Under the pieces are notes generated by a model. That model ran no database searches and was not told the origin of the DNA. It saw only the letters and a program-made list of their open reading frames with translations. The position numbers and the translations under genes are program-made. A stretch of DNA of 64,000 nucleotides from the NCBI RefSeq assembly GCF_008124605.1, contig NZ_VRYN01000002.1:248001-312000 (forward strand), read 5' to 3'. The stretch is from Halobacterium salinarum DSM 3754. GTDB taxonomy: Archaea; Halobacteriota; Halobacteria; Halobacteriales; Halobacteriaceae. Positions 1 through 64,000 of this stretch are shown here, one piece after another; the first letter of the stretch is position 1; every line of letters begins with the position of its first letter.

Positions 1-1306
1 CGGGGACAACGACCTCGGTGGCGACGACTGGGACCACGCCATCATCGACCACCTCGCGGACAACTTCGAGAACGAGCACGGGATCGACCTGCGGGAGGAC
101 CGCCAGGCGCTCCAGCGACTCACGGAGGCCGCCGAGGAAGCCAAAATCGAGCTGTCGAGCCGGAAGGAGACGACGGTCAACCTGCCGTTCGTCACGGCGA
201 CCGACTCCGGGCCGGTACACCTCGAACAGGACATCACGCGTGCGACCTTCGAGAGCATCACCGAGGACCTCATCGAGCGCACGGTCGGCCCGACGGAGCA
301 GGCCCTCGAAGACGCCGGCCTCTCGAAAAGCGACATCGACGACGTGATCCTCGTCGGCGGGTCCACGAGAATGCCACAGGTCCAGGCGCAGGTCGAGGAC
401 CTCGTCGGCCAGGAGCCGAAGAAGAACGTCAACCCCGACGAGGCGGTGGCGCTCGGCGCGGCCGTCCAGGGTGGCGTGCTCTCCGGGGAGGTCGACGACA
501 TCGTGTTGGTGGACGTGACGCCGCTGAGCCTCGGCATCGAGGTCAAAGGCGGGCTCTTCGAGCGGCTCATCGAGAAGAACACCGCGATCCCGACGACCGC
601 GTCGAAGGTGTTCACGACGGCCGCCGACAACCAGACCAGCGTCCAGATTCGAGTGTTCCAGGGCGAGCGCGAGATCGCCAGCGAGAACGAGCTGCTGGGG
701 GACTTCCATCTCACGGGCATCCCGCCGGCGCCCGCGGGTACGCCACAGATCGAGGTCACCTTCGAGATCGACGCCGACGGCATCGTCAACGTCGAAGCCG
801 AAGACCAGGGGTCGGGCAACGCCGAGTCCATCACCATCGAGGGTGGGGCCGGGCTCAGCGACGAGCAGATCGACGAGATGCAGGAGGACGCCGAGGCGCA
901 CGCCGAGGAGGACGAGCAGCGCCGCCGCCGCATCGAGGCGCGCAACGAGGCCGAAACGGCGATCCAGCGCGCCGAGAGCCTCCTCGAGGAGAACGAGGAG
1001 CTCGTCGACGAGGACCTCGAAGCGGACGTGAACGACGCCATCGACGACGTCCAGGCGGTGCTCGACGAGGACGAGCCGGAGATCGACGCCCTCGAAACGG
1101 CCACCGAGGAGCTCAGTGACACCCTCCAGGAGATCGGCAAGCAGGCCTACCAGCAACAGCAGGACGCCCAGGCCGGCGCGGCCGGCGGCGCTGGCGGCAT
1201 GGGTGGCATGGGCGGCATGGCCGACGGCCCCGGCGGGGCGGCCGACGCCGACGGCGACGACGAGGAGTACGTCGACGCGGACTTCGAGGACGTCGACGAG
1301 GAGTAA
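1..1306 (+). CDS. dnaK: Molecular chaperone DnaK (Hsp70), 5' truncated by the window
   Basis: This is the C-terminal 434 residues of an Hsp70 chaperone, an ATP-driven peptide-binding protein that works with DnaJ and GrpE in the cytoplasm. The frame is open from base 2. The visible part includes the end of the nucleotide-binding domain (LGGDDWD, then [11 protein letters not shown]), the interdomain linker and substrate-binding beta domain ([14 protein letters not shown]), an alpha lid with long charged helices, and a low-complexity Gly/Met tail ending in a very acidic [10 protein letters not shown]. The EYVDADFE-like tail is typical of DnaK. dnaJ follows 75 bp later on the same strand, as in most archaea that have this system. 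The identification is certain; only the N-terminus is missing. Confidence 0.98.
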
Positions 1307-1381
1307 CGCCACGGGCACAGTGCCCGCCGCGGTTGTAAGCGGTCACTTCAAGTGTCTCAACTGGGTACATGTCGGTAACGG

Positions 1382-2557
1382 ATGAGTGAGGACTTCTACG
1401 ACGTCCTGGGTGTGAGCCGGGACGCGACCGAGGACGAGATCATGCAGGCGTACCGGGACCAGGTTTCGGAGTACCATCCCGACGTCAGCGACGACCCGGA
1501 CGCCGAGGAGAAGTTCAAGAAGATTCAGAAAGCCAAGGACGTCCTCACCGACGAGGAGACACGCCAGCAGTACGACCAGCTCGGCCACGAGCGCTTCGAG
1601 GAGGCCGAGAAGCGCGGCGCAACCGGGAACGGTGGCGGCGGCGCTGGCGGGATGGGCGGTGCGGGTGGCCCGTTCGGTGGCGGCATGGGTGGTGGTGCCG
1701 GCGGTGGTATGGGCGACATCTTCGAGCAGTTCTTCGGCGGCGCTGGCGGTGGCGGCGGTCGCGGGCGGTCCGGCCCGGAGCAGGGCCGCGACCTCCGGAC
1801 GGACCTCACGGTCACGCTGTCGGAAGCCTACCGGGGGGTGTCCAAGCAGGTGACCGTGCGGCGGCCCGAGAGCTGTGCGGACTGTGGGGGAAGCGGCTAC
1901 CCGGAGGACGCCGACGTGCGCACGTGCCCGCAGTGTGACGGGCAGGGCGTCGTGACGCAGGTGCGCCAGACGCCGCTGGGCCGCGTCCAGCAGCGCCAGG
2001 AGTGTTCGCGCTGTGGCGGCGAGGGGGAGTTGCACTCGGAGACGTGTTCGACCTGTGGCGGGCAGGGCCAGACCCGAGAGCGCGCGACGCTCACGGTGGA
2101 CATCCCGGAGGGCATCCGGACCGGGCAGACGCTGCGCATGGACGGCGAGGGCGCGCCGGGCGAACCGGGCGCGCCCAACGGTGACCTGCTCGTCGACGTC
2201 ACCGTCGAGGAGCATCCCGACTTCGAGCGCGACGGCGACGACCTCCATCACCGCCACGCCGTCTCGTTCCCCCAGGCGGTGTTCGGCGCGGAGATCGAGG
2301 TACCGACGCTCGACGGCGCTGCGACGTTCGATCTGGACGCCGGCACGCAAAGCGGGGAGACGTTCCGGCTCAAGGGCAAGGGGATGCCGCGGCTGCGCCG
2401 CCGCGGCAACGGGGACCTCTACGTCACCGTTCAGGTGGTCACGCCGGAGTCCCTCAGCGACGAGCAACGCGACGCCCTCGAACAGTTCGCGGAGGCGGGC
2501 GGCGAGGAGATCGACGTCGAGCAGGGGTTCTTCGAGAAGCTCAAAAACTCCTTTTAG
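1382..2557 (+). CDS. dnaJ: Chaperone DnaJ (Hsp40), type I
   Basis: This is a complete 391-residue type I J-protein, the co-chaperone that stimulates DnaK ATPase and delivers unfolded clients. Domains in order: the J domain at about 1-65 with its HPD motif (EYHPDVS), a Gly/Met-rich linker at about 80-125, a zinc-binding region with four CxxCxGxG-type repeats at about 160-235 (CADCGGSG, CPQCDGQG, CSRCGGEG, CSTCGGQG), and C-terminal beta domains. The start at ATG 1382 begins MSEDFYDVLGVSRD, the normal J-domain beginning. No clear Shine-Dalgarno is visible. It follows dnaK by 75 bp, so it may be co-transcribed or have its own promoter in that gap. Confidence 0.98.
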   Translation: MSEDFYDVLGVSRDATEDEIMQAYRDQVSEYHPDVSDDPDAEEKFKKIQKAKDVLTDEETRQQYDQLGHERFEEAEKRGATGNGGGGAGGMGGAGGPFGGGMGGGAGGGMGDIFEQFFGGAGGGGGRGRSGPEQGRDLRTDLTVTLSEAYRGVSKQVTVRRPESCADCGGSGYPEDADVRTCPQCDGQGVVTQVRQTPLGRVQQRQECSRCGGEGELHSETCSTCGGQGQTRERATLTVDIPEGIRTGQTLRMDGEGAPGEPGAPNGDLLVDVTVEEHPDFERDGDDLHHRHAVSFPQAVFGAEIEVPTLDGAATFDLDAGTQSGETFRLKGKGMPRLRRRGNGDLYVTVQVVTPESLSDEQRDALEQFAEAGGEEIDVEQGFFEKLKNSF

Positions 2558-2625
2558 CCGGCCGGCTGTCGCCCGCGGGGCGGCGACGCGTCAGTTGTAA
2601 GCCAGCGGCGACCCCAGATCCGGGC

Positions 2626-3330
2626 ATGGAGACAGTCGCCGATGTCGTCGCGACGCTGGATGACCCGGCACAGCCGGTGCTCCGGCACGCGCGCCCGATG
2701 GACGCGCGGACGACGCGAAACCGAGTGTACAAGACGGGGAACGCGCTCCGGCATCGTGGGGTTCGGGTGGACGCGGGCGTGGCGATCCTGGACGCGCCGA
2801 CGCCGGAGGCAGTCCAGACGTTCCTGGGAGCGTCGCTGCTCGGCGCGACCGTGGCGTTCGGCCCGGAACCGGTCGTGGATGCGCGCGTGCTGGCGGGGCC
2901 GACGGCTGACCTCGGCGCGTACGACCTGCCCGCGGGAGGCCAGCGCGTCGGGTGGGGCGAGCCGCCAGCGGACCCGTCGTGGATGTATTTCGAGCGCGAC
3001 GTCTGGAGCGAGAACCCCGCGTTCCCCGAGCCCGAGATCGACGCCGACACGACGCTGTTGGCGGCCGGCGGGGCGACCCACCGGGAGGTGGTGGCCGCCG
3101 CCGAGCGCGTGGCCAGCGAGCGATACGACAGCCACGACGCGGTCGCGGTGCGCGCGCCGCTGTCCGACCCCGGCACCGTCGTGGCGGGCGTCGTTGCGCC
3201 GCTGCTCGCGGGCGCAACGGTCGTGTTGCCACCCGAGGGCGGCGAGGGCACGGTCGCCGTCGCCGCGGCCGACGCGGATGCAGTGCCCGAGGCCGACGTG
3301 GTGTCGCCCGGGAGCGCCGCGCCCAACTGA
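2626..3330 (+). CDS. Hypothetical protein resembling part of an AMP-binding (adenylation) fold
   Basis: This 234-residue protein is of unknown function. A box TTGTAAG near 2599-2605 lies about 25 bp before ATG 2626, which fits a leaderless transcript. The C-terminal half has the flavour of the N-terminal subdomain of ANL enzymes (acyl-CoA synthetases), notably a stretch like PLLAGATVVLPPEGG around residues 190-205 preceded by SDPGTVVAGVVA. No adenylate-binding P-loop (SGTTGxPKG) and no catalytic lysine motif are present, so it cannot be a complete adenylating enzyme. It may be a shortened, non-catalytic relative or a scaffold. The resemblance is my reading and is weak. The window has a full-length acyl-CoA synthetase at 5036-7006. 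Confidence 0.75.
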   Translation: METVADVVATLDDPAQPVLRHARPMDARTTRNRVYKTGNALRHRGVRVDAGVAILDAPTPEAVQTFLGASLLGATVAFGPEPVVDARVLAGPTADLGAYDLPAGGQRVGWGEPPADPSWMYFERDVWSENPAFPEPEIDADTTLLAAGGATHREVVAAAERVASERYDSHDAVAVRAPLSDPGTVVAGVVAPLLAGATVVLPPEGGEGTVAVAAADADAVPEADVVSPGSAAPN

Positions 3331-3353
3331 GCGTCGGCGAACTCGGAACCACT

Positions 3354-3359
3354 ATATGC
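3354..3359 (+). promoter_or_regulatory. TATA box of the leader ORF/GNAT operon
   Basis: TATATG at 3354-3359 lies about 25 bp before ATG 3381. This is the spacing expected for a leaderless transcript starting at that ATG. Confidence 0.6.
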
Positions 3360-3380
3360 GGCGACGGCGACGCGAGTGGT

Positions 3381-3476
3381 ATGTCAGAAAGTGTGATTGG
3401 ACAGGGTTGCGGTGGACCCCCACCAGGGGGACGCCGTCCGGACGCAACCGCACTGCTGGCGGAGGTGGCTCGGTGA
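3381..3476 (+). CDS. 31-residue leader ORF coupled to a GNAT gene
   Basis: This short frame encodes 31 residues (MSESVIGQGCGG at the start, EVAR at the end, with a Pro/Gly-rich middle PPPGGRRP). The ATG sits about 25 bp after a TATATG box, exactly where a leaderless transcript should begin. Its TGA stop (3474-3476) shares one base with the ATG of the following acetyltransferase (3476-3478). The promoter therefore points to this ORF, and the downstream gene would be reached by termination-reinitiation. No similarity is recognised. It could be a real micro-protein or only a translated leader that drives the downstream gene. Confidence 0.5.
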   Translation: MSESVIGQGCGGPPPGGRRPDATALLAEVAR

Positions 3477-4051
3477 TGCCGGGGCCGATCCTGGAGGTCA
3501 GTGACGACACCGACGATCTCGTGTTGCGGACGGTTGAGCGCGACGACGCGGCGTTCGTGCAGCGGGCGTTCGCCGACCCGTACGCGCGCTGCGCGCTGCA
3601 CGTGGGCACCCACAAGAGCGAGGCCGAGGTCGAGACGTTCATCGAGGAGGAGGTCGAGGACGACGGCAACGCGGCCTACATTGCGTGCGTCGATGCGGAG
3701 GATGCGCCGTTCGACCATCCCGACGCGGCGGAGACGACCGCCGTGGCGTTCCTGTACGTCAGACACGTCGATCACGACCAGCCCACGGTGGTCTGCTGGG
3801 TGCCACCCGAGCACCGCGGCGCGGGACACGCTGGGCCGGCGCTCGAACTCGGATTGGACGCGCTGTGGCGGGTGTCCGACGTCCACACGGTCGGCGCGAG
3901 CGTGGTCAGCGTCGACGAGTTCACCAGGGACCTGGTGTCGGCGGTCGGGTTCACCGAGGAGGCGCGCAACCGCGAGGCACAGTTCGTGGACGGCGCGTAC
4001 CGCGACGAGATCCACTACGGGCTGCTCCGCACGGAGTGGGAGGCGCAGTGA
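3476..4051 (+). CDS. GNAT-family N-acetyltransferase (first of a tandem pair)
   Basis: This 191-residue protein looks like a RimJ/RimL-type GNAT acetyltransferase, which moves an acetyl group from acetyl-CoA to an amine, often a protein N-terminus or small molecule. It begins MPGPI, followed by a beta strand of the form LRTVERDDAAFVQRAF. The acetyl-CoA motif A is around PPEHRGAGHAGPALE, and a conserved tail AVGFTEEARNREAQFVDG matches the usual GFxxEG.R region. ATG 3476 overlaps the stop of the leader ORF by one base. Its own stop overlaps the start of a close paralogue in the same way. The substrate cannot be deduced. Confidence 0.85.
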   Translation: MPGPILEVSDDTDDLVLRTVERDDAAFVQRAFADPYARCALHVGTHKSEAEVETFIEEEVEDDGNAAYIACVDAEDAPFDHPDAAETTAVAFLYVRHVDHDQPTVVCWVPPEHRGAGHAGPALELGLDALWRVSDVHTVGASVVSVDEFTRDLVSAVGFTEEARNREAQFVDGAYRDEIHYGLLRTEWEAQ

Positions 4052-4626
4052 TGCCGGGGCCGATTGTCACCGAGGGCGACCGCGTCACGCTGCGCACGGT
4101 GGAGCGCGACGACGCCGCCCACCTCCAGCGGTCCTGCACGGACCCCCGCATCCGGCATTCGCTGGGATCGGTCCACCACCGGTCGCGCGAGCAGCAGGCG
4201 GACGGCATCGAGCACTGGGTCGAGGACGACGGATCCGTCGTCGCGGTCGTCTGCGTCGACGACGAGGACGCGCCGCCCGGCCAGCCTGCCGCCGACGAAA
4301 CCACGCCCATCGGGTCGTTCAGCGCGCGCCACGTCGACAGCGATCGTGCGTGGCTGGCGTACTGGTTGCGCCCCGAGTACACGGGCTCGGGCTACGGGCG
4401 TGACATGGCGACGACGGGCATCGACTACGTGTTCGCGCAGTACGGCGTCCACAACGTGTCGGCGGCGGCCTACGACTTCAACGAGGCGTCCCGCGGGCTG
4501 CTGGCGGCGATGGGGTTCACCGAGGTGGGCCGCCGCCGCGAGGCGCGGTACATCGACGGCGGGTACGCCGACGAGGTGTGGTACGACGTGCTGCGCCGCG
4601 AGTGGACCGCGGACCGCGAACGATAG
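4051..4626 (+). CDS. GNAT-family N-acetyltransferase (second of a tandem pair)
   Basis: This is a 191-residue paralogue of the preceding gene with the same length, the same MPGPI start and the shared LRTVERDDAA segment. The motif A loop is better preserved here (PEYTGSGYGRDMA), followed by NEASRGLLAAMGFTEVGRRREARYIDG, all normal for RimJ/RimL-type acetyltransferases. ATG 4051 shares one base with the upstream TGA, so translation is coupled. The pair clearly arose by duplication. The better glycine loop suggests this copy is catalytically more canonical than the first. The substrate is unknown. Confidence 0.87.
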   Translation: MPGPIVTEGDRVTLRTVERDDAAHLQRSCTDPRIRHSLGSVHHRSREQQADGIEHWVEDDGSVVAVVCVDDEDAPPGQPAADETTPIGSFSARHVDSDRAWLAYWLRPEYTGSGYGRDMATTGIDYVFAQYGVHNVSAAAYDFNEASRGLLAAMGFTEVGRRREARYIDGGYADEVWYDVLRREWTADRER

Positions 4627-4649
4627 CTCTTTTTTCCGCGGGGGCGAGC

Positions 4650-5039
4650 ATGCGGGTAGTGACTGACACGCGCGCTGCCTGCCTCGTTCGCCGCGATGCA
4701 GAACTGTTGGTCGTCGAAACGGTTGGGTCGTCCGGGGGCCGCGTCTACCGGCCGCCGGGTCGCGCCGTCGGCGCGGACGACACGCCCGAGGACGCAGTGA
4801 CTGCCACCTTCGAGGACATGCTTGGCGTGGCGCTGGAGTGGGTGGCGCCGATCGGGTCCTTCGATGGGACGGTGGTCTTCGAGGCGGACCTCGGGGCGGT
4901 GTGGCCGTACACCGAGGAGGGGTTCACCGTGTACGATCCGGACACCGGCGACACGACCCGCCTGGCGTGGCTGCACCGTGATGACTTCCGGAAATACGGC
5001 GAAACGATCGAGCCCGAGGGGCTGCTGGCGGAGCTCTAG
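4650..5039 (+). CDS. NUDIX-fold protein with degenerate NUDIX box
   Basis: This 129-residue protein has the beginning of a NUDIX hydrolase (AACLVRRDAELLVVETVGSSGGRVYRPPGR) and a tail typical of the fold (LAWLHRDDFRKYGETIEPEG). The catalytic box GX5EX7REUXEEXGU is broken: the region reads GADDTPEDAVTATFEDMLGV, lacking the REUXEE metal ligands. It is therefore probably a non-hydrolytic, ligand-binding or structural member. ATG 4650 follows the GNAT pair by 23 bp and a T-run. Its TAG stop overlaps the stop codon of the convergent acyl-CoA synthetase gene, leaving no space for a separate terminator. Confidence 0.82.
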   Translation: MRVVTDTRAACLVRRDAELLVVETVGSSGGRVYRPPGRAVGADDTPEDAVTATFEDMLGVALEWVAPIGSFDGTVVFEADLGAVWPYTEEGFTVYDPDTGDTTRLAWLHRDDFRKYGETIEPEGLLAEL

Positions 5040-7006
5040 GTCGCGTCCCGGAGCGCGTCCAGCACCGCAGGGTTCTCGATGCTGGAGCGGTCCGTGACGT
5101 CCGCCCCGGTGTACGCGCTGGCGACGGCGCGGCGCACGAGCTTCCCGGACTGGGTTTTCGGCAGGTCGTCGACGAACACCACCTCCCGGGGCCGGAACGG
5201 TTTGCCGTGGGCGTCGCCGACGTGGTCGCGCAGTTCCGCGCGCAGCTCCGCGCTCGGGGTGGCGGCGTCGGCGAGGATGACGTACGCGATGGCGGCCTCA
5301 CCGGTGGTGTCGTCGGGCACTCCGACGACGGCCGCCTGTGTGACGGCGTCGTGGTCGATGAGCGCGCCCTCGACCTCCGCCGGGCCGACTTTGCGGCCGG
5401 CGACGTTGATGGCGTCGTCGGCGCGCCCGTGGAGGAACCAGTCGCCGTCGGCGTCCATCTGCGCCCAGTCGCCGTGGTTCCAGACGTCCTCGAAGCGCGA
5501 CCAGTACGCCTCCAGGTAGCGGTCCTCGCCGCTCCAGAGGCGCCGCGTCATCGACGGGCTGGACGACCGCGCGACGAGGTAGCCGCGCTCGTTGGCGTCC
5601 CGAACGGAGGTGCCGTCGTCGTCGACGATGTCGATGTCCATGCCGAGCCCGGGGCCGCCGAGCGTGCAGGGTTTCAGCGACTCCGTCGGCAGCGGCATGA
5701 GGAAGCAGCCGAACACTTCCGTGCCGCCGGAGATGTTGATGATCGGGGTGTCACCGCCGCCGACGTGGTCGTAAAACCACCGCCAGGACTCGGGGTCCCA
5801 GGGCTCGCCCGTCGACCCCAGGATGCGCAGCGAGGAGAGATCGTGGCCGGCGACGTGCTCGTCGCCGTGGTCGCGCAGTGCACGGATCGCCGTCGGGGAG
5901 ACGCCGAACTGGGTGATGCCGTGGTCCTCGATGAGCTGCCAGAAGCGGTCGGGGGCGGGGTGGTCGGGGGCGCCCTCGTACATCACGATGGTGCCGGCGA
6001 ACGCGTGGTTCCCGATGAGCGACCACGGCCCCATCATCCAGCCGATGTCGCTCACCCAGCAGAACCGGTCGCCGGGCCGCTGGTCGAACCCGAAGTGGAT
6101 CTCCTTGGCGGGTTGGACGAGCGCGCCGGCGTGGGTGTGGACGATGCCTTTCGGTGTTCCCGTCGTCCCCGAGGAGTACAACAGCATGCACGGATCGCTG
6201 GCGGCCATCGAGTGCGTCTCGAACGTCGGGGACTGGGTGGCCACGGCGTCGTCCCACCACTCGTCGCGGGGCGTCCAGGACAGCGAGTCCGCGGGGATGC
6301 CGAGGCGGTCGTAGACGATGGTGTGGTCGACGTGGCCGGCCCGCTCGATGGCGTCGTTGAGGGTGTCCATGAGCGTGACGCGGTCGCCCCGCCGCAGGAA
6401 GCCGTCGCCCGTGAACACCACCGAACACTCGGCGTCGGCGATGCGCGTGGCGGTGGCCTCGACGCCGAACCCGGAGAAGATGGGGACGGCGATCGCGCCG
6501 ATCTTGAAGATGCCGTAGAGGATGCTCTGGACTTCCGGGACCATCGGCATGTAGAGGCCCACCGTGTCGCCCTCGCCGATGCCGCGCTCAGCAAGGGCGT
6601 TGGCCACCCGGTTGGCCTGCTGGTGGAGGTCGTGGTAGGTCTGTTGGCGGACCGTGCCGTCCTCGCCCTCCCAGATGCAGGCGACGTGGTTGCGGGTGCC
6701 GGCGTCGACGCTGGCGTGGCGGTCGACGGTGTTGTGCGCGACGTTCAGTTCGGCGCCCGGATACCACGCCGTGGACTGGGGGTCGTCGGCGTCGTCGCGG
6801 ACGGCGTCGTAGTCTTCGAAGAACTCCAGGCCGAGATACTCCGGGAGTTCCCCCCAGAACCAGTCGAGATCAGTGGTGCTGCGCTCGCGGAGCGCGTCCA
6901 CGTCGTCGATGTCGTGGGCGGTCATGAACTGGGCGACGTTCGTCGACGACGCGAGCGCAGGGTCCGGTTCGTGGACGACCGTGCCGACTCCGTCGAGTGA
7001 ATCCAT
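5036..7006 (-). CDS. Acyl-CoA synthetase, acetyl/propionyl-CoA synthetase type
   Basis: This 656-residue ANL-superfamily enzyme activates a carboxylic acid to its acyl-CoA through an acyl-adenylate. The length matches acetyl-CoA synthetases (about 650). Motifs visible in order are the adenylate P-loop YSSGTTGTPKGIVHTH, a STGEPWDPESW segment, GRADDAINVAGRKVGPAEVE, and the C-terminal catalytic lysine motif KTQSGKLVRR. The N-terminal ACAS-type cap (DLDWFWGELPEYLGLEFFEDY) is also present. I chose ATG 7006, which lies about 28 bp from an AT-rich box near 7030-7038, rather than an upstream start. Acetate or propionate are the likeliest substrates; the methylmalonyl-CoA genes nearby make propionate plausible, but this is inference. 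Confidence 0.92.
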   Translation of the reverse strand: MDSLDGVGTVVHEPDPALASSTNVAQFMTAHDIDDVDALRERSTTDLDWFWGELPEYLGLEFFEDYDAVRDDADDPQSTAWYPGAELNVAHNTVDRHASVDAGTRNHVACIWEGEDGTVRQQTYHDLHQQANRVANALAERGIGEGDTVGLYMPMVPEVQSILYGIFKIGAIAVPIFSGFGVEATATRIADAECSVVFTGDGFLRRGDRVTLMDTLNDAIERAGHVDHTIVYDRLGIPADSLSWTPRDEWWDDAVATQSPTFETHSMAASDPCMLLYSSGTTGTPKGIVHTHAGALVQPAKEIHFGFDQRPGDRFCWVSDIGWMMGPWSLIGNHAFAGTIVMYEGAPDHPAPDRFWQLIEDHGITQFGVSPTAIRALRDHGDEHVAGHDLSSLRILGSTGEPWDPESWRWFYDHVGGGDTPIINISGGTEVFGCFLMPLPTESLKPCTLGGPGLGMDIDIVDDDGTSVRDANERGYLVARSSSPSMTRRLWSGEDRYLEAYWSRFEDVWNHGDWAQMDADGDWFLHGRADDAINVAGRKVGPAEVEGALIDHDAVTQAAVVGVPDDTTGEAAIAYVILADAATPSAELRAELRDHVGDAHGKPFRPREVVFVDDLPKTQSGKLVRRAVASAYTGADVTDRSSIENPAVLDALRDAT

Positions 7007-7097
7007 GCCGGGGCCGACACAGCGAACGTGCAAGAATCTTTGCAGTAGGTTTCAGTCGGGACGCAACCACTAAGACGTGGCCGCGTGAAACCACGCT

Positions 7098-8282
7098 ATG
7101 TTTGAGGGGCGACTGTGGACACGCCTGCTGGTCGGTGGGCTCGTCGCCGTTGCCGTTCTCGCCGGTGGCGCCGTGATCGGGATGACTGTCTTGGGCGGGA
7201 CGCAGTCGGGTGCCGGCTCACCGCGGATCGGCGCGAACGCCAGCGGGGCGTACGCCGGGATCGACGGCGTCAACGCGACCCGCGAGAAGGTCGTTCACCG
7301 GGGCTCGGAGACGTATCGGTCCGTCGCCAGGGTGTCCCTGCGGCCGGGCACCGATCAGCGCCGGATCACGATCCGGGAGACGACCAGCCGCCGCCACGAG
7401 ACGATCGTGGAAAACGACTCCGTGATGACGATGTACGACCGTGACACCGGGGTCGTGCGGCGGTTCGAGCCGGCCGGGACGACAGACCCCCGGACGTTCG
7501 GGGATCGCGTCGAGCGGTTGTTCGAGCGAGTGAACGTCACCGACAGGACCGCATCGGCGACAGCCGACGGCGTCTCGCCGCTGCCGGTCGTTCCCGTGGA
7601 CACGGCCCGCCGAGCCACCGGCGCCAGTCACACGGCCACACTGAGGCTCACCTACGACGGGACGACCACAGTCAGCGGCCGGTCGGTCTACGTGTTGCGG
7701 CTGAGCGCCACGGGTGACGTGGGGGCTGCGTTCGAACAGACGCTGTGGGTCGACACGGAGCGGTTCTTCCCGGTGCAGCGACAGACCTCCTGGGTTGCCA
7801 ACGGCGAGCCCGTGACGGCCAGAACGACCTACAGCGATATCACCTTCGACCCGGGGGTCACCGACGACACGTTCACGTTCTCTGCGCCACCGAACACCAC
7901 AGTGAAGACGTACGACACCCCCAACCGGACGGTGTACCCGTCCGCACAGCGGCTGGCGGCGGCGACCGAGGCGAGCGTCCCCGAGCCGGCGACGCCGGGG
8001 TCGCTGCGGCTGGTTGCGGCGACCGAGACGACGGGCCGCATCCACGGCGTGGGCCTGCGGTACGCCAACGACACCGCGAGCGTCACGGTCGCGAAATACG
8101 ACCGGACGTATCCGGTCACCGGTGACCGTGAGATCCGGGTCGCCGGACGGAACGCCGCGGTGGCTGTCGGGCCGACGACGAGCATCTCGTGGAACTGCGC
8201 GACCTATCGGTACACCGTTCGGGGGAGTGGCGTGTCACTGGAGACGCTGCGGGAGGTCGCTGCGTCGACGGCCTGCGGGTAG
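7098..8282 (+). CDS. Membrane-anchored LolA-like extracytoplasmic protein
   Basis: This 394-residue protein has one N-terminal membrane segment (about residues 8-32, LLVGGLVAVAVLAGGAVIGM) and a long extracytoplasmic portion rich in Thr/Asn. The central region (about 60-270), with MTMYDRDTGVVRRFEP, LWVDTERFFPVQRQT and the final ITFDPGVTDDTFTFSAPPNTTV, has the repeated-strand pattern of the haloarchaeal LolA-like/outer-membrane-lipoprotein-sorting fold. Haloarchaea have no outer membrane, so the role is not lipoprotein sorting as in bacteria and remains unknown. The last 100 residues form a second module. A CACTAAG box about 28 bp before ATG 7098 supports the start. Several NxT/S sites could carry N-glycans. 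Confidence 0.8.
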   Translation: MFEGRLWTRLLVGGLVAVAVLAGGAVIGMTVLGGTQSGAGSPRIGANASGAYAGIDGVNATREKVVHRGSETYRSVARVSLRPGTDQRRITIRETTSRRHETIVENDSVMTMYDRDTGVVRRFEPAGTTDPRTFGDRVERLFERVNVTDRTASATADGVSPLPVVPVDTARRATGASHTATLRLTYDGTTTVSGRSVYVLRLSATGDVGAAFEQTLWVDTERFFPVQRQTSWVANGEPVTARTTYSDITFDPGVTDDTFTFSAPPNTTVKTYDTPNRTVYPSAQRLAAATEASVPEPATPGSLRLVAATETTGRIHGVGLRYANDTASVTVAKYDRTYPVTGDREIRVAGRNAAVAVGPTTSISWNCATYRYTVRGSGVSLETLREVAASTACG

Positions 8283-8350
8283 CCGACCGCGCGGTGTCGC
8301 TCGGGACCCCCCAGCAAACGCTTTTGACGTGTGGCACACAACTGCGTGGT

Positions 8351-8920
8351 ATGCACACGCGGGACGCCAAAAACCACGAGGAGGTGTGGTTGCTCGACCG
8401 GCTCGACGACTACGGCTTCGAGGACCCGGCGTTCCGATCCCGGGACTACGTGCTGGCAGTCGACGAGGCGACGAACGAGCGTGCGGGGTTCGCGCGCTTC
8501 CGCGTGCACACACCGGACGACACCGCGCGGGTCTGTGAGTTCACGAACATCGGCGTGCTCGACGACTGGCGGGGGCGAGGCGTGGGGGCCCATCTGCTCG
8601 CATACCTCGTCGCGGACGCCCGCGAGCAGGGGATCGAGGAGGCGTACGCGCTGACCGACGAGCCGGCGTACCTCGACCAGTTCGGCTTCGAGCGCGTCGA
8701 CGAAGCCGAGCTACCGCCGCCGCTGGGCGACCGGCTGGCCGCGACCCGGGAGTCCCAGCCCGACGCCGAGGCGCTGTGCGTGGCGTTCGACGCGTTCGAG
8801 GTGCCCGAGCGGCTCCAGCGGCGCTTCGCCGGCGACGACGGCAGCGACGACGCCGACGCAGGCGAGGACTTCGGCATCGACTCCGACACCGCGACGTACA
8901 AGTACGACACCGGTGGGTGA
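8351..8920 (+). CDS. GNAT-family N-acetyltransferase with acidic C-terminal tail
   Basis: This is a 189-residue GNAT protein. Motif A is clear ([27 protein letters not shown], with RGRGVGA as the acetyl-CoA loop), followed by [21 protein letters not shown]. The segment [10 protein letters not shown] resembles amino-acid N-acetyltransferases. After about residue 150 the protein ends in a very acidic extension ([18 protein letters not shown]) that is probably disordered. ATG 8351 lies about 26 bp after a GCTTTTGAC box, so it is likely leaderless. The substrate is unknown. Confidence 0.85.
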
Positions 8921-9014
8921 CGGCGGCACAGCCCACAAGAGACGCCCCAGCACGCTGCGACCGCCGGGACGTGACCGACTCGCCGGGCTCGCGTGCTGTC
9001 CCGTGGCGCTCCAG

Positions 9015-9305
9015 TTCACCGTCGCTGGCGTGTTCGACGGCAGCAGCTTCCCCGCCATGCTCGTTGGCCGGCCGCCGACCCGGCGTTTCGCGGCTGACCC
9101 GCCGGGGCGCGACCGCGACGGCTACCGCGAGGACGTCTACGACGCGGTCGCCGAGCAGGTCGCGCGCTACAATTCCGACGCGCCCGTCGTGCTGGGCCTC
9201 GACTGGGGGCACACCAACCCCGTCGCGCCGCTCCCGCTCGGTCGCGAAGTCACTGTCGACCCCGGAGCGCAGCGGGTCGTCGTCCGGGAGGAACGTACAA
9301 GGATT
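9015..9305 (+). pseudogene. Remnant of an LD-carboxypeptidase/MccF-like S66 peptidase (C-terminal part)
   Basis: Between two intact genes this stretch, read in plus frame with 9333, keeps about 95 residues that match the C-terminal domain of S66 peptidases. It contains [12 protein letters not shown] (the GxxxGRP segment), then [18 protein letters not shown] and [10 protein letters not shown]. The GHT histidine corresponds to the family's catalytic His. The N-terminal domain with the catalytic Ser is absent, there is no credible start, and there is no stop: the frame runs directly into methylmalonyl-CoA mutase. The promoter of that gene (GGATTAAGAC at 9301-9310) lies at the end of the fragment. 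I read it as a decayed gene overprinted by a promoter. Confidence 0.65.
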
Positions 9306-9332
9306 AAGACGGCGTCCGCCGTCCGTCGGGGT

Positions 9333-11018
<1,686 letters not shown>

Positions 11019-11071
11019 GGACGCCGCCACCACCACCGTGAGTTTTCCCGCTGGCCGCCGACCGTGGCGGT

Positions 11072-12022
11072 ATGAGCAGCGATGACGCGTGGACGGCGGC
11101 AGCGCTCCCCGATCAGTCCGGCCGGCGGGTGGTGGTGACGGGCGCGAACAGCGGCCTCGGCTTCGAGGCCACGCGGGCGTTCGCTCGGGCTGGCGCGCAC
11201 GTCGTCATGGCGTGCCGGAGCACCGAACGCGGCGAGGACGCCCGCGACGACATCGTGGCAGAGCTCCCGGGGGCGTCGCTGACAGTGCACGAGCTCGATC
11301 TCGCGGCGCTTGATTCGGTGGCGGCGTTCGCCGACTGGTTCACCGCGGAGTTCGACAGCCTGCACGTGCTCGCGAACAACGCCGGGGTGATGGCGATCCC
11401 GCGCTCGGAGACCGCCGACGGCTTCGAGACGCAGTTCGGCGTCAACCACCTGGGGCACGTCGCGCTCACCGCCGGGTTACTGGGCGTGCTCCGGCGGACC
11501 AGCGGCGAGACGCGCGTGGTCACGCAGTCGTCGGGCGCACACCGGCGCGGCCGGATCGACTTCGAGGACCTCCAGCACGAGGCCGAGTACGGCAAGTGGG
11601 AGGCCTACAGCCAGTCGAAGCTCGCGAACCTCCTGTTCGCGTACGAACTCGACCGGCGGCTGCGGGCGGCGTCGGCGAGCGTGACGAGCGTTGCCTGCCA
11701 TCCGGGGTACGCCGCGACGAACCTCCAACTCCGCGGTCCGCAGGCGGCGGGGTCGCGGCTGCGGCTGCTCGCGATGCGGGCCGCGAACGCGCTCGTCGGC
11801 CAGAGCGCCGAGCAGGGCGCGTGGCCGCTGCTGTACGCCGCGACTAACCCGAGCATCGACGGCGGTGAGTACATCGGACCCGGCGGCGTCCTGAACATGC
11901 GCGGTCACCCCGAGCGCCAGCAGCCGAGCGCCCGGTCGCGCGACGAGGACACCGCGCGCCGCCTCTGGACGGTCTCCGCGGACCGCACCGGCGTCGACTT
12001 CGACCTGCCGGACCCCGCGTAG
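11072..12022 (+). CDS. Short-chain dehydrogenase/reductase (retinol dehydrogenase-like)
   Basis: This 316-residue SDR oxidoreductase has the nucleotide-binding motif TGANSGLGFEAT near residue 25, the structural NNAG motif (HVLANNAGVMAIP), and the catalytic YxxxK as YSQSK (WEAYSQSKLANLLFAYEL) preceded by the conserved serine in VTQSSGAH. The ACRS residues after the second strand suggest NADP preference. It belongs to the retinol dehydrogenase/WW-domain oxidoreductase-like group, but the substrate is not predictable. It lies between mcmA and the epimerase without overlap, with its own TTTT box about 27 bp before ATG 11072. Its link to methylmalonyl-CoA metabolism is only positional. Confidence 0.92.
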   Translation: MSSDDAWTAAALPDQSGRRVVVTGANSGLGFEATRAFARAGAHVVMACRSTERGEDARDDIVAELPGASLTVHELDLAALDSVAAFADWFTAEFDSLHVLANNAGVMAIPRSETADGFETQFGVNHLGHVALTAGLLGVLRRTSGETRVVTQSSGAHRRGRIDFEDLQHEAEYGKWEAYSQSKLANLLFAYELDRRLRAASASVTSVACHPGYAATNLQLRGPQAAGSRLRLLAMRAANALVGQSAEQGAWPLLYAATNPSIDGGEYIGPGGVLNMRGHPERQQPSARSRDEDTARRLWTVSADRTGVDFDLPDPA

Positions 12023-12060
12023 TCGGTGGCTTGATGAGTGCCCGCGGGCCACCTGCGAGT

Positions 12061-12450
12061 ATGCACGTGGACCACGTCGGCGTCGCCACCGAGGACGCCG
12101 CGGACCTGGGCGAACTGTACACGGCGCTGCTGGGCGCGCCGGTCGCGCACGAGGAGGTCTTCGACGGACTGCACACGGTTTTCCTCGATCTCGGGGGGGA
12201 CGGCTACGTCGAACTCCTCGAACCCGTCGACGAGGACACGACCGTCGGCCGGTATCTGCAGCGCACCGGCGGCGGCATCCATCACGTCGCGTTCGCCACC
12301 GACGACATCGAGGCCGCGCTGGAGACCGCCCGCGACGCGGGCGTCGACCGCATCGACGAGGAGCCGCGGGCCGGGGCCTGGGGCCACGACGTGGCCTTCC
12401 TACACCCCAAGGACACCGGCGGCGCGCTCATCGAGTTCGTCGAGCACTGA
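12061..12450 (+). CDS. mce: Methylmalonyl-CoA epimerase
   Basis: This 129-residue VOC-fold protein fits methylmalonyl-CoA epimerase, which interconverts the 2S and 2R epimers so that propionyl-CoA carboxylase product can enter the mutase. It begins MHVDHVGVATED with the first metal-ligand histidine, continues with VELLEPVDEDTTVGRYLQ, and has the diagnostic GGGIHHVAFATDDIE followed by FLHPKDTGGALIEFVEH (metal ligands His and Glu). The length matches the family. ATG 12061 gives the normal N-terminus. It lies about 1 kb after mcmA, separated by an SDR gene. Confidence 0.94.
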   Translation: MHVDHVGVATEDAADLGELYTALLGAPVAHEEVFDGLHTVFLDLGGDGYVELLEPVDEDTTVGRYLQRTGGGIHHVAFATDDIEAALETARDAGVDRIDEEPRAGAWGHDVAFLHPKDTGGALIEFVEH

Positions 12451-12454
12451 CCGG

Positions 12455-13033
12455 TCAGTGCTCGCTCACTGCGTCCCGTTGCTGGACGTCGGGGTCGGTG
12501 ACGAATCCGGCGGCGTTGGCCGGCGGGTCGTCGAACCACGCCACTTCGAGGATCTCTTCGTCGGCGTCGTCCCAGCGGTCAGGGTACCGGCCAGCGTCTC
12601 CGCCGGTGTACGTCGCCGTGAAGAACACCGACAGCAGGTAGCCGCGGCGCTCGGGGTCCTCGCGGTGGACGAACCGGCGGCGCTTGGCCTGCCAGACGCC
12701 CGTGAGTTCGCACTCGACGCCGGCCTCCTCCCAGACTTCCCGGACCGCCGTCTCCGCGAACGTCTCCCCGGGTTCGTGGCCGCCACCCGGGAGCACCCAC
12801 TTCTCGGGGTCCCCAGGATGTCGAATGAGCAGGACGCGGCCGTCGGTGTCGGTCACGCGTGCGCCCGCACTGCCGCGACCACCGGCCGCGACGAGTTCGC
12901 GCCCGTGTGCGAACAGCGCCGGGTCGTTCTCGACAGTCTCGGTGTGGCACGGGAACGGGCCGTGGGCGTCGCGGAGGCGGTCGAGTCGCTGGTCGACCGC
13001 GCGCCGACTCCTGACGCTGATTGGTGTCGACAC
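12455..13033 (-). CDS. NUDIX hydrolase
   Basis: This 192-residue protein carries a complete NUDIX box, [24 protein letters not shown], and so should hydrolyse a nucleoside diphosphate linked to another moiety. An N-terminal extension of about 60 residues (with [16 protein letters not shown]) precedes the core. After the box come [25 protein letters not shown] and [14 protein letters not shown]. The start is set at GTG 13033, 14 bp after the stop of the upstream flavin reductase-like gene, making an operon; an internal start is possible. Its stop is 4 bp from the convergent epimerase stop. The substrate is unknown. Confidence 0.85.
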
Positions 13034-13047
13034 GGCAGCCCCTCGGT

Positions 13048-13692
13048 TCACGGCTCGGGGCCGAAGCTCTCGACTTTCACGGCGTCGGTGTCGAAGCCTT
13101 CTGCCTCCAGCGCGTCGGTGGCGGCACCGCAGAACGCCGCAAAGCCGTAGACGAACGCGGCCTGATCGGACGCATCGGCCAGCGTCGCGACGGCGTCCTC
13201 GAACGCGTCGGTGACGACGAGCACGTCCGCGCCCGCGTCCGAAAGCGCGGCGAGCCGGGGTTCGTGGACGGGGGCCTCGTCCTGATAGACGAGCGCGACC
13301 TCGGCACCGGCGTCCATCGCTCGCTCGGCGATGGCGACGGCGGGGCCGACGCCCGGACCGCCCGCGAGCAGCAACACGGAGGGCTCGCCCTGGTAGTAGT
13401 CCTCGCCGAACGGGCCTTCGACAGTGACCTCGTCGCCGGGGTCGCGGCCCGCGAGCCACGGGCCGAGCACGCCGTCGGGAGCCACGTCGACGGTGACCTC
13501 GAAGGTGTCGGCCACGGTCGGCGATGACAGCGTGTAGTATCGCCCCTCCGTTTCGCCGTCCTCGAACTCGCGGACGACGCGCACGAACTGTCCGGGTTCG
13601 GCGGTGAACCCTGCCGGGGTTTCGAACGTGACTGCGATGGCGTCCGGGCCGACGTCGTCGACCGCCTGCACTGTGACCGGGGTTTCGTCCAT
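13048..13692 (-). CDS. FAD/NAD(P)-binding oxidoreductase (ferredoxin-NADP reductase-like)
   Basis: This 214-residue protein has an FNR-type flavin domain with the FAD motif RYYTLSSPT (R-x-Y-[ST]) and PGQFVRVV upstream, then an NAD(P)-binding half with [20 protein letters not shown]. It ends in a [13 protein letters not shown] segment with a cysteine at the position typical of FNR-like proteins (C-G). No iron-sulfur or other electron-transfer domain is attached, so it would pass electrons between NAD(P)H and an unknown partner such as ferredoxin. ATG 13692 is chosen over an upstream in-frame ATG because [12 protein letters not shown] begins the first strand. It is probably co-transcribed with the following NUDIX gene. 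Confidence 0.85.
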
Positions 13693-13940
13693 ACGTGTGT
13701 CTGGTGGGCCACTCACCTAACCCGTTCGTTTCGGGACACCGACAGTCGGCCGCCAGATGTCACACCAGCAACTTCCGGGGTTCACGGTTCGGCGTCACAC
13801 ACCACGTGGTCGTACACGCCTGTGGGACCCGAGCACACGTACGTCCAGTTTCGCGATGCGTGCCAGCGGGTCCGTTGCATTCCAGCCGGGAGACGCCTTC
13901 AGAAGCCTTTTTGCTGGCGGCCCGGGTAGCCCGTAACGAC

Positions 13941-15689
13941 ATGCACGACGACCTGAACTGGGCCATCGGCGGGGAGGCCGGCGATGGAATCGCGTCCACC
14001 GGCAAGATCTTTGCGCAGGCGCTGTCGCGCGCCGGCCGGCACGTGTTCACCTCGAAGGACTTCGCATCACGAATCCGAGGTGGGTACACTGCCTACAAGG
14101 TCCGTACGTCGGTCGACCAAGTACAGAGTGTAGTCGACCGCCTCGACATCCTCATCGCGCTCACCGAACGCACCGTCGACGAGAACCTCGATGAGCTGCA
14201 CGCGGACTCCATCATCATCTACGACGGCGACCGCACCGAGTTCGCCGACTTCGAATCCCCCGCGGAAGTCACCGGGCTCGACATCCCGCTGAAGGACCTC
14301 GCCGAGGACGCCGGCGGCGCGATCATGCGGAACATCGTCGCCCTGGGCGCGGTCTGTGCGGTCGCGGACTTCCCCATCGAGAACCTCGACGAATCCCTCG
14401 AAAAGCGGTTCAGCGGGAAGGGCGAACAGATCATCGAGAACAACAAGCAGGCGGCCCGCCTGGGTGCCGAGTACGTCGCCGAGGAGTTCGAGGACGTCAC
14501 GCTCCCCTACGAGCTGGAGACCACCGACGAGGACTACGTCCTCCTGAACGGCGACGAGGCGATCGGCATGGGCGCAATCGCGGCCGGCTGCCGGTTCTAC
14601 GCCGGCTACCCCATCACCCCGGCGACGGACGTCATGGAGTACCTCACGGGCCGCATCGAGCAGTTCGGCGGCCACGTCGTCCAGGCCGAGGACGAACTCG
14701 CGGCGATCAACCTCGCGCTGGGTGCGGCGCGCGCCGGCGCGCGATCGATGACCGCGACCTCCGGGCCGGGCATCGACCTGATGAGCGAGACGTTCGGCCT
14801 GGTCGCCACCAGTGAGACGCCGCTGGTGATCGCGAACGTGATGCGGTCGGGCCCCTCGACGGGGATGCCGACCAAGCAAGAACAGGGCGACCTGAACATG
14901 ATGCTGAAAGGCGGCCACGGCGAGATCCCGCGGTTCGTCGTCGCGCCCACGTCGGTCGCGGAGTGCTTCCACAAGACCGTCGAGGCGTTCAACCTCGCGG
15001 AGAAATACCAGCTCCCCGTCTACGTCACCGCGGACCTCTCGATGGCGGTCACCGAGCGCACGTATCCGCCCGAGGAGTTCGACATGGACGCGGTCGAGAT
15101 CGAGCGCGGGAAGCTCGTCGACGAGGACGAGATCTCCGCGTGGCAAAACGACACCGAGCAGTTCCGACCCCACGCCGACACCGCCGACGGCATCAGCCCG
15201 CGCGCCGTGCCGGGCACCGAGGGCGGCGTTCACATGTCCACGGGCCTGGAGCACGACGAACTCGGTCGCCGCACCGAAGACACGGACGTGCGCGTCGACC
15301 AGGTCGACAAGCGCTACCGGAAAGTCGACACCGCCCGCGAGCGCGAGCAGTTCGACTACCGCGAGTTCGGCGACAGCGACGCCGACAACCTCGTGGTCTC
15401 GTGGGGGTCGAACGAGGGCACCATCGTCGAAGCCCTGGAGTACCTCGACGGCGACGACGACCCCGACATCCGCGTGGTGTCGGTGCCGTACATCTACCCG
15501 CGGCCCGACCTCACCGACGAGGTCGAAGCCGCCGACGACGTCGTCGTTGTCGAAGCCAACGCCACCGGCCAGTTCGCCGACGTGATCGAGCACGACGTGC
15601 TCGAGCGCGTCACACGCATCAACAACTACACCGGCGTCGATTTCAAAGCGGACGAACTCGCCGCCGAAATCACGGAGTCCCTCGCATGA
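13941..15689 (+). CDS. korA: 2-oxoacid:ferredoxin oxidoreductase, fused gamma/alpha subunit
   Basis: This 582-residue protein joins a gamma-type domain (about 1-190, starting NWAIGGEAGDGIASTGKIFAQ with FASRIRGGYTAYKVR) to an alpha-type pyrimidine-binding domain (about 200-560, LNGDEAIGMGAIAAGCRFYAGYPITPATD, TATSGPGIDLMSE). With the next gene it forms the two-subunit, CoA-dependent oxidative decarboxylase that reduces ferredoxin. This is the haloarchaeal form replacing NAD-linked dehydrogenases. Haloarchaea have two such pairs, for pyruvate and for 2-oxoglutarate; I assign the 2-oxoglutarate one from remembered gene order, which is tentative. ATG 13941 follows a TTTTTG box by about 27 bp. The stop overlaps korB as ATGA. 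Confidence 0.9.
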   Translation: MHDDLNWAIGGEAGDGIASTGKIFAQALSRAGRHVFTSKDFASRIRGGYTAYKVRTSVDQVQSVVDRLDILIALTERTVDENLDELHADSIIIYDGDRTEFADFESPAEVTGLDIPLKDLAEDAGGAIMRNIVALGAVCAVADFPIENLDESLEKRFSGKGEQIIENNKQAARLGAEYVAEEFEDVTLPYELETTDEDYVLLNGDEAIGMGAIAAGCRFYAGYPITPATDVMEYLTGRIEQFGGHVVQAEDELAAINLALGAARAGARSMTATSGPGIDLMSETFGLVATSETPLVIANVMRSGPSTGMPTKQEQGDLNMMLKGGHGEIPRFVVAPTSVAECFHKTVEAFNLAEKYQLPVYVTADLSMAVTERTYPPEEFDMDAVEIERGKLVDEDEISAWQNDTEQFRPHADTADGISPRAVPGTEGGVHMSTGLEHDELGRRTEDTDVRVDQVDKRYRKVDTAREREQFDYREFGDSDADNLVVSWGSNEGTIVEALEYLDGDDDPDIRVVSVPYIYPRPDLTDEVEAADDVVVVEANATGQFADVIEHDVLERVTRINNYTGVDFKADELAAEITESLA

Positions 15690-16555
15690 GCTCAGAGAAC
15701 GTTCGATTCACCGACTTCAAGTCAGACAAGCAGCCGACGTGGTGTCCGGGATGCGGTGACTTCGGCACCATGAACGGCATGATGAAAGCGCTCGCGGAAA
15801 CCGGCAACAGCCCCGACGACACGTTCGTCGTCGCGGGCATCGGGTGCTCGGGGAAGATCGGCACGTACATGCGGTCGTACGCGCTCCACGGCGTGCACGG
15901 ACGCGCGCTCCCCGTCGGCACCGGCGTGAAGCTCGCGAACCCGGACCTCGAAGTGATGGTGGCGGGCGGCGACGGCGACGGCTACTCGATCGGTGCCGGC
16001 CACTTCATCCACGCCGTCCGGCGGAACGTCGACATCACGTACGTCGTGATGGACAACCGCATCTACGGGCTGACCAAGGGCCAGGCGTCCCCGACCAGCC
16101 GGTCGGACTTCGAGACGTCGACCTCGCCGGACGGCCCGAAGCAGCCGCCGGTGAACCCGCTGGCACTGGCGATGGCTGCGGGCGGCAGCTTCATCGCACA
16201 GAGCTTCTCCTCGGACGCGCTGCGTCACCAGGAGATCGTCCAGGAGGCCATCGAACACGACGGGTTCAGCCTCGTCAACACGTTCTCCCCGTGTGTCACG
16301 TTCAACGACGTCGACACCTACGACTACTTCCGGGACAGCCTCGTGGACCTCAGCGAGGACGACGACTACGACCGCCACGACTACGACCAGGCCAAAGACG
16401 CCATCCTCGACGCCGGCAAGGAGTACCTCGGCGTGCTCTACCAGGACGAGGACTCGACGCCGTACAGCGAGGCCCACGGCGTCACCGAGAACATGGCCGA
16501 ACTCCCGGACGGCGCGCCCGACGGCGCCACCGATCTCGTCCGCGAGTTCTACTAG
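15686..16555 (+). CDS. korB: 2-oxoacid:ferredoxin oxidoreductase, beta subunit
   Basis: This 289-residue thiamine-diphosphate-binding beta subunit has the CPGCGDFG motif near residue 20 with two cysteines of the iron-sulfur cluster. GIGCSGKIGTYM and the ThDP/Mg motif GGDGDGYSIGAGHF..VMDNRIYGLTKGQ, with GDGDG around residue 94, follow. A further conserved cysteine lies at FSPCVTFND. It overlaps korA by four bases (ATGA), so the two subunits are translationally coupled. The substrate (2-oxoglutarate or pyruvate) is not decidable from this sequence alone; korB is tentative. A GC hairpin lies 14 bp after the stop. Confidence 0.92.
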   Translation: MSSENVRFTDFKSDKQPTWCPGCGDFGTMNGMMKALAETGNSPDDTFVVAGIGCSGKIGTYMRSYALHGVHGRALPVGTGVKLANPDLEVMVAGGDGDGYSIGAGHFIHAVRRNVDITYVVMDNRIYGLTKGQASPTSRSDFETSTSPDGPKQPPVNPLALAMAAGGSFIAQSFSSDALRHQEIVQEAIEHDGFSLVNTFSPCVTFNDVDTYDYFRDSLVDLSEDDDYDRHDYDQAKDAILDAGKEYLGVLYQDEDSTPYSEAHGVTENMAELPDGAPDGATDLVREFY

Positions 16556-16568
16556 TCCCGATTTACTT

Positions 16569-16587
16569 CGCCGGATCGCCTCCGGCG
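16569..16587 (+). terminator. GC-rich hairpin after korB
   Basis: CGCCGGA (16569-16575) and TCCGGCG (16581-16587) form a perfect 7-bp inverted repeat with a 5-base loop, 14 bp downstream of the korB stop. No T-run follows, so it may stabilise the 3' end of the kor mRNA rather than terminate transcription by itself. Confidence 0.4.
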
Positions 16588-16940
16588 ACCTCTCCTCGCG
16601 AAACTGCGATAAGAACTCCCTGCTCGCTCCGTCCCGCCGCTCGTGGTGAACGGTGCGCTCATCCCGTTCGCGCGCCGATGCTTCGCCGACCGGCTCCCAC
16701 GTCTCAGTGCGTCAGTGGGACTTCCAGACCGGCCAGTAGCGGACTTGGAGCGCGTTCCGGAGGCTGTGGATCGGGTCGAGGCCGGCATCCGGACCATCGG
16801 CTGGTTCGAAGTGTTCGGCGAGGTGTCCGGGTGGCGTCACCGGCCGCTGTCGGTCGTCGACCGGTCGCACGTGCAGAGATCCACCGTGCAGGCACGAGGG
16901 CTGCCAGGGGCCCGCTGAGAGGAAACCTACAAGCCACCCG
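16588..16940. other. About 350 bp with no supportable gene
   Basis: The stretch between korB and the next operon carries short open frames on both strands (for example plus 16643-16918) but none has a recognisable protein pattern, a haloarchaeal acidic composition or a promoter. The composition is less biased at third positions than the flanking genes, which argues against coding. It may be decayed sequence or hold an untranslated RNA; I see no tRNA or IS signature. Confidence 0.5.
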
Positions 16941-16943
16941 GGA

Positions 16944-16959
16944 GTAAAGCACGCGTTAC
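16944..16959. promoter_or_regulatory. Inverted repeat GTAA-N8-TTAC at the DUF2178/XRE operon promoter
   Basis: GTAA (16944-16947) and TTAC (16956-16959) form an inverted repeat 11-26 bp before ATG 16970, overlapping the expected TATA position (GTAAAGC). The half-site resembles those before the ABC operon at 17630-17677, so it may be an autoregulatory site for the HTH protein at 17383. This is an inference from spacing and half-site identity. Confidence 0.4.
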
Positions 16960-16969
16960 GATCGTGTCT

Positions 16970-17386
16970 ATGAGCGACCGCGGGTCGACCGGGACGGGGC
17001 GACTGGCGAAGGTCCGGCGGTACCGGCGGCTGATGTACGCGTGCATCGGCGTCGGCGTCGGCGGGTTCATCGTTGCCGCGGAGTTCGACTACCCGCTGGC
17101 CGGACTCGTGGTGTACTGGGCGGGCATCCTCGGCTCCCTCGCAGTCTGGAAGGGGACCTCCGTCACGCTGTACGACGAGCGCGACCTCGACCTGGAGCGC
17201 CGGGCGAGCCTGCTCACACTCCAGATTGCGGGCGTCGTGGGTCTACTGGCGATGACCACGCACGTCGTCGTTGACCAGATGCCGTCGGTGGACGTGCCCG
17301 AGGAGTTCGTCGGTGGCTTCCTCACCATCTCGGCCCTGTTCATCGTCTACGGCGTCGTCTACACGGCCATTCGCTACCGACGATGA
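16970..17386 (+). CDS. Four-helix membrane protein, DUF2178-like
   Basis: This 138-residue integral membrane protein has about four transmembrane segments (near 24-42, 44-62, 80-98 and 110-132). Between the second and third lies a polar loop TSVTLYDERDLDLERRASLLT; the YDERD..LERRAS pattern is typical of the DUF2178 family. Such proteins are commonly paired with a small XRE regulator, exactly as here: the next gene overlaps by four bases (ATGA). The pair may form a membrane-linked sensor that sequesters or informs the regulator, but this is inference. I chose ATG 16970 over GTG 16964. Confidence 0.8.
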   Translation: MSDRGSTGTGRLAKVRRYRRLMYACIGVGVGGFIVAAEFDYPLAGLVVYWAGILGSLAVWKGTSVTLYDERDLDLERRASLLTLQIAGVVGLLAMTTHVVVDQMPSVDVPEEFVGGFLTISALFIVYGVVYTAIRYRR

Positions 17387-17583
17387 GAAACCACGTGCGC
17401 GAACGCCGCGGCGAGGCCGACTTGAGTCAGGCCGACCTCGCGGCCGCCGTCGGGGTCACTCGGCAGACCATCAACGCCATCGAGCGCGACCGCTACGACC
17501 CCAGCATCGAACTCGCGTTCAAGCTCGCGGACTTCTTCGACTGCCGGATCGAGGACCTCTTCGACCCCGAACTCGACGGGTAG
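17383..17583 (+). CDS. XRE-family HTH transcriptional regulator (YozG-like)
   Basis: This compact 66-residue protein is nearly all helix-turn-helix. The HTH covers about residues 13-40 (LSQADLAAAVGVTRQTINAIERDRYDP), followed by ELAFKLADFFDCRIEDLFDPE, the standard ending of this subfamily. It overlaps the DUF2178 gene by ATGA, so the two are co-translated. The neighbours suggest that it controls its own operon and the ABC exporter that starts 160 bp later; both have GTAA(A)/TTAC half-sites at the promoter. Confidence 0.92.
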   Translation: MRNHVRERRGEADLSQADLAAAVGVTRQTINAIERDRYDPSIELAFKLADFFDCRIEDLFDPELDG

Positions 17584-17629
17584 CGAAGGCGGCAGCGCTG
17601 CTCGGTGTTCTGTTCGGACCACCGACAGC

Positions 17630-17677
17630 TTTACCTTGGAGTGTAAAACATACTTTCCTGTAAACCTCGCTTTACAC
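17630..17677. promoter_or_regulatory. Operator array of four TTTAC/GTAAA half-sites before the ABC exporter operon
   Basis: Four half-sites are visible: TTTAC 17630-17634, GTAAA 17643-17647, GTAAA 17660-17664 and TTTAC 17671-17675. The first two make TTTAC-N8-GTAAA, the last two GTAAA-N6-TTTAC, and the outer pair GTGTAAA/TTTACAC (17641 and 17671) is a perfect 7-bp inverted repeat. The last half-site lies about 22 bp before ATG 17695, where the TATA box should be, so a bound protein would block transcription factor B/TBP access. Confidence 0.55.
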
Positions 17678-17694
17678 GCGAGTCGAGTCAATCC

Positions 17695-17745
17695 ATGTCC
17701 CCCACCGGCCTCGACACCACGACACCGACTGGAGACCGCCGATGA
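17695..17745 (+). CDS. 16-residue leader ORF before the ABC exporter genes
   Basis: A short frame MSPTGLDTTTPTGDRR starts 22-24 bp after the TTTACAC box, the position expected for a leaderless start, and ends with TGA that overlaps the ATG of the ABC ATPase (ATGA, 17742-17745). A GGAG at 17731-17734, seven bases before the ATPase ATG, provides a Shine-Dalgarno for reinitiation. The arrangement supports translation of the leader followed by coupled translation of the ATPase. The peptide itself may have no function. Confidence 0.5.
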   Translation: MSPTGLDTTTPTGDRR

Positions 17746-18500
17746 CCGACCTCGCCATCCGCGCAGACGGCCTGACGAAGCGTTACGGCGACGAAGCTGC
17801 GGTCGACGACCTCGACCTCGCCGTGCCCGCGGGCAGCGTCTACGGCTTCCTCGGACCGAACGGTGCCGGGAAGACGACGACAATGCGCCTGCTCACCTCC
17901 CTCACCGATCCCACCGCGGGGACCGCCGAGGTCGCCGGCGTTCCAGTCACCGACCGGGCGGCGCTCACCCCGCGAATCGGTTACCTACCCGCCGATCCAC
18001 CGGTCTTCGACGAGCTGACGGGCTGGGAGCAGCTCCGGCACGTCGCCCGACTCCACGGGCTCGACGACGGCGAGGCGGACACCCGCATCGAGTCGCTGCT
18101 GGAGCGGTTCGACCTGCTCGCGGACGCCGACCGCCGCATCGAGTCGTACTCCACAGGCATGACGAAGAAGGTCGGCGTGGTCGCCGCGATGCTCCACGAC
18201 CCGGACGTCCTGTTCCTCGACGAACCCACGTCGGGGCTGGACCCCCGGGCCGCCCGCACCGTCAGGGACACCGTCGCGGACCTCTCGGCGGGGGACGCGA
18301 CTGTCCTTCTCTCCACGCACGTCCTCCCCGTCGTCGACGAACTCGCGGACACCATCGGCGTCATCGACGACGGCGTCCTCGTCGCCGACGGTGACCCAGA
18401 GAACCTCAAATCGACCGCCCGCGAGGGCAGCGCGGCCGACCTGGAGACCGTCTTCATGGAGGTGACTGCGGATGCCGACGCCCCGCTCCCGGATTCGTGA
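17742..18500 (+). CDS. ABC transporter ATP-binding protein (ABC-2 exporter type)
   Basis: This 252-residue nucleotide-binding subunit has Walker A GPNGAGKTT near residue 39, a Q-loop region at GYLPADPPVFDELTG, the signature variant YSTGMTKKVGV, Walker B VLFLDEPTSGLDP, and the switch histidine at LSTHVLP. The DrrA/CcmA-like sequence suggests export of a drug, lipid or peptide rather than nutrient import. Its 3' end overlaps the permease gene by 29 bases. A Shine-Dalgarno GGAG precedes the ATG, unlike most genes in this window, because translation follows a leader ORF. Confidence 0.95.
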   Translation: MTDLAIRADGLTKRYGDEAAVDDLDLAVPAGSVYGFLGPNGAGKTTTMRLLTSLTDPTAGTAEVAGVPVTDRAALTPRIGYLPADPPVFDELTGWEQLRHVARLHGLDDGEADTRIESLLERFDLLADADRRIESYSTGMTKKVGVVAAMLHDPDVLFLDEPTSGLDPRAARTVRDTVADLSAGDATVLLSTHVLPVVDELADTIGVIDDGVLVADGDPENLKSTAREGSAADLETVFMEVTADADAPLPDS

Positions 18501-20154
18501 AGCCGTCCCCGACGCCGAGGCCGCAGTCGAGTTGGCGCGCGTCGACCTCGTGCGGGGCTACCGGAAGCTGCGCGGCCAGGACTTCTGGCTGCTGTACGGC
18601 GCGCTCTCGGCCGTCGGCTTCGCGCTCATCACGGTGTACGCGTACTCGCTCGGCCACGACACCGGCGTCGCGCTGGCGGCCGGTGAGACGCCGTGGTTCG
18701 CGGCCGGCGGTGCGGCGACCGCCTGGAGCGTCGCCTGGCTGTTCACGGTCGCGATGCTCGTCGTCGAGGCTGTCGGTTCGAACGGCGACCTCGACAACGA
18801 CGGCCACTACCTCACGCTCCGCCCGACCGCCGACATCACCGCCGGGAAGCTCGCGAGCGCCGCTGTCAAGCTCGCCGGGTTCATGCTCTTCCCGGCACTC
18901 GGGCTGGCCCTCGGGCTGAGCCTGGGACTGGGAACGCCGGTCCCCGTCCTCGGCGTCGTCGCCGCGGCGACAGTCACCGTCACGTCGGCGGCAGCCACCG
19001 GCTACCCCGTCGGCTTCCTGCTGAAGGGCGTCGTCCGCCGGTCGAACGTCCTCACGCAACTGAAGCCGGTGCTCGGAGTGGGTATCGGCCTCGGGTACTT
19101 CGCTGTGATGCTCACCGGGGAGTTCACGACCGCCATCGACGCCCTGCGACCCGTGCTCCGCGCGCCCCCGCTCTGCTGGCTCGGCGACCTCTCGCTGGCG
19201 ACAACGCCCGGCGTGACTCCCGGCGCCACCGGTGTCGCTGGGGCGCTCGCCCTCGGTGTCGTCGTCGCAGGCGCGGGCGTCCTTCTCGCGGTGCCGGCCG
19301 CCCGGTACGCCTGGCGCGCCGACGGGATGGCGTCGACCGAGAGTGACGGCGAACCCACGACTGCGCCCGACCACGCGGTCGACAGACTGCTCGGCGTGCT
19401 GACGCGCGCGCCTGCGACCCACGGCGTCGCGAGCACGGCACTGTTGCAGATCTACCGGTCGCCGCTCCGGCTGGTTTTCGTCGCCTTCCCGTTGGTAGGG
19501 GCGATCCCGGTCGGCGAGCAGGTCCTCGCCGGCGGCACCGTGCCGCGGTACGCGCCCTGGCTGGCCGTCTGGTATGGTGCGTGGGCGGGCGGCGCGGCGC
19601 TCCCCCTCAACCCCCTCGGGAATCAGGGCAAGTCGCTGCCGTCGCTGCTGACGGCGCGCGCCGGCGGCCGGCACGTCGTCCGCGGCTACGTCGCGGCGAC
19701 CGGCGTTGTCGCTGTCCCTGTCAGCGGGGCTGTGGCCGGCCTGCTCGCCGGCGCCGCAGGCTACTCGTTGGGCGGCGTACTGGGCGTCGTGGTCGCAGCC
19801 GGCAGCGCTGTGCTGGCCGCATCCGTGCTCGCAGCCGGGGTCGGCAGCGTCTTTCCCCGCTTCGAGGGCGTCGACCTCGCCGGGTCCCGCCGCGCCGTGC
19901 CACCCAGCAAGGTCGCGTACGGCGTGTTCTCCGCGACACTCACGGCGGCCGTCGTCGCGGCCACCGTCGTCCGGAGCGAGGTCCTCCACGATGCAGTCAC
20001 CGTGCTCGTCTCGCGGACGCTGCCGTTTGGTTGGCGTGTGAGCGCGGGCACCGTCGAAACGGGGGCCTTCGTCGCGCTGGCGGCGGTCGCTGTTGCGCTT
20101 CCGGTGGCCTACCGGGTGGCAGTGGCCCGGCTCGGGGGCTACCGGCTGGCCTGA
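18472..20154 (+). CDS. ABC-2 exporter permease, large haloarchaeal form
   Basis: This 560-residue polytopic membrane protein has about 12 predicted membrane segments. An amphipathic N-terminal part (AAVELARVDLVRGYRKLRGQDF) resembles the start of ABC-2 permeases, and a polar insert near 285-310 (ESDGEPTTAPDHAV) divides it into two halves of about six helices. Overlap with the ATPase gene by 29 bases indicates one operon and one complex. The substrate is unknown. Its twofold organisation suggests that one chain may supply both permease halves. Confidence 0.88.
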   Translation: MPTPRSRIREAVPDAEAAVELARVDLVRGYRKLRGQDFWLLYGALSAVGFALITVYAYSLGHDTGVALAAGETPWFAAGGAATAWSVAWLFTVAMLVVEAVGSNGDLDNDGHYLTLRPTADITAGKLASAAVKLAGFMLFPALGLALGLSLGLGTPVPVLGVVAAATVTVTSAAATGYPVGFLLKGVVRRSNVLTQLKPVLGVGIGLGYFAVMLTGEFTTAIDALRPVLRAPPLCWLGDLSLATTPGVTPGATGVAGALALGVVVAGAGVLLAVPAARYAWRADGMASTESDGEPTTAPDHAVDRLLGVLTRAPATHGVASTALLQIYRSPLRLVFVAFPLVGAIPVGEQVLAGGTVPRYAPWLAVWYGAWAGGAALPLNPLGNQGKSLPSLLTARAGGRHVVRGYVAATGVVAVPVSGAVAGLLAGAAGYSLGGVLGVVVAAGSAVLAASVLAAGVGSVFPRFEGVDLAGSRRAVPPSKVAYGVFSATLTAAVVAATVVRSEVLHDAVTVLVSRTLPFGWRVSAGTVETGAFVALAAVAVALPVAYRVAVARLGGYRLA

Positions 20155-20222
20155 CCGAGCGCGCACGAGCCGGTGTCGGGGAGTCTCACCCCTTTGCGGG
20201 CGTCAGGAACGTTCCCGCGTGT

Positions 20223-20252
20223 TTTTAGTCCCCGGCGTGGTTCAGAGTGAAC
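20223..20252 (+). promoter_or_regulatory. Candidate promoter and palindrome before the 20348 reductase gene
   Basis: A TTTTAG box at 20223-20228 would place a start near 20250. Directly over that point is the perfect palindrome GTTCA-GAG-TGAAC (20240-20252), and another GTTCA occurs at 20303. No TATA-like box lies 27 bp before the ATG, so this gene probably has a leader of about 100 bases. A regulator binding the palindrome would sit on the start site. No binding protein can be named. Confidence 0.35.
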
Positions 20253-20347
20253 AACTAGCCGTGCGCGGGCCGGTGGTCGTGACTGGCTGCTGACAGCACC
20301 CGGTTCAGGGCGACTGACTCGCGTCACCCTTCAGCGTGATCGACCCT

Positions 20348-21580
20348 ATGTCAGACAAGCACGACGTTATTGTCGCCGGTGCCGGCCCAGCAGGAGCACA
20401 GTGCGCGCGCGACCTCGCGGAGCGGGGCTACGACGTGGTCGTCCTCGAAGCCGAACCCGAGGACGAGTTCCCCCGCCAGTCGAACAAGTCCACTGCGGGC
20501 ACGTTCGCGTCCATGATGGGCGCGTTCGGCGTGCCCGACGACGTGGTCATGCAGTACACCGACGACGTTGTGTTGGAATCCCCCCACGAGTATTTCGTCC
20601 AGGATCAGCCCGGCGCGGTCCTGGAGTTCGCGGAGTTCAAACAGTGGCTGGTCGCCGCCGGCGAACAACAGGGTGCCGAGTACCGGTTCGAGGCGCGCGT
20701 GAACAACCCGATCACGGAAGGCGGGGAGATTGTCGGCGTGAAGTACGACGGCGACGAGGAGGTGTACGGCGACATCATCATCGACGCCACCGGGCCGGCG
20801 GCGCCGCTTGCGAAGAAACTCGGCGTGACGGACCTCCGGCGCAGCAATCAGGCCATCGGCATCGAGTGGGAGATGGAGAACGTCGCCGTCGACCACGAGG
20901 GGTACGCCGACCTGAGCGACGCGATGATGCTGCGCCTGGATCACGACCTCGCGCCCGGCGGCTACTCGTGGATCTTCCACACGGGCGCTGACACCGCAAA
21001 AGTCGGCATCTGTTACATCCAGAACGAGAGCTACCAGCGGTTCGGTGACGCCTCGAAGAGCATCGACGACCACCTCGACTACTGGATGGAGACCGATCCG
21101 CGCCTCGCCGACGCCACGAAACTGGCGGGCAAACAGCACCGCGGGTCGGCGCACATCCAGTTGCCGGCGAACTTCTCGACGGACAACTTCATGGCCATCG
21201 GGGACACCGTGCCGACGGTCGACCCGCTGTGGGGGGAGGGGATCCACAAGTGCATGGAGTCGGCGCGCGCGGCCGCGATCACCGCCGACCGGTGTTTCAT
21301 GGGCGACGACCGCGATACGTCCGCGGACGCGCTGTCGATCTACGACGACCTCTGGCACAAGCGTGTCGCGCCGAACGCGCGGATGCGGCTGACCATGACC
21401 CAGCTGCTGTATCTCGCGTCCAACGAGCGCTACGACCGCCTCATGAGCGACCTGCAGACGGCCGACGTCGGGACGCTGTCCGGCGCGAACGAGGGCGGGC
21501 TGCGGTCGCTGCTCGAGTTCGTGCACACCGAAGACGTCCCCCTGCTCGCGCGGTTCGCCCGCGACCGGCTGCGCGCGTGA
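20348..21580 (+). CDS. Geranylgeranyl reductase family flavoprotein (digeranylgeranylglycerophospholipid reductase-like)
   Basis: This 410-residue FAD-dependent oxidoreductase belongs to the geranylgeranyl reductase family, whose archaeal members saturate the isoprenoid chains of membrane lipids. It has an N-terminal Rossmann dinucleotide motif VIVAGAGPAGAQCARDLAERGYDVVVLE, an internal GDTVPTVDPLWGEGIHKCMESARAA (the second FAD motif, GD..x..P..GxGI), and IIIDATGPAAP. Its similarity to the other family member at 42475 is distant. The exact substrate is uncertain; quinone or carotenoid side chains are alternatives. ATG 20348 is preferred over GTG 20336, which would add four residues. Confidence 0.87.
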   Translation: MSDKHDVIVAGAGPAGAQCARDLAERGYDVVVLEAEPEDEFPRQSNKSTAGTFASMMGAFGVPDDVVMQYTDDVVLESPHEYFVQDQPGAVLEFAEFKQWLVAAGEQQGAEYRFEARVNNPITEGGEIVGVKYDGDEEVYGDIIIDATGPAAPLAKKLGVTDLRRSNQAIGIEWEMENVAVDHEGYADLSDAMMLRLDHDLAPGGYSWIFHTGADTAKVGICYIQNESYQRFGDASKSIDDHLDYWMETDPRLADATKLAGKQHRGSAHIQLPANFSTDNFMAIGDTVPTVDPLWGEGIHKCMESARAAAITADRCFMGDDRDTSADALSIYDDLWHKRVAPNARMRLTMTQLLYLASNERYDRLMSDLQTADVGTLSGANEGGLRSLLEFVHTEDVPLLARFARDRLRA

Positions 21581-21637
21581 GGACACGCCGGCGTTCTCGC
21601 CGCATCCACAACCGCTAACCACCTACCCGTTGTTGCT

Positions 21638-22471
21638 ATGCGTATGGCACAGGACACACAGCAGCGCGCGGCGGTCGTCGAGGAGATGCCCGAGTTCGGA
21701 CTGGGAACCTGGGAGAACGAGGATCCCAGTGCGTGCGCGGACAGCGTACGAACCGCCCTCGAAATGGGGTATCGGCACATCGACACGGCACAGATCTACG
21801 AGAACGAGGACGCCGTCGGCGACGGCATCGCGGCCGCCGACGTCGACCGCGAGGACGTCTTCCTCGCGACGAAGGTGTGGACGAGCGAGCTCGGTGACGG
21901 CGACGTTGCGCCCGCGACCGAACAGAGCCTGGAGAAGCTCGGCGTCGACTACGTCGACCTCCTGTACGTGCACTGGCCGGCAAACCAGTACGATGCCACG
22001 GAGACGCTGGCTGCGCTGGCCGACCTGCAGGCCGACGGCGTGACCGAGCGCATCGGCGTGAGCAACTTCGAGCCCCGGCACCTCGACGAAGCCGAAGACG
22101 TCCTGGGCGAGTTGCCGTTCGCCAACCAGGTGGAGTTCCACCCGCTCCTCCAACAGGAGGAGCTGCGCGAGTACGCCGACGGCGAGGACATCGAGCTGGT
22201 GGCGTACTCGCCGCTGGCCCGCGGTGAGGTCTTCGACGTGCCCGAGATCCAGGCCGTCGCGGAGAAGCACGGCGTCAGCGAGGCGCAGGTGAGCCTGGCG
22301 TGGGTGCGCCGGAAGGGCGTCACCGCCATCCCGAAGGCGACCGGCGAGGACCACATCGCCGACAACTGGGCGAGCCTCGATCTCGAACTCGACGACGAGG
22401 ACGTCGCGAAGATCGACGGCATCGACCGCCGCGAGCGACAGGTCGACCCGGAGTTCGGGCCCTGGAACTGA
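21638..22471 (+). CDS. Aldo/keto reductase
   Basis: This 277-residue NADPH-dependent reductase of the AKR superfamily is a TIM barrel. The catalytic tetrad can be read as Asp in GYRHIDTAQIYENE (D and Y), Lys in LATKVW, and His in LLYVHWPAN. Cofactor-binding features are IGVSNFE, NQVEFHPLLQQ, and KGVTAIPKATGEDHI near the C-terminus (K-A-T of the phosphate-binding site). The best relatives would be 2,5-diketo-gluconate reductase-like enzymes, but the substrate is open. The start could be ATG 21638 or 21644. It stands alone between two operons. Confidence 0.92.
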   Translation: MRMAQDTQQRAAVVEEMPEFGLGTWENEDPSACADSVRTALEMGYRHIDTAQIYENEDAVGDGIAAADVDREDVFLATKVWTSELGDGDVAPATEQSLEKLGVDYVDLLYVHWPANQYDATETLAALADLQADGVTERIGVSNFEPRHLDEAEDVLGELPFANQVEFHPLLQQEELREYADGEDIELVAYSPLARGEVFDVPEIQAVAEKHGVSEAQVSLAWVRRKGVTAIPKATGEDHIADNWASLDLELDDEDVAKIDGIDRRERQVDPEFGPWN

Positions 22472-22555
22472 GCCGACCGTAGCGCCGACCCACCACACGC
22501 AGTATTTCTCGACGAGTCCCCGAATCGAACCGACACCGCAGCCCCACGAGCCGCG

Positions 22556-22590
22556 ACTTTGCGCTGCAAAGTGAGTTTGTAGTGCAAAGT
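22556..22590. promoter_or_regulatory. Inverted repeat ACTTTGC-N3-GCAAAGT with an extra GCAAAGT, at the second ABC operon promoter
   Basis: ACTTTGC (22556-22562) and GCAAAGT (22566-22572) make a perfect 7-bp inverted repeat with a 3-base spacer. A third copy, GCAAAGT, lies at 22584-22590, 18 bp further on, adjoining the TATA-like TTATTTG (22590-22596) that sits about 27 bp before ATG 22620. The layout is that of a repressor operator covering the BRE/TATA. The winged-helix protein encoded by the last gene of the operon (24970) is the obvious candidate to bind it. Confidence 0.55.
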
Positions 22591-22619
22591 TATTTGTCAG
22601 TCGGTGTCAGTGACGTAGT

Positions 22620-23471
22620 ATGAGCATCGAGACACGTGGCGGCCCGCCCCTGGGCCGGCTCCTCGAACAGACCACGGCGTTCGCCGTGCGAACCCTCCAG
22701 ACGCTCCGCCGGAACAGCGCTGTCGCCTTCTGGGCGGTGGCGTTCCCCGCGATGTTCTACCTGCTGTCCGTGTCCCTTTTCATCGACACCGGAGGGATGC
22801 CGGCCGAGGTCGTGAGCGCGGTCAAAGCCACGCACGCCGTCTCGTACGGGGCCTTCGCGGCCCTCACCGTGTTCCTGAGCACGTTCTCCCAGTCGCTCGT
22901 CGCGGACGTCGAACGCGGCCGATACCGCCAGTTCCGAGCACTCCCCGTGTCGCCGGCAGCGGACTTCCTCGGGCGGTTCGCGGCCGCCTACCTGTTCGCC
23001 GTCGCCGCCGTCCTCGCTGTGCTGGGCGTCGGTGCCGCCACGGGGGCGGCGTTCACGCTCCGGTCGGCCGCCTCGATCCCCGTGGCCCTGCTCGGGCTGC
23101 TGGCGCTCGGCCTGTTCGCCGCCAGCATCGCCGTCGTCCTCGTCGCCGTCGTCCCGGACGCGAAGTTCGCGAGCATCGTCGCCGTCAGCGTCGTCATGCT
23201 CGCCTTCTTCCTCACCGGCTACAACGGCATCCAGCCCGGGATGCTCGCCGGCGCTGCCGACTTCGTGAACGTCGTCCCGAACGCGCTGGCCACCCGGCTG
23301 GCCGTCCACCACCTCGTCGCCGCCGGCGGGTGGACGCAAGCCGGACTGGCACCGCCCGGCGCGCCGACGAGCACGGGTCACGTCGCGCTGCTCGCCGGCT
23401 ACGCGGTGGCCGGACTCACGCTCGCCGTCGCCGCCACCCGCCGCTCGCTCTACGGGGGTGCGGTCCGGTGA
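22620..23471 (+). CDS. ABC-2 type transporter permease
   Basis: This 283-residue membrane protein has about six transmembrane helices. After an N-terminal cytoplasmic helix (RTLQTLRRNSAVAFWAVAFPAMFYLL) come FLSTFSQSLVADVERGRYRQFRALPVSP, the conserved cytoplasmic loop of ABC-2 permeases before the third helix, and four further hydrophobic segments. This is the DrrB/NodJ-like exporter type. It is the first gene of a four-gene operon with an ATPase, a second membrane protein and a winged-helix regulator. ATG 22620 sits 27 bp after a TATA-like box, so it is probably leaderless. Confidence 0.9.
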   Translation: MSIETRGGPPLGRLLEQTTAFAVRTLQTLRRNSAVAFWAVAFPAMFYLLSVSLFIDTGGMPAEVVSAVKATHAVSYGAFAALTVFLSTFSQSLVADVERGRYRQFRALPVSPAADFLGRFAAAYLFAVAAVLAVLGVGAATGAAFTLRSAASIPVALLGLLALGLFAASIAVVLVAVVPDAKFASIVAVSVVMLAFFLTGYNGIQPGMLAGAADFVNVVPNALATRLAVHHLVAAGGWTQAGLAPPGAPTSTGHVALLAGYAVAGLTLAVAATRRSLYGGAVR

Positions 23472-24358
23472 GCGTCGACCGGCCAGCCGTCGAGGCGCGG
23501 AACGTCCACAAGGCCTACGGCGAGGACGGCGTCCTCGACGGCATCGACCTCACCGTCGCTGAGAACGAAGTGCTGCTGTTGATGGGGCCCAACGGCACCG
23601 GGAAGACGGTGTTGCTGTCGTGTCTCGCCGGTGGCACCGAGCCGTCGGAGGGCTCCGTGTCGGTGTTCGGGACGCCCGTCAGCGAAGACGGCGGCCGGAG
23701 CCTCTCGCTGCTGCTGCAGGGCGGCGCGAGCGTCGACACGCTCTCTGGCCGCGAGACGGCCGCGTTCTACTCCCGGCTTCACCCCGAGTTCACGGACCGC
23801 TGGCGGACGTACGTCGACGACCTCGGTATCGACGGCGACCTCGACAAACGCATCAAGTACTACTCGGAGGGCATGAAACGCAAGCTCGAACTCTCGCTGG
23901 CGCTGTCCGTCGACGCGCCGCTGTACCTCCTCGACGAACCGACGGCGGGCGTCGACCTCTCGATGGTGCAGTCGTTTCACCGCGTCATCCGCGACCGCGT
24001 CGCGGACGGCGGGACCGTCGTCGCCACGAGCCACCGGCCCGTCGACGCCGACCTCGCCGACCGCGTCGCGTTCGTGAACGGCGGCGGCGTGCTCGCCGTC
24101 GACACCCCCGAGGCGCTGTTGGACGGCGTCCCGACCGTCGTGCGAGTGGTCGGCCAGGCCACCGCCGGCGACGCCCTCGCCCCGCACGTCGTCGGCGACC
24201 CGTTCTACCACGGCGACGAACGCCGCGGATTCCTCCGCGAGCACGCGACTCTCGCGGACATCCGCGAGCACGCCGGCGACGCCACCGTCGAGACCGTGGA
24301 GCCGAGCTACACCGACGCGTTCAACTACTACGTCCACGCAGCCGCCGACAATGAGTGA
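23468..24358 (+). CDS. ABC transporter ATP-binding protein
   Basis: This 296-residue nucleotide-binding subunit starts at GTG 23468, which overlaps the permease stop as GTGA. Walker A is GPNGTGKTV, the signature is YSEGMKRKLELSLAL, Walker B is LYLLDEPTAGVD, and the switch histidine lies in VVATSHRPVD. An unusual stretch LLLQGGASVD stands at the Q-loop. A C-terminal extension of about 80 residues (GQATAGDALAPHVVGDP onward to the YVHAAADNE end) resembles substrate- or permease-contacting domains of exporter ATPases. It must pair with the permease at 22620. Confidence 0.93.
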   Translation: MSVDRPAVEARNVHKAYGEDGVLDGIDLTVAENEVLLLMGPNGTGKTVLLSCLAGGTEPSEGSVSVFGTPVSEDGGRSLSLLLQGGASVDTLSGRETAAFYSRLHPEFTDRWRTYVDDLGIDGDLDKRIKYYSEGMKRKLELSLALSVDAPLYLLDEPTAGVDLSMVQSFHRVIRDRVADGGTVVATSHRPVDADLADRVAFVNGGGVLAVDTPEALLDGVPTVVRVVGQATAGDALAPHVVGDPFYHGDERRGFLREHATLADIREHAGDATVETVEPSYTDAFNYYVHAAADNE

Positions 24359-24968
24359 GGACGTCGACCCCCAGGCACTCCAGCAGGACCTCGACCGCAT
24401 CAAGGACGCGATGGGGATCGCCGAGCGCTACGAGAGCGCACCCGAACAGTGGCTGCTGTTCAGCGTCCTCGTGGCGGCCGGGAGCGCCGTCTCACAGGTC
24501 CTCCTCTTCGCGCGGGCAGCCGGGTTCTGGTACCCCGTCGTCTGGGTCGGGCTGTTCGGTGCCGGCTCCCTCGTGCTCTCCCGGCGGTACGACTACGCCT
24601 TCGGGCCGGGCCACAGCGAGCCGAACGTCGGCTTCCAGGTTCTCGTCGTCTACTTCGGGTCGTTCGCCGCGCTGTCCGCCGTCGACCCGTTCCTCCCGGA
24701 GCTCGGCTACCTGGCGGACAAGGCGCTCGCGCTCGGACTCGTCGCCGTGATGCTCGGGCTCGGCTACCTCGTCGCCGGCGAGACGCTGAAGGCCTACCGC
24801 ATCCGCGCACGGGACCGCTACGTGCTACACGGGGGTGGCCTCCTCCTGGTCGCCCTGGGCGTCGCCATCCCGACCGTCGACGTCCTGCACACGTGGAGCT
24901 ACGCCGCCTTCGGCGCATCGTACGTTGTTTACGCCGCAGCCTCCTACCTCGTGTTGACCCGAACGTAG
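24351..24968 (+). CDS. Polytopic membrane protein of the ABC exporter operon
   Basis: This 205-residue protein begins with a charged cytoplasmic helix (MSEDVDPQALQQDLDRIKDAMGIAERYESAPEQ) followed by about six hydrophobic segments. No family is recognised. It overlaps the ATPase gene by eight bases and is followed one base later by the regulator gene, so it belongs to the same transcript. It could be an accessory permease or an immunity-type partner. The polar loop SRRYDYAFGPGHSEPN is conserved-looking but of unknown meaning. Confidence 0.8.
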   Translation: MSEDVDPQALQQDLDRIKDAMGIAERYESAPEQWLLFSVLVAAGSAVSQVLLFARAAGFWYPVVWVGLFGAGSLVLSRRYDYAFGPGHSEPNVGFQVLVVYFGSFAALSAVDPFLPELGYLADKALALGLVAVMLGLGYLVAGETLKAYRIRARDRYVLHGGGLLLVALGVAIPTVDVLHTWSYAAFGASYVVYAAASYLVLTRT

Positions 24969-24969
24969 G

Positions 24970-25254
24970 ATGGACCTCGACAAGCTCGTCCACCAGCCGA
25001 CCCGGCTCGAACTGTTCGCGTACCTCTACCGGCACGGCGAGTCCAGTTTCGGCGACCTCACCGACGAGCTGGACCTGACGGAGGGGAACCTCTCCAGTCA
25101 CCTCCAGCGCATGGAGGACGCCGACGCCGTCGAGGTCCGCAAGGAGTTCGTGGACAAGCGACCGCACACGACGGCGGTGCTCACCGAGGACGGCGAGGCG
25201 ATGTTCGAGGACCACGTCCAGACGCTGCAGGGACTCATCGACGGCCTGGAATAA
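24970..25254 (+). CDS. Winged-helix transcriptional regulator (ArsR/MarR-like, HTH_27 type)
   Basis: This 94-residue single-domain DNA-binding protein has helix 1 LVHQPTRLELFAYLYRHG, the recognition part FGDLTDELDLTEGNLSSHLQRMEDADAVEVRKEFVDKRPHTTAVLTEDGE, and the final dimerisation helix LQGLIDGLE. The winged-helix wing contains KRPHT. It is the last gene of the exporter operon, one base after the preceding stop, and likely regulates that operon through the ACTTTGC/GCAAAGT repeats at 22556-22590. The ligand is unknown. Confidence 0.9.
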   Translation: MDLDKLVHQPTRLELFAYLYRHGESSFGDLTDELDLTEGNLSSHLQRMEDADAVEVRKEFVDKRPHTTAVLTEDGEAMFEDHVQTLQGLIDGLE

Positions 25255-25290
25255 CGGACCACGAGGCGTTCGACGGGCTGTCCGAACCGC

Positions 25291-26601
25291 CTACGGTTCG
25301 AGGCGGTCGGGATCCCGCGGGAAGAGGATCGCTTCCTTGATGTTGTCGAGGCCGGCGAGCTGCTGGATGAGCCGGTCGATGCCCAGCCCGTAGCCGCCGT
25401 GGGGCGGGACGCCGTAGCGGAACGCGTCGAGGTAGAACTCGAAGTTCTCCGGCTCGACGCCCTGCTCGCGCATCTTCGCCGTCAGGCGCTCGATGTCGTG
25501 TTCACGCTGCCCGCCGGAGGACAGCTCCTGGCCGCGGTACAGCAGGTCGAACTTCCGGGAGGCGACGTCGTCGCCGTCGACGTCCTGGCGATAGTAGAAC
25601 TTCTCGTCCGGGTAGCCGACGACGAACACGGCGGGGTGGCCCTGCTCCTCGAAGTACTCCCCGAGCAGGCGCTCGCCTTTCGTGTCGAGGTCGTTGTCGT
25701 CCTCGGGGACGTGGTCGTACTCGTCGGCGAGGATCTCGCGGGCTTCCTCGAACGTGATGCGCGGGAAGTCCGCCTCGGGGACCGAGAGGTCCGAGCCGAG
25801 TTCGTCGAGTTCGCGCTGGGCGTGCTCGACGACGTGCCGGATGGTGTGGCGCAGGGACTCCTCCTGGACGTCCATCACGTCGTGGTGGTCCTCGACGTAG
25901 CCGAGCTCCACGTCGAACATGGCGATCTCGGAGACGTGCCGGGAGGTCCCGAAGTCCTCGGCGCGGAACGCGTGGCCGACCTCGAACAGTCGGTCGACGC
26001 CCGAGGCGACGAGGATCTGCTTGTAGAGCTGTGGGCTCTGGGAGAGATAGGCCTCCTTGTCGTAGTAGACGACCGGGAAGAGGTCCGCGCCGCCCTCAGC
26101 GCCCGCCGTCGAGAGTTCGGGTGTGTCGACCTCCTCGAAGCGGTTGTCGTAGAACCAGTCGGTCATCGCGCCCATCGCCTTCGAGCGCAGGGAGAACACC
26201 GCCTTCGTCGAGGGCTTGCGCACGTCGAGGTGGCGCTCGTCCAGCCGCGTCGAGAGGTCGGCGTCGACGTCCTTCGAGATCTCGATGGACGGCACGTCGG
26301 TGGCTTCGCTGACGACGGTGAGCTCGGTGGGCGCGAGTTCGACGCCACCAGGGGCCTGGTCGCTGGCCTCAAGCGTGCCGGTGACCTGCACCACGTCCTC
26401 GCTGGAGAGGCCTTCGGCCGTCTCGAAGAGGTCGGGGGTGTCGTCTTCTTTCGCGACGACCTGCAGGCGGCCGGTGGCGTCCCGCACGATGACGAAGAGG
26501 ATGCCGCCGAGGTCGCGGAGTTCGTGGACGTGGCCGGCGATGGTGGTGTCTTCGCCGTCGTCGTCGGGCGTTACGTCTTCGATGTAGGTTCGTTCGAGCA
26601 T
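25291..26601 (-). CDS. aspS: Aspartyl-tRNA synthetase (archaeal type)
   Basis: This 436-residue class II synthetase charges tRNA-Asp. An N-terminal OB-fold anticodon-binding domain (about 1-105, [28 protein letters not shown]) is followed by the catalytic domain with motif 1 near [16 protein letters not shown], motif 2 [21 protein letters not shown] and motif 3 [29 protein letters not shown]. The length and the lack of the bacterial insertion fit the archaeal class. Haloarchaea make Asn-tRNA by amidation, so this enzyme may also charge tRNA-Asn; that is from general knowledge. ATG 26601 gives the [10 protein letters not shown] start; 27 further in-frame codons lie upstream. Confidence 0.95.
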
Positions 26602-26927
26602 TGGTGGAGTTGTGGATGGCTGGTTGGCGGCGCGTTGCGACGGCGTCCGGGCAGTCGGGAGAATGGGTGGTGGCCTGCTCACGCAGGCGCATTGCCGCCG
26701 GCGACACCCCGACCACGGTCACGGCGGGCGTCGCGCGATCCGACCGGTGTGCGTGTCGCCGTCATCGTCGCTGTTGCCGAGTCGTGCGTCCACGTACGTA
26801 TGATTTGCGAACCTGCGCAGCGCAGCCGTGGTGCAGCGTCCGCGCGGTTCACTGTGAGGGGCTTGTGGCGCGTTCTGCGCGTCGGGGTCCTGGCGTGGGG
26901 AAGCCCGCCGACGTGAACCGGGCCGAC
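26602..26927. other. 326-bp gap upstream of aspS
   Basis: The space between aspS and the next minus-strand gene holds no gene that I can support. An AT-rich stretch near 26796-26808 (GTACGTATGATTTGCGAA on the plus strand), read on the minus strand, is the best promoter candidate and would give aspS a long leader or an upstream start. There is no T/A box at the usual distance from ATG 26601. No tRNA structure is evident. Confidence 0.4.
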
Positions 26928-27899
26928 TTACATGTAACCGAGATCGCGCAGCCGCTCCATCAGGTCCTCTTTGTCCTGGGCGCGGCCGGCGCGCTCGGTG
27001 GTGTTTTCGAGGTCCTGGAGCCACGCGGGTTCCTCGGCGGCCTTGTCCGTGGAAACCTCACTCCCCAGCGAACGGAAGCCCTTGAAGTACTTGGGGGAGA
27101 CGGGGATGTCCTCGTGGGTGAGGTCGTTGGGGAGGTCGTCGAAGTCCTGGGGGACGTAGCCGTCGTCCGGGAAGTCCGCGACCGTCTCGGGGACGACGTA
27201 ATACCAGAAGGCGTCCCAGACGGCGGCTTCGTCGAACTGGAGGATGGGTTGGATGCGGTCGTGGGGCGGGTAGACGTCGGGGTCGTGGCGCGGGCTGAAG
27301 AACGTCTCGTCGGCGCGGGCGTCCTGTTCGTCCCAGCGGATGCCCGAGAGGATGCCGTCGACGTCGTGCTCCTCGAGGGCGTTGTTGAGCGCGACGGTCT
27401 TCAGGAGGTGGTTGCCGACGTAGGTGTCGAGCAGGAACGGGAACGAGTCCTCCTCGTATTCGAGGAGGTCCCGGACGTGGTGTTGGTTCTGGTCGTCGAG
27501 TTCGCTGATCGGGATGTCGTCGCCGGGTTCGAGGTCGTTGGCGGTGACGTAGTCGCCGACGTCCTCGTTGCGGGCGTAGACGACGTCGAGGTCCCATTCG
27601 TCGGCCCAGTGGTCGACGAAGTCGTGGAGTTCGTCGAAGTGCTGGAAGTGATCGATGAAAATGGTTTCGGGGACATCGAGGTCGAACTGGTCGGCGACCT
27701 CCTTGACGAAGTACAGCGTGAGCGTCGAGTCCTTACCACCGGTCCACATGATGGCGGGGTTGTCGTAGGATTCGAGGCCGTCACGGGTGACCTCGATGGC
27801 TTTCTCGATTTTCGCGTCCAGCGTCGAGTAGTCAGCGGGGCTCTCACCGTCACCGTCGTGGTAGTCGACGTCGAGGTAGTCCGGGAAGTCCTCGCTCAT
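26928..27899 (-). CDS. PP-loop protein resembling sulfate adenylyltransferase subunit 2 (CysD)/PAPS reductase family
   Basis: This 323-residue adenine-nucleotide alpha-hydrolase has a PP-loop IMWTGGKDSTLTLYFVKE at about residues 50-67, a strand IFIDHFQHFDELHDFVDHWA (D..xx..E.), and the family segment SGIRWDEQDARADETFFSPR with RIQPILQF before a DAFW helix. This matches CysD and its relatives. The chain contains no cysteine, so the C-terminal cysteine motif of true PAPS reductases is absent. ATG 27899 is 27 bp from a TATATACG-type box on the minus strand. It may be part of a sulfur- or phosphate-linked system, but the function is unassigned. Confidence 0.85.
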   Translation of the reverse strand: MSEDFPDYLDVDYHDGDGESPADYSTLDAKIEKAIEVTRDGLESYDNPAIMWTGGKDSTLTLYFVKEVADQFDLDVPETIFIDHFQHFDELHDFVDHWADEWDLDVVYARNEDVGDYVTANDLEPGDDIPISELDDQNQHHVRDLLEYEEDSFPFLLDTYVGNHLLKTVALNNALEEHDVDGILSGIRWDEQDARADETFFSPRHDPDVYPPHDRIQPILQFDEAAVWDAFWYYVVPETVADFPDDGYVPQDFDDLPNDLTHEDIPVSPKYFKGFRSLGSEVSTDKAAEEPAWLQDLENTTERAGRAQDKEDLMERLRDLGYM

Positions 27900-27971
27900 G
27901 GCTTCGGGGTCTACCCGGTAACGTATATGCGTGTGGATATCCGCCGACGGCTGGGGCGGGAGAGGGGCGCG

Positions 27972-28976
27972 TTAGGGGTTGGGAGTCGGGGCGGCCTTTT
28001 GCAGGGCGGTTTCGGCGATGTTGCCGCCGTAGTCGGCGCTCCGGGAGAGTGAGTCCACGACGAGGCCGAGGTGTTGGGCGTGGTGGGCGGTGAGGCCGTG
28101 GAGGCGGTCGTCGACGTCGCGGGCCTGGTCGTCGATGTCGCGGACTTGTGCGCGGGCTTGGGTGGCGAGGGCAGTGGCTTCGTCGGCGGTGTCCGCGAAC
28201 AGGGCGTCCATGGCGGTCTCGATGATGTCGGTGGCGTCCGCCTGGAGGGTTTCGAGGGCGTCGACGACGTCCTCGGGGATGTCGTCGTTGAGGTCGTGTG
28301 TGGCGGTTGCGATCTTGGTGGCGTGGTCGGCGACGCGTTCGAGTTGGCGGGCGCTGGAGTGGTAGTCGAACGCGACTTCCCGCGTGATGCCGATCTCTTG
28401 GGCGACCGTGGGCGAGCGCAGTGCACCCCGGAAGATGCGTGACACGACGTACCAGAGGCGGTCGACGTCGTCGTCGCGGTTCGTGACGTCGCGGGCGATG
28501 TCGGGGTCTCGGGTGGCGAGCGCGGTGACGGCGTCTTCGAGCATGGAGACCGCGATGAGGTGCATGCGCCGAACGGCGTTGTGGATGGACAGCTCCGAGG
28601 AGTCGAGGAGGTCCTGGATGACGACGCGCTGGCTGGTTTCTTCGAGGACTTCGAGGCCGACCAGCCCCTGGGTGGCGTCGCGGATGACGCGGCGCTGGTC
28701 GGGATCGATGGACTCGGCTTCCAGGGCGAGCACGTCGAAGCCGCTGACGTACATCGTCATGACTGCGCGCATGAGTTCTTCGCCGTGCATGTCGGTGATC
28801 GTCAGCGTTCCTTTGTCGGTGTCAGTGTCGTCGATGGGGGTCAACAGGAGGGAGCCGCTGTCCGGGTGAAACCCCACCTCGTCGCCGGCCTCGACGCTGT
28901 GATCGCGCGCCCAGTCTTTCGGGATGGATACGGTGAACGTTGAGCCGCCGGTGACCTGGACTTTCCGTCGTTCCAT
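27972..28976 (-). CDS. AbrB-PhoU domain regulator
   Basis: This 334-residue protein joins an N-terminal SpoVT-AbrB DNA-binding beta domain (about 1-47, VQVTGGSTFTVSIPKDWARDHSVEAGDEVGF) to helical PhoU repeats (about 110-330). Helices such as HSSARQLERVADHATKIATA carry the ExxD-type metal motif of PhoU. The combination is known from archaea as a transcription regulator of phosphate genes, and here it is divergent from the pst operon, sharing the region 28977-29202. A TATAAAT at 29001-29007 read on the minus strand lies 27 bp before ATG 28976, so the transcript is probably leaderless. Confidence 0.92.
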   Translation of the reverse strand: MERRKVQVTGGSTFTVSIPKDWARDHSVEAGDEVGFHPDSGSLLLTPIDDTDTDKGTLTITDMHGEELMRAVMTMYVSGFDVLALEAESIDPDQRRVIRDATQGLVGLEVLEETSQRVVIQDLLDSSELSIHNAVRRMHLIAVSMLEDAVTALATRDPDIARDVTNRDDDVDRLWYVVSRIFRGALRSPTVAQEIGITREVAFDYHSSARQLERVADHATKIATATHDLNDDIPEDVVDALETLQADATDIIETAMDALFADTADEATALATQARAQVRDIDDQARDVDDRLHGLTAHHAQHLGLVVDSLSRSADYGGNIAETALQKAAPTPNP

Positions 28977-29202
28977 GCGACCACGTATCGATGCCTGTAA
29001 TATAAATCCCGGTCACGATACATAGTTACTACACCAAACCACTGTAGAGGAGAATAAAGCGCTTGCAGGCGCTCGGGTCGAAATATACATCGACGACGAG
29101 CGTCGAATCGATTCGCGGACATGCGATGTGAACTGTTCCCTATGTACTGCTATATATACGTAATAGCAGAGTACTTATTCGCATCGCGGCGAGCATACGA
29201 CG
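28977..29202. promoter_or_regulatory. AT-rich divergent promoter region of the pst operon and the AbrB-PhoU gene
   Basis: This 226-bp region is far more AT-rich than its surroundings. Toward the minus strand, ATATAAATC (29000-29008) lies 27 bp before ATG 28976. Toward the plus strand two TATA boxes are seen: TATATATA at 29151-29158 (start near 29180, leadered) and TTATT at 29175-29179, 27 bp before ATG 29203 (leaderless). Between them lie perfect palindromes CGAATCGATTCG (29104-29115) and ACAT-GCG-ATGT (29119-29129). Phosphate-dependent dual promoters are known for a haloarchaeal pst operon; these palindromes are candidate operators. Confidence 0.6.
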
Positions 29203-30237
29203 ATGCCAGCAGACGACGCCGAACGCACCACACGTACGCGCCGTCAAGTTCTCGCCGGGATGGGGGCAACCGGCGCGGCAGCGCTCGCCGGCTGCCAGAG
29301 CACGTCATCCGAGGATCCCGCCGACGACTCGCTGTCAGGCACCGTCGACTTCGCTGGAAGCTCGACAGTGTTCCCGCTGGCGACCACGATGAGCGAGGCC
29401 TTCCGCGGCGGCGACACCGGCGAGGCACACCCGGACGTCAACTTCAACCCCAAATCCACCGGCACCGGTGGCGGGTTCGCCAACCACTTCTGCACCGGCA
29501 ACGCCGACCTCAACAACGCCTCCCGAGAGGTTCGGGACGCCGAGGCACAGCAGTGTACGGACAACGACATCGAGCCCGTCGAGTTCACTGTCGCGACGGA
29601 CGCGCTGACCGTCATCGTCAACACGGACCTGGACATCGACAGCATCACCGTCGACGAGCTGCGGAGCATCTGGTCGGCCGAACGCGACACCGAACAGTGG
29701 TCCGACGTGAACCCCGACTGGCCCGACGAACCGCTGGAGCTGTACGGCCCGTCGAGCGCCTCGGGCACCTACGACTACTTCATCGAGTCCATCCTGCACG
29801 GCGGCGACACGGAGCTCACGCATATCAGCGGCGGGAGCTACACCGGCACCGAACAGGACCGGACCATCATCCAGGGCGTCGAGGGATCGACGAACGCGAT
29901 GGGATACCTCGGGTACGCGTACTACTCGAAGAGCGACGACCGCGTGAAAGCGCTTGCCGTCGACGACGGCGACGGCGAGCCAGTGAAGCCGAGCCTGGAG
30001 ACCGCCCGATCCGGGGCGTACACGCCGCTTTCCCGGCCGCTGTTCACGTACGCGGCGAAGTCGTCGCTGGCCGAGCCCGCGGTCGCGGCGTTCCTCCGGT
30101 TCTGGCTCGAGCACGCCACGAGCGAGGCGATCGTCGCCGACCAAGTGGGCTACGTGCCCCTCAGCCAAGAAGCCCAACGAGAACAACTGGACGCGCTGAC
30201 TGAGGCCATCGACGCGGCCGGCAGTGCGGACGAGTAG
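29203..30237 (+). CDS. pstS: Phosphate ABC transporter, substrate-binding lipoprotein PstS
   Basis: This 344-residue phosphate-binding protein captures phosphate outside the cell. The N-terminus is a twin-arginine lipoprotein signal: TRRQVLAGMGATGAAALAGC, ending in the lipobox LAGC at about residue 31. The mature domain starts LSGTVDFAGSSTVFPLATTMSEAF (phosphate-loop GSSTVFP), with KSTGTGGGF and GPSSASGTYDYF, all phosphate-contact loops of PstS. This ATG is preceded by a TTATT box at 27 bp. The gene heads the operon pstS-pstC-pstA-pstB-phoU. Confidence 0.97.
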   Translation: MPADDAERTTRTRRQVLAGMGATGAAALAGCQSTSSEDPADDSLSGTVDFAGSSTVFPLATTMSEAFRGGDTGEAHPDVNFNPKSTGTGGGFANHFCTGNADLNNASREVRDAEAQQCTDNDIEPVEFTVATDALTVIVNTDLDIDSITVDELRSIWSAERDTEQWSDVNPDWPDEPLELYGPSSASGTYDYFIESILHGGDTELTHISGGSYTGTEQDRTIIQGVEGSTNAMGYLGYAYYSKSDDRVKALAVDDGDGEPVKPSLETARSGAYTPLSRPLFTYAAKSSLAEPAVAAFLRFWLEHATSEAIVADQVGYVPLSQEAQREQLDALTEAIDAAGSADE

Positions 30238-30263
30238 CGCGTCGCCCCACCCAGCAAAGACTG

Positions 30264-30269
30264 TATACG
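30264..30269 (+). promoter_or_regulatory. Internal TATA box before pstC
   Basis: TATACG at 30264-30269 lies 26-29 bp before ATG 30293 in the 55-bp gap between pstS and pstC. This is the spacing of a leaderless start. It may allow the membrane and ATPase genes to be transcribed separately from the abundant binding protein. Confidence 0.45.
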
Positions 30270-30292
30270 TACGCTATGACTGATTCAAACCA

Positions 30293-31252
30293 ATGAGCGG
30301 AGACGACCTCGAAGCGGCGCTCACGACGCGCACCCAGAACGCCCCTTCAGAGTTGCTCTCCCGGTCGTTCTTCTTCCTGTGTGCAGCCCTCTCGATCGTG
30401 ACGACGATCGGGCTCATCGCGTTGCTGGCGACCGAGGCTGCGAAGTTCTTCACGTTCTCTGCGCCGCTGGTCGGCGTCGACGGCGCGACCGCGGGCATCG
30501 TGGAGTTCCTTACTGGAACGAACTGGGACCCAACGAACGGCAGTTTCGGCGTGCTCGCGTTGGTGTCGGCGACGCTGATGGTGATGATCGGCTCCTCGAT
30601 CATCGCGTTGCCGCTCGGACTCGGCACCGCGACCTACCTCAGCGAGTACGCCAGCCCCCGACTCCGGTCGGTCCTGAAGCCCGCCCTGGAGATCCTGGCG
30701 GGCATCCCGACGGTCGTGTACGGGTTTTTCGCCGTCATCTACATCACGCCCGCACTGGGCACGGTCCTCCCGGGGTTGAGCAAGTTCAACATGCTCTCGG
30801 CGTGCGTCGTCGTGGGCATCATGATCATTCCGATGGTGGCGTCCATCAGCGAGGACGCCATGTCCGCCGTGCCCGATGAGCTCCGGCAGGCGGGCTACGG
30901 AATGGGCGCGACGAAACTCGAAGTGTCGACCGGCGTCGTCGTGCCGGCGGCGCTGTCCGGCATCTTCTCGTCGTTCATCCTGGCGCTGTCGCGCGCCATC
31001 GGCGAGACGATGGCGGTCACGATCGCCGCCGGGTCGACCGCGCGGTTCCTCAACATCATCGACCCAGGGGCGTACACGGAGTCCGCGCTCCCGATGACGG
31101 CGGCGATGGTGAAACTCGTGAAAGGCGACGTGACCGGTGGCGGGCTCGCGTACCGCAGCGTGTTCGCGATCGGGGCCACGCTGTTCGTGATTACGCTCGT
31201 GATGAACATCGTCAGTGACGTGATCGCACACCGATTCAAGGAGGAGTACTGA
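30293..31252 (+). CDS. pstC: Phosphate ABC transporter permease PstC
   Basis: This 319-residue inner membrane permease has six transmembrane helices with a first helix at about residues 28-50 (LCAALSIVTTIGLIALLATEA). The EAA-type cytoplasmic loop before the fifth helix reads VPDELRQAGYGMGATKLEVSTGVVVPAAL, which contacts PstB. FTFSAPLVGVDGATAGIVEFLTGTNWDPT is the characteristic PstC external segment. It lies one base before the pstA start and works in a complex with PstA and two PstB. Confidence 0.97.
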   Translation: MSGDDLEAALTTRTQNAPSELLSRSFFFLCAALSIVTTIGLIALLATEAAKFFTFSAPLVGVDGATAGIVEFLTGTNWDPTNGSFGVLALVSATLMVMIGSSIIALPLGLGTATYLSEYASPRLRSVLKPALEILAGIPTVVYGFFAVIYITPALGTVLPGLSKFNMLSACVVVGIMIIPMVASISEDAMSAVPDELRQAGYGMGATKLEVSTGVVVPAALSGIFSSFILALSRAIGETMAVTIAAGSTARFLNIIDPGAYTESALPMTAAMVKLVKGDVTGGGLAYRSVFAIGATLFVITLVMNIVSDVIAHRFKEEY

Positions 31253-31253
31253 G

Positions 31254-32954
31254 ATGGCAGCCGACACCAGCGACGTAACGGCGGGCTTCGGGCAGGTCAG
31301 TCGCACCGCGGGTCGCGTGTTCCGCGCGCTCCTGCTTGCGGCGACCCTGTTCGGCATCGTGTTCGTGACGATCCTGCTGTTGTACGTCGCAAACGACGCG
31401 ATCCAACCGCTGACCGCCGATCCGGGGTGGCATCTCACGTTCTTCCTCACGCTCGTGGTGCCGACCGCCGGCGTTGGCGCGTTCGTCTACCGGCGCAGCC
31501 AGGCCGCCTTCCAGACCGGCATGCTCGCGCTCGGGTTCGTCGCCGTCGCGTTGCTGTTCAGCGGCGGCGCGGCGATGCTGTTCATCGACATCGTGCGCCC
31601 GCTGACGTGGCTGGCGGTTGTGGTCGCGCTGGCGGTGCCGGCCGCCATCGCCGTCGGCGTGACCGCCTACGACCAGCGGCTGCCGTTCCTCGCACGGTTC
31701 GGCGTGACGACTGCGGCGTTCTATCTCTCGCTGTTCGGTCTGCCCGGCCCGCTGGGGACGGTGGCGTCCTGGCTCTCGCAGCTCGGGCTCCCCATCCCAC
31801 TGGGAGCGACACTCGGCAGTGTGCGCCTCGTGCCCAGCGTGGTCGACGTGGTGTCCGGGGTGCCGGTTGCGCCGGCCCCGTGGCTGATGCTCGTGGCGAC
31901 CGTCGGCGGCCCGATCGGGGTCGTCGCGGGCCACGCGGTGGCGCGAGACCGCGGGCGGCGGGCGCGCGTCGCTGCGAGCAGTGCGTTCCTCGCAGTCGTC
32001 GCGGTGGCCGGTGTCGTCGGCCCGGCGGTCGGCGTTACGCCGGTGCCGGCGGTGGTCGTCGCGGCGGTCGGGGTGGTGCCGCCGGCTGCGTACGCGGCCG
32101 ACGTTGCGGTCAACGCCCCGCGCGAGCGGGTCGGACTGGCGGTGCCGGCGACCGTGATCGTGGGGTCGCTGGTCGGTGCCGGGATCGTGTCCGTCGTCGG
32201 CTTGGCCGGCCCGCAGTCGTGGGTCGACTGGGCGTTTCTGACGTCCGCGCACAGTACGAACGCCGAATCAGCCGGGTTCTACCCGTCGATCGGTGGGTCG
32301 ATCCTGCTCATGCTGAGCGTCGCGGTGCTGGCGTTCCCGGTGGGCGTCGGCGCAGCGATCTATCTCGAAGAGTACGCACCGGACAACTGGCTGACGCGTG
32401 TGATCGACGTGAACATCTCGAACCTCGCGGGCGTGCCGTCGGTCGTCTACGGGCTGCTCGGGTTCGGGCTGTTCGTCACACACCTCAATCGGCCCGCGGG
32501 CACGGTGCTGATCGGCGGCGCGACGCTTGGCCTGTTGATCCTGCCGATCATCATCATCTCCGCGCGGGAAGCCATCCGGTCGGTGCCGGAGGCCCAGCGC
32601 GCGGCCTCCGACGGGATGGGAGCAACCAAGTGGCAGACCGTGCGCAACGTGGTGTTGCCGCGATCGTTCTCCGGCATCCTCACCGGCACGATCCTGGCGC
32701 TGGGTCGCGCCATCGGCGAGACGGCACCGCTGATCATGATCGGTGCGCCCACGATCAAGTTCTCGCTGCCCACGCAGGTCTCGGAGACGGTCACCGCGAT
32801 GCCGTTGCAGGTGTACGCGTGGTCGAGCCTCTACGCGACCCCGGATTTCTACACCAAGGTGGTGCCGGCCGGTGTGGTCGTGTTGGTGACGGTGTTGCTC
32901 GCGATGAACTCCGTGGCGATCGTGCTCAGGAACAAATACCAATCACATGACTAA
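31254..32954 (+). CDS. pstA: Phosphate ABC transporter permease PstA, with long N-terminal membrane extension
   Basis: This 566-residue protein is about twice the normal PstA length (near 280-300). The C-terminal portion from about residue 335 is canonical (SIGGSILLMLSVAVLAFPVGVGAAIYLEEYAP, then SVPEAQRAASDGMGATKWQTVRNVVLPRSFSG as the EAA loop). The N-terminal 330 residues carry around eight extra hydrophobic segments with no recognised domain apart from a start resembling the first PstA helix (VFRALLLAATLFGIVFVTILLLYV). The extra helices look inserted between helix 1 and the rest. It begins one base after the pstC stop, so translation is coupled. Confidence 0.92.
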   Translation: MAADTSDVTAGFGQVSRTAGRVFRALLLAATLFGIVFVTILLLYVANDAIQPLTADPGWHLTFFLTLVVPTAGVGAFVYRRSQAAFQTGMLALGFVAVALLFSGGAAMLFIDIVRPLTWLAVVVALAVPAAIAVGVTAYDQRLPFLARFGVTTAAFYLSLFGLPGPLGTVASWLSQLGLPIPLGATLGSVRLVPSVVDVVSGVPVAPAPWLMLVATVGGPIGVVAGHAVARDRGRRARVAASSAFLAVVAVAGVVGPAVGVTPVPAVVVAAVGVVPPAAYAADVAVNAPRERVGLAVPATVIVGSLVGAGIVSVVGLAGPQSWVDWAFLTSAHSTNAESAGFYPSIGGSILLMLSVAVLAFPVGVGAAIYLEEYAPDNWLTRVIDVNISNLAGVPSVVYGLLGFGLFVTHLNRPAGTVLIGGATLGLLILPIIIISAREAIRSVPEAQRAASDGMGATKWQTVRNVVLPRSFSGILTGTILALGRAIGETAPLIMIGAPTIKFSLPTQVSETVTAMPLQVYAWSSLYATPDFYTKVVPAGVVVLVTVLLAMNSVAIVLRNKYQSHD

Positions 32955-32960
32955 CCAACG

Positions 32961-33806
32961 ATGACCGAGAACACGGCGGAGACGGCCGACGAATCGAGCG
33001 ACGGCGGTGTCACGGCGACCACCGGCGCGGCGACGACGACACCGACGACACCCCCCGAGCCGGTGATCAGAGCCAGGGATCTGGATGTGTTCTATGGCTC
33101 CGAGCGCGCGCTCGAAAGCGTCGACATCGACATCCCCGAACAGCAGGTCACGGCGATCATCGGGCCGTCGGGCTGCGGGAAGTCGACGTTCCTGCGGTGT
33201 ATCAACCGGATGAACGACCGCATCGACGCCGCGCGCATCGACGGCGACCTCACGCTGCGCGGGACGAACGTCTACGACGCCGCCGTCGACCCGGTTGCGC
33301 TCCGGCGGCGGGTCGGAATGGTGTTCCAGGAGCCCAACCCGTTCCCCAAAAGCATCTACGACAACGTCGCGTACGGCCTCGAAATCCAGGACGTCGAGGG
33401 CGATCACGACGAGATCGTCGAGCAGTCGCTGCGGCGCGCGGCGCTGTGGGACGAGGTCAGCCACCAGCTTGACAGCTCCGGGGTGGCGCTGTCCGGCGGC
33501 CAGCAACAGCGGCTGTGCATCGCCCGCGCGATCGCGCCCGACCCCGAGGTGTTGTTGATGGACGAGCCCGCGAGCGCGCTCGACCCGGTGGCGACCAGCC
33601 AGGTCGAGGACCTCATCGAGGAGCTCGCCGAGGAGTACACCGTGGTGATCGTCACGCACAACATGCAGCAGGCCGCCCGCATCAGCGACAAGACCGCGGT
33701 GTTCCTCACCGGCGGCAAGCTCGTGGAGTTCGGGGACACCGACCAGATCTTCGAGAACCCCGAGCACCAGCGCGTCGAAGAGTATATCACTGGAAAGTTT
33801 GGGTGA
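32961..33806 (+). CDS. pstB: Phosphate ABC transporter ATP-binding protein PstB
   Basis: This 281-residue ATPase energises phosphate import. It has a Thr/Ala-rich N-terminal extension of about 30 residues, then Walker [10 protein letters not shown] with the PstB-specific [10 protein letters not shown], the Q-loop [11 protein letters not shown], the signature [16 protein letters not shown], Walker [14 protein letters not shown] and the switch [28 protein letters not shown] is the normal PstB ending. It follows pstA by six bases and is followed by phoU after five. Confidence 0.97.
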
Positions 33807-33811
33807 TACGT

Positions 33812-34492
33812 ATGGCACGAGACAGCTACCAGGAGAAACTCGACACGTTGCGCGACGACGTCCTGTACATGAGCGAAGTGGTCACCGACCGGCTCCGGAT
33901 GGCGTTGGAGGCGATGGCCCAGAAAGACGACGACGCCGCCTGGGAGGTCATCGACGGCGACGACGAGATCAACCAGCTGTATCTGGATCTGGAAGACGAC
34001 TGCATCGACCTGCTCGCGCTCCAGCAGCCGGTCGCGGGCGACCTGCGACTGATCGCGTCGTCGTTCAAGATCATCACCGACTTGGAGCGCATCGGCGACC
34101 TGGCGGCGAACCTCGCGGAGTACACGCTGGACGCCGACCGGGACATGTTCCCCGAGGTCGACGTGCAGGCGATCGGCGACCGAACCATCGAGATGGTGAC
34201 GGACGCGATGGCGGCGTACGCGAGCGCGGACGTCGAGGCGTGTTACGCGATCGCCGAGCGCGACGACGACATCGACGAGCGGTGTCGGAGCGCCTCACAG
34301 ACGGTGATCCGTGATCTGATCGAGACCGAGATCGACGCCGCCACCGACGACGCCGAGATCGAGGCGCTGATGCAGGACGTTTCGCGGCTGTTGTTGACCG
34401 TCCGGGACCTCGAACGCGTGGGCGACCACGCCGTCAACATCTCGGCGCGAACGGTGTACATGGTCGACAACGACGACGAGCTGATCTACTAG
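33812..34492 (+). CDS. phoU: Phosphate signalling protein PhoU
   Basis: This 226-residue all-helical protein has two three-helix PhoU repeats. Each repeat ends in the metal-binding motif: RLIASSFKIITDLERIGDLAANLAEY in the first and LLLTVRDLERVGDHAVNISART in the second. It modulates the Pst transporter and phosphate signalling in bacteria; archaeal roles are less well known. I chose ATG 33812 (MARDSYQEKLDTLRDDVL), with an in-frame GTG nine bases earlier as an alternative. It is the last gene of the pst operon. Confidence 0.95.
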   Translation: MARDSYQEKLDTLRDDVLYMSEVVTDRLRMALEAMAQKDDDAAWEVIDGDDEINQLYLDLEDDCIDLLALQQPVAGDLRLIASSFKIITDLERIGDLAANLAEYTLDADRDMFPEVDVQAIGDRTIEMVTDAMAAYASADVEACYAIAERDDDIDERCRSASQTVIRDLIETEIDAATDDAEIEALMQDVSRLLLTVRDLERVGDHAVNISARTVYMVDNDDELIY

Positions 34493-34503
34493 CGACGGCC
34501 CCG

Positions 34504-34908
34504 TTAGAACGGCGCGTCGATGTCGGCGTCAAGCGCGGCGTCGTCGGCGGTCGTGTCGACGCCATCGGCGTTGAGTTCGTCCGCGAGGTCGCCGCGGTCG
34601 GCGAGCTCCGCGAGGATGTCGCTGCCGCCGACGAACGACCCGTCGACGAACGCCTGTGGGGTGGTCTCCCAGCCGCTGTGGCGCTCCAGGGCGGCCCGGA
34701 ACTCGTCGGTGCTCTGGAGGACGTCAACGGTGTGGACGTCCGGCCGGTAGTCGGAGATCAGTCGGATGGCGCGCTCGGAGAACCCACACTGGGGGGCGGC
34801 GGGCGTGCCCTTCATGAACAACACGACCTCGTTGTTCTCGATGGCGGCGTCAACGATGTCGTCGACGGCGTCCTGTGCCATCGACGAGTCGAGCGGATCG
34901 AAGGCCAT
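34504..34908 (-). CDS. Monothiol glutaredoxin (CGFS type)
   Basis: This 134-residue protein is a monothiol glutaredoxin-like protein. The core has VVLFMKGTPAAPQCGFSERAIRLI with a single active-site cysteine CGFS, WETTPQAFVDGSFVGGSDIL (the TVP-type cis-Pro strand), and an acidic C-terminal tail of about 25 residues. Such proteins mainly carry [2Fe-2S] clusters for maturation rather than reducing disulfides. ATG 34908 lies about 27 bp from a T-rich box on the minus strand. It ends 11 bp from the convergent phoU stop. Confidence 0.92.
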   Translation of the reverse strand: MAFDPLDSSMAQDAVDDIVDAAIENNEVVLFMKGTPAAPQCGFSERAIRLISDYRPDVHTVDVLQSTDEFRAALERHSGWETTPQAFVDGSFVGGSDILAELADRGDLADELNADGVDTTADDAALDADIDAPF

Positions 34909-34948
34909 GTCCCACCGTCGGGGGGCAGCGAGGAAAGGCCTTGCTCTG

Positions 34949-35587
34949 TCAGTCGTCGCCGCTGCCAACGCGGATGACCTGCAACAGCGCTTCGATCGGC
35001 GTGCCGTCGACGTCGCCGAGGCCTTGTTTGTCCGCGAGGACGCCACACGCCACCGGTGTTCCGCCGGCCTCTCGGACGGCCTGGATGGTTTCGGTGATCG
35101 TCGTGCCGGAGGTCACGGTGTCGTCGACCACGAAGCAGTCGCGGTCCTCGACGGACGCGAAATTCCGGGAGAAGCTGCCGCCGAGGTCGGCCATGTCGCC
35201 CTCGTCCCACTGGTGTTTGCGGGGCGTGTAGGTCGCCAGGTCGGTCCCGAGTTCGTTGGCGGTGGCCGTGGCGAGCGGAACGCCGGCCTTCTCGATGCCG
35301 ACGACCAGATCGACGTCGTGGCTGTGATCTCGGAGCGCGTCGGCGAGCGCGATCCCGATGGCGGACAGCCGGGCGCCGGCTTCGCCGATGGTGCTCCAGT
35401 CGACGTGGACGTCTCGGGGGCTGTCGTCGGTGTCGGTGGCGGCGACGGACGCGTTGGTGTCGGCGCGCTCGACGAGCCACGACGCGGTTTCCCGGGAGAC
35501 GTTGAGTTCGTCGGCGATTTCGCCGCGGGAGAGGCCGCGGTCCGCGAGCGCTGCTGCGTCGTCGATGAGGTCGTCGACGTTCTTCAT
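34949..35587 (-). CDS. gfcR: GfcR, phosphoribosyltransferase-like regulator of sugar catabolism
   Basis: This 212-residue protein has an N-terminal HTH (about 1-45, LIDDAAALADRGLSRGEIADELNVSRETASWLVERA) fused to a type I phosphoribosyltransferase-like fold resembling PyrE, with VVGIEKAGVPLATA and the PRPP motif FVVDDTVTSGTTITE. This architecture is GfcR of Haloferax, a regulator of glycolytic and Entner-Doudoroff genes. Its ATG overlaps the glucose dehydrogenase stop (ATGA), so it is co-translated with that enzyme. Three more genes of the pathway lie within 4.5 kb, supporting the role. An actual orotate transferase activity is unlikely but not excluded. Confidence 0.9.
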   Translation of the reverse strand: MKNVDDLIDDAAALADRGLSRGEIADELNVSRETASWLVERADTNASVAATDTDDSPRDVHVDWSTIGEAGARLSAIGIALADALRDHSHDVDLVVGIEKAGVPLATATANELGTDLATYTPRKHQWDEGDMADLGGSFSRNFASVEDRDCFVVDDTVTSGTTITETIQAVREAGGTPVACGVLADKQGLGDVDGTPIEALLQVIRVGSGDD

Positions 35588-36654
35588 CGGGTGTCGAATT
35601 GAACGGCCGTCTTGATGGAGGTTTCGCCGTCCCGGAACGCGTCCGCGAACGCTGCGGTGTCGTGGACGCCGGTGACGATGGCGTCACACAGCCAGTCGGG
35701 GAGGGCGGCCAGCGTGTCGGCGGCGGCGCGGAAGTGGCGGGCGTTGGAGTTGACGCTGCCGACCACCGCTTTGTTCTCCAGGACGAGGCTGCGGTGGAGG
35801 TCGCTGCCCGGGACTTCGAACGTCCAGCCGGCGGCGGGAACGCCGAGGAGGGCAGCGACGCCGGCGGGGGCGAGCGCGTCGATGGCGTCGAAGGCGTGTT
35901 TCGCGTGCCCGGTGGCTTCGTACACCATGTCGACGGGCTGGTGGGCGGCGGGGATGTCGGCGACCGGCGTGGTGCGGGAGTCGATGTAGGTCGCGCCGAG
36001 TCGCTCGATGATGTCGATCGTCGGGTCGGGGCGGCTGCGGCGGCCGAGACAGTAGAGCGTCTCGGTGTCGTCGCGGGCGGCGAGGATGGCGAGCGTGAGC
36101 AGGCCGAGCGAGCCGTTGCCCAACACGAGCGCGGAGTCCGGCCGCCAGTCGAACGCCGACCGCGAAGCGAGCGCGAGTTCGATCGCTTTCTCGGCGACCG
36201 ACACCGGTTCCGTGAGGAAGCCGTGGGCGGCAAGCGAGTCGGGGAGCGCGACGAGCGCGTCCGCGGGGCTGGTGAAGTAGTCGGCCATGAACCCGTCGGC
36301 GCCGTCGATGCCGCGCTCGACGTACGTACCGGGGGCCGCCATGTCGGGTTGGCCGCGGTCGAACTGCGGGGTGGGGTCGCCCCGCGGTCGGCGCACGGTC
36401 GGCGCGACGAGTTGGCCCGCGGAGAACCGGGTGTCGGTCGGATCCGCGACGACGCCGATGGCTTCGTGGCCGAGCACGAGCTCGTCGGCGTCCTCGGGGA
36501 AGCCGCCGTGGGTGCCGGCGATCACTTCGTGGTCGGTGCCGTCGACGCCGACGCGGAGCGTGCGCACGAGCACCGAGCCGGGTGTTGGGTCCGGACGGGG
36601 CCGGTCGACCAGCCGTGGTGTGCGGTCGGCCTTCGAGACGACGATTGCGTCCAT
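35584..36654 (-). CDS. gdh: Glucose 1-dehydrogenase (zinc-dependent MDR family)
   Basis: This 356-residue medium-chain dehydrogenase oxidises glucose to gluconolactone with NADP in the first step of the semi-phosphorylative Entner-Doudoroff pathway. The zinc ligands known from the Haloferax mediterranei enzyme are present at the same numbers: Asp38, His63 and Glu64 (GVDGTDHEV and LVLGHEAIGVV), with a TEPVSVAEKA segment near Glu150. The coenzyme site is SALVLGNGSLGLLTLAIL followed by LGRRSRPD, basic residues favouring NADP. A TTTAATTC box on the minus strand near 36678-36685 lies 28 bp before ATG 36654. It is co-translated with gfcR. Confidence 0.94.
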   Translation of the reverse strand: MDAIVVSKADRTPRLVDRPRPDPTPGSVLVRTLRVGVDGTDHEVIAGTHGGFPEDADELVLGHEAIGVVADPTDTRFSAGQLVAPTVRRPRGDPTPQFDRGQPDMAAPGTYVERGIDGADGFMADYFTSPADALVALPDSLAAHGFLTEPVSVAEKAIELALASRSAFDWRPDSALVLGNGSLGLLTLAILAARDDTETLYCLGRRSRPDPTIDIIERLGATYIDSRTTPVADIPAAHQPVDMVYEATGHAKHAFDAIDALAPAGVAALLGVPAAGWTFEVPGSDLHRSLVLENKAVVGSVNSNARHFRAAADTLAALPDWLCDAIVTGVHDTAAFADAFRDGETSIKTAVQFDTR

Positions 36655-36741
36655 GGTGGATGTGTTCTCCGTGGACGAATTAAACGGGTGGGACTGTGGG
36701 CGGCGGCGGGGGTTGAAGTGGACCCCAGCCCTCGGTCCGGC

Positions 36742-37950
36742 ATGCAGCTGCACGACCGGTTGTACACGCTCTACGACGAGTTCGACACCGAGAGCCTGCG
36801 CGCCCACCAGGAGTTCGTGGACCTCGCGCCGCCAGTCGATTCGCCGGTTGCACTGCAGTACTGGGAGTCAGCAAGCGACGAGCTGGCGGCGCACAAAGAC
36901 GAGATCAGGGCGGCGTTCCCGGCCCACGACGCGTTCGCCGACGTGGCGGCGCGGGCCACCCGCGACCAGGCGTTCACCGCCCTGGACCTCTACGGCAAGT
37001 ACGGGCGGGCGGTCAACGTGCTGGTCTTGGACGTCGACGAGACGCTGCGGTCGGCGGGCAGCACGGACAACGAGATCCCACGGGCCACGCTGCATCTGCT
37101 CACGGAGTTCCACGAGGCGGGCGTCCCCATCGTCATCTGTACGGGGCAGACCCTGGAAAACGTCAAGGGGTTTTTGAGCCAGGGGTTGGGCAACGAGCTC
37201 GTGCATTCCGGGCGGCTGTCGGTGGTGTACGAGGCCGGGACGGGCGTGTTCACGCCGGGCCACGGCGCGGACACGAAGCGGCTGCTGTACGAGGACCTCG
37301 GCGACGACGTGCGGGGCGTGTTCGACGACGTGCGCTCGCGGGTGCACACGGCGGCCCCCGAGGACATCCGGCGGGGGTGTCACCTCCAGGGTAACGAGTT
37401 CAACGTCACGCTCAAGCCGAACTACGAGACCGGCAGCGAGCGCGCCCGCGGGCTCATCGACAGCGCGCTCGTGCATCTGTTGGGGTTGCTGGCGGACTGC
37501 GTGGGCGCGGACCCGGCGGCCGTGCGGGCGTACTACGCGGACGCCGACCCCGAGATCGCGGCGGTCGTCGCGGCGTCCTCGGCCGCCGTCGGCGACGCCG
37601 ACGCGCTCGGCGAGGCGGCGGCCGAAACGCTGTCGCGGATCGACGTGGGGTATTACGAGGGGGACGCCGCCGAGATCGCGTCCCGGGAACTGAACAAGGT
37701 GGTTGGGGTGCAGGCGGCCCTGGACGTGCTCGGGGTGGCGGATCCGTTCGCGCTCGTGATGGGGGATTCGAAAAGCGACCTGCGGGTGATGGAGCACGTC
37801 GACGACCACGACAGCGGCATCGCTGCCGCACCCGAACACGCCTCGACGCGCGTGCTGGAGCACGTGGCGACGACCGACGAACTCGTCTTCGACGCCGGCG
37901 CGGCGGACGAAATCCTCCGGACGGCGTGGGCGCTGGCGCAGTTCGCGTAG
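36742..37950 (+). CDS. HAD-family phosphatase of unknown substrate
   Basis: This 402-residue protein has a HAD core with the nucleophile motif DVDETLRS at residues 98-105 (acid-base Asp two later), FHEAGVPIVICTGQTLENV as motif II, and FALVMGDSKSDLRVMEHV as motif IV with GDSxxD; the lysine of motif III is probably in ELNKVVGVQAAL. A C2-type cap lies between. The N-terminal 95 residues are helical and specific. It is divergent from gdh and followed by kdgA, which suggests a sugar-phosphate or sugar-acid phosphate substrate, but this is inference. A TTGAAG box lies 27 bp before ATG 36742. Confidence 0.85.
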   Translation: MQLHDRLYTLYDEFDTESLRAHQEFVDLAPPVDSPVALQYWESASDELAAHKDEIRAAFPAHDAFADVAARATRDQAFTALDLYGKYGRAVNVLVLDVDETLRSAGSTDNEIPRATLHLLTEFHEAGVPIVICTGQTLENVKGFLSQGLGNELVHSGRLSVVYEAGTGVFTPGHGADTKRLLYEDLGDDVRGVFDDVRSRVHTAAPEDIRRGCHLQGNEFNVTLKPNYETGSERARGLIDSALVHLLGLLADCVGADPAAVRAYYADADPEIAAVVAASSAAVGDADALGEAAAETLSRIDVGYYEGDAAEIASRELNKVVGVQAALDVLGVADPFALVMGDSKSDLRVMEHVDDHDSGIAAAPEHASTRVLEHVATTDELVFDAGAADEILRTAWALAQFA

Positions 37951-37998
37951 CGGGCGTGGCCCGCGGCGCTTATGCTGGTCGCCGCACACCACACACGC

Positions 37999-38913
37999 AT
38001 GCCAACGCACGCGCCGGCCCCGGGCAGCGGGGACCCACTGGGACTGCATGGCGTCGTTCCGCCGGTTGTAACCGCCTTCGACGCGGACGAGAGCCTCGAC
38101 GCCGACACCACCGCCGACCACGCCCGCATGGTCGTGGATGCGGGCGTACATGGGGTGTTCCCGCTGGGGACGAACGGCGAGTTCCCGCTGTTGACCCCGA
38201 GTGAGCGCGACCGCGTCGTGACTGCGGTCGTCGACGAGGTCGGGGGCGAGGTGCCGGTCATCGCGGGCGTCGGCGCGCCGTCCACGCGCCAGACGGTCGC
38301 CCACGCCGAGCACGCCGCGTCGGTCGGTGCCGACGGGGTCGTGGTCGTGACGCCGTTCTACTATCCGCTGGACGGCACGGCCGCCGTCGAACACTACCGG
38401 CGGGTGGCGGCGGCCGTCGACTGCCCGGTGTACGTCTACCACATCCCGTCGAAGACGGGCAACGAGCTGTCCCTGGAGACGCTGGCGGCGCTGGCGGAGA
38501 TCGACACCCTGGCGGGGGTCAAAGACTCCTCGAAGGACGTGCCGTGGCTGGGGCAGGCCGTCGACGCCCATCCCGAGTTGACGTTCCTGGCGGGCTCGGA
38601 CTCCCTGCTTGCGCCGGGCTTGGACGTGGGCTGTGCGGGGCTGGTGTCGGCCGTCGCCAACGTCGCCCCGGAGCTGGTGGTGGGGCTGTACGAGGCCTAC
38701 GACGAGGGCGACCGCGAGCGCGCCAGGGCGCGCCAGTCCACCGTCTACGAGGTGCGGGCAGCGCTCAAGCGCGGCCCCTACATGGCGGGCGTGAAGGCCG
38801 CCCTGGGGCTGCGGGGGTTCGACGCCGGGCCGCTGCGGTCGCCGCTGCGCGGGCTGGACGACGACGACCGGGCGGCGCTCGAAGCGGACCTCGCCGACCT
38901 GGGGCTGCTGTGA
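37999..38913 (+). CDS. kdgA: 2-dehydro-3-deoxy-(phospho)gluconate aldolase, DHDPS family
   Basis: This 304-residue TIM-barrel class I aldolase belongs to the dihydrodipicolinate synthase/N-acetylneuraminate lyase family. The Schiff-base lysine is K175 in LAGVKDSSKD, with the catalytic Tyr147 in YVYHIPSKTG and the pyruvate-carboxylate loop PLGTNGEFPLL (in place of GTTGE). In context, it splits keto-deoxygluconate (or its 6-phosphate) to pyruvate and glyceraldehyde (3-phosphate). I chose ATG 37999 because the TTATGC box at 37970-37975 is 27 bp upstream. The stop is followed by gluconate dehydratase 37 bp later. Confidence 0.92.
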   Translation: MPTHAPAPGSGDPLGLHGVVPPVVTAFDADESLDADTTADHARMVVDAGVHGVFPLGTNGEFPLLTPSERDRVVTAVVDEVGGEVPVIAGVGAPSTRQTVAHAEHAASVGADGVVVVTPFYYPLDGTAAVEHYRRVAAAVDCPVYVYHIPSKTGNELSLETLAALAEIDTLAGVKDSSKDVPWLGQAVDAHPELTFLAGSDSLLAPGLDVGCAGLVSAVANVAPELVVGLYEAYDEGDRERARARQSTVYEVRAALKRGPYMAGVKAALGLRGFDAGPLRSPLRGLDDDDRAALEADLADLGLL

Positions 38914-38950
38914 GCAGGAGTTTTACACCGTGGCGGGCGAACGCGCAGCC

Positions 38951-40189
38951 ATGAGCGAGGACTACGCGGACCTCCACGATCCGAACGCGGAGTACACCAT
39001 GCGCGAGCTGTCCGCCGAGACGATGGGCGCGGACAGCGGTCGCCCCGCACCGCGGGATCTCGAAATCACGGACATCCAGACCACGATGGTGGACGGGAAC
39101 TTCCCGTGGACGCTGGTGCGCGTCTACACCGACGCGGGCGTCGTCGGGACGGGGGAAGCCTACTGGGGGGCCGGCGTCCCCGAACTCATCGAGCGCATGA
39201 CGCCGTTCGTCGTGGGCGAGAACCCCCTTGACATCGACCGGCTGTTCGAGCACCTCGTCCAGAAGATGAGCGGTGAGGGCTCCGTGGAAGGCGTCACGGT
39301 GACCGCGATCTCGGGCATCGAGGTCGCGCTCCACGACCTCGCCGGGAAGGTCCTGGGCGTCCCCGCCTACCAGCTGCTCGGCGGGAAATACCGCGACGAG
39401 GTGCGGGTGTACTGTGACTGCCATACGGCGGCGGAGGCCGACCCCGAGGCGTGCGCCGACGAGGCCGAGCGCGTGGTCGACGACCTCGGCTACGACGCCC
39501 TCAAGTTCGACCTGGACGTCCCCAGCGGGCTGGAGAAGGACCGCGCGAACCGCCACCTGCGCCCGGGCGAGATCCGGCACAAGGCCGACATCGTGGCGGC
39601 GGTCACGGAGCGCGTGAGAGACCGGGCTGACGTTGCCTTCGACTGCCACTGGACGTTCTCCGGCGGGAGCGCCAAGCGCCTCGCGGCGGAGCTTGAGGCG
39701 TACGACGTGTGGTGGCTCGAAGACCCGGTACCCCCCGAGAACCTCGACGTCCAGGCGTCCGTAACCGAGTCCACGGCGACGCCCATCGCGGTCGGGGAGA
39801 ACCGGTATCGCGTGACGGAGGCGCGCCGCCTCATCGAGAACCAGGCCGTCGACATCGTCGCGCCCGACCTCCCGAAGGTCGGTGGGATGCGGGAGACGCG
39901 GAAGATCGCGGACGTGGCGAACCAGTATTACGTTCCGGTGGCGATGCACAACGTCGCCTCGCCGGTGGCGACGATGGCGAGCGCGCACGTCGGGGCCGCC
40001 ATCCCGAACGCGCTGGCCGTCGAGTACCACTCCTACGAACTGGGCTGGTGGAGCGATCTCGTCGCAGAGGACGTCATCGAGGACGGCTCCATCGAGGTGC
40101 CCGAACGGCCGGGGCTGGGCATCACCCTGGACATGGACGCCGTCGAGGAACACATGGTCGACGGCGAAACCCTGTTCGACGAGGCGTGA
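38951..40189 (+). CDS. gad: Gluconate dehydratase-like enolase-superfamily enzyme
   Basis: This 412-residue enzyme of the mandelate racemase/enolase superfamily converts gluconate (or galactonate) to 2-keto-3-deoxygluconate. The metal ligands are an Asp in VAFDCHWTFSG (D231) with Glu in WWLEDPVPPENLD and IAVGENRYR. The general base region is LKFDLDVPSG with K185, and VPVAMHNVASPVATMASAH supplies the histidine at the end of the barrel. The N-terminal cap starts at about residue 38 (LEITDIQTTMVDGNFPWTLVRVYTDAG). A TTTTAC box lies 27-30 bp upstream of ATG 38951. Context with gdh and kdgA supports gluconate. Confidence 0.92.
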   Translation: MSEDYADLHDPNAEYTMRELSAETMGADSGRPAPRDLEITDIQTTMVDGNFPWTLVRVYTDAGVVGTGEAYWGAGVPELIERMTPFVVGENPLDIDRLFEHLVQKMSGEGSVEGVTVTAISGIEVALHDLAGKVLGVPAYQLLGGKYRDEVRVYCDCHTAAEADPEACADEAERVVDDLGYDALKFDLDVPSGLEKDRANRHLRPGEIRHKADIVAAVTERVRDRADVAFDCHWTFSGGSAKRLAAELEAYDVWWLEDPVPPENLDVQASVTESTATPIAVGENRYRVTEARRLIENQAVDIVAPDLPKVGGMRETRKIADVANQYYVPVAMHNVASPVATMASAHVGAAIPNALAVEYHSYELGWWSDLVAEDVIEDGSIEVPERPGLGITLDMDAVEEHMVDGETLFDEA

Positions 40190-40211
40190 CCGCGGCGCGC
40201 CGGGACAGCGA

Positions 40212-40847
40212 TCAGCAGACCGACTTGGCGTCGACGCCCATCCCGTTGAGGGCGGCGACGTACTCCTGGTAGGCGGCGTCGACGGCGTCGGCGGCGGCAT
40301 CGGCGGCGCGCGCCCAGTCGTCGTCGCCGTCGCAACACGACGCCAGCGCGGCGGCGGCGTCGGCGGTGTCGGCGCTGGTGTCGCGTCTGAGGTCGCGGAA
40401 CAGGTCCGCGCGGTCGTGGGCGGCGTCGTTGACGAAAAAGCCCACGAACTGCGCGAGCGTGCGGTCGGCGACCAGCCCGCGGCCGACCACCGCGCCGAGG
40501 CGGGTGGTGTCGTCGGGCCGCTCGCGGAGGTAGTCGTGGATCGCGCCCGGGTCGGCCGCCGTGTCGGCGTCGTCGGCGTCGAGCGCCGCCGTGACCCGGT
40601 CGTAGTGGTCCCGTTCGGTGGCGGCAAACGAGTCGCAGGCGGCGGCTGCGGCGTCGGTGTCGGCGGCGGCGGCGAGCGCGTCGAAGGTGTCGGCGGCGGC
40701 GGCCTCGCTGGCGGCGGCGCGCGCGAGCACCGTCGGCGTGGTGAGGTCCGCGCCCGTGATCGCAACCAGGCGCTTGGATGACCCCAGGCGGTCGAGGGCG
40801 GTGCGTGTGCGGTCCGCGACTGCGTCCGGGAAACGCTCGGCGTTCAT
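40212..40847 (-). CDS. Alanine/aspartate-rich helical protein, rubrerythrin-like haloarchaeal family
   Basis: This 211-residue, strongly helical protein is rich in Ala and Asp. It begins FPDAVADRTRTALDRLGSSKRLVAITGADLTTPTVLARAAASEAAAADTF and has FAATERDHYDRV, whose ExxxH-like pair (E-R-D-H) is reminiscent of ferritin-like four-helix bundles. Similar haloarchaeal proteins are annotated as rubrerythrin family or antitermination proteins; I cannot assign a function. Only one ExxH motif is obvious, so a di-iron site is doubtful. A shared T/A-rich element lies between this gene and the divergent gene at 40907. Confidence 0.7.
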   Translation of the reverse strand: MNAERFPDAVADRTRTALDRLGSSKRLVAITGADLTTPTVLARAAASEAAAADTFDALAAAADTDAAAAACDSFAATERDHYDRVTAALDADDADTAADPGAIHDYLRERPDDTTRLGAVVGRGLVADRTLAQFVGFFVNDAAHDRADLFRDLRRDTSADTADAAAALASCCDGDDDWARAADAAADAVDAAYQEYVAALNGMGVDAKSVC

Positions 40848-40873
40848 GGGGTGGGTTGGTCGCCGGTGAACGT

Positions 40874-40884
40874 GAGCTTTTGCC
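40874..40884. promoter_or_regulatory. Shared promoter element between divergent genes 40847 and 40907
   Basis: GTGAGCTTTTGCC is the only AT-rich block in the 59-bp intergenic region. Its AGCTTTTGC core is 23-33 bp from both start codons (ATG 40907 on plus, ATG 40847 on minus), so one element may serve as TATA box in both directions. Confidence 0.45.
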
Positions 40885-40906
40885 CCCAGGCGATGTAGGG
40901 GCGCGT

Positions 40907-42037
40907 ATGCCTGCACCCACGGTGTCGGTTCGTGATCTCTACAACTGGCTCCAGGCGGACCGCGAGGTAGACGTGCTCGACGTTCGTGACGGCGCGGAGT
41001 TCGACGCGTGGTGCGTCGACGGCCCCGGCGTGACGGCGCGACACACCCCCTACATGGAGGTCGTCGCCGCCGGTGTCAGCGGCGACGCAGCGAGCGTGGT
41101 TCCGGACGGTCTCAGGGAGCCGGTGGTCGTTGTCTGTGCGGTCGGTGAGGCCAGCGCGGAGGTCGCCGAATCCCTCCGCGCGGAGGGCGTCGACGCCGTG
41201 AACCTGGAGGGCGGAATGGACGCCTGGGGGGCGTTCGTCACCAGCCACGACCTCGGCAACGGCGTGGTGCAGTTCGAACGCCCGTCGAGTGGCTGCCTGT
41301 CGTACCTGCTCGTGGACGGCGACGCGGCGGCGGTCGTGGATCCGCTGGCGGCGGCCGTCGACGCCTACGTCGAGGCGGCGGCCGCCCGCGACGCGACGAT
41401 CACACACGCCATCGACTCGCACGTGCACGCCGACCACGTGTCGGGCGTGAGGGGGCTGGCCGACGCGACGGCCGCCGCGCGCGTGCTCCCGGCCGGCGCG
41501 ACCGAGCGCGGCCTGGCGGTGGACGCCGACGTGCTCGCGACCGACGGGGACGAGATCGCGGTCGGCGACCGCACGCTCGGGGTCACGCACGCCCCCGGAC
41601 ACACGTCCGAACACCTCGTGTTCTCGTGGGGCGACGACCTCCTGACGGGGGACTGCCTGTTCTTGGACGGTGTCGGCCGCCCCGACCTGGAGGACGCCGA
41701 CGCGGCCCGCGAGCTCGCGGGCCGCCAGTACGACACGCTCGGGGCGCTGACCGCGACCGCGGACGAGCGGCGGGTGATGCCCGGCCACGTCACCCCATCG
41801 ACGACCCACGACGGACGCGACGGCGGGGTGGTGGGGTCGCTGGCGGCCGTTGCGGCGGAGCTGTCGATGCTGGATCTGGATCGAGCGGCGTTCGTCGATC
41901 ACGTGACCACCGGGCTGCCGCCGCGGCCCGCGAACGACGAGGCGATCGTGGCAGTGAACCTCGGCGAGACGGCGATCGACGAGGACACCCTGGCGTTGGA
42001 GCGGGGGCCGAACAACTGCGCGGTGTCGGGTGACTGA
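40907..42037 (+). CDS. Rhodanese domain-metallo-beta-lactamase fusion (persulfide dioxygenase-like)
   Basis: This 376-residue protein has an N-terminal rhodanese domain (about 1-115; VRDLYNWLQADREVDVLDVRDGAEFDAW, active-site Cys77 in VVVCAVGEASAEVAE) and a C-terminal metallo-beta-lactamase domain from about 125 with HAIDSHVHADHVSGVRGLAD as the metal motif and VTHAPGHTSEHLVF plus LLTGDCLFLDGVGRPDL downstream, as in ETHE1-type persulfide dioxygenases. Together they suggest oxidation or transfer of sulfane sulfur. The catalytic Cys is present in the rhodanese loop. The ATG lies 27 bp after a TTTTGC box. Confidence 0.92.
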   Translation: MPAPTVSVRDLYNWLQADREVDVLDVRDGAEFDAWCVDGPGVTARHTPYMEVVAAGVSGDAASVVPDGLREPVVVVCAVGEASAEVAESLRAEGVDAVNLEGGMDAWGAFVTSHDLGNGVVQFERPSSGCLSYLLVDGDAAAVVDPLAAAVDAYVEAAAARDATITHAIDSHVHADHVSGVRGLADATAAARVLPAGATERGLAVDADVLATDGDEIAVGDRTLGVTHAPGHTSEHLVFSWGDDLLTGDCLFLDGVGRPDLEDADAARELAGRQYDTLGALTATADERRVMPGHVTPSTTHDGRDGGVVGSLAAVAAELSMLDLDRAAFVDHVTTGLPPRPANDEAIVAVNLGETAIDEDTLALERGPNNCAVSGD

Positions 42038-42039
42038 GC

Positions 42040-42369
42040 TCAGTCGTCGTCGGCGGCGGCCTGGTCGGCGACCGCAGCCTCCTCCTCGATGCTGGGCGGG
42101 TACTTCCCGCGGTCGAGTACGAGATCCGTCTGTGGGCGCGCCATACACGTCAGGGCGTACTCGTCGGCTTCCGCGTCGGTGAGGCCGCGGGCGGCCGGCT
42201 GGGTGACATCGCCCGATTCGATTTTCGCGGAGCACGCCAGACACATGCCGACCCGACAGGAGTACTCCTGGGCGATGCCCTCCCGCAGACACGCCTTCAG
42301 GATCGTTTCGGTGTCCGACACCTCGATGGTTTCGCCGGCGCCGGCGAACTCCACGGTGTACTCGGTCAT
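42040..42369 (-). CDS. [2Fe-2S] ferredoxin, plant type
   Basis: This 109-residue ferredoxin has the cysteines in CRVGMCLAC (CX4-5CX2C) and a fourth in ALTCMARP, the plant-type pattern. The core starts YTVEFAGAGETIEVSDTETILKACLREGI. The C-terminal extension is acidic with EEAAVADQAAADDD. It lacks the long N-terminal insertion of the main halophilic ferredoxin, so it is a secondary one. It is divergent from a geranylgeranyl reductase gene at 42475. A GTTTTG box on the minus strand lies about 27 bp before ATG 42369. Confidence 0.92.
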   Translation of the reverse strand: MTEYTVEFAGAGETIEVSDTETILKACLREGIAQEYSCRVGMCLACSAKIESGDVTQPAARGLTDAEADEYALTCMARPQTDLVLDRGKYPPSIEEEAAVADQAAADDD

Positions 42370-42474
42370 ACGGCCCACGCTTGCAGGAGTGTGGACAAAA
42401 CGCTTTCCACCCTGCGAGCGCGGGCCGTCGGTGTCGTCATAAAGAGTTTTGCTCGCGGACGGCAACTCGCGAGT

Positions 42475-43845
42475 ATGCCTGCTCACGAGTACGACGTCGT
42501 CGTTGTTGGCGCTGGAACCGCTGGCTGCTATGCCGCGGCGACGGTCGCCGACGCGGGCTACGACGTCGTCGTTGTCGAGCGAAAATCGGCGTCGGAAGCC
42601 GGGCACATCGCGTGTGGGGACGCCCTCAAGGGCGCGGACAACTTCCCCGATGTGATCCCGAAATCCCAACTCGAACCCGCGTTCACGAACACCGGCGTCG
42701 ACCACGGCCGGTTCGAGATCCCCCGCGAGGACACCGTCCTCAACATCCCCGTCCCGGGGGAGCTTGCGGTCATCGACCGCCGGGAGTACGGCCGGTGCGT
42801 GATCGACGGTGCCGAGCGCACCGGCGTCACGTTCAGCTACGACACCGTCGTGGAGTCGGTCATCCAGGACGACGACGGCCGGGTCACGGGCGTCACCGGC
42901 ATCCGTGACGGGCGCGGCCACGAGTTCACCGGCGACATCGTGATCGACGCCGCGGGGTCGCTGTCGATCCTCCAGGACAAAGTCGACGTGTCGGGGGCGA
43001 CCTTCGACACGAACGTCTCGTACTCGCAGTTCTGTTCGGCATACCGGGAGATCGTGGAGGTGCCCGAGCCCGTCGAGTGGGACGACGCGCTCGTGTTCAA
43101 GCCGACGGATCGCGCCGCCGGCTACCTCTGGTATTTCCCGCGCACGGACACGGAGATCAACGCCGGGCTGGGGTTCCAGATGACCGAGGAGCCGATGACG
43201 CTGGTCGACGACCTGAAGGCCGACCTCCAGCAGCGCCCCGAGTTCGAGGGGGCCGAAGTCACCGACAAGCTCGGGGCGGCGCTGCCGACGCGGCGGCCCT
43301 ACGACTCCGCGACGGCACCCGGGTTCATGGCGGTTGGGGACGCCGCGGGTCACGTCAACCCGACGACCGGCGGCGGCATCGCGGGCGCGGCGTACGCCGG
43401 CACCTACGCCGGCGAGCGCGCGATCCGCGCCGCCGAAACCGGCGACGTGTCCGAATCGATGCTGTGGGAGTACAACGAGCACGTCATGGACCACTTCGGC
43501 GCGCGGTACGCCGCCCTGGACGTCTACAACATCATGTCGACGGCCATCGACGTCGACGACCTGATGGGGCTGTTGGCGGCGCTGCCCGGCCAGAAGCTGG
43601 CCGAAGCGCTCTACGACGGCAGCACCCAGTTCGGGCTCAAGCTCAAGCTGGTGACGGCGCTGAAGTCCTTCGGGTACTGGTCGGAGATCATGGATTTCTA
43701 CCGCGCGAAACAGCAGGCCGACCGGCTGCTCGATCACTACCGGGCGTATCCGAGTTCCCCCGACGGGCTCGCCGACTGGCAGGCCCGCCGCGACGACATC
43801 ATGCAGTCAGTGTACGACGTGACGGGCGCGGACGCGAAATACTGA
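42475..43845 (+). CDS. Geranylgeranyl reductase family FAD protein
   Basis: This 456-residue flavoprotein of the archaeal geranylgeranyl reductase family reduces double bonds of isoprenoid lipid chains. The FAD motif VVVVGAGTAGCYAAATVADAGYDVVVVE is at the N-terminus, followed by HIACGDALKG with a cysteine at the usual position. The second nucleotide motif is FMAVGDAAGHVNPTTGGGIAGAAYAGTYAGERA. Archaeal members take electrons from ferredoxin, and a [2Fe-2S] ferredoxin gene is divergently placed 105 bp away. It is longer than the paralogue at 20348. TATA-like AAAGAGTTTTG lies about 27 bp upstream of ATG 42475. Confidence 0.92.
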   Translation: MPAHEYDVVVVGAGTAGCYAAATVADAGYDVVVVERKSASEAGHIACGDALKGADNFPDVIPKSQLEPAFTNTGVDHGRFEIPREDTVLNIPVPGELAVIDRREYGRCVIDGAERTGVTFSYDTVVESVIQDDDGRVTGVTGIRDGRGHEFTGDIVIDAAGSLSILQDKVDVSGATFDTNVSYSQFCSAYREIVEVPEPVEWDDALVFKPTDRAAGYLWYFPRTDTEINAGLGFQMTEEPMTLVDDLKADLQQRPEFEGAEVTDKLGAALPTRRPYDSATAPGFMAVGDAAGHVNPTTGGGIAGAAYAGTYAGERAIRAAETGDVSESMLWEYNEHVMDHFGARYAALDVYNIMSTAIDVDDLMGLLAALPGQKLAEALYDGSTQFGLKLKLVTALKSFGYWSEIMDFYRAKQQADRLLDHYRAYPSSPDGLADWQARRDDIMQSVYDVTGADAKY

Positions 43846-43855
43846 CCGAGGGGCG

Positions 43856-45136
43856 TCAGGGCCGCGTCTCCGCGACCCGCGTGATCGCGGTGGTGAGCGC
43901 GCCGACGCCGATCCGAAGCGACTGCTCGTCGACGTCGAACGTCGGCGTGTGGTGGCCGCCGGGGTGGTCGGTGCCGACACAGACGTAGCACGCCATGCCG
44001 CCCGTGTTCTGGACGCGACGCATGAGATAGGTGGCGTCCTCGCTGCCGCCGAGGGCGTCGCTGTCGAGGACGGAATCAACGCCGGCCCGGTCGGCAGCGA
44101 CCGCCCCGAAGCAGGCTGCGAGCTCGCGGTCGCTTTCCGCGCTCGGGGCTTGTCCCTCGGTCGCCGTTTCGACGGTGCAGTCGTGCATCTCCGCCGCCGA
44201 CCGGACGACGCGGTCGGCGTGTGATTTCATGTACTCCATCAGCGCCGTCGTTTCCCCCCGCACCTCCCCCTCCAGGAAGGCGCTGTCGGGGACGATGTTG
44301 GGTGCCGTGCCGCCACCGGCGCGGCCCGCGTTCACGCGGGTTGCGCCGCCGTCGTGGCGCGGGATCGCGTGGAGGTTCTGGATCGCCGTCGCCATCGCCT
44401 GGATGGCGTTGCGGCCGTCCTCGGGGTGGGAGCCGGCGTGCGCGCCGGTCCCCGTGAAGTCGGCGCGCAGGTGGCTGACCGCGAGGAAGCCGTCGACGCC
44501 GGCAACCACCTCCCCGGTGGGGTGATCCAGGCCCAGGTGCACGGCGTACAGGTAGTCGACGTCGTCGAGGTGGCCGCTCTCGGCGATTGGTTTGCCGCCG
44601 CCGGCGCGCTCCTCGGCGGGCTGGAAGACGACCTTCAGCGTGCCCTGGAAGTCGCTGTCGGCGACCGCCGCGAGCACGCCGACGCCGATGGTGGCGTGGC
44701 CGTCGTGGCCGCAGGCGTGCATGCAGCCGTCGTGCTCGGATCGAAACCCCGCGGCCGCGGGGTGGTGGTCGTCAGCCTCGCTTTCCGTGATGTGGAGCGC
44801 GTCGATGTCCACGCGCAGCCCCACCGTCGGGCCTTCGCCGCGGTCGAGGACCGCGATCGCGCCCGTGTGGCCGCCCGCCATCGAGTCGAGCAGCGCCTCG
44901 TCGACGCCCGCGTCCCGGGCGGTTGCCCGCCAGTCGGCGAGCGTGTCGTCGTCCGGCACCGCCATGCGCGCGTCGGACGCCACGGCCTGCGGGCCGACGT
45001 GGAGTGTGTCGACGCCGATGTCCTCGCAGGCGTCGACGACGCGAGCGGTCGTCTGGAACTCACACCACGCCGGCTCGGGGATCCCGTGGAGGTCGCGTCG
45101 GAGTCGAGTCAGCACCGCAGGATCAGTGTAGTCCAT
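43856..45136 (-). CDS. M20 family amidohydrolase (AbgA/aminoacylase-like)
   Basis: This 426-residue zinc hydrolase of the peptidase M20 family cleaves N-acyl or p-aminobenzoyl amino acids. The metal motif HACGHDGHATIG is clear, as are VFQPAEERAGGGKPI (catalytic Glu pair) and FTGTGAHAGSHPEDGRNAI, the start of the dimerisation domain with GxxAHAG. The N-terminus has LRRDLHGIPEPAWCEFQTTARV, usual for this class. SEDATYLMRRVQNTGG carries the later metal residue. A TTTAAATG box on the minus strand (45161-45168) is 27 bp before ATG 45136. Substrate: an N-acyl amino acid or related amide, uncertain. Confidence 0.93.
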   Translation of the reverse strand: MDYTDPAVLTRLRRDLHGIPEPAWCEFQTTARVVDACEDIGVDTLHVGPQAVASDARMAVPDDDTLADWRATARDAGVDEALLDSMAGGHTGAIAVLDRGEGPTVGLRVDIDALHITESEADDHHPAAAGFRSEHDGCMHACGHDGHATIGVGVLAAVADSDFQGTLKVVFQPAEERAGGGKPIAESGHLDDVDYLYAVHLGLDHPTGEVVAGVDGFLAVSHLRADFTGTGAHAGSHPEDGRNAIQAMATAIQNLHAIPRHDGGATRVNAGRAGGGTAPNIVPDSAFLEGEVRGETTALMEYMKSHADRVVRSAAEMHDCTVETATEGQAPSAESDRELAACFGAVAADRAGVDSVLDSDALGGSEDATYLMRRVQNTGGMACYVCVGTDHPGGHHTPTFDVDEQSLRIGVGALTTAITRVAETRP

Positions 45137-45232
45137 ACGGTATGTGGCGTCCGGTGACAGTTTAAATGTGGGAGTCGCTCAGAGGCCCAGTAACATATTT
45201 CCCGCTGCCAGGGAATTAGCAACCGTAGCAGA

Positions 45233-46798
45233 ATGAGTACTGACCAGACGGACGGGTTCGATGGGGGAGTGTCTGCGGGGGACGACTCCGAGCCCGAAAT
45301 CGACTTCTACGGCGGCAAACTGGCGAGCGCGTTCCCGCTCGTCTTCTTTGTTGTATGGGCGATCGTACAGAGCGGCGTGCTCCGAGTCAGCGACACCACA
45401 GGACTCGTGGCGGGAATGCTGGTGGCGCTCATCTTCGGCATGTTCCTCGTGAAGGGATCGTGGGCCGGATACGCGAACACGATCTTCGCGGGGATGACCC
45501 AGCGGGTCGCGGCCACCGCGATCGTCGCGTGGCTGTGGGCTGGCATGTTCGCCGAAACCATCCAGACGGGGCAGTTCGTCTCCGGGCTGGTGTGGGCCGC
45601 GGAGGCGGCCGGCATCGGCGGCGCGGTGTTCCCGGCAGCGACGTTCATCCTTGCGGGGCTGCTGGCGACCGGCATCGGCTCCGGCTACGGGACCACCGTC
45701 GCGTTCACCGCGCTGTTCTTCCCGGCGGGGGTCGCACTCGGCGCGAACCCCGCGTTGCTGTTCGGGGCGATCCTCTCCGGCGTGGTCTTCGGGGACAACC
45801 TCGCGCCGGTCAGCGACACCACCATCGTGTCGGCGGTCACGCAGGACGCCGACATCGGCGGTGTGGTAGCGTCCAGATTCAAGTACGCGGGCGTCGCGGC
45901 CGTGCTGTCGTTTGCCGCGTACCTGGGTGCCGGCGCGGTGATGGACGGCATCTCGGTTGCGGGCGACGCGAGCGCCATCCTGGGGTCGAACGTCGGGCCC
46001 ACTGGCCTCCTGCACCTGCTGTCGATGGCCACGGTCATCGGCACCGCCATCGCCGGCCGCCACATCGTCGAAGCGATCTCCTGGGGGATCGTCGTGGCGT
46101 TCGTGTTGAACGTCGTGTTCGGGCTGGCGGACGTCTCGGAGATGCTGGTGTTCCGCGCCAGCGATAGCCTCTGGATCGCACGCGAGCTCTCCGTGCTGCC
46201 GTTCGTCGAAGCCATCAACACCAGCCCCGAGGGCGTCACCAGCAGCGTCGGTGGCAGCCTGTACGCTGGTGCGCAGGGGTTTTTCCCCCTGATCGTGCTC
46301 GTGTTGCTGATCGTGGCCGGCGCACAGATCATGATCCGCGGGGGCGGCTTCCGCGCGATCCAGGACTTCCTACTTGAGTCGGTGGCCACGACGGTGCGAC
46401 GCGCCGAACTCACGATGGTGCTTGGCACCGCGTTCGTGAACTCCATGATTACGATCAACACCGCCGCCGAGATCGCGATCGCGCCGTACATCGCGCGCCT
46501 CGGCGAACGATTCAATATCAACAGCTACCGGCGTGCGAACATCCTGGACGCGAACACGAGCGCGCTCGGGTACATCTTCCCGTGGTCGGGTGGCGTGCTC
46601 GTCGGCTACGCAGCGCTGGCGGACCTGCCCACCAAGTACGACTGGTTCACCCGGGGAATGGTGGTCGACCCCACGGAAGTCGTGCCGTTCGTCTTCCACG
46701 GGTGGCTGCTCGTGGGGGTGTTCGTGTTCTCGGCGCTGACTGGCTTCGGCCTGGAGTACATCAGTGACCGCGAGAGCGAGGAGGTGGCGCGCGCATGA
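45233..46798 (+). CDS. Na+/H+ antiporter NhaC family
   Basis: This 521-residue transporter has about 12 membrane segments. NhaC features are GSGYGTTVAFTALFFP, the FGDNLAPVSDTTIVSAVTQ loop (the GDxxxPxSDTT motif) and a second ANILDANTSALGYIFPWSG. Halophiles use such carriers to expel sodium or take up substrates in exchange for protons; some relatives exchange organic acids, so the transported ion is not certain. The N-terminal 25 residues are acidic. The next gene overlaps by four bases (ATGA). Confidence 0.93.
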   Translation: MSTDQTDGFDGGVSAGDDSEPEIDFYGGKLASAFPLVFFVVWAIVQSGVLRVSDTTGLVAGMLVALIFGMFLVKGSWAGYANTIFAGMTQRVAATAIVAWLWAGMFAETIQTGQFVSGLVWAAEAAGIGGAVFPAATFILAGLLATGIGSGYGTTVAFTALFFPAGVALGANPALLFGAILSGVVFGDNLAPVSDTTIVSAVTQDADIGGVVASRFKYAGVAAVLSFAAYLGAGAVMDGISVAGDASAILGSNVGPTGLLHLLSMATVIGTAIAGRHIVEAISWGIVVAFVLNVVFGLADVSEMLVFRASDSLWIARELSVLPFVEAINTSPEGVTSSVGGSLYAGAQGFFPLIVLVLLIVAGAQIMIRGGGFRAIQDFLLESVATTVRRAELTMVLGTAFVNSMITINTAAEIAIAPYIARLGERFNINSYRRANILDANTSALGYIFPWSGGVLVGYAALADLPTKYDWFTRGMVVDPTEVVPFVFHGWLLVGVFVFSALTGFGLEYISDRESEEVARA

Positions 46799-47061
46799 GC
46801 ATCCTCGAGAAGTACCTGGCGGGGTTGACGTTCCGGTCGAACACGCCGCGCTTCGATGCCGGCGACGAACTGGAGCTGTTCGTCACGGGGCGCGCGGACG
46901 GCGCGCACGTCGTGCGCGTCGGTGATTCGACACTGCGGTTGGACGGCGCGCCCGCGGACGCGCTCGACACGAAGGTACGACTACGGGTCACGGGCTTCGA
47001 CACCGACGACCACGTCGGCGAGGCCGACTACCTCGAAACGGTCGGCGAGAGCGCGTTCTAA
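46795..47061 (+). CDS. TRAM-like small protein coupled to the antiporter
   Basis: This 88-residue protein begins MSILEKYLAGLTFRSNTPRF and contains AGDELELFVTGRADGAHVVRVGDSTLRLDGA and VRLRVTGFDTDDHVGEADYLE. The strand order resembles the five-stranded TRAM RNA-binding fold (gde.. x ..vv.v.. vrvrvt). Its coding start overlaps the antiporter stop by four bases. No function is known; coupling to a transporter is unusual for a TRAM-like protein. The resemblance is by pattern, not by a search. Confidence 0.7.
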   Translation: MSILEKYLAGLTFRSNTPRFDAGDELELFVTGRADGAHVVRVGDSTLRLDGAPADALDTKVRLRVTGFDTDDHVGEADYLETVGESAF

Positions 47062-47155
47062 GCGGCGCGCTTCTTTTTTCGGGCGGCCCGGAGACCGAAC
47101 GCCGGCCAGCGCTGCCGCTGGTCGGGTGGAACAACGGGAACCGAGGCGGGCAGCC

Positions 47156-47491
47156 TCAGACGGAGGACCCGAGTGGCTCGATGCGCTCGACTTCGGCTTC
47201 GACGTGGACGCTGGCCGGGAAGTCCCGCTCCATGATGTCGCGGGCGAGGTCGTCGTGGCCGTGCAGTTCGACGCGGCGTCGGTAGACCGTGTACTGCCAG
47301 TCGTTGGTTTTCTCCGCGGAGTCGCCGCCGAGACGGGCGTACAGCGGCACGCGGATCTCGGCCGGAGCGTCGGAGTGTGGGCCCTTGAGTCGAGCGCCTT
47401 TTCGTCGACACGTTTCCTTGATGTCGGAGACGACGGCGTCGAGCGCCGTTCGGTCCCCGCTTTCCAGAGAGAGTTTTGTAACGAAGGTCAT
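47156..47491 (-). CDS. uS10-family protein, paralogue of ribosomal protein S10
   Basis: This 111-residue protein has the uS10 fold features: KLSLESGDRTALDAVVSDIKETCRRKGARLKGP and a final RVELHGHDDLARDIMERDFPASVHVEAEV. The normal archaeal S10 (about 102 residues) also has IRLSSTDpxxL and GP loop elements; here the sequence is divergent and does not sit in a ribosomal protein cluster. It is probably an extra haloarchaeal uS10 (also called uS10/mL48 family) paralogue. Whether it joins ribosomes or has a separate role is unknown. Confidence 0.85.
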   Translation of the reverse strand: MTFVTKLSLESGDRTALDAVVSDIKETCRRKGARLKGPHSDAPAEIRVPLYARLGGDSAEKTNDWQYTVYRRRVELHGHDDLARDIMERDFPASVHVEAEVERIEPLGSSV

Positions 47492-47614
47492 CGCTGGGGG
47501 TGCTACCCCTGAGTGAGGTGACCCACCGTGTTAAACCGTGTGTTTGATCGTGGCGGCGTGCGAGCCACCCCCACTCCGACATTGACTTAACGGCCGCTGC
47601 ACTACCGGACCGTA

Positions 47615-48043
47615 ATGACGGTCGAAGCGACCAGCGCCGGCGCGATCCTGTTCCGCGACACGCGGGACCGGCGCGAGTACCTCCTCCTGAAGAGCCGTCC
47701 CGGGGACTGGGAGTTCCCGAAAGGCGGCGTGGAGGGGGACGAGGAGCTCCAGCAGACGGCGATTCGAGAGGTACAGGAGGAAGCCGGGATCGAGGATTTC
47801 CGCCTCGTTGACGGCTTCCGCGACGAGTACGACTACGTGTTCGAGGCCAACGGTGACCGGATCCACAAGACGGTGCATCTGTTCATCGCGAAGTCCTTCG
47901 AGGCCAGCGCGGAGCTGTCCAACGAACACTCGGACCTGCAGTGGCGCGACTACGACCAGGCGGTCAACACCATCACCCAAGATGGCCCCCGGGAGATCCT
48001 CGAAGACGCCCACGTGTTCATCGACGAGGACGCCGACATCTGA
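47615..48043 (+). CDS. NUDIX hydrolase, diadenosine tetraphosphatase-like
   Basis: This 142-residue protein has the standard box GGVEGDEELQQTAIREVQEEAGI. The surroundings, GAILFRDTRDRREYLLLKSRPGDWEFPKGGVEGDE and YDQAVNTITQDGPREILEDAH, match bis(5'-nucleosyl)-tetraphosphatases, which remove diadenosine polyphosphates. An ACTTAACG box is about 28 bp before ATG 47615. Relatives can also act on RNA caps or other NDP-X molecules, so substrate choice is open. Confidence 0.92.
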   Translation: MTVEATSAGAILFRDTRDRREYLLLKSRPGDWEFPKGGVEGDEELQQTAIREVQEEAGIEDFRLVDGFRDEYDYVFEANGDRIHKTVHLFIAKSFEASAELSNEHSDLQWRDYDQAVNTITQDGPREILEDAHVFIDEDADI

Positions 48044-48145
48044 CCGCCGCCCGGCGGTCGGCCGACGCACAGTCCTGACAGCGACCAGCCGCGGGGCCGC
48101 CGGCGCGCCGAAAGACAGACGCCGGTCCGCGACCGCAGTCCAGCC

Positions 48146-49171
48146 GTGACAGTCGGCCACGAGTTCGGCTTCGAGCTGCGAGTGTGCGCGTGGGCGGAGG
48201 CGTGTTGGCGGCCCGAGCGCGACGGCGCGCCACGGATCGTCGCGCGCCAGCTCGGGACGAAGCGGCGGCGCTGGGACACGATCGTCGTGGAGGTCGACCC
48301 CGAGGGACTCCGCCAGCGCGCGCAGTTCGGCGCGCAGCGCCTCGACGCCGACCTCCTGCACGTCGTCCGGCACGCGCCGACGGACTGGGCGTTCTACCGG
48401 GACGCGCTCCCCACGCCGGAGTATCCGTGGCGGTACGTGCGGGAGGCCGTCCACCGGGCGAGCGACCGCGGCATCCTGGAGACCCGGCGGGACGGCAACA
48501 AAATCGAGATCCGGCGGGCGATGGCGTACCCGGAGTGGGTGCGCCGGATCGTCGCCATCGAGAACAAGCCGGACCTCGACGCGTCGGCGGCCGACGCGCT
48601 GACTACACAGCTCCGGCGGGACGTGGCGCTGGGGCTCGCCGACGAGGTGTGGGTGGCGACGGCCGACGACGCGGCGGGCGGCGTCCAGCGCGCGCTGCTG
48701 GCGGACCTCCCGGTGGAGGCCGGGATCCTGGTGTTCGACGACGACTGGACGGTGACGGTGGAGTGGCTGCCCCACGGGCTGGCCACGGCGGCATCGGGCA
48801 CGCGGCTCACCAGCCGGCCGGCCGACGGTGCCGACCGGCCGGCCACCGGCTTCGAGTACGTCGACGCCGACTGGAAGGCACACACGCGCCTGGCGATCGC
48901 GGAGCGCGCCTTCGAGCGCGGCTGGCGGTCGTACGTCGACACGATGCGGCCGGACTGCCGGCAGTTCCGGCTTGTCGACGGCGCGCACGGCTACGTGCCG
49001 GCGTGCGCGGCGAAAGCCCGCGAGCAGTCGGCGGCCGAATGCGGGGGATCGTGTGCCGACTACGAGCCGGAGCCGCCGGGGTGGCGCCAGCACGGCTGGC
49101 CGATCGAGGGCGGGCCTGGGGCGACGGTGCAGGCGGTGCTCGCCGACCGGCGGCAGCGCCGCCGCGAGTGA
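48146..49171 (+). CDS. Conserved haloarchaeal protein (DUF5787-like), possible PD-(D/E)XK fold
   Basis: This 341-residue protein starts at GTG 48146 (MTVGHEFGFELRVCAWAEACW). The middle section, MAYPEWVRRIVAIENKPDLDASAADALTTQLRRDVALGLADEVWVATADD, has the strand-ExK-helix-strand arrangement of the PD-(D/E)XK nuclease fold with E139 and K141 in IENKP. In this reading the acidic residue of the first strand would lie upstream. The family is restricted to haloarchaea as far as I recall. A late Cys cluster (CxxKxxxxxxxxCxxxC, near PACAAKAREQSAAECGGSC) is notable. No function is established. Confidence 0.75.
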   Translation: MTVGHEFGFELRVCAWAEACWRPERDGAPRIVARQLGTKRRRWDTIVVEVDPEGLRQRAQFGAQRLDADLLHVVRHAPTDWAFYRDALPTPEYPWRYVREAVHRASDRGILETRRDGNKIEIRRAMAYPEWVRRIVAIENKPDLDASAADALTTQLRRDVALGLADEVWVATADDAAGGVQRALLADLPVEAGILVFDDDWTVTVEWLPHGLATAASGTRLTSRPADGADRPATGFEYVDADWKAHTRLAIAERAFERGWRSYVDTMRPDCRQFRLVDGAHGYVPACAAKAREQSAAECGGSCADYEPEPPGWRQHGWPIEGGPGATVQAVLADRRQRRRE

Positions 49172-49177
49172 CCGGCG

Positions 49178-49663
49178 TCAGTCGTCGGCGACGGTGACCT
49201 CCTGGCGGGGGACGGCCAGCCGGAAGGTCGGCACGGTTCGGTTCTCCACCTCGATGATGCCTTTGCGCTTGAGCGTCTGGAGCGCGCGCCGCACGCCCCC
49301 GGCGTCGAGGCCGTCGGCGTCCGCGCCGTGTTCGTCCTGGACGGCGTGGAGCACCGAGACGACGCTCTGGGAGCGGTCCTCGGGGCCGGCGATGACGTCG
49401 AACACGAGGCGTTCGGTGTCGGACATGTGGACGGCGGGCGCCTCGTCGGCGTCGTCGTCGCCCACGAGCGTCGACGCTTCGGCGGTCGCGCGGATCATCG
49501 AGTCCTCGTCGCGGTAGTAGTACTCCCGCAGGTGGGATTCGAGGTATTGGTGGACGGCGCTGCCGGAGTCCAACCCCCAGCGGTCCTGGAGGTCGCTGTT
49601 CTTCGTTGGCTGGAGCGCCACGAGGTCCGCCAGGCGCTCGTGGGCCTCCGCGGAGAGTGTCAT
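49178..49663 (-). CDS. HTH-domain protein, haloarchaeal DUF5797-like family
   Basis: This 161-residue protein ends in a winged-helix-like domain (DTERLVFDVIAGPEDRSQSVVSVLHAVQDEHGADADGLDAGGVRRALQTLKRKGIIEVENRTVPTFRLA) with the recognition helix at GGVRRALQTLKRKG. The N-terminal helical part has LADLVALQPTKNSDLQDRWGLDSGSAVHQYLESHLREYYYRD. It is a likely DNA-binding regulator of unknown target. A TATA-like AATATAC on the minus strand lies near 49682-49690, about 24 bp before ATG 49663. Stops of this and the plus-strand gene are seven bp apart. Confidence 0.8.
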   Translation of the reverse strand: MTLSAEAHERLADLVALQPTKNSDLQDRWGLDSGSAVHQYLESHLREYYYRDEDSMIRATAEASTLVGDDDADEAPAVHMSDTERLVFDVIAGPEDRSQSVVSVLHAVQDEHGADADGLDAGGVRRALQTLKRKGIIEVENRTVPTFRLAVPRQEVTVADD

Positions 49664-49746
49664 GTGGCGTCGTTCGGGCAGCCGGTATATTGGATTTGCG
49701 AACCGGACCCCGGAGCCTTTTGCCCGGGGGCCGCGTGCCCACTGTC

Positions 49747-50517
49747 ATGAGCGACACCGTTGCGCTTGCGGTCGACGACGGCGTGGCAACGATCACGATC
49801 AGCCGCCCGGACAGCCTGAACGCGTTGAACGTGGCGACGCTGCACGCGCTGCGTGACACCCTCGACACCGCCGAGTCGGAGGGCGCGCGCGCCGTCGTGC
49901 TCACCAGCGCCGGCGACGACGCGTTCATCGCGGGCGCGGACATCTCACACATGGTGGAGATGGACACCGCGGAGGCGCAGGCGTACGCCGAACTCGGGCA
50001 CAGCGTCGCCGACGCCATCGAGTCGTTCCCGGCACCGGTCGTCGCCGCGATCGACGGGTACGCGTTCGGCGGCGGCATGGAGCTGGCGTTGGCCTGCGAT
50101 CTGCGGGTTGCGAGCGAGGACGCGATCCTCGGGCAGACCGAGATCGACATCGGCATCATCCCCGGCTGGGGGGGCACCCAGCGCCTGCCCCGGATCGTCG
50201 GCGACGAGACCGCGCGCCGCATGATCTACTTCGGTGACCGGCTGAGCGCCGCGGACGCCAGCGAGCACGGCCTCGTCGGCGAGGTCGTGCCGGCGGCGGA
50301 GATCGACGACCACGTGGCGTCGCTGGCGCGCGATCTCGCCGCCCAACCCGCGGCGGCGATGCGCGCCGCCAAGGACGCCATCAACACCAGCCACGAAACG
50401 ACGCTGTCGGCGGGCCTGGAGTTCGAGGCGCGGACCTGGGCGGGCCTGTTCGGGAGCCACGACCAACAGGAGGGCATGCAGGCGTTCCTCGAAGACCGCG
50501 ATCCCGACTTCGAGTAG
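49747..50517 (+). CDS. Enoyl-CoA hydratase/isomerase family protein
   Basis: This 256-residue crotonase-family protein hydrates 2-enoyl-CoA in fatty acid or amino acid breakdown. It has FIAGADISHM (oxyanion hole), the catalytic glutamate in GGGMELALACDLRVAS, and the second glutamate at LGQTEIDIGIIPGWGGTQRLPR, both positions of the true hydratase. VVAAIDGYAFGGG precedes the former. The C-terminal helices are normal. ATG 49747 lies about 27 bp after a CCTTTTGC box. Function in beta-oxidation is likely, possibly with the acyl-CoA genes elsewhere in this window. Confidence 0.93.
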   Translation: MSDTVALAVDDGVATITISRPDSLNALNVATLHALRDTLDTAESEGARAVVLTSAGDDAFIAGADISHMVEMDTAEAQAYAELGHSVADAIESFPAPVVAAIDGYAFGGGMELALACDLRVASEDAILGQTEIDIGIIPGWGGTQRLPRIVGDETARRMIYFGDRLSAADASEHGLVGEVVPAAEIDDHVASLARDLAAQPAAAMRAAKDAINTSHETTLSAGLEFEARTWAGLFGSHDQQEGMQAFLEDRDPDFE

Positions 50518-51780
50518 TCAGTCACCCGTCGACGCCGAGACCGCCGTGGCGTCCGGGACGGTTTCGTACACCTGCGTGTAGACGACGGCTAGCGCGAGCG
50601 CCGCCAGCACGCCCCCGATGAGGAACGGTGTCGCGAGGCCGTACGCGGCGAGGAACCCCGACGCCAGCGGCCCGATCGCGGTGCCGAGTCCGAACCCCAT
50701 CGTGAGCACCGCCAGCGTGCTCCCGGATTCGCCGGCGCCCGCGAGGTCGCCCGCGACCGCAAGCGACGGCGCGAACACCGCCGCGACGGCGATCCCCTGC
50801 ACGAAGCGCGCGAGGATCATGGTGGCGGGGGTCGGCGCGTAGCCCTGCGCGATCGTGGCGGGGATCAGGATGATGAACCCCGCGATGATGAACGGCCGGC
50901 GGCCGTAGGTGTCGCTGGCGGTGCCGATGGGCACCTGGAACATGACGTTGGCGAGCGTGACCGCGCCGAACTCCGCGCCGAACAGGATCGACGACTGGTC
51001 GAGTTTGCCGTTGATCTTGGCTTCGAGGGTTGCGAACATCGCGATGCAGATCCCCATGGCGACGGTGGCGATGCCGAGCGCGAACACGGGGTCGAGGACG
51101 GCGTCGTCGCCACGCACCGCGATCGAGAGGTCGTCGCCGGCGTCCGCGCCGTCGGTGTCGGGTTCGTCGACGGTGAGCTCGACGAGCACGAAGCTCGTGA
51201 GCGCGCCGGCGGCGGCGACGCCGAACGCGGCGTTGAAGCTGAACACTTCGAGCACCACGCCGGCGATGATGGGGCCGAACCCGAACCCGATCAGGCGGAA
51301 GGTGTTGAACACGCCGAAGTTGCTGCCGCGGGTCTCGGTGGTCCCGAGTTCGCTGACCAGCGCGACCGTGGCGGGCACCGTGAGCGCCGCGCCGATGCCC
51401 TGGAGCGCGCGCAACACCAACAGGAGCCGGTAGTCGGAGACGAACGCGTACGCGCCGGACGCGAGCGCGAGCAACACCAGGCCGCCGAGGATGAACGGCT
51501 TTCGAACGCCCGTGCGGTCCGAGAGCCGGCCGGTGAACGGTTGCAGGAAGCTGTTCAGGAAGCCGAACGTCGACAGCACGATCCCGATGAGGAGCGCCGG
51601 CGTGACCGTCAGCACGGAGACCCCGGCGACCGACAGCGGCCCGGTCAGCGAGTCGACGGCGACGTATCCTTCGCCGATGTACGCCGGCAGTAAGACGATG
51701 AGAAACGAGTTCCCGAGCGCGTCGGCCATGCGTGCGAGTGCGAGCGTGAGCACGCGCCGATCCGTATCCAACAATCCCAT
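50518..51780 (-). CDS. Major facilitator superfamily transporter
   Basis: This 420-residue protein has 12 predicted membrane helices. The cytoplasmic loop between helices 2 and 3 carries FTGRLSDRTGVRKPFILGG (the MFS motif GRxSDRxGRK), and a second PIGTASDTYGRRPFIIAG occurs between helices 8 and 9, as in drug-exporter type MFS. A polar linker TVDEPDTDGADAGDDLSIAVRGDD separates the halves. The substrate is unknown. The stop is adjacent to that of the convergent enoyl-CoA hydratase gene. An AAACG-containing box is about 28 bp before ATG 51780. Confidence 0.92.
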   Translation of the reverse strand: MGLLDTDRRVLTLALARMADALGNSFLIVLLPAYIGEGYVAVDSLTGPLSVAGVSVLTVTPALLIGIVLSTFGFLNSFLQPFTGRLSDRTGVRKPFILGGLVLLALASGAYAFVSDYRLLLVLRALQGIGAALTVPATVALVSELGTTETRGSNFGVFNTFRLIGFGFGPIIAGVVLEVFSFNAAFGVAAAGALTSFVLVELTVDEPDTDGADAGDDLSIAVRGDDAVLDPVFALGIATVAMGICIAMFATLEAKINGKLDQSSILFGAEFGAVTLANVMFQVPIGTASDTYGRRPFIIAGFIILIPATIAQGYAPTPATMILARFVQGIAVAAVFAPSLAVAGDLAGAGESGSTLAVLTMGFGLGTAIGPLASGFLAAYGLATPFLIGGVLAALALAVVYTQVYETVPDATAVSASTGD

Positions 51781-51891
51781 TGTGCGTGTACTCGGGTTCC
51801 CGGCGTTTGATGCTTCGGGACCGGGCAGGCAGTGTGTCTGGTCGGCGCTGAAACACGACGCTTAACTGACCCGCGGTGCTAGCCGGGGAGC

Positions 51892-52206
51892 ATGGAGTTC
51901 TGCGACGACTGCGGCTCGATGATGAAAGCCGACGACGAGCTGTGGGTATGCAGCAGCTGCGGGCACAAGCAACCCAAGGACCCGTCGGCGAGTTTCGTCG
52001 TCACCGAAGGCCAGGAGGAGACCGAGGTCGTCGACGTCAGCGACGCCCAGGACCGCGGCCTGCCGACGACGAGCGTCGTCTGCCCGGACTGTGACAACGA
52101 CGAAGCCCACTGGTATATGCAGCAGATCCGGTCGGCCGACGAGTCCGAGACGCGGTTTTTCATCTGCACGGAGTGCGAGCACCGCTGGCGCGAAGACGAC
52201 AACTAG
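51892..52206 (+). CDS. tfs: Transcription factor S (archaeal TFS, RNA cleavage factor)
   Basis: This 104-residue protein has two zinc ribbons: CDDCGSMM with CSSCGHKQ at the N-terminus and VCPDCDNDEAHWYMQQIRSADESETRFFICTECEHRW at the C-terminus. The C-terminal ribbon with QIRSADESETRFF..C..C carries the DE pair that catalyses RNA polymerase transcript cleavage, as in TFIIS. The N-terminal ribbon matches RPB9. It therefore acts to rescue backtracked RNA polymerase. ATG 51892 lies 28 bp after a CTTAACTG box. Confidence 0.95.
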   Translation: MEFCDDCGSMMKADDELWVCSSCGHKQPKDPSASFVVTEGQEETEVVDVSDAQDRGLPTTSVVCPDCDNDEAHWYMQQIRSADESETRFFICTECEHRWREDDN

Positions 52207-52320
52207 GCGGCCGTTGTGTGGCTGGTTTGTCGGTGCCGAGACACGCGCCCAGCAGCGCCACCGGCCGACCCCACCGCCACCAGGCCGGCTTGACCCCGCG
52301 GGATTGGTGGCGTGGGTCAG

Positions 52321-52351
52321 CGCCCGGAACGACCGCTACGGGTTCCGGGCG
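52321..52351. terminator. Hairpin with the trmI stop codon in its loop
   Basis: CGCCCGGAAC (52321-52330) and GTTCCGGGCG (52342-52351) are perfect 10-bp inverted repeats with an 11-base loop. The stop codon of trmI (52336-52338 on the minus strand) lies in the loop, so one arm is the last trmI codons and the other follows the stop. It may be a 3' stability or termination element shared with tfs on the plus strand. Confidence 0.5.
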
Positions 52352-53052
52352 AACAACAGGTAGCCGGTGTGACCGACGCCCGCGGTCGACGGGCGGCTTC
52401 CGCGGTCGTCGAAGTCCATGCGGCGCTGGATCGTCTCCATGGCGTCGATGTCCACGAGGCCGGCGTCGCGGGCGGCCTGGGTCGTGGCGCGCGCGTTCTC
52501 CACGAACGGCGAGTAGACGGCGACCTGGCCGCCGGACACCAGGAGGTCGTCGGCGTGCGCGACAACGTCGGGGGCGTCCTGGGTGTCCAGCGTGAGCACG
52601 TCGAACGTGCCGAGCGCGTCGAGGTCCGCGGTGACATCGCCGGCGCGCACCGAGACGGCGTCCGAAACGCCGGCAAGCGACATGTTCTCGCGGGCGACGG
52701 CCGCGAAGTCGGCGTCCTGCTCGTAGGTCGTGACGTCCGCCCCGGCGCGCCCGAGGTACGCCGCCAGCACGCCCGTTCCCGTGCCGGCGTCGAGCACGCG
52801 ATCCGCGCCCGAGACGCCCGTGTGGCCCATGACGAGGCCGATGTCCTTGGGCATCATCGGCGCGCCCGTGCGCTCGAAGTGGTTGAACAGGTCGGGGCCG
52901 CGAAGCTCCCGGACCGTGAACGGTTCGCCGAGATGCGTCTCGACGGTCTCCCCGGGGGTGGGGTCGTCGGGGGCCTCGATGACGCCGAGGTCCGTGTGCA
53001 GCTCCTCGCCGGGGGCAACGAGGAACTCGCGGTCCCCCCGCACCAGCAACAT
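52336..53052 (-). CDS. trmI: tRNA (adenine-N1)-methyltransferase TrmI
   Basis: This 238-residue S-adenosylmethionine-dependent enzyme forms m1A in the T-loop of tRNA. It has an N-terminal small beta domain (LVRGDREFLVAPGEELHTDLGVIEAP) followed by the Rossmann methyltransferase core with DRVLDAGTGTGVLAAYLGRAGADVTTYEQD and the Asp of FDVLTLDTQDAPDVV. PMMPKDIGLVMGHTG precedes the SAM motif, as in this family. ATG 53052 overlaps the nac stop codon by one base (TGATG). The C-terminus lies in a hairpin. Confidence 0.93.
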   Translation of the reverse strand: MLLVRGDREFLVAPGEELHTDLGVIEAPDDPTPGETVETHLGEPFTVRELRGPDLFNHFERTGAPMMPKDIGLVMGHTGVSGADRVLDAGTGTGVLAAYLGRAGADVTTYEQDADFAAVARENMSLAGVSDAVSVRAGDVTADLDALGTFDVLTLDTQDAPDVVAHADDLLVSGGQVAVYSPFVENARATTQAARDAGLVDIDAMETIQRRMDFDDRGSRPSTAGVGHTGYLLFARNP

Positions 53053-53444
53053 CACTCGTCTACGTGGTCGATGGCGGCCGCTAGATCGCCGTCGGCGGCT
53101 TCGAGCGCTTCGCGGGCTTCGTCTTCGGGGACGCTCGCCCGCTGCACGACGATGTCGACGTCGCCCTGCGGGATGGCGTCATCGTCGTCGGTGTCGTCGC
53201 TGTCGTCGGCGGGGGCGGCCTCGATGGCGTCGGCGGCGTCGCGCTCGACCGGGTCACCGAGCACCTGGTAGGTTTCCTGCCCGCGGGCGTCCATCTTCGT
53301 CACGTCGGGGTCCGAGAACACGACCTCGGTGCCGTCGTCGAGCGAGATGACGACCTCGGTGGCGTCGAGCTCGTCGACGTCGATGCCCATTTGTTCCATC
53401 ATCTGCTGCATCTTCCGGGGGTTCATGCCGCCGCCTCCAAACAT
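53052..53444 (-). CDS. nac: Nascent polypeptide-associated complex protein (NAC), archaeal
   Basis: This 130-residue protein has the N-terminal NAC beta-barrel (MNPRKMQQMMEQMGIDVDELDATEVVISLDDGTEVVFSDPDVTKMDARGQETYQVLG) and a C-terminal UBA domain (VDIVVQRASVPEDEAREALEAADGDLAAAIDHV) joined by an acidic linker. It binds nascent chains at the ribosome exit. It is followed by trmI with a one-base overlap. A GTTTTTG box on the minus strand lies about 27 bp before ATG 53444. Confidence 0.94.
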   Translation of the reverse strand: MFGGGGMNPRKMQQMMEQMGIDVDELDATEVVISLDDGTEVVFSDPDVTKMDARGQETYQVLGDPVERDAADAIEAAPADDSDDTDDDDAIPQGDVDIVVQRASVPEDEAREALEAADGDLAAAIDHVDE

Positions 53445-53560
53445 GGGTAGACGCTCGCGGCGCGGGATCAAAAACCCCACGCAGTTGTCGCGGCCAGCGG
53501 GGCTGCGTGTCGGATCGGCTGGGCCGTGTGGCTTTGGTGGTGTAGCCCGAACCCACGGGC

Positions 53561-54904
53561 GTGAACGACACACCACCCGGGCCACGCGGGGACCCAGTGT
53601 TCGGAAGCAGCCGCCAGTACGCCGACGACCCGACGGCGTTTCTGGAGGGCGTCGAGCGCGCCTACGACGGGATCGCGGCCTTCGACATGGGACCCATGGA
53701 GACGTACGTGGTGACCGAGCCCGCGCTCGTCGAGCGGCTGCTCGTGAGCGACGCCGCCGAGTTCCGGAAGCCGGAGTTCCAGGCCGACGCCATCGACGAC
53801 CTGCTCGGGGACGGCCTGCTGTTGAGCGAGGGCGAATCGTGGCGCGAGCAGCGCGGCCGCGCCAATCCGGCGTTCTCGATGGCGCGCGTCGCCGGGTTCG
53901 ACGCGGACATCGCCGCCCACGCCGCCGACAGGGTCGACGACTGGCCGGTCGGCGACACCGTCGACGTGGAGGCGGCGATGACACACATCACCCTGGACGT
54001 GATCCTGGACGTGATGCTTGGCGTGTCGCTGCCCGAGGCGCGCGTGGACGCCATCGGGGACGCCCTGGAGCCGGTGGGCGCGCGTTTCGAGCCGGACCCC
54101 GTGCGGTTCGCGGTGCCGGAGTGGCTGCCGATGCCCGACGACCGGGAGTACGCGGCGGCGGTCGCGACGCTTGACGATCTCGTCGACGACATCGTCGCTG
54201 CGCGCGAGGGGACCGCCAGCGGGGGCGACGGGGACGATCCCATGGACTTGTTGTCGGTGTTGTTGCGCGCCCGCGACCGCGGCGAGCAGTCCCTGGATCG
54301 GCTCCGCGACGAGGTGATGACGACGCTGCTGGCGGGCCACGACACGACCGCGTTGACCCTGACGTACACGTGGTTCCTGCTGTCCGAGCATCCCGACGTG
54401 GAGGCACGGCTGCACGCCGAACTGGACGGCGCGCTCGACGACGGCGCACAGCCCACCGTCGCGCAGCTCCAGGATCTCGACTACCTTGAGTGGGTGCTCC
54501 AGGAGTCGATGCGGCTGTATCCGCCGGTCTACAACGTCTTTCGAACGCCGATCGAGCCGGTCGAGCTGGCCGGCTCGGAGGTGCCGGCCGGCGCGCCCAT
54601 CATGCTCCCACAGTGGGCGATCCACCGCTCCCCGGACCACTGGGACGACCCCGAGGCGTTCGACCCCGAACGCTGGCGGCCCGAGCGCCGCGCCGACCGC
54701 CCGCGGTTCGCGTACTTCCCGTTCGGCGGCGGCCCGCGTCACTGCATCGGCAAACAGCTGGCGCTGCTGGAAGCCAAACTCATCGTGGCGACCGTCGCCA
54801 GCGACTACCGGCTGCGGTACGAGGGCGACACCCCGTTGTCGTTCGTGCCGTCGCTGACGATCCACCCCGAACAGGAGATGCGGATGCGGGTCGAGCCGCG
54901 GTAG
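53561..54904 (+). CDS. Cytochrome P450 (CYP174A-like)
   Basis: This 447-residue P450 monooxygenase has the I-helix motif LAGHDTTALTLTYTW, the K-helix ExxR as ESMRLYPPVY, the PERWRPER segment, and the haem-binding FPFGGGPRHCIGKQLALLE with Cys395 as thiolate ligand. The start is GTG 53561 (MNDTPPGPRGDPVFGSSRQY). Halobacterium has a single soluble P450 of class CYP174; this is probably that one, by recollection. The substrate is unknown. The redox partner is likely to be a ferredoxin/reductase pair. Confidence 0.93.
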   Translation: MNDTPPGPRGDPVFGSSRQYADDPTAFLEGVERAYDGIAAFDMGPMETYVVTEPALVERLLVSDAAEFRKPEFQADAIDDLLGDGLLLSEGESWREQRGRANPAFSMARVAGFDADIAAHAADRVDDWPVGDTVDVEAAMTHITLDVILDVMLGVSLPEARVDAIGDALEPVGARFEPDPVRFAVPEWLPMPDDREYAAAVATLDDLVDDIVAAREGTASGGDGDDPMDLLSVLLRARDRGEQSLDRLRDEVMTTLLAGHDTTALTLTYTWFLLSEHPDVEARLHAELDGALDDGAQPTVAQLQDLDYLEWVLQESMRLYPPVYNVFRTPIEPVELAGSEVPAGAPIMLPQWAIHRSPDHWDDPEAFDPERWRPERRADRPRFAYFPFGGGPRHCIGKQLALLEAKLIVATVASDYRLRYEGDTPLSFVPSLTIHPEQEMRMRVEPR

Positions 54905-54911
54905 CCCGCCG

Positions 54912-55391
54912 TTACGCGTCGGTCGCGGGAACGCCGGCCCGCACCGACACCGCCATCCCGGTCTCGAAGTCCCGCATCGACGCGGCGTCGAGTTCGGCGC
55001 GCCCGACCGCGAGCAGGCGGCCGTCCTCGTGCACCACCGCGAGCTCGTCGCCCTGGCGGGCGTCGTCGTCGACATCGGTGACGAACTTCGCGAACACGTT
55101 CTTGCCGTCGCGGACGAACGGCTCGCTCTCGTCGCCGACGACGACGCGAGCCCGGGGGTGTTCGAGCGCGTCGATCAGTCGCTGGCCGCCGGCGGGGCCA
55201 AGCGTGAGGCGGCCGTCGAGCCCGACGGAGACGAGGCGCGCGCCGTCGTCGCGGTGGATCTGCTGGGGGCGACCGGTGCTGGACCGCTGCACGTGGTGGG
55301 GTTTGTCTTCGGGGAACAGCGCCCGCCCGGCCGCCGCCCCATACTGGTAGGCAGCGACGGTGCGAAGCGCCGGAATGCCGGCATCCTGCAT
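54912..55391 (-). CDS. PUA-domain protein
   Basis: This 159-residue protein ends with a PUA RNA-binding domain (about 80-155: ARVVVGDESEPFVRDGKNVFAKFVTDVDDDARQGDELAVVHEDGRLLAVGRAELDAASM), matching the PUA domain of archaeal tRNA-guanine transglycosylase-type proteins. The N-terminal 75 residues, with LRTVAAYQYGAAAGRALFP, form the small domain usually preceding it in that family. The catalytic domain is absent, so it is a stand-alone RNA-binding protein. An ATG 55391 promoter box (GCTTTACG on minus) is near 55415. Confidence 0.87.
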   Translation of the reverse strand: MQDAGIPALRTVAAYQYGAAAGRALFPEDKPHHVQRSSTGRPQQIHRDDGARLVSVGLDGRLTLGPAGGQRLIDALEHPRARVVVGDESEPFVRDGKNVFAKFVTDVDDDARQGDELAVVHEDGRLLAVGRAELDAASMRDFETGMAVSVRAGVPATDA

Positions 55392-55474
55392 GTCTGGGCG
55401 TGCGTGGGCCGCGCGTAAAGCGGCTTCGAGACCGAGTGAACGCGTTTATGTGGGCTGGCCTGTAACGAACGCGC

Positions 55475-55663
55475 ATGAACGACACCGCGAAGATCGCCGT
55501 TGCGGGCGTGCTGTTGCTCGCAAGCGCCGCGATACTCTTCTGGACGAGCCAGACGCCGACCACGTCGACGGTGGTGCTCGTGGCTGCCGGAACCGGAACG
55601 CTTGGGCTCGCGTTGGGCTCGATCCTGATGGGGATGACGGGCACCGACGGCCGGGTCGTGTAG
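55475..55663 (+). CDS. Small two-helix membrane protein
   Basis: This 62-residue protein has two membrane segments (about 6-24 IAVAGVLLLASAAILFW and 33-53 VVLVAAGTGTLGLALGSILMG) joined by a short TSQTPTTSTT turn. A GTTTATG box is about 28 bp before ATG 55475, which supports it as a real gene. It ends next to the stop of the convergent gene. The function is unknown. Confidence 0.7.
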   Translation: MNDTAKIAVAGVLLLASAAILFWTSQTPTTSTVVLVAAGTGTLGLALGSILMGMTGTDGRVV

Positions 55664-56161
55664 CTACAGCAGGAACGTCTCGGTGCGCTCGCTGAGATCG
55701 ACAAACGAGTCCGCGGCGTCGACGAGTTCCGTCGCCGCCGACTCTTCGAAGGCCATCACTTCGACGCGAACGCCCTCGTGGCGGAGGTGGCGACACAGCC
55801 GGGAGAAGTCACCGTCGCCGGTGCAAAGCACAATGGTGTCGATGTGATCGGCCAGCGACACCGCATCGAGGCTCATGCCGACGTCCCAGTCGGCTTTCTT
55901 CGAGCCGTCGCCGAACGTCTTGATGGCCTTGATCTTCGTCTCGAAGCCGATGTCCCGGAGCGCGTCGAAAAACCGGTCTTCGTCCTCGGATTGGGCGCGG
56001 ATCACGTACGCGATGGCGCGCGTGAGTTCGCGGTCCTGAACGCCTTTGTCCAGCAGGGCAGCGTAGTCGATGTTCTGAGAGTAAACGCTCTGTGCGGAGT
56101 GATAGAGGTTCTGTGAGTCAGCGAGTACAGCGACCCGCTGGGCGGGCTGAAGCGGCGGCAT
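55664..56161 (-). CDS. NYN/LabA-like PIN-fold domain protein
   Basis: This 165-residue protein of the NYN (DUF88/LabA) family has a PIN-like fold: RVAVLADSQNLYHSAQSVYSQ with the first Asp, and KKADWDVGMSLDAVSLADHIDTIVLCTGDGDFSRLCRHLRHEGVRVEVMAFEESAATELVDAADSFVDL with the later acidic residues (D in ADWD, GDGDF). Such proteins are predicted RNA nucleases. Start ATG 56161 is chosen; a minus-strand ACATTCAAG box lies about 29 bp before it. Its own stop abuts the small membrane protein gene. Confidence 0.92.
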   Translation of the reverse strand: MPPLQPAQRVAVLADSQNLYHSAQSVYSQNIDYAALLDKGVQDRELTRAIAYVIRAQSEDEDRFFDALRDIGFETKIKAIKTFGDGSKKADWDVGMSLDAVSLADHIDTIVLCTGDGDFSRLCRHLRHEGVRVEVMAFEESAATELVDAADSFVDLSERTETFLL

Positions 56162-56197
56162 GGATCTACCTCGGTGGCGCACGGTCTTGAATGTACG

Positions 56198-56839
56198 TCA
56201 GGCGGGCGGCGTGTCGTGGCGGGTGACGGCGAGCGTGTCGGGGTCGACGACGTAGTACGACTCCCAGGCCGGCTCCAGGCCGACGACGTGGGTGTCGCCG
56301 TAGTCGCATTCGGCGTGTTGGTGGTGGTGGCCGACCAGACACAGCGACGGTTGGAGGGCATCCAGGATGTCGTCGATGTGCTGGCAGCCCACGTCGTAGT
56401 CCTCCTCGACGGGGAGCCCGTTGGGGGCTTCGTGTGCCACGAAGATGTCGATGTCGTCGAGGTCCATGACCGCCTCGACGTCGCTGCGGACGAAATGCCG
56501 GCGGCGGTCGCCGCGCAACACCGCCCGGGGTTTGTCGAACTGGGTCGGCGCGTAGTTCCCGGTGAGGCCGGCGACCCGGCGGCCGTCGACGGTTGCGGCG
56601 GTGCTGTTCAGCAGCGTGGCGTTGGCGACGTCGTCGCTCTCGACGCGGCCGTTGCGGAGGGCGTCGATGGCGTCGAAGTCTTCGTTGTTGCCGCCGATGA
56701 AATACGTCTGCACCGGGAGGTCGTAGTACATGAGGTCGCCAGCCTGCACGGCGACGGACTCGTTGGCCGCGCGATACGCGGCGAACAGTGCCCGGCGCCG
56801 TCCGGGGGTTGTGGCGTGCGCGTCTCCGAGGACCAGCAT
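56198..56839 (-). CDS. Metallophosphoesterase (calcineurin-like)
   Basis: This 213-residue protein carries the metallophosphoesterase pattern: MLVLGDAHATTPG (D-x-H), VAVQAGDLMYYD (GD), IGGNNEDFDAID (GN[HN]E), DIFVAHEAPNG and CLVGHHHQHAE (GHxH). ATG 56839 starts at the first strand; an in-frame upstream ATG is less likely. A minus-strand TTTTTTG box is about 29 bp from this ATG. The substrate, a phosphate mono- or diester, is unknown. It lies between the NYN gene and purB. Confidence 0.9.
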   Translation of the reverse strand: MLVLGDAHATTPGRRRALFAAYRAANESVAVQAGDLMYYDLPVQTYFIGGNNEDFDAIDALRNGRVESDDVANATLLNSTAATVDGRRVAGLTGNYAPTQFDKPRAVLRGDRRRHFVRSDVEAVMDLDDIDIFVAHEAPNGLPVEEDYDVGCQHIDDILDALQPSLCLVGHHHQHAECDYGDTHVVGLEPAWESYYVVDPDTLAVTRHDTPPA

Positions 56840-56903
56840 TCGGACGCCGGTACGGGACACGCGGCAAAAAACCCGCGGAACCGGCGACGCCGACGGCGGC
56901 GCG

Positions 56904-58280
56904 TCAGGCGTCGCGCGCGATGTCGGCGGCGACGCCGACGTAGCGCTCGGGGGTCAACGCGAGCAGTTCGTCACGGGTGTCGGCGTCGATGTCGAGGCTG
57001 GCAAACAGCTCCTTGAAGTCGTCCAGGGAGACGCGTTCGCCCCGCGTGAGTGCTTTCACGCGCTCGTAGGCGTCGTCGTGGCCTTCCCGCCGGAGGATCG
57101 TCTGGACGGCCTCCCCGATGACTTCGGGGTTGGCGCGCAGGTCCTCCCGGAGCACCGCCTCGTTGGGGGTGACTGCGTCGAGGCCGTCCCCGAGCTTGCG
57201 GTAGGCGAGCAGGCAGTGCGCGAACGCCGCGCCGATGTTGCGTTTCACCGTCGAATCCGAGAGGTCCCGCTGGAGGCGACTGGTGGTGAGCGAGTCACCG
57301 AGGAACCCGAGGTCGCTGTTGGCTTTCGCGAGGTTGCCTTCGGCGTTCTCGAAGTCGATGGGGTTGACCTTGTGTGGCATCGTCGAGGAGCCGGTTTCGC
57401 CGTCGGCGGCGTCCTGGCCGAGGTAGCGCTGGGAGACGTACAGCCACGCGTCGACCGCGAGGTCTTCGAGGACGCCGTTCGCGCCCGCGACCGCGTCGAA
57501 CACCGCCGTGAGGTCGTCGCAGGGGTTGACCTGCGTGGTTGGTTCGGCGTACGCCAGCCCCAGGGAGTCCACGAACCGCGCAGCGAACGACCGCCAGTCC
57601 ACGTCCGGGAACGCCGCGGTGTGGGCCGCCCAGGTGCCGGAGGCACCGGCGAGCTTGCCCGTGAGTCCGTCGACGGCGTCGGTGATGCGGGCGAGCGCGC
57701 GCCCGAGTCGGGCGGCGTAGACGGCCATCTCCTTGCCGAACGTCGTCGGGGTGGCGGGCTGGCCGTGGGTGCGCGCGAGCATCGGGAGGTCGGCGTAGTC
57801 GTGTGCGAACGACACGAGGTCGTCGCGGAGGCCGCGCAACTCGGGCGTGAGGACGGCGGTGATCGCGCCGTCGACGAGCAGTCGGTACGCGAGGTTGTTG
57901 ACGTCCTCGCTGGTGAGCCCGAAGTGGATCCAGGAGTGGGCGCGCGCCGGGGCGTGCTCGCGCAGGAAGTACTCGACGGCTTTCACGTCGTGGTTGGTGG
58001 CGGCGTGGCCGAGCGCGCCCTCGGTCTCGATGCGCTTGACGAGGTCGGCGTCGGCTGCGTCGAAGGTCTTGTAGGCGTCCCGGAGCGCGGTGCGTTCGTC
58101 GCCAACGAGTTCGAGCGGGACGGCGTCGAGGTCCGCGAGCGCGAGCACGTACTCGGCTTCGACTTCGACGCGCGCCCGCATGAGCGCCGCCTCGCTGACG
58201 TACGGCGCGAGCGCGTCGGTGCGGCCGCTGTACCGGCCGTCGAGTGGCGACACCGCGTACAGGGCGTGGTCGTCGGTCAT
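56904..58280 (-). CDS. purB: Adenylosuccinate lyase
   Basis: This 458-residue fumarase/aspartase-family enzyme catalyses two steps of purine synthesis (SAICAR to AICAR plus fumarate, and adenylosuccinate to AMP plus fumarate). The signature GSSTMPHKVNPIDFENAEGN is clear. HFGLTSEDVNNLAYRL, ARTHGQPATPTTFGKEMAVY and the N-terminal LYAVSPLDGRYSGRTDALAPYVSEAAL match the bacterial-like PurB. Its start lies 170 bp from the divergent purN-purH fusion, so purine genes face away from each other. A minus-strand GGCTTTTGC box lies 27 bp from ATG 58280. Confidence 0.97.
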   Translation of the reverse strand: MTDDHALYAVSPLDGRYSGRTDALAPYVSEAALMRARVEVEAEYVLALADLDAVPLELVGDERTALRDAYKTFDAADADLVKRIETEGALGHAATNHDVKAVEYFLREHAPARAHSWIHFGLTSEDVNNLAYRLLVDGAITAVLTPELRGLRDDLVSFAHDYADLPMLARTHGQPATPTTFGKEMAVYAARLGRALARITDAVDGLTGKLAGASGTWAAHTAAFPDVDWRSFAARFVDSLGLAYAEPTTQVNPCDDLTAVFDAVAGANGVLEDLAVDAWLYVSQRYLGQDAADGETGSSTMPHKVNPIDFENAEGNLAKANSDLGFLGDSLTTSRLQRDLSDSTVKRNIGAAFAHCLLAYRKLGDGLDAVTPNEAVLREDLRANPEVIGEAVQTILRREGHDDAYERVKALTRGERVSLDDFKELFASLDIDADTRDELLALTPERYVGVAADIARDA

Positions 58281-58449
58281 GCCACCGACTGGCGGTGCTC
58301 GCCGCAAAAGCCTACCGATCCCGCCGACGCACGAGGATGTACATTTCCCGGCAACGGACGCCCGAAACACGCCGTTAGTATGCGAATTCATGGATACTCG
58401 GTCGTGTGGAACCACAACGGCTTTGCGGGAGGCGGCGGGTGTAGTCAGT

Positions 58450-60066
58450 ATGTCCACCATCGCTGGTCTGGCCAGCAACCGTGGCCGAAACCTCCTGCAT
58501 CTCGCCGACCAACAGCCCGGCGGTGCCGACCTCGGCGTCGTCGTGTCGAACCACGCCGACGCGCCCGTGCTCGACGCCGCCGCCGACCGCGACATCCCCA
58601 CCGTGGTCGTCGAGCGCCGCGCCGAGGAGTCGCGGCGGGACCACGAGCGCCGCGTCGTCGCGGCGCTCGACGACTACGACATCGACGTGGTCTGTCTGGA
58701 CGGCTACATGCGGGTGCTCTCGGAGGTGTTCCTCGACGCGATGCCCACCACGCTGAACGTTCACCCGAGCCTGCTGCCGGCGTTCCCGGGGCGCAACGCC
58801 CACGAACAGGTGCTCGACGCCGGCGTGTCGGTCTCGGGGTGTACCGTCCACGTCGTCACGAACGCCGTCGCCGAGGACGGCAGCGTGCGCACCGGGGACG
58901 TCGACGGCGGCCCGATCGTGACCCAGGAGTCGGTGCCCGTCTTCGAGGACGACACGGCCGCCACGCTCAAGACGCGCGTGCGACAGGACGCGGAGTTCGA
59001 GGCGTACCCGCGGGCGATCCGCCAGTTCGCCGCCGGCGAACTCGACGCCACCACGGACGGCGTTTCGCGCGCCGACAGCGACGACGCAGCCACGTTTCCC
59101 GCCCGCCGGCTCACCGGGACGACCCGCGAGGACGTGTTGCGGTACGGCGAGAACCCCCACCAGGACGCCGCCGTCTACCGTGACAACACGCACGCGGCCG
59201 CCAGCGTGGTGCACGCCGACCAACTGAACCCGGACGCGAAAGCGCTCTCGTACAACAACTACAACGACGCCGACGCCGCGCTCGCGCTCGTCAGGGAGTT
59301 CGACGACGGGCCGGCGGCGGCCGTCATCAAACACACCAACCCCGCTGGCTGCGCGACCGCGGACACGCTGGCCGACGCCTACAGCGACGCGCTGTCCACG
59401 GACGCCAAGAGCGCGTTCGGGGGGATCGTCGCGCTCAACCGGGAGTGCGACGCCGAGACCGCAACGCGGGTGGCGGACTCGTTCAAGGAGGTCGTGGTCG
59501 CGCCCGGCTACACCGACGACGCCGTGGACGTGCTCACGGCGAAGTCGAACCTCCGAGTGCTCGATGTGGGCACACTCGACGGCACGCCCGCACCCGTTAC
59601 GGAGACGCCGCTGGTCGGCGGCCGGCTCGTCCAGGAGCGCAACACGTGGGCGCCGACGGCCGACGACCTGGAGGTCGTCACCAAGCGCGAACCCACGGCC
59701 GCGGAGGTCGAGACGATGCTGTTCGCGTGGCGCGTGCTCACGCACGTGAAATCCAACGGCATCCTGTTCGCGGCCGGCACCGAGACGGTGGGGCTGGGCG
59801 TCGGCCAGGTGTCCCGCGTCGACGCCGTCGAGATCGCGGCCAAAAAGGCCGAGCGCGACGCCAACGGCAAGACCGCCGACGGCGCGGTGATGGCGTCGGA
59901 CGCGTTCTTCCCGTTCCCGGACGGCATCGCGGCCGCCGCCGAGGCGGGCATCGAGGCCGTGATCCAGCCCGGCGGCTCGAAAAACGACGACCAGGTCATC
60001 GAGGCCGCCAACGAGCACGGCATGGCGATGGTGTTCACCGGCCACCGGGCGTTCCGCCACGACTAG
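58450..60066 (+). CDS. purNH: Fused GAR transformylase-like (PurN) and AICAR transformylase (PurH C-terminal) protein
   Basis: This 538-residue fusion has a PurN-type formyltransferase domain at about 1-210 with VVVSNHADAPVLDAA, LNVHPSLLPAFPGRNAHEQVLDAG and the catalytic His and Asp regions (VHPS and GDVDGGPIV). From about 225 to 538 it is the AICAR transformylase domain (RYGENPHQDAAVYRD, SYNNYNDADAALALVREF, IKHTNPAGCAT, SDAFFPFPDGIAAAAEAG). The IMP cyclohydrolase domain of bacterial PurH is missing, so archaeal PurO must close the ring. Both halves use 10-formyl-tetrahydrofolate. A GCTTTGC box lies about 28 bp before ATG 58450. Confidence 0.93.
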   Translation: MSTIAGLASNRGRNLLHLADQQPGGADLGVVVSNHADAPVLDAAADRDIPTVVVERRAEESRRDHERRVVAALDDYDIDVVCLDGYMRVLSEVFLDAMPTTLNVHPSLLPAFPGRNAHEQVLDAGVSVSGCTVHVVTNAVAEDGSVRTGDVDGGPIVTQESVPVFEDDTAATLKTRVRQDAEFEAYPRAIRQFAAGELDATTDGVSRADSDDAATFPARRLTGTTREDVLRYGENPHQDAAVYRDNTHAAASVVHADQLNPDAKALSYNNYNDADAALALVREFDDGPAAAVIKHTNPAGCATADTLADAYSDALSTDAKSAFGGIVALNRECDAETATRVADSFKEVVVAPGYTDDAVDVLTAKSNLRVLDVGTLDGTPAPVTETPLVGGRLVQERNTWAPTADDLEVVTKREPTAAEVETMLFAWRVLTHVKSNGILFAAGTETVGLGVGQVSRVDAVEIAAKKAERDANGKTADGAVMASDAFFPFPDGIAAAAEAGIEAVIQPGGSKNDDQVIEAANEHGMAMVFTGHRAFRHD

Positions 60067-60114
60067 GGCGGCGGCTCCGACAACCTGATACTGGCAGCGT
60101 GGCTGGGCTGGTGT

Positions 60115-62562
60115 ATGCGCTACGACGAAGCGGCGAACTTCCTGCTGGACCTCCGGCGGTACGGGCCGAAACCGGGGACCGAGTCGACGGCGGACCTGCT
60201 TGCCAGCCTCGGCGACCCACACCAGGACGGCCCCGACTACGTGCAGATCGCGGGGTCCAACGGGAAGGGATCGACCGCACGGTTCACGGAGTCCATCCTC
60301 CGGGCGGCCGGCCTGGACGTGGGGCTGTACACGTCGCCGCATTTCGACGACGTGCGCGAGCGGGTGACCGTCAACGGCCGCCGCATGTCGAAGGCGGCGC
60401 TGACGACGTTCATCGAGACGATCACGCCGTACGTGACCGAGCGCGCGGCCGACGGGGCCGCGCCGACGTACTTCGAGGTCGTGACCGCGATGGCGCTGTG
60501 GCAGTTCAGCCGCGCGGACGTGGACGTGGCGGTGCTTGAGGTCGGGATCGGCGGCCGCCTGGACGCGACCAGTGTGGTGGACCCGTCGGCGAGCGCCGTC
60601 ACGTCGGTGACCCTCGAACACACCGACGTGCTCGGGGAGACGATCCCCGAGATCGCGCGGGACAAAGCCCACGTCGCGCCGGCGGGCGATACGCCGCTGG
60701 TGACCGCGACCACCGACGATGCGCTGGCGGCCGTGCGCGACCACGCGGGTGCCGTCCGCACTGTCGGCGACACCGCGGGGCGCGACGTGACCGCGACCTA
60801 CGAGGGGCGCACCAACCACACCGAGGCCGCGGTCTCGATCACCGGCGACGACTGGTCGGTGGCCACCGAGATCCCGCTGCTGGGCGACCACCAGGCCGAG
60901 AACGCGGGCGTCGCGGCGGCGCTGGCGCGACAGACGGCGGGCGTCGACGACGACGCCATCGCGCGCGGGCTGCGGAGCGCGCACTGGCCGGGGCGCTTCG
61001 AGGTGATGGGGGCCGACCCCGTGGTGGTGTTGGACGGCGCGCACAACCCGGGGGCGTGTGGTGCCGTCGCGGAGACGGTCGCCGAGTTCGACTACGACCG
61101 CCTGCTGACCGTGTTCGGCGCGATGCACGACAAGGATCACGGGGCGATGGCGGCCGCGCTCCCGACGCCCGACCACGTGTGGGCGTGCGAGCCGGTGCCC
61201 GACCGTGCGGAGGACGCCGACGTGCTCGCGGCGGTGTTCGAGGACGCCGGCGCGGGAACCGTGAGCGTGACGCGGGCCGTGGAGTCGGCGGTCGCGGACG
61301 CGATCGCGGAGGCGACCGCGGACGACCTCGTGCTCGTCGCGGGATCGCTGTTCGCGGTCGCGGAAGCCCGGACCCGGTGGACGCGCACGTTCGCGGAGAC
61401 CGACGTCGACAGCCTCGACGACGCGCGGGACGCGCTTGAGCGCGCGCACGTGACGCCGCCGGGGGTGTGGCGGATGCGCGGGAAGGGCGTCCACCGCGTG
61501 GTGAAAACCAGGGTGCAGACGCGGCAGGCCCAGTACCTCAAAGAGGAGCTGTTGAGCCTCGGCGGGGAGTGTTCGGTGTCGGGGCTGAACGCGCAGTCCG
61601 GGGCGATGGTTGACGCCGTCATGATGGCGACGATGGCGCAGTTCAAGCGCCTCTGTGAGAAACTCGACGGGCAGCCCTACGGCCTCAGCGAGGTCGGCGC
61701 GGACCTCCGGGAGTCGCTGGGCATCCAGGCGGCACCGGCCACGCATGGCTACCCCTGGGAGGGCGAGCGCACCGCCGTGATGGGCATCCTGAACGTCACG
61801 CCGGACAGCTTCCACGACGGCGGCGAGTACGACGCCCTCGAAGACGCGGTCGCGCGCGCCGAGTCGATGGCCGAAAACGGCGTCGACGTCATCGACATCG
61901 GCGGGGAGTCCACGCGCCCCGGTGCCGACGCCGTCAGCGTCGCCGACGAACTCGATCGGGTGCTCCCGGTGATCGAGCGGATCAGCGACCTGGACGTGTT
62001 GCTGTCGGTGGACACCCGGAAAGCCGAGGTCGCGCGGCAGGCCCTGGAGGCGGGGGCGGACATCCTCAACGACGTGACCGGGTTGGACGACCCCGAGATG
62101 CGGTTCGTGGCCGCCGAGTACGACGCCCCGATCGTCGTGATGCATTCGATCGACGCGCCGGTCGACCCCGACAGCGATCCCGACTACGACGACGTGGTCG
62201 ACGACGTCATCGCGGAGCTCACCGAGCGCGTGCTGCTCGCCGAGAAGGCCGGCGTCCCCCGCGAGCGGATCATCGTCGACCCCGGGCTCGGGTTCGGCAA
62301 AAGCGCCGCCGAGGGCTTCGAGTTGCTGGACCGCGCCGACGAGTTCCACGCGCTCGGCGGCCCCGTGCTGGTCGGGCACAGCCACAAGTCGATGTTCGGC
62401 GCGGTCGACCGCTACCCGGACGAAGGCGGGTACGCGACCGCGGCCGCGTCGGCGCTGGCGGCCGACCGCGGCGCGGACATCGTGCGCGTCCACGACGTGC
62501 CCGAGAACGTCGCCGCCGTCCGGGTCGCCGAGGCAACCCGGACCGGTGCGGACGCGGAGTGA
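60115..62562 (+). CDS. folCP: Fused dihydrofolate/folylpolyglutamate synthase-dihydropteroate synthase (FolC-FolP)
   Basis: This 815-residue fusion starts with FolC (about 1-410): VQIAGSNGKGSTARFTESIL as P-loop, LYTSPHFDDVRERVTVNG, EVGIGGRLDATSVVDP, and VVVLDGAHNPGACGAVAETV. A middle piece of about 435-540 (LKEELLSLGGECSVSGLNAQ) is the N-terminal part seen in archaeal DHPS. FolP follows with MGILNVTPDSFHDGGEYDALEDA from residue 556, DVIDIGGESTRPGA, VLLSVDTRKAEVARQALEAGADILNDVTG, and GHSHKSMFG near the end. Together they form dihydropteroate and add glutamate. It is known in haloarchaea as one bifunctional protein. Confidence 0.94.
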   Translation: MRYDEAANFLLDLRRYGPKPGTESTADLLASLGDPHQDGPDYVQIAGSNGKGSTARFTESILRAAGLDVGLYTSPHFDDVRERVTVNGRRMSKAALTTFIETITPYVTERAADGAAPTYFEVVTAMALWQFSRADVDVAVLEVGIGGRLDATSVVDPSASAVTSVTLEHTDVLGETIPEIARDKAHVAPAGDTPLVTATTDDALAAVRDHAGAVRTVGDTAGRDVTATYEGRTNHTEAAVSITGDDWSVATEIPLLGDHQAENAGVAAALARQTAGVDDDAIARGLRSAHWPGRFEVMGADPVVVLDGAHNPGACGAVAETVAEFDYDRLLTVFGAMHDKDHGAMAAALPTPDHVWACEPVPDRAEDADVLAAVFEDAGAGTVSVTRAVESAVADAIAEATADDLVLVAGSLFAVAEARTRWTRTFAETDVDSLDDARDALERAHVTPPGVWRMRGKGVHRVVKTRVQTRQAQYLKEELLSLGGECSVSGLNAQSGAMVDAVMMATMAQFKRLCEKLDGQPYGLSEVGADLRESLGIQAAPATHGYPWEGERTAVMGILNVTPDSFHDGGEYDALEDAVARAESMAENGVDVIDIGGESTRPGADAVSVADELDRVLPVIERISDLDVLLSVDTRKAEVARQALEAGADILNDVTGLDDPEMRFVAAEYDAPIVVMHSIDAPVDPDSDPDYDDVVDDVIAELTERVLLAEKAGVPRERIIVDPGLGFGKSAAEGFELLDRADEFHALGGPVLVGHSHKSMFGAVDRYPDEGGYATAAASALAADRGADIVRVHDVPENVAAVRVAEATRTGADAE

Positions 62563-62583
62563 CGCGGCGGGCAGCGCCCGCCC

Positions 62584-63651
62584 TCAGAACAGTCCGGTCG
62601 CGGCCTGTGCGTCCGCGTACGCCGTGAGGTAGGTGTCGAGGAACTGCTCGTGGTCGTGCTCGGCGAACGACTCGTCAACGGCCTTGCGTTCGAGGTCGCC
62701 CGCCTGCACCAGGCATTCGGTGATCTCCTCGTCGCTGGTCGCGCGGAACCCACGCGGGTACGTCTCGATGAGCTCGTGGGCCGACGACTCGGCATGGTAC
62801 TCGACGATCCCGACGCAGCCACACGCCAGCGCCCGCAGCAGGTCGTGCGCGAACGGCGTTTTCTCGGCGGTGTGAACGTAGACGTGAGCGTTTTTGAATA
62901 TCTCGACGCGCTCGTCGACCGTGCAGTCCCCGACGAAATCAACGCGGTCGGCGATCCGGAGGTCGCGGGCCTGGCGCTCGTAGTCGGCGCGAGCCGGGCC
63001 GTCGCCGACGATGGTGCAGTTCCAGTCGTACTCGCGGAACTCCGCGAGCGCGAGGAACAGGGATTCGACGTTGGCGTCGCCGTCGAGACGGCGGCTGCAG
63101 ACGATGTCGCCGCCGCCACCGGGGACGGCGTGCCGGATGCGGTCCATGTCGATCCCCGTGGGGAGGACGCGGATCGCGTCGGTGCGCCCGCCGTGCTCGC
63201 GAACCGCCGTTTTGACCGTTCGGGACGGCGTCACGACGACCGCGGGCTTGCGGGCGGCGTAGCCGTACGCGCGCCCCGTCAGGCCGCCGTGCGCCTCGGG
63301 GGTGTCGTACCAGTCGACGACGAGGGGCGCGCCGGCCAGCAACGCCCCCCAGCGCGCGCCGTAGACGTGGCCGGGCGTTCGGCTGGTCGCGTGCACCACG
63401 TCGGGGCCGAGCGTGCGCACCATGCCGGCGGCTTTGGGCGCGAACCACCGCTGGCCGCGGTCGGGCGTCACCGCGTGGTACGTCACCCCGTCGTAGTCGA
63501 AGACGTCGGGCTGGCCGTCCCACCACTGCGCACAGCAGACGTGGACGTCGTGGCCGCGGTCGAGCAGGCAGTCCGCGAGCAACGCGAGCCGGTCGAGGTC
63601 GTCGCCGTGCTCGTGGTGGGTGGTTGTCTCCGAGACGAACGCCACGCGCAT
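62584..63651 (-). CDS. Family 4-type glycosyltransferase
   Basis: This 355-residue GT-B fold enzyme transfers a sugar from a nucleotide donor, perhaps to a lipid or glycoprotein. It has RVAFVSETTTHHEHGDDLDRLALLADCLLDRGHDVHVCC, then RVLPTGIDMDRIRHAV, FREYDWNCTIVGDGPARADYERQARDLRIADRVDFVGDCTVDERVEIFKNAHVYVHTAEKTPFAHDLLRALACGCVGI, the donor-binding region with an ExxxFxxxxLEAMACG-like loop here TPFAHDLLRALACGC. A minus-strand TTTTTATCG box lies about 27 bp from ATG 63651. Confidence 0.9.
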   Translation of the reverse strand: MRVAFVSETTTHHEHGDDLDRLALLADCLLDRGHDVHVCCAQWWDGQPDVFDYDGVTYHAVTPDRGQRWFAPKAAGMVRTLGPDVVHATSRTPGHVYGARWGALLAGAPLVVDWYDTPEAHGGLTGRAYGYAARKPAVVVTPSRTVKTAVREHGGRTDAIRVLPTGIDMDRIRHAVPGGGGDIVCSRRLDGDANVESLFLALAEFREYDWNCTIVGDGPARADYERQARDLRIADRVDFVGDCTVDERVEIFKNAHVYVHTAEKTPFAHDLLRALACGCVGIVEYHAESSAHELIETYPRGFRATSDEEITECLVQAGDLERKAVDESFAEHDHEQFLDTYLTAYADAQAATGLF

Positions 63652-63753
63652 ACTCTCGGGGACGAAACACGGCGATAAAAACCGTTCCGTTCGGGGCCGT
63701 CAGCGGGCTGCCGGAACCCGAACGGATAACGCGTGGCCCCGAGACGCGTGCGT

Positions 63754-64000
63754 ATGGCATACGACATCGAGCGGTATCTCGATATTCGGGGGGCCGGCGA
63801 CCCGACGTACGGGCCGACGGGCGAGTTGGCGTTCACACTGGGCACGACCGGGACCGCACAAGTGTGGGCTCTCGGTGCCCCCGGGGCGTGGCCGACACAG
63901 CTGACGTTTCACGACGAGCGCGTGCAGTGGGCGTCGTTCTCACCGACCCGCGAGGAACTCGCCTACGGGATGGACACGGGCGGCGACGAGTTCACGCAAC
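63754..64000 (+). CDS. S9-type peptidase, N-terminal beta-propeller, cut by the window end
   Basis: Only 82 codons of this gene are in the window. The start MAYDIERYLDIRGAGDPTYGPTG and the propeller repeats FTLGTTGTAQVWALGAPG and LTFHDERVQWASFSPTREELAYGMD resemble the WD-like TolB/propeller domain of acylaminoacyl-peptidases and prolyl oligopeptidases. The catalytic hydrolase domain would be beyond the edge. A GGATAACG box about 27 bp before ATG 63754 fits a leaderless start. The family call rests on the propeller part only. Confidence 0.7.
   Translation, partial: MAYDIERYLDIRGAGDPTYGPTGELAFTLGTTGTAQVWALGAPGAWPTQLTFHDERVQWASFSPTREELAYGMDTGGDEFTQ

Follow-up and report, generated by a model that had tools for sequence, protein, structure and literature searches.

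A DUF2178–XRE gene pair and a candidate palindromic operator shared with an ABC exporter in haloarchaea

Within the 64-kb window analysed here (the whole stretch of DNA under study, to which all coordinates refer unless another locus is named), genes for a DUF2178-type membrane protein and an XRE regulator lie ahead of an ABC exporter on the + strand, and inverted repeats of the form GTAAA-N6-TTTAC are found at the promoters of both units. We consider it probable that the XRE protein is an autoregulated repressor of its own operon and of the exporter, with the DUF2178 protein acting as a sensor that relieves the repression. This reading would turn an unannotated gene pair that is common in haloarchaea into a defined regulator–operator–target system, testable in Haloferax with standard tools.

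Palindromes and promoters of the locus

The DUF2178-type gene (16970–17386, + strand) encodes 138 aa with four predicted helices and is read here from ATG 16970, with GTG 16964 as an alternative start. The ATG (17383) of the XRE/HTH_3 regulator gene (17383–17583, + strand; 66 aa, CylR2-like) shares an ATGA with the DUF2178 stop codon, so co-translation of the two proteins is plausible. On the same strand, and after the exporter operator, a short ORF of 16 aa (17695–17745) ends in a TGA that overlaps the start of the exporter ATPase gene, again as ATGA. The DrrA-like ATPase (17742–18500, + strand; 252 aa) matches PF00005 at 101 bits, and the membrane subunit (18472–20154, + strand; 560 aa) has about 11 hydrophobic helices. 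An upstream ORF of 16–41 aa with an ATGA or GTGA overlap onto the ATPase start is present in 10 of 16 related operator-controlled operons; the sequence of these ORFs is unconserved, and the stop–start overlap suggests translational coupling to the ATPase. The window also holds a second ABC-2 exporter (22620–24358), in which the permease gene comes before the ATPase gene and from which an operator of the GTAAA-N6-TTTAC kind is absent.

At the DUF2178–XRE promoter, the single palindrome GTAAAGCACGCGTTAC (16944–16959; one mismatch to GTAAA-N6-TTTAC) lies 10 nt 5′ of the DUF2178 ATG, and a palindrome with zero or one mismatch occupies the same place in seven related loci, including those of genomes G009, G012 (same GTDB genus), G007 and G060. 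The initial annotation had described this site as an inverted repeat GTAA-N8-TTAC, and it is indeed there: the pattern occurs twice in the window (16944–16959 and 17660–17675) against 0.03 matches expected from shuffles. With up to one mismatch allowed, GTAAA-N6-TTTAC is found three times (16944, 17643 and 17660) against 0.08 expected, and all three matches belong to this locus. The exporter promoter carries two 16-bp palindromes with a single T as spacer, GTAAAACATACTTTCC (17643–17658; one mismatch) and GTAAACCTCGCTTTAC (17660–17675; perfect half-sites), which together form the tandem GTAAA-N6-TTTAC-T-GTAAA-N6-TTTAC (17643–17675) with one mismatch. GTAAACCTCGCTTTAC is the only perfect GTAAA-N6-TTTAC of the 2.36-Mb host genome, and the tandem is the sole copy there at up to three mismatches. 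The half-site centres are spaced by 11 bp, as suits a dimer that contacts neighbouring major grooves.

Four copies of the half-site had been proposed for the exporter promoter. Four exact 5-mers are present (TTTAC 17630, GTAAA 17643, GTAAA 17660 and TTTAC 17671), but the first is the TATA box and no operator half, because it falls in register with the TATA box found at 91 related operators. The partner of GTAAA 17643 is the degenerate TTTCC at 17654–17658, which had been overlooked; the tandem palindromes themselves are real.

The exporter TATA box, TTTACC (17630–17635, + strand), was placed by an alignment of eight loci and is in register with the consensus of the 91 operators, CG..AgatTTAa, in which the TATA box has a fixed place 8–12 nt before the operator; a BRE-like CG precedes it at 17623–17624. 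Archaeal transcription usually starts about 26 nt from the TATA box, which would put the exporter start near 17659, midway through the operator. As the TATA box stands at a fixed distance before the operator, the operator would span the expected start site in the related promoters as well. Archaeal repressor sites usually lie over the start site, and the position of the operator between TATA box and start codon therefore fits repression. For the DUF2178–XRE operon, CCTACAAG (16926–16933, + strand) is a weak TATA-like element, proposed with low confidence and conserved in G009 and G012.

Across the whole genome, the loose pattern GTAA-N8-TTAC is at background level (6 sites, compared with 5 for the control). 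A wide regulon in this genome was rejected, single sites elsewhere (up to one mismatch) being as numerous as those of the control; two look-alike single-site loci, L008 and L119, were also set aside, as their flanks are not homologous.

The operator in other haloarchaea

The association between operator and regulator was assessed in an even sample of the class (194 genomes), with tandem operators accepted at up to two mismatches and XRE matches at E ≤1e-14. The tandem operator was found in 84 genomes and an XRE match in 111; all 84 operator-bearing genomes encode XRE, and none of the 83 XRE-less genomes has the operator (Fisher p ~1e-31, shared ancestry ignored). Part of this co-occurrence simply reflects the operator that the XRE operon itself carries; the exporters provide the more independent test. 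A reversed control pattern had a match in one genome of the sample, and 27 of the 111 genomes with an XRE match have no tandem operator at up to two mismatches. Conservation of the half-sites across orthologous loci, named earlier as a check on the proposed regulon, is borne out: the operator hardly varies among 91 distinct sites.

Homologues of the exporter membrane subunit occur in 19 genomes of the haloarchaeal sample. In each of the 11 most similar exporters, the operator immediately precedes the ATPase gene, and four gene orders are represented among them. The order DUF2178–XRE–operator–(small gene)–exporter is that of the window, G009 and G060, and also of G010 and L009 outside the sample; the order operator–exporter–DUF2178–XRE is found in G157, G104, G152 and G191. 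In G192, G176 and G102, operator and exporter are separated from XRE by 4–8 kb, and in G174 they are on a different contig from it. The operator thus stays with the exporter while its map position changes, which fits the prediction of a trans-acting regulon. The remaining eight of the 19 exporters showed no operator (six were scanned at up to four mismatches, G129 and G052 at up to two only): five of these are in genomes without an XRE match, and three (G069, G153 and G205) are more distant relatives, 36–45% identical. The small regulon suggested in the initial annotation gains support from this comparison, both through the presence of XRE in every tandem-bearing genome and through an operator that follows the exporter across contigs.

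Most haloarchaeal DUF2178–XRE loci carry the tandem at the DUF2178 promoter, and most haloarchaea have the operator at that promoter only; the exporter is therefore an occasional member of the regulon. A general association of the gene pair with ABC exporters was also considered and rejected: an exporter is nearby in only a few loci, and is therefore an optional target. Within the window's genus, and also in G060 from a different family, a single palindrome stands at the DUF2178–XRE promoter and the tandem is found before the gene that follows XRE. This gene encodes no exporter in G018, G012 and G007; the tandem there precedes a gene for a protein of 83–102 aa that has two hydrophobic helices and matches no Pfam family (members at L109:5575–5826, L009:1719–1970, L159:4403–4651, L106:5939–6190 and L107:3765–4073). 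Such a gene is located either between operator and ATPase, as in G010, L009 and G060, or alone under the operator; it is missing from the operon of the window, from which it was lost. In G012, a C-terminal remnant of the exporter membrane subunit (L107:4146–4406) accompanies an operator kept before the small gene, a case of exporter decay.

Tandem operators unlinked to the gene pair precede other genes as well (called in these related loci as simple ORFs). Secreted lipoproteins with DUF3887 and an alpha/beta-hydrolase domain are encoded directly behind such operators (L122:3507–4967, L123:3541–4989 and L127:7887–9362) and are a second recurrent predicted target. Secreted proteins of the beta-lactamase family (PF00144) are found in the same position (L128:5052–7271 and L132:5231–7135), as are DUF2178 genes that have no XRE neighbour (L171, L173 and L176). 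Four loci (L110–L113, from G008, G014, G016 and G015) encode a diverged XRE protein, 57–63% identical, together with a putative membrane protein of 130 aa; a third palindrome lies beside the tandem there, in a divergent arrangement with a large gene encoding about 615 aa.

The regulator pair and the readings of the locus

The HTH_3 domain (PF01381; 65 bits, above the cut-off of 23) covers nearly the whole XRE protein, which in this respect resembles the HTH_3/Cro-C1 (XRE) family; it differs in being a free-standing protein of 66 aa that has a membrane partner and is without a ligand or protease domain. The closest solved chain is PDB 9k3w, a PbsX family transcriptional regulator (E 1.1e-16), for which a literature search found no paper. 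Two CylR2 chains also match (2xiu, E 1.5e-13; 1utx, E 4.3e-12), the homology including the helix SRQTIN, and among XRE relatives the region of the recognition helix, T/SRQTIN, hardly varies.

The membrane protein scores 22.5 bits against DUF2178 (PF09946; cut-off 22.8, E 0.00013), a domain for which our literature search found no paper that mentions it. Its structure model consists of four helices (mean pLDDT 83.8), and a fold search with this model against the PDB returned no informative match, with nothing below E 3. In an alignment of 29 homologues, the only invariant cluster is a DER motif, located in the loop that joins helices 2 and 3. A basic N terminus on the inside would place this loop in the cytosol, where it could meet XRE. 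The DUF2178 protein is likely to be the sensor or antagonist by analogy to CylR1/CylR2, and this analogy, combined with the invariant DER loop, makes a membrane-sensed response plausible.

The preferred mechanism would work as follows. An XRE dimer would bind the GTAAA-N6-TTTAC palindromes; the one on its own promoter would hold production of the regulator pair at a low level, and the two in tandem, covering the predicted transcription start, would keep the exporter off. The four-helix DUF2178 protein would sense a membrane or envelope signal and, in the manner proposed for CylR1 and CylR2, lift the repression by way of its DER loop in the cytosol. The comparison establishes the palindromes and their conservation, their strict co-occurrence with XRE, their location between TATA box and start codon, and their link to the exporter wherever it maps. 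We infer four further parts, namely that the binding protein is XRE, that binding represses, that DUF2178 senses, and that what is sensed is a membrane-active compound which the exporter removes. The single and imperfect site at the own promoter in this genome is a point against the repressor reading, as are the confinement of the operator to the DUF2178–XRE promoter in most haloarchaea and the 27 XRE-bearing genomes without a tandem.

Several other readings deserve consideration. XRE may autoregulate its own operon only, with the exporter sites being remnants of a duplicated promoter or serving another regulator. Such a restriction would agree with the many haloarchaeal loci in which the operator is confined to the DUF2178–XRE promoter, and adjacency could have carried the sites to the exporter; we nevertheless find it unlikely, because exporters keep the operator even at 4–8 kb from XRE or on a separate contig, exporters in XRE-less genomes are without it, and, in the genus of the window, the stronger tandem site is the one on the exporter side. 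Improbable to a similar degree is that XRE serves as an activator, or an activator–repressor switch, of the exporter and is tethered at the membrane by DUF2178. Nearly all loci co-encode a small membrane protein, and tandem sites can allow both cooperative binding and dual control; however, an operator that lies 3′ of the TATA box and covers the expected start favours repression.

The gene pair could also be a toxin–antitoxin system, with XRE as antitoxin and autorepressor and DUF2178 as a membrane-active toxin. A small autoregulated operon with an XRE gene has this appearance, and the best NCBIfam match of XRE is a type II antitoxin family (Y4mF, TIGR03070), but that match is far below its cut-off (38.9 compared with 71.65 bits), DUF2178 genes with the operator occur apart from XRE, and elsewhere the operator reaches exporters and secreted hydrolases, all of which leaves this reading distinctly improbable. 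Finally, the half-sites might be chance matches in the AT-richer DNA of promoters, as the background frequency of the loose pattern across the genome might lead one to think; the shuffle controls, the reversed-pattern control and the conservation across genera exclude this, and we give it almost no credence.

Distant relatives and comparison with known systems

Outside haloarchaea, we examined 36 loci with XRE relatives from methanogens, Bacillota, Gammaproteobacteria, Actinomycetota and Chloroflexota. The 900 bp upstream contain 33 palindromes at up to one mismatch (1.04 per kb, compared with 0.05 in the remainder of the loci), an enrichment of about 20-fold; a control palindrome occurs 4 times upstream and 21 times in the rest of the same loci. 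Taken over those methanogen and bacterial genomes as a whole, the single palindrome shows no enrichment over the control, and it is therefore position that carries the signal. Upstream of these XRE relatives, the partner gene again codes in most cases for a small membrane protein, in which a DER motif is often present. Two Bhargavaea genomes (Bacillota; L044 and L049) have several palindromes before an operon of XRE, two DER-type membrane proteins and an ABC ATPase, a set of functions equal to that of the window.

These relatives raise the possibility, to which we assign slightly less than an even chance, of an ancient two-protein module common to archaea and bacteria, in which a DER-loop sensor would act directly, without phosphorylation, on a CylR2-like repressor. 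The operator GTAAA-N6-TTTAC/TTGAC would have stayed constant across both domains, and the regulated genes (exporters, secreted hydrolases and the sensor itself) would have been swapped between lineages.

With regard to the exporter, the closest NCBIfam model to the ATPase is TIGR01188 (drrA), which likens the system to DrrA-type ABC-2 drug exporters; the ATPase differs in falling below the family cut-off (243.8 compared with 312.45 bits), and the membrane subunit differs in having neither a Pfam family nor a PDB chain match in our profile search.

CylR1 and CylR2 regulate the cytolysin operon of Enterococcus faecalis; CylR2 occupies the promoter of its target, and induction requires the membrane protein CylR1, through a mechanism that is unsettled (PMC3709268). 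The XRE protein described here is likewise a 66-residue HTH protein, homologous to CylR2 and paired, without a phosphorelay, with a small multi-helix membrane protein, and in the preferred reading it too would be a repressor on the target promoter. On the other hand, the present system is archaeal, its DUF2178 protein has four helices compared with three predicted in CylR1, and DUF2178, XRE and exporter genes are all on the + strand, whereas cylR1–cylR2 is divergent from the cyl operon and the promoters overlap. The target differs too, being an ABC-2-like exporter in place of the Cyl lanthipeptide cytolysin operon, as does the operator, here a tandem joined by a T and located at the start site; among the neighbours of the module that were examined (exporter, reductase and aldo-keto-reductase-like genes), none was of cytolysin type. 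Because its genes are not divergent and no cytolysin operon was seen beside it, we do not assign the system to the Cyl system; by analogy, it is CylR2-like in its regulator and similar in its presumed working. The one-step membrane-to-DNA signalling proposed for CylR1/CylR2 being unsettled in mechanism, an operator and a DER loop conserved in archaea and bacteria alike may offer a tractable model for signalling of this type.
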